Shown one piece after another: positions 1-7,676 of a DNA stretch of 7,676 nucleotides; position 1 is the stretch's first letter, and every line of letters starts with the position of its first letter. Source of the DNA: Mobilitalea sp. (GTDB lineage Bacteria; Bacillota_A; Clostridia; Lachnospirales; Lachnospiraceae); NCBI GenBank assembly GCA_029974875.1, contig JARKQP010000813.1, positions 1 to 7,676 on the forward strand, in the 5' to 3' direction. The notes below the pieces were generated by a model, which was not told the DNA's origin, made no database searches, and saw nothing but the letters and a program-made list of their open reading frames with translations. The position numbers and the translations under genes were made by a program.

Positions 1-1518
1 GCCATATTGCTTGCCCTGCAGGATACCAAAAGCCTTGAGATGAAGCAGCATGGGAAAAAAATCTATGAGGTTATCCTATCCAGTTCCCTAAAAGAGGCGG
101 TGGCTGCTTATAATGCCACGATGCATAACCGCTACATGAAAATGTTCCTTTCCCTCTGTGTAAATGTCATAGAATATGGGGATAAGGAGGTGAAGGGGCG
201 TAATCTGTTTACGGCAAACCTGGACAACCTGAAAAAAGAGATCCATAATGAGGTGCTCAAAATAAAGAAAATCAGGTATAAATTCTCGGGCTTTACCTTT
301 GTGGCAATTGCAGTCTGTGTCCCAATTGATGCGATAAAAAGCTATGGATTATCCATGCTGCCAGAGATGGACAGCTTCTATAACGGGAGACCTGGCATTA
401 TTTATGTCACACTAGTGCTCCTGACGGCACTGCTAATCTACATATTAAACAATAACCTAAAGGAAATGAAGGTACAGCCGCCCCAGGAGCATAGAGTGCT
501 AAAGAAGCTGGAAAAGCTGGAGATTCTGCACAGAGCTTTAGATAACTATACTGAGAAGAATTATTCCAGGATGGCAAGGCTACAGGTAGTTTTAAAAAGA
601 CTGGGGGAAGCAATTACCCCGAGGCAGCTGCTGTTAAAGAGGATGCTCTTTGCCATTGTGGCAAGCTTGGGAATGATACTATTCTTTGTCTACCTCCATG
701 GGGTCAACCGACACAATCTGACCGACAAGGTTCCAGAGCTTCCGAAGGAAATTGTAACGGTAAATGAATCCCAGAAGGAAATGATAAAAGAGACAATTCT
801 TGTATATGTGTCACGTTATCTCGGGAAGAAGGGCTTAGAGCAAGCTGAGATCCTGGAAGAGTTAATCAGACAGGGAACCTTTTATCAGGAAAAGCTAAAT
901 GCTGTAATAGCTGATGAGGTGATGGACAGGATACAGAAGTATCACCTGGAATATTTCCGGTGGTATGAATTGCTTGCCTGTGTTGGTATCGGGATGCTTG
1001 CCTTTTACCTTCCTTATTGGCTGATCCTTTATAAAAAGAGTGTCCGGCAGCTGAACATGGAGGACGAGGTAAACCAGCTGAATGCCATTATCTACATGCT
1101 GATGTACTGTGACCATATCACTGTCAAGAATCTCCTGGAGGAGATGGAATTGTTCGCAGTTGTATTCAAACAGCCTCTCCAGGAATGTATCAATGATTAT
1201 AACAGTGGGGATGTGGAGGCATTGGAGAGGATGAAGGAAGGGGAAGCCTCCCCGCCCTTCAAGAGGCTGGTGGGTAATCTAATCCGCTGTGATGATGTGG
1301 CAATTTATAAAGCCTTTGATGAAATTGCAGCGGATAGGGAGAATTACCATGAACGGAGGAAGCTTGAGAATGAAATCCTCGTACAGAAGAGGGCGGATAG
1401 AGCCCAGCTGCTGTCCTACCTCCCCGCCGGATTGGTATTAATTTATCTGATCCTGCCAATGGTCGTAACCAGTATAGACGCCCTGGCAATGTTTCAGGAG
1501 ATGATGAATACTTATTAA
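1..1518 (+). CDS. Type II secretion F / TadB-TadC-like membrane platform protein, 5' end missing
   Basis: The frame is open to the left edge with no stop, so the true start lies outside the window. TTG at 7 is only the first possible start inside, and no ribosome site can be judged there. Counting from position 7, hydrophobic spans fall near residues 93-111, 130-147, 212-231, 320-341 and 468-490. The C-terminal half has the F-domain (TadC/GspF) pattern: a helical cytoplasmic stretch (about 350-465, including L-L-E-E-M-E-L and a basic R-K-L-E-N-E-I-L-V-Q-K-R segment) leading into a final Pro-containing span. A similar helical-then-Pro-span arrangement at about 30-111 suggests two F-like modules in one chain. 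Such proteins form the inner-membrane platform of Tad/type IV pilus machines, working with a secretion ATPase (not in the window). The pilin-like genes downstream fit this. The family call rests on topology and pattern, not a search. Confidence 0.6.
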   Translation, partial: AILLALQDTKSLEMKQHGKKIYEVILSSSLKEAVAAYNATMHNRYMKMFLSLCVNVIEYGDKEVKGRNLFTANLDNLKKEIHNEVLKIKKIRYKFSGFTFVAIAVCVPIDAIKSYGLSMLPEMDSFYNGRPGIIYVTLVLLTALLIYILNNNLKEMKVQPPQEHRVLKKLEKLEILHRALDNYTEKNYSRMARLQVVLKRLGEAITPRQLLLKRMLFAIVASLGMILFFVYLHGVNRHNLTDKVPELPKEIVTVNESQKEMIKETILVYVSRYLGKKGLEQAEILEELIRQGTFYQEKLNAVIADEVMDRIQKYHLEYFRWYELLACVGIGMLAFYLPYWLILYKKSVRQLNMEDEVNQLNAIIYMLMYCDHITVKNLLEEMELFAVVFKQPLQECINDYNSGDVEALERMKEGEASPPFKRLVGNLIRCDDVAIYKAFDEIAADRENYHERRKLENEILVQKRADRAQLLSYLPAGLVLIYLILPMVVTSIDALAMFQEMMNTY

Positions 1519-1556
1519 GTGGGACAGATTCGTGATCGAACCACAATTTAAAAGCA

Positions 1557-1723
1557 AAAAGCATGAAACAAAAAGTATAAAGCGAAAGCATATAAAGCGA
1601 AAGCATGAAGCAAAAGCATAAAAATAAAAGTATAAAAATAAAAGCATAAAAATAAAAACATAAAAACAAAAGCATGAAAACAAAAGCATGAAAACAAAAG
1701 CATGAAAACAAAAGCATGAAAAC
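1557..1723 (+). repeat. 14-bp tandem repeat array upstream of the pilin genes
   Basis: Twelve direct units with consensus AAAAGCATGAAAAC. The first four (1557-1611) are diverged and 13-15 bp long. The next eight are exactly 14 bp each (1612-1625, 1626-1639, 1640-1653, 1654-1667, 1668-1681, 1682-1695, 1696-1709, 1710-1723). The last four are identical to one another, so the array becomes more homogeneous towards the pilin gene. The period is not a multiple of three and stops are frequent in the forward frames, so it is not coding. There are no spacers, so it is not CRISPR. The long Phe/Cys-rich reverse-strand frames across it are artefacts of the A-rich repeats. Confidence 0.93.
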
Positions 1724-1730
1724 AAAAAAC

Positions 1731-1754
1731 ATATAAACATATAAACGTATAAAA
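1731..1754 (+). repeat. Short 8-bp tandem repeat next to the pilin ribosome site
   Basis: Three consecutive 8-mers: ATATAAAC (1731-1738), ATATAAAC (1739-1746) and GTATAAAA (1747-1754). They follow directly after the 14-bp array and end four bases before the AGGAG of the first pilin gene. They are extremely AT-rich and TATAAA-like, so they may also contribute a -10-like element or an unstructured leader, but no matching -35 is evident. Confidence 0.75.
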
Positions 1755-1757
1755 AAT

Positions 1758-1762
1758 AGGAG
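1758..1762 (+). promoter_or_regulatory. Ribosome binding site of pilin-like gene 1
   Basis: AGGAG lies 8 nt upstream of ATG 1771. The in-frame GTG at 1762 overlaps this motif and so cannot be the start. This fixes the protein at 166 residues with an N-terminus matching its two paralogues. Confidence 0.8.
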
Positions 1763-1770
1763 TGAACCGA

Positions 1771-2271
1771 ATGAAAACAAATAATTTAAGTGAAGCAACC
1801 AAGGTATTGATCCTTGTAGCAACGGTAATCATTGTATGTGTCTTATGTGCGGTAGGCTTTAAGATAACCAATGAGGGAAAATCCTCTGTGAATGCGGCAA
1901 CCAATAATCTAAATAGCATGACAAGCCAGTATTCTGATATCGACAAGGCAATTTACGACGGGACAACAGTCCAGGGCAGTGAGGTCGTAAACCTGATCAA
2001 GAAGGTGGTCAATTCAGAGGAATATGTAGCAATCCGGGTCAGCACAAAAGCAGATAAAAACAGGGACTACAATTATACCTTTAATGAGGCAACAACGTCA
2101 GGTACAATCACCGAGGCAACCTTAGGTACAAAAAAGGAGGGCAGTGCTGACGGACAGCTGACCACGAAAAAAGCCGATAAATGGTACATCAATCCCCAGG
2201 CAGCCTTTTCCGGAAAGGTATATAAGGATGCGAACAATATCATCATATGCATCGAATTCGTCCAAAACTGA
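1771..2271 (+). CDS. Pilin-like single-span surface protein 1 (probable major subunit)
   Basis: 166 residues from ATG 1771. The N-terminus M-K-T-N-N-L-S-E-A-T-K is followed at once by a hydrophobic helix (about 12-30, ending C-A-V-G-F-K-I-T) and an extracellular-type domain. Shared with the next two genes are G-S-E-V at 69-72 followed by V-N-L-I-K-K, and a C-terminal block Y-I-N-P-Q-A-A-F-S-G-K-V ... F-V-Q. Glu8 followed by a hydrophobic helix recalls the Glu+5 of type IV/Flp pilins. However, no canonical prepilin-peptidase Gly precedes it, so any processing is uncertain. First position after the leader, its own strong ribosome site and hairpins immediately downstream suggest the most abundant subunit. 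Proteins of this kind sit in clostridial Tad-like loci. The pilin role is inferred from structure and context, and an unrelated membrane-anchored surface protein remains possible. Confidence 0.65.
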   Translation: MKTNNLSEATKVLILVATVIIVCVLCAVGFKITNEGKSSVNAATNNLNSMTSQYSDIDKAIYDGTTVQGSEVVNLIKKVVNSEEYVAIRVSTKADKNRDYNYTFNEATTSGTITEATLGTKKEGSADGQLTTKKADKWYINPQAAFSGKVYKDANNIIICIEFVQN

Positions 2272-2291
2272 GACCGGTACAGGGAAGGTGA

Positions 2292-2318
2292 AGTTTGAAA
2301 GAAAGTCACTTTCAAACT
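2292..2318 (+). terminator. Perfect hairpin after pilin-like gene 1 (attenuator or mRNA stabiliser)
   Basis: AGTTTGAAAG (2292-2301) pairs perfectly with CTTTCAAACT (2309-2318) across a 7-nt loop, starting 20 bp after the pilin stop. The stem is AT-rich and followed by ATTTATTAA rather than a clean T-run. It is therefore a weak terminator at best, and could equally be a 3'-end stabilising or processing hairpin. Confidence 0.6.
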
Positions 2319-2333
2319 ATTTATTAAGGCCTA

Positions 2334-2365
2334 TTCACTTTTTGGATAGGTCATCAAAAAGTGAA
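2334..2365 (+). promoter_or_regulatory. Second perfect hairpin, just upstream of pilin-like gene 2
   Basis: TTCACTTTTTG (2334-2344) pairs with CAAAAAGTGAA (2355-2365) over a 10-nt loop. The 3' arm runs into the AAAGG (2364-2368) that lies ahead of GTG 2382. A competing short pairing, CCTAT (2330-2334) with ATAGG (2346-2350), cannot coexist with it. Position and geometry suggest control of read-through or translation of gene 2. Confidence 0.6.
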
Positions 2366-2381
2366 AGGCACGGGTGTAACA

Positions 2382-2855
2382 GTGAAAAACATGAATCTAA
2401 CGGATTCTGCAAAAATAATTCTGCTTGCTGCGTCTGCAATGATAGCGATCCTGGTATGTGGGACCTGCTTTAAGATAACTGGTACCGGTAGGGCAGGAAT
2501 TAATACCGCTTCCGGTCAAATTACAAGTATGGCATCAGACTATTCCGATCTTGATCTGTCCCTATATGAGGGCAGCCTTATCAAGGGAAGCGAGGTAGTC
2601 AGCCTTATAAAAAAAGCAGCAGGGGAAGATGACTATCTTGCAATTGAGGTTGCAACTCTTGACGGCTCAACCAGGGCATATAACTACCGCTTTGATTATG
2701 GAAAGCTTACCTTATCCAAGGATGGGGCTGATTTGGAGCCTGTCGCGGATCATTCCCAATATGGGTATATCAACAGGGCGGCAAATTATTTAGGAGCCTC
2801 CTACCTTGATGGGAATGGGAACATTGTATGCCTGAGGTTCGAACAGCAGAAATAG
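2382..2855 (+). CDS. Pilin-like single-span surface protein 2
   Basis: 157 residues from GTG 2382. I chose this start, over GTG 2361 upstream and ATG 2391 downstream, because it makes the protein ungapped-collinear with gene 1. M-K-N-M-N-L-T-D-S-A-K aligns with M-K-T-N-N-L-S-E-A-T-K, the membrane helix (about 12-30) ends C-F-K-I-T, and G-S-E-V again falls at 69-72 followed by S-L-I-K-K. The alignment stays ungapped to about residue 104. The acidic residue at position 8 is Asp rather than Glu. The C-terminus has the family block (Y-I-N-R-A-A-N-Y ... G-N-I-V-C-L-R-F). The ribosome site is weak (GGGTG five bases upstream, or AAAGG thirteen bases upstream), and a hairpin lies just before it, both consistent with a lower-abundance minor subunit. 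Pilin identity is inferred. Confidence 0.62.
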   Translation: MKNMNLTDSAKIILLAASAMIAILVCGTCFKITGTGRAGINTASGQITSMASDYSDLDLSLYEGSLIKGSEVVSLIKKAAGEDDYLAIEVATLDGSTRAYNYRFDYGKLTLSKDGADLEPVADHSQYGYINRAANYLGASYLDGNGNIVCLRFEQQK

Positions 2856-2872
2856 GGAGGAAGGGTTAAAGC

Positions 2873-3319
2873 ATGGGGACAAACCACTTAGCGGAAGCGA
2901 CTAAAATCCTGCTTCTGGCGGCAACAGTCATTATAACCTGCACCATTGTATGGCTGGGTTTTCAAGCCACCGGAATGGCTAAGGATATAAGCGGTAATGC
3001 TATGGGACAGCTGCAGGATTTTGCCAATGACATAAAGGATGGCGGAATAATGAAATTTGATGGAGCCGCCGTGGACGGAAGCGAGGTTATCAATTGTATC
3101 CGTAAGAACCTTGGAGGGTATGGGGATACGGATATTGCCCCGGTCTATATAACGGTAACAACGGGCAATGGTACGAATACATACACAAATAATGAATATT
3201 TTAGCAAGCTCACCTCCTTTGCGGATATCAGATATATAAAGCCTACCGCAAATTTTCAGGGAGATGTGGTGAAAAATGAAAATGGAGTGATCCTGGGAAT
3301 CATATTTACACAGAAATAG
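2873..3319 (+). CDS. Pilin-like single-span surface protein 3
   Basis: 148 residues from ATG 2873, with GGAGGAAGGG at 2856-2865 as ribosome site. It starts 17 bp after gene 2 ends. The N-terminus M-G-T-N-H-L-A-E-A-T-K and membrane helix (about 12-30, ending W-L-G-F-Q-A-T) match the two preceding paralogues. G-S-E-V-I-N-C-I-R-K lies at 69-78, in exact register, and the C-terminus carries Y-I-K-P-T-A-N-F-Q-G ... I-I-F-T-Q-K. The middle is shorter and Thr/Asn-rich. Gly2 precedes the helix by several residues, but I cannot say it is a peptidase site. Likely a minor filament subunit translated with gene 2. As for its paralogues, the helix-plus-ectodomain layout is seen and the pilin function is inferred. 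Confidence 0.62.
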   Translation: MGTNHLAEATKILLLAATVIITCTIVWLGFQATGMAKDISGNAMGQLQDFANDIKDGGIMKFDGAAVDGSEVINCIRKNLGGYGDTDIAPVYITVTTGNGTNTYTNNEYFSKLTSFADIRYIKPTANFQGDVVKNENGVILGIIFTQK

Positions 3320-3333
3320 ACAAAAGGAAATGG

Positions 3334-3749
3334 ATGCTGGAATCTCCAGCATGGAAAGACGGGTACCCAATGAACAATGTGAATAAACTGATATACCTGG
3401 CTTTTTCTGCAATCGTATTCTGCATAGGGACATTCTCCTGATATTCCATTCAAAACAATACCTGGTAACCCTGGAAAGCGTGTCCGGCCAGGGCTATGGG
3501 GACAGGCAGGTCTATATTCAGTACAATCCGGACGAAATGGAAACCGTAACTTATGCAGGGCTCATTGCTACCCTGTATGGTGCTCTGGAATATGATATTA
3601 ACATAGACGGACTTACCATCAGCAGAAGGGAGCACGATCCCGAAGATATACCGGAATATGGTATCAGCCGGACAAATTATAAGAAAAGCTATGTTTATGA
3701 CGGACAGGGGAACATAAAGGAGGTGGTCTACCGGTCCGTCATAGGATAA
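3334..3749 (+). pseudogene. Fourth, divergent pilin-like gene split by a -1 frameshift
   Basis: Reading from ATG 3334 (AAGGAAA six bases upstream) or the in-frame ATG 3370 gives a membrane helix (L-I-Y-L-A-F-S-A-I-V-F-C-I-G-T-F-S) that stops at TGA 3439-3441. Stepping back one base there continues L-I-F-H-S-K-Q-Y-L-V-T-L-E and runs open to the stop at 3747-3749. This gives an expected protein of about 126 residues from ATG 3370. The join completes a normal helix with a basic flank. The ectodomain has V-T-Y-A-G-L-I and a C-terminal Y-D-G-Q-G-N-I segment resembling the L-D-G-N-G-N-I of gene 2, supporting a distant paralogue. One missing C in the CTCCTG at 3435-3440 would explain the break. No classic slippery heptamer is visible, so mutation or a sequencing error is likelier than programmed frameshifting. 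Confidence 0.7.
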
Positions 3750-3762
3750 GGAAGGAGGATGG

Positions 3763-4782
3763 ATGACGAGCCTGGTATTTTGGTCATTTTTCTACCTGGT
3801 CATTACCTTTGTGGCACAGACGATCCTGCATGAATTGGGGCACTATGTCTTTGGAAGGATAACAGGCTACCGGTTCCTGGTATTTAGGATATTTTCCTTC
3901 GCGGTGGTCAAAGAGGAAAAAAGATGCGTGATAAAATATCAAAGAAGTCCTGGAGCCTTTGGGCAATGCCTTATGCTGCCGCCGGATAAGGAAGCATATC
4001 CCTATGTGCTCGTTACCATAGGAGGAGTAATATTAAACGCGCTGACGGCAGCTATAGCTATGAATCTCCTATGGCTTTCCTGGGAATGCATACCCCAGGT
4101 GCATGCCATTGGACTAATGGTATTTTCATTTTACGGGATAGGCTTTGCTGTGATAAACCTAATTCCAAATGGGAAAAGCGGAGCTGCCAGTGACGGAAGC
4201 GTATTAGCTGACATGAAACGGGATACGCTGGCACGTGCCTGTAACCGGGCTCAGCTGCAGCTGGCTTTGGAGCTGATGGAAGGAAAGGTGTATGGGGAAA
4301 TGGACGCGAAGCTGTTGACCCTCCCGATGGATGCGGATCTTACCAATTCCCTGATCGGGTATCATAAAATCCTGGAATGCTACCATTATATGGATCAAAG
4401 AAAATGGGAAAAGGCCTGTAGGTGTCTCGACCAGTTTTATCCCGTAATGGATAAGGTTCCTGCAGTGATCAGGAACGTAATTTTGTCGGAACAATTTTTT
4501 ATAAGCATCCTGCGAAATGACACAACGATTAAGGACAGTGGAATGCTAAAAAGCATGGGAAGATACTTTAAAGGCTGGGGCGGTGACATGAATTACGTCA
4601 GGGTACGCTCAGCTTATGAAATATTTTTGAAAAGAGAGGATAGGGAGAAAATACTCCTCATTGCTGAAAAGCTTAAGAGGAATTACATATACCGGGGAGA
4701 AGCAATTTTTTGCAGCTCACTGATAAAGGAACTGCTCCCAGATGAAGGAATGATGGGAGGGGAGATATGGATCCGGTTTTAA
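3763..4782 (+). CDS. M50 / site-2-protease-type membrane metalloprotease
   Basis: 339 residues from ATG 3763, with AAGGAGG at 3752-3758. The zinc/catalytic motif H-E-L-G-H is at residues 23-27 inside the first hydrophobic segment (about 5-32). The second family motif, N-L-I-P ... S-D-G at 132-145, supplies the third zinc ligand (Asp144) within another span (about 115-136). T-I-G-G-V-I-L-N at 85-92 fits the conserved Gly-Asn region of the intervening span. All active-site elements of an M50 intramembrane protease are therefore present. Residues about 155-325 are a soluble, helical, TPR-like tail without a PDZ domain, which differs from RseP/SpoIVFB-type members and may bind substrate or partner. 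The gene follows the split pilin by 13 bp and overlaps the large surface protein by 16 bp, implying co-translation. Substrate is unknown; single-span pilins or the adhesin anchor are the obvious candidates (inference). Confidence 0.8.
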   Translation: MTSLVFWSFFYLVITFVAQTILHELGHYVFGRITGYRFLVFRIFSFAVVKEEKRCVIKYQRSPGAFGQCLMLPPDKEAYPYVLVTIGGVILNALTAAIAMNLLWLSWECIPQVHAIGLMVFSFYGIGFAVINLIPNGKSGAASDGSVLADMKRDTLARACNRAQLQLALELMEGKVYGEMDAKLLTLPMDADLTNSLIGYHKILECYHYMDQRKWEKACRCLDQFYPVMDKVPAVIRNVILSEQFFISILRNDTTIKDSGMLKSMGRYFKGWGGDMNYVRVRSAYEIFLKREDREKILLIAEKLKRNYIYRGEAIFCSSLIKELLPDEGMMGGEIWIRF

Positions 4783-7676
4783 GGTTTGTGGCAATACTGA
4801 CAGCGGTAATTCTGGTTGTCCTGCTTCCTCTCCAATATATAGCCCAGAGCCAGGAGGAAATCGTGCACGGCAGGGTGGATGTCCGTTCTGCTGAATTTGC
4901 GGATAGGGTGAGGCACCAGGGGTATATTACGGCCAAAATGTACGGAGAATATCTTGAAAAATTAGGGAAGACAGGTGACTCCTATGACATTGGCCTGGAA
5001 ATTGCCCACCCGGTGACAGGGAAGGAAGTGGTAGAAAGAGAAGAACCCCTAACTTTTGTGGCGAAGAACACGGAGGCAGACGACGCAAAAAAATATACCA
5101 CGGAGCTTCTCTCTTCAGGTACGGATTCCCATGTCCACACGGATGCCTGTTATGCAGGACACAGGCATACCGCAAAACCGGTCTATACCCATTATCACGC
5201 CCATAGCGGTAATTGCCAGGTATGGATAACTGATAGGTATTGGGAAGGAGAGTGTGCCAGCTGCCATACTATGTATACCTGGCAAGGGCAAAGCTGGGCA
5301 AACAACCAACCTACCGGCGGGTGGCACGGGGGATGCCCTAACTGTGGACTGGAAGGCTACCGTGTAGCAGGCAGGGACAAAGTTGTGACCGGGTATTATT
5401 GGACCTGCGGGTATAACAAAGACGATAATGGTGACGGGATTGTCGATACCAATGTACCCTATGATGTAACATATGCTTATGGTGCCCAGGGTTTACCGCA
5501 GGGTTTCTCACTTGGAACTATAGTCGGGGGATGCTGGAGTTATCACAGCCACATTAATTCATATGGGCATACCCCGGTCGGACTGAATGGCCCTTACAAC
5601 GGACTTTATGATACCATACAGATCTATGACTATGCACGGGCCCGTGCTAATGGGGTGCCAGAGTATAGTGGTGGCAACTTCAATTACGACTATAGTTTTT
5701 ATTATTATAGAATCAATGTTTGGGCATCCGAGATTATAAATAGGTATGGCGGAGTAACTTGTAGTGTTCCCCAGGATTTAAGGCTCACGTACAATTATAA
5801 GACAACCATGGGTGTTACATCCAGCCCCGGTGGTTGGAGCTACTCTACTGATGTAGAAACATACATTACCATAAAGCTTTATCCCCGGCTGCTGGAAAAT
5901 AACATTGTCTTTGATTATGAGGTTACCCTTACCGTACCAAGTTATGTTTATTCGTCGATCTATGGTGGGAATATGCCCCCCTGCACTTTGAAGTCTGCTG
6001 ACGGACATTTTACAAAAAATTATTTTTCAATCAATGATCTGGCGAATTTAGGCAGTATAACTAATATGGCTGATTATTTTTATTCTTTAATTAAGGATAA
6101 AAACTCCACTTTTGCCAAGGTCTGCCCACTTGTTAAACAGCCTTATACAAATCACTTCATAACGTATGATGATTGGGGAAATCAAATTTATAATTATGGT
6201 TTTGTTTACGGACAACCTGTAATAGGGTACAGGGCAGATGCGGGATATTCTACCCTTGCCGGCGGCCTGAATAGGATATATGCCTATGGCCAGGTAAGCC
6301 TTTGTACATACCAAGCCGGACCTTCCAACCAATGGAATGGCTGCGGCCTTACGGAGGATGTCACCCTGGACTGCGGTGACGTGGTAACCTCCCTGACACC
6401 GACAAATCCCGTACAGACCGTATATAAGGGGGATCCTATCATAACCACGGCAACAGCCACGATGATGGACGGTTCGGTAAAGACAGTCAGCTGCACCGCA
6501 TCCGGTTATGACAGTAACAGCGTGGGTACACAGATGGTTACGCTTACCTATTACGGGTTGGTAGGCAATGCAAAAACAACAGGGACGAGATCCTGTACGG
6601 TGACGGTTACCGTGAAAAGCCGCAAGACGCTTACGGGCATTACGGTGACACCTGAATACCAGGAAGTAGAAAGGTATACGGATCCGTCCTTCACCGTGAC
6701 GGCCGCTTATAGTGATGGGACAAGCAGCCAGGTGTTCGGGTTTAACGTACTGGGGTTTGACGCCAAGCAGCTGGGAGCTCAGACTGTGACCCTATCTTAT
6801 CTGGAAGAAGGTGTGAGCAGAAGCACCACGGTGAATGTAAAGGTCACCAGGCTTACGGCTACCTGCCCGGTCTGCGGCACGGTCTATGAGCTGGACGACG
6901 ATGACGTGGACTGGGGATGCCCTACCTGCTCAGGGGCGATTGTGGCCATCAGTGTGTCCCCTGGGGAAGTCACGGTAAGGAAGGGGGAGACTCTGCCCAT
7001 AACGGTATCGGCATATTACCGGGACGGGAGGACAGGAATCCTCAGCGGCTGGGACAGTGACTATGACCCGGAAAAAATGGGACTGCAGGACGTGACGGTC
7101 ACCTATGATGATTTCACAGCCCATGTCATGGTCACTGTCGGCAGCGGGAAGACCTGCCCGGTCTGTGGGAACATCTATTCCCTGGATCCGGACGGGACGG
7201 ATCCCGGATGCCCCGTCTGCCGTTCCGAGGTAGTCAGCATATCGGCGTCACCGGAAAACATGACGGTAGAACGCTATGGGGAACTGCCTATAACAGTAAC
7301 TGCAACTTTCAGGGACGGACACACGGAAGAGGTGGATGGCTGGGGCACAGATTTTACGGCCGATAACACGGGCGAATTTGACGTGCCCATATATTATAAG
7401 AGTGCCGTAACGAGTGTGCATGTCACGGTGCTTGAGGAAGGGCTAGTCACCTGCCCCTACTGCCACACGGTATATTCACGGCATGAATACCCCAAGGGCT
7501 GCCCGGTCTGCAGCAGGACGCTGACCGGGGTCGAGGCACAGCTCAGGAACGGTGGGAACCGGGTAATATACCGGTCGGACTTAAACCTCCAGGTCATCTT
7601 AATCTACCGCGACACCCATAGGGAAATCACTTACACCGGGTTTACCTATACCGGGTTTGATTCCTCCGTACTTGGG
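4767..7676 (+). CDS. Large anchored surface protein with Ig-like domains and Cys4 zinc-knuckle repeats, 3' end missing
   Basis: ATG 4767 with GGAGGGGAG (4756-4764); it overlaps the protease gene by 16 bp. 970 codons are open to the right edge with no stop. Residues 4-25 form a single N-terminal membrane anchor or uncleaved signal. Residues 27-121 are a short conserved-looking region (Q-G-Y-I-T ... T-G-D-S-Y-D-I). At 122-150 lies a His/Cys cluster (H-V-H-T-D-A-C-Y-A-G-H-R-H, then H-Y-H-A-H-S-G-N-C). C163/C166 with C190/C193 form a first Cys4 set. D219-x-N-x-D-G-x-x-D227 is calcium-loop-like. About 290-490 is Tyr-rich and unrecognised. Ig-like Big_3-type domains lie at about 539-621, 622-699, 725-796 and 822-895, with a fifth cut off from 919. 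Cys4 knuckles are at 700-721, 797-818 and 896-915. Likely a filament tip or cell-surface adhesin made with the pilins; the ligand is unknown. Confidence 0.75.
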   Translation, partial: MDPVLRFVAILTAVILVVLLPLQYIAQSQEEIVHGRVDVRSAEFADRVRHQGYITAKMYGEYLEKLGKTGDSYDIGLEIAHPVTGKEVVEREEPLTFVAKNTEADDAKKYTTELLSSGTDSHVHTDACYAGHRHTAKPVYTHYHAHSGNCQVWITDRYWEGECASCHTMYTWQGQSWANNQPTGGWHGGCPNCGLEGYRVAGRDKVVTGYYWTCGYNKDDNGDGIVDTNVPYDVTYAYGAQGLPQGFSLGTIVGGCWSYHSHINSYGHTPVGLNGPYNGLYDTIQIYDYARARANGVPEYSGGNFNYDYSFYYYRINVWASEIINRYGGVTCSVPQDLRLTYNYKTTMGVTSSPGGWSYSTDVETYITIKLYPRLLENNIVFDYEVTLTVPSYVYSSIYGGNMPPCTLKSADGHFTKNYFSINDLANLGSITNMADYFYSLIKDKNSTFAKVCPLVKQPYTNHFITYDDWGNQIYNYGFVYGQPVIGYRADAGYSTLAGGLNRIYAYGQVSLCTYQAGPSNQWNGCGLTEDVTLDCGDVVTSLTPTNPVQTVYKGDPIITTATATMMDGSVKTVSCTASGYDSNSVGTQMVTLTYYGLVGNAKTTGTRSCTVTVTVKSRKTLTGITVTPEYQEVERYTDPSFTVTAAYSDGTSSQVFGFNVLGFDAKQLGAQTVTLSYLEEGVSRSTTVNVKVTRLTATCPVCGTVYELDDDDVDWGCPTCSGAIVAISVSPGEVTVRKGETLPITVSAYYRDGRTGILSGWDSDYDPEKMGLQDVTVTYDDFTAHVMVTVGSGKTCPVCGNIYSLDPDGTDPGCPVCRSEVVSISASPENMTVERYGELPITVTATFRDGHTEEVDGWGTDFTADNTGEFDVPIYYKSAVTSVHVTVLEEGLVTCPYCHTVYSRHEYPKGCPVCSRTLTGVEAQLRNGGNRVIYRSDLNLQVILIYRDTHREITYTGFTYTGFDSSVLG
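6864..7511 (+). repeat. Composite Cys4-knuckle plus Ig-domain repeats within the surface-protein gene
   Basis: Three knuckles of form C-P-x-C-(G/H)-x-(V/I)-Y ... G-C-P-x-C begin at residues 700, 797 and 896 (bases 6864, 7155 and 7452). They are spaced 97 and 99 residues apart, with one Ig-like domain in each interval. DNA identity persists locally: ACCTGCCCGGTCTG occurs at 6861-6874 and again at 7152-7165. This suggests duplication recent enough, or constrained enough, for recombination between units. Confidence 0.85.

Follow-up and report, generated by a model that had tools for sequence, protein, structure and literature searches.

Zinc-ribbon-like knuckles alternating with Ig-like domains in a predicted minor-pilin-like protein encoded at a Tad-like locus

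A long knuckle protein and its gene neighbourhood

The window, the whole 7,676-nucleotide stretch of DNA analysed here, ends within the open reading frame of KN1, a predicted protein of a probably anaerobic bacterium, in which cysteine knuckles (K1 to K3) are set among Ig-like domains (Table 1). The closest relative, L001, is contig DUNO01000066.1 of a Clostridiales MAG, with 85% identity in the best segment. KN1 is complete in L001, where a fourth knuckle, K4, is followed by a non-Ig C-terminal domain ending GGEVTI.

Table 1 Features of the window; residue numbers refer to KN1
Feature	Position	Strand	Basis or remark
Putative TadB/TadC-like platform protein, 3′ part	1..1518	+	89% identity over 505 aa to L001 5045-7057
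Short pilin-like protein 1	1762..2271	+	N-terminal hydrophobic stretch, conserved position; no pilin family match
Short pilin-like protein 2	2361..2855	+	ORF listing, conserved position; no family match
Short pilin-like protein 3	2873..3319	+	ORF listing, conserved position; no pilin family match
M50-like metalloprotease-like protein	3763..4782	+	PF02163, E 1.2e-5, 25.2 bits, below cut-off of 27.2 bits
KN1, 970 aa, 3′-open at window end	4767..7676	+	ORF listing; 1102 aa in L001
N-terminal half of minor-pilin-like core: hydrophobic helix, residues ~5-27 (by eye), and ~70 residues	4767..5051	+	Common to short knuckle-less proteins, KN1 profile positions ~1-90
H-x-H-x3-C-Y-x-G-H-x-H motif, possible extra metal site	5130..5168	+	Sequence
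Additional C..C-x23-C..C pair, residues 163-193, in variable region	5253..5345	+	Sequence
Ig-like segment ahead of knuckles, residues ~541-617	6387..6617	+	Sequence only, boundary by eye
Ig-like (Big_3) domain, residues ~620-695	6624..6851	+	Best Big_3 stretch 643-691
Knuckle K1, Cys4, residues 700-721	6864..6929	+	Cys 700/703/718/721; module alignment
Ig-like domain, K1-K2 interval	6936..7145	+	AF2 strands 105-172 of L001 module
Knuckle K2, Cys4, residues 797-818	7155..7220	+	Cys 797/800/815/818
Ig-like domain, K2-K3 interval	7224..7445	+	AF2 strands 202-269 of L001 module
Knuckle K3, Cys4, residues 896-915	7452..7511	+	Cys 896/899/912/915
Ig-like domain 3′ of K3, truncated by window end	7518..7676	+	L001 alignment, AF2; K4 and C-terminal core half beyond window

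A sequence-only reading of the window had described three C-P-x-C...G-C-P-x-C motifs at residues 700-721, 797-818 and 896-915, with repeat lengths of 97 and 99 and an Ig-like Big_3-type domain after every knuckle. We found the motifs at these residues and the same start-to-start spacing. The Ig-like domains were borne out as well: KN1 matches Big_3 (PF07523) above the Pfam cut-off (38.6 versus 21.2 bits, in three stretches), and an AF2 model of the L001 module (478 aa, 88 rows) has strand-rich Ig-like segments between the knuckles. The mean pLDDT of this model is 87 and its pTM 0.43, with pLDDT of 90-98 in the Ig blocks, 83-95 in K1-K3, 70-73 in K4 and 48-80 in the C-terminal domain. Two short strands surround the first half site in all four knuckles, and the hairpins are predicted with confidence in the module; the model of a lone knuckle is weak. 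Searches with the whole module in Foldseek and VIA recovered chiefly Ig and S-layer chains and others with Ig domains, and of the 18 matches (E up to 1) from a sequence search of solved structures most lay over Ig parts. Big_3 stalks such as Leptospira LigA and Bacillus S-layer proteins likewise present tandem Ig-like domains in surface proteins; their matches to KN1 cover the Ig parts, on which the likeness rests.

Closer to the N terminus, the pattern of the His-rich motif, H.H...C[YF].GH, recurs in two collected sets, with 66 of 113 proteins in one and 71 of 120 in the other. The C..C-x23-C..C pair at residues 163-193 did not figure in the list of the sequence-only reading.

In L001, the genes follow the order SAF/CpaB-like, two CpaE/MinD-like, VirB11/TadA-like ATPase, platform-like (5045-7057), short pilin-like proteins, M50-like, KN1, its two-knuckle paralogue KN2, a 352-aa protein, SLH-like and DUF5704. 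Pfam cut-offs are passed by the ATPase (PF00437, 48.0 versus 24.9 bits), the SAF protein (28.3 versus 21 bits) and the DUF5704 protein. On the same contig, the SLH-like protein stays below the SLH cut-off (17.5 versus 20.8 bits), as do the NCBIfam TadA and CpaB models below theirs, and the ATPase of contig L052 is below the cut-off for PF00437. The platform-like proteins of L001, L080, L088 and L052 matched no curated family, and neither did the CpaE/MinD-like and pilin-like proteins scanned, TadE/TadF and Flp being among the families covered. Because no Pfam or NCBIfam family is above cut-off, the platform is named from its position after the ATPase gene; likewise, we call the machine Tad-like rather than Tad-type because its platform-, CpaE- and pilin-like genes are without a curated match. 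The M50-like protein has two conserved His (14/14).

We compared 20 stretches with KN matches, selected by ourselves, 17 from the genus and three from other family genomes. Orthologues of the platform-like gene are present in all 20, of the ATPase in 18, of KN2 in 18 and of the 352-aa gene in 16; the gaps fall mostly at contig or stretch ends, and L069 has neither KN2 nor the 352-aa gene within the stretch examined. By this comparison of sequences, the gene neighbourhood is conserved. Tad (T4c) pili likewise combine a VirB11/TadA-like ATPase and a SAF/CpaB-like protein with short N-terminal-helix proteins, as set out in the accessible part of a review (PMC10191384). The KN locus differs from them in platform, CpaE-like and pilin genes that match no curated family, in its M50-like protein and large knuckle proteins, and in the A24 prepilin peptidase matches, none of which lies on the locus contig of genome G001.

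The machine might instead be a type II-like secretion system or another type IV filament system, with KN1 as a secreted or cell-wall protein and not a filament subunit. That its ATPase and SAF genes are the only ones to match curated families would suit such a system, as would a KN1 core that has no pilin match. However, this core is short and of the single N-terminal helix type, it adjoins short proteins of like build, and the order with ATPase and platform-like genes is fixed. We regard the secretion reading as doubtful.

Conservation of the knuckles and their ligands

Every one of the 28 Cys in the window ORF is also Cys in L001, six of them with a different codon. Residues 696-970 form the most conserved part of the protein (93.8% identical, dN/dS 0.13), and the remaining three parts have 65-87% identity. 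Since the Cys are kept despite codon changes and conservation peaks in the knuckle region, a chance origin of the knuckles was rejected.

Homologues were collected with residues 620-970 (at least 113 matches, from the best 7990 candidates scored), with KN2 (best 120 of 321 matches) and with a divergent member (best 120 of at least 156 matches). Two of the matches, P0014 and P0164, are named after Mobilitalea sibirica, a cultured relative. Homologues without the paired Cys had been named by the sequence-only reading as evidence that would count against it; knuckles are present in 277 of the 281 distinct proteins collected, as 147 chains of four, 125 chains of two and five odd cases, and the four proteins without them (P0109, P0110, P0111 and P0113) are Ig-only matches. 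The odd cases are P0116, with three knuckles at a different spacing; P0127, the sole clear loss of a single Cys; P0179, with two knuckles and one spurious regex match; P0240, in which a large insert ahead of K4 puts the full knuckle set outside the count; and P0278, with a single knuckle. The regex counted 845 knuckles, at least one of them false (P0179), and it demands all four ligands, so that ligand losses surface only as such odd cases.

In the alignment of 109 modules, Cys occupies 15 of the 16 ligand columns in 102-109 rows each, a conservation that is partly selected for because the proteins share sequence words through their retrieval. The remaining column, the second ligand of K4, is His in 96 of 109. 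In the 108 KN1 modules (the 109 less the KN2-type P0112), K1 is Cys4 in 102 and Cys3His in six, K2 and K3 are Cys4 in all, and K4 is Cys3His in 95 and Cys4 in 13; in KN2, 118 of 120 have Cys3His followed by Cys4. The replacement takes the form C-x2-C to C-x3-H, mostly C-x2-G-H, at the second Cys and at fixed positions, and consequently preserves four ligands. The half sites (C-x2-C or C-x3-H, then C-x2-C) are 7-17 residues apart with all four ligands conserved, as in a zinc-ribbon site. On the tree, Cys/His switches number two at K4 and three at K1, of which the starred branches force two and one; six K1 Cys3His rows are labelled 'none' there, and their ligands were read separately. We conclude that, as far as alignments can tell, both the architecture and its ligands are conserved.

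Exchange of Cys and His is common at zinc sites and is not expected of disulfides. The fixed-position swaps suit zinc in this respect and do not suit disulfides, and they are less exposed than conservation to the objection of retrieval bias. The sequence-only reading had left it open whether the knuckles are stapled by metal or by disulfides; the metal half of that proposal gains from swaps that keep four ligands, and the disulfide half is weakened by them and by the scarcity of known disulfide-forming enzymes. VKOR was found in none of 34 genus genomes (3 of 14 in control rings) and the DsbA-like Thioredoxin_4 in six of 34, four of them over cut-off (9 of 14 in the control), in a survey that comprised these two families, DsbB (PF02600) and DSBA (PF01323) lying outside it. 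Other exported proteins of the locus are poor in Cys (SLH-like 0.79%, DUF5704 0.60%, versus 2.74% in KN1 and 3.45% in KN2), which together with the enzyme counts makes metal likelier than disulfides. Cys pairs that stabilise the linkers as disulfides would fit a location that is probably extracellular and the six genomes with Thioredoxin_4. The accessible text of one source reports some disulfide proteins and DsbA-like enzymes in Clostridia, and also that Cys tends to be excluded from exported proteins in obligate anaerobes (PMC12453122). Given the four ligands kept through the swaps and the absence of VKOR from the 34 genomes, we judge disulfides quite improbable.

With 44-aa knuckle pieces, many of the top Pfam matches listed are zinc ribbons or fingers below cut-off, among them HypA, the DNA ligase zinc-binding domain (ZBD), the PhnA and LysW ribbons and the rubrerythrin C-terminal domain; on KN1, part of HypA passes over K1 (31.0 versus 28.9 bits). 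A fold search with the weak lone-knuckle model gave PHD, FYVE, HypA and other small zinc-domain matches, none significant. Could the knuckles be rubredoxin-type iron centres, with an arm that is redox-active or redox-sensing? Rubrerythrin is the source-given name of some relatives, and there are weak matches to RUBY_RBDX (K3, E 0.062), Rubredoxin (K1, E 0.13) and a rubredoxin chain (E 0.43), but all are below threshold, at 13.2 versus 26.5 bits for RUBY_RBDX and 12.7 versus 23 bits for Rubredoxin. Moreover, the Cys3His sites at K4 and at the first knuckle of KN2 do not fit Fe(Cys)4, and centres separated by an Ig domain would stand too far apart for direct electron transfer. We consider iron centres very unlikely, and the redox- or metal-sensing joints suggested by the sequence-only reading found no support.

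Zinc ribbons and rubredoxin-like knuckles share with the KN knuckles the C-P-x-C...C-P-x-C pattern, the short hairpins and Cys/His exchange. Known members are mostly cytoplasmic, whereas the KN knuckles number two or four per protein, stand beside Ig domains and are probably extracellular. From the N-terminal helix, the Ig domains and the locus we infer this location, and a cytoplasmic knuckle region was set aside on the same grounds. Among Gram-positive membrane proteins, Lactococcus Llmg_0524/0526 likewise carry a C-x2-C-x10-C-x2-C motif with zinc shown; according to the accessible part of that report, they differ in having one motif per protein, at a cytoplasmic end (PMC4628341).

A small core with an inserted cassette

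In the genus to which the L001 genome belongs, the family profile has a match at E 1e-3 in 33 of 34 genomes, not all of them with knuckles, and at E < 1e-20 in 31. In the family, one member has matches at E 1e-3 in 14 of 150 genomes, for the most part through Ig-like stretches alone. At class level, at least one of 391 genomes matches at E 1e-20, and this is the genome itself; with two or fewer candidates scored per genome among the matches listed, this is a lower bound. The platform-like gene occurs in 17 of the 150 family genomes. Two of these 17, G001 and G040, have KN1 proteins, and eight more were examined at the KN slot in nine stretches, all outside the genus list.

In seven of these eight genomes, the slot holds a knuckle-less protein of 160-198 aa, and six of the seven match both ends of the long protein and nothing in between. 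The eighth genome, G056, encodes a 223-aa protein (L085 988-1656) that lacks Ig domains and has a Cys4 and a Cys3His knuckle side by side; next to it is a 172-aa knuckle-less protein. On L068, KN1 is a 151-aa knuckle-less form and KN2 retains two knuckles; open frames of 172 and 178 aa within the genus (G171 and G169) also match the two ends only. Against profiles built from long members only, nine of 10 short proteins, namely those at the slot of the eight genomes and the L068 form, match both ends of the KN1 profile (~1-90 and ~780-850), the weakest end match of the nine being 7e-4 (L081) with E-values calculated for the 10 short sequences. The tenth, from L086, matches the start of the KN1 profile only, and its end reaches E 0.073 with the KN2 profile.

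Because the short proteins match the two ends only, the variable region, Ig domains and knuckles form an insertion between the core halves. On these comparisons, the Ig-knuckle tower behaves as a cassette in a small core of 150-200 aa, gained or lost whole. One reading of the G056 protein is that knuckles preceded Ig domains; the other is loss of the Ig domains. Modular pilins are recognised by an extra module that some homologues of the core have and others do not, and this is what we observed; by this cassette test, on sequence grounds, KN1 works like a modular pilin. We do not claim membership, because the core matches no pilin family among curated families.

The modular type IV pilins PilB and PilC of Streptococcus sanguinis likewise have a small core and a bulky, presumed adhesive module, which in the accessible description is attached by a short loop where a recognised pilin module ends (PMC8179133). 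In contrast, the module of KN1 is an insertion that a conserved C-terminal core segment follows, and it consists of Ig domains joined by Cys4/Cys3His knuckles; the core has no recognised pilin family.

A candidate zinc-jointed surface arm

The reading that we favour, and consider fairly probable, is that KN1 is a modular minor-pilin-like surface subunit of a divergent Tad-like machine, with structural zinc knuckles as the joints of its arm. A type IV filament machine of Lachnospiraceae-like bacteria would serve KN1, which may be incorporated into the filament and may act in adhesion. The core, with its N-terminal membrane helix and a C-terminal part with a YGG-type end, would anchor the protein, and the variable region, Ig-like domains and four Cys4/Cys3His knuckles between the core halves would make up a long extracellular arm. 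Each knuckle would be a compact zinc-ribbon-like hairpin that binds a single structural metal ion, zinc being the most likely. They would act as folded, rigid joints from Ig to Ig and from arm to core, replacing disulfides where the known disulfide-forming machinery of the organism is scarce, and the variable region presumably binds something outside. An insertion in a loop must begin and finish at the core, so that a straight tower needs an N-terminal segment running alongside it, or the tower bends back; metal knuckles at every joint could give fixed angles or stiffness under either geometry.

The knuckles are also candidate docking surfaces for KN2, the 352-aa protein or the pilin-like proteins, in which case any stiffening would be incidental. 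KN1, KN2 and the 352-aa protein adjoin in most of the stretches compared, and all three have conserved Cys/His clusters. We think docking unlikely as the main role and retain the knuckles as structural joints. More tentatively, surface filaments in this lineage of anaerobes may be stapled by structural zinc in place of disulfides. The knuckles would then be rigid corners that let a long loop-inserted Ig arm leave and rejoin a minor-pilin-like core, and the cassette would be gained or lost whole, so that one machine could take arms of varied length. We offer this broader proposal with low confidence.

The sequence-only reading did not recognise the knuckle/Ig alternation as a described architecture, and our search of the open-access literature agrees, having found no account of it among the papers listed; as subscription papers fell mostly outside the search, this is weak evidence of novelty. 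The parts are known, namely a zinc-ribbon-like knuckle, an Ig domain and a Tad-like locus, and it is their combination that we did not find described. In the accessible text of a type 4 filament review, zinc is mentioned for the prepilin peptidase (PMC10191384). Repeated, conserved Cys4/Cys3His sites would not be expected of an exported Ig protein, because obligate anaerobes tend to exclude exported Cys, according to the part of the literature available to us (PMC12453122).

The K1-Ig-K2 segment would be a small soluble unit suited to direct tests of metal content and rigidity. If the arm is zinc-jointed, it would illustrate a disulfide-free way for anaerobes to stiffen their surface proteins, and it would add an insertion type to the modular pilin-like proteins.

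C-termini of knuckle proteins and short cores

Among the 147 four-knuckle proteins, the type to which KN1 belongs, 128 have the motif GG-[EKNRV]-[VIA] within 30 residues of the C-terminus, whereas only 7 of 125 two-knuckle proteins (KN2 type) carry it there. A similar YGG lies close to the C-terminus in most short cores, the small, mostly knuckle-less proteins that match KN1 ends.

Further cysteine and histidine motifs

The variable region of KN1 contains an H-x-H-x3-C-Y-x-G-H motif and additional cysteines arranged as C..C-x23-C..C; judged by eye, a stretch resembling these motifs is also present in the KN2 paralogue of the nearest relative. The 352-aa protein has a conserved cluster of its own, H301/C305/C326/C334/C337, each residue of which is kept in 16/17 or 17/17 sequences.

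Pilin-like genes and their putative processing

The fourth pilin-like gene is split over two frames, with the hydrophobic start in one and the remainder in the other, reflecting either a frameshift or a sequence error. The spacer from the platform-like gene to the first pilin-like gene holds a tandem repeat that is rich in A and has a period of 14 bp. In one family genome, an exported-looking protein of 1561 aa without knuckles is encoded between the pilin-like and core genes.

Coordinates of features at the Tad-like loci
Feature	Window	Other contig	Remark
A-rich tandem repeat	1539-1756		
Fourth pilin-like gene	3307-3749		
M50-like (site-2-protease-like) protein	3763-4782	L001 (nearest relative) 9011-9988	HELGH motif; Tad-like locus member
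KN1 variable-region motifs	5130-5345		
352-aa protein		L001 15882-16937	
Knuckle-less large protein		L080 9059-13741	

In G001, a family genome with KN1 proteins, A24 prepilin peptidase matches sit on contigs other than that of the Tad-like locus. The pilin-like proteins of this locus might be processed by the M50-like protein.
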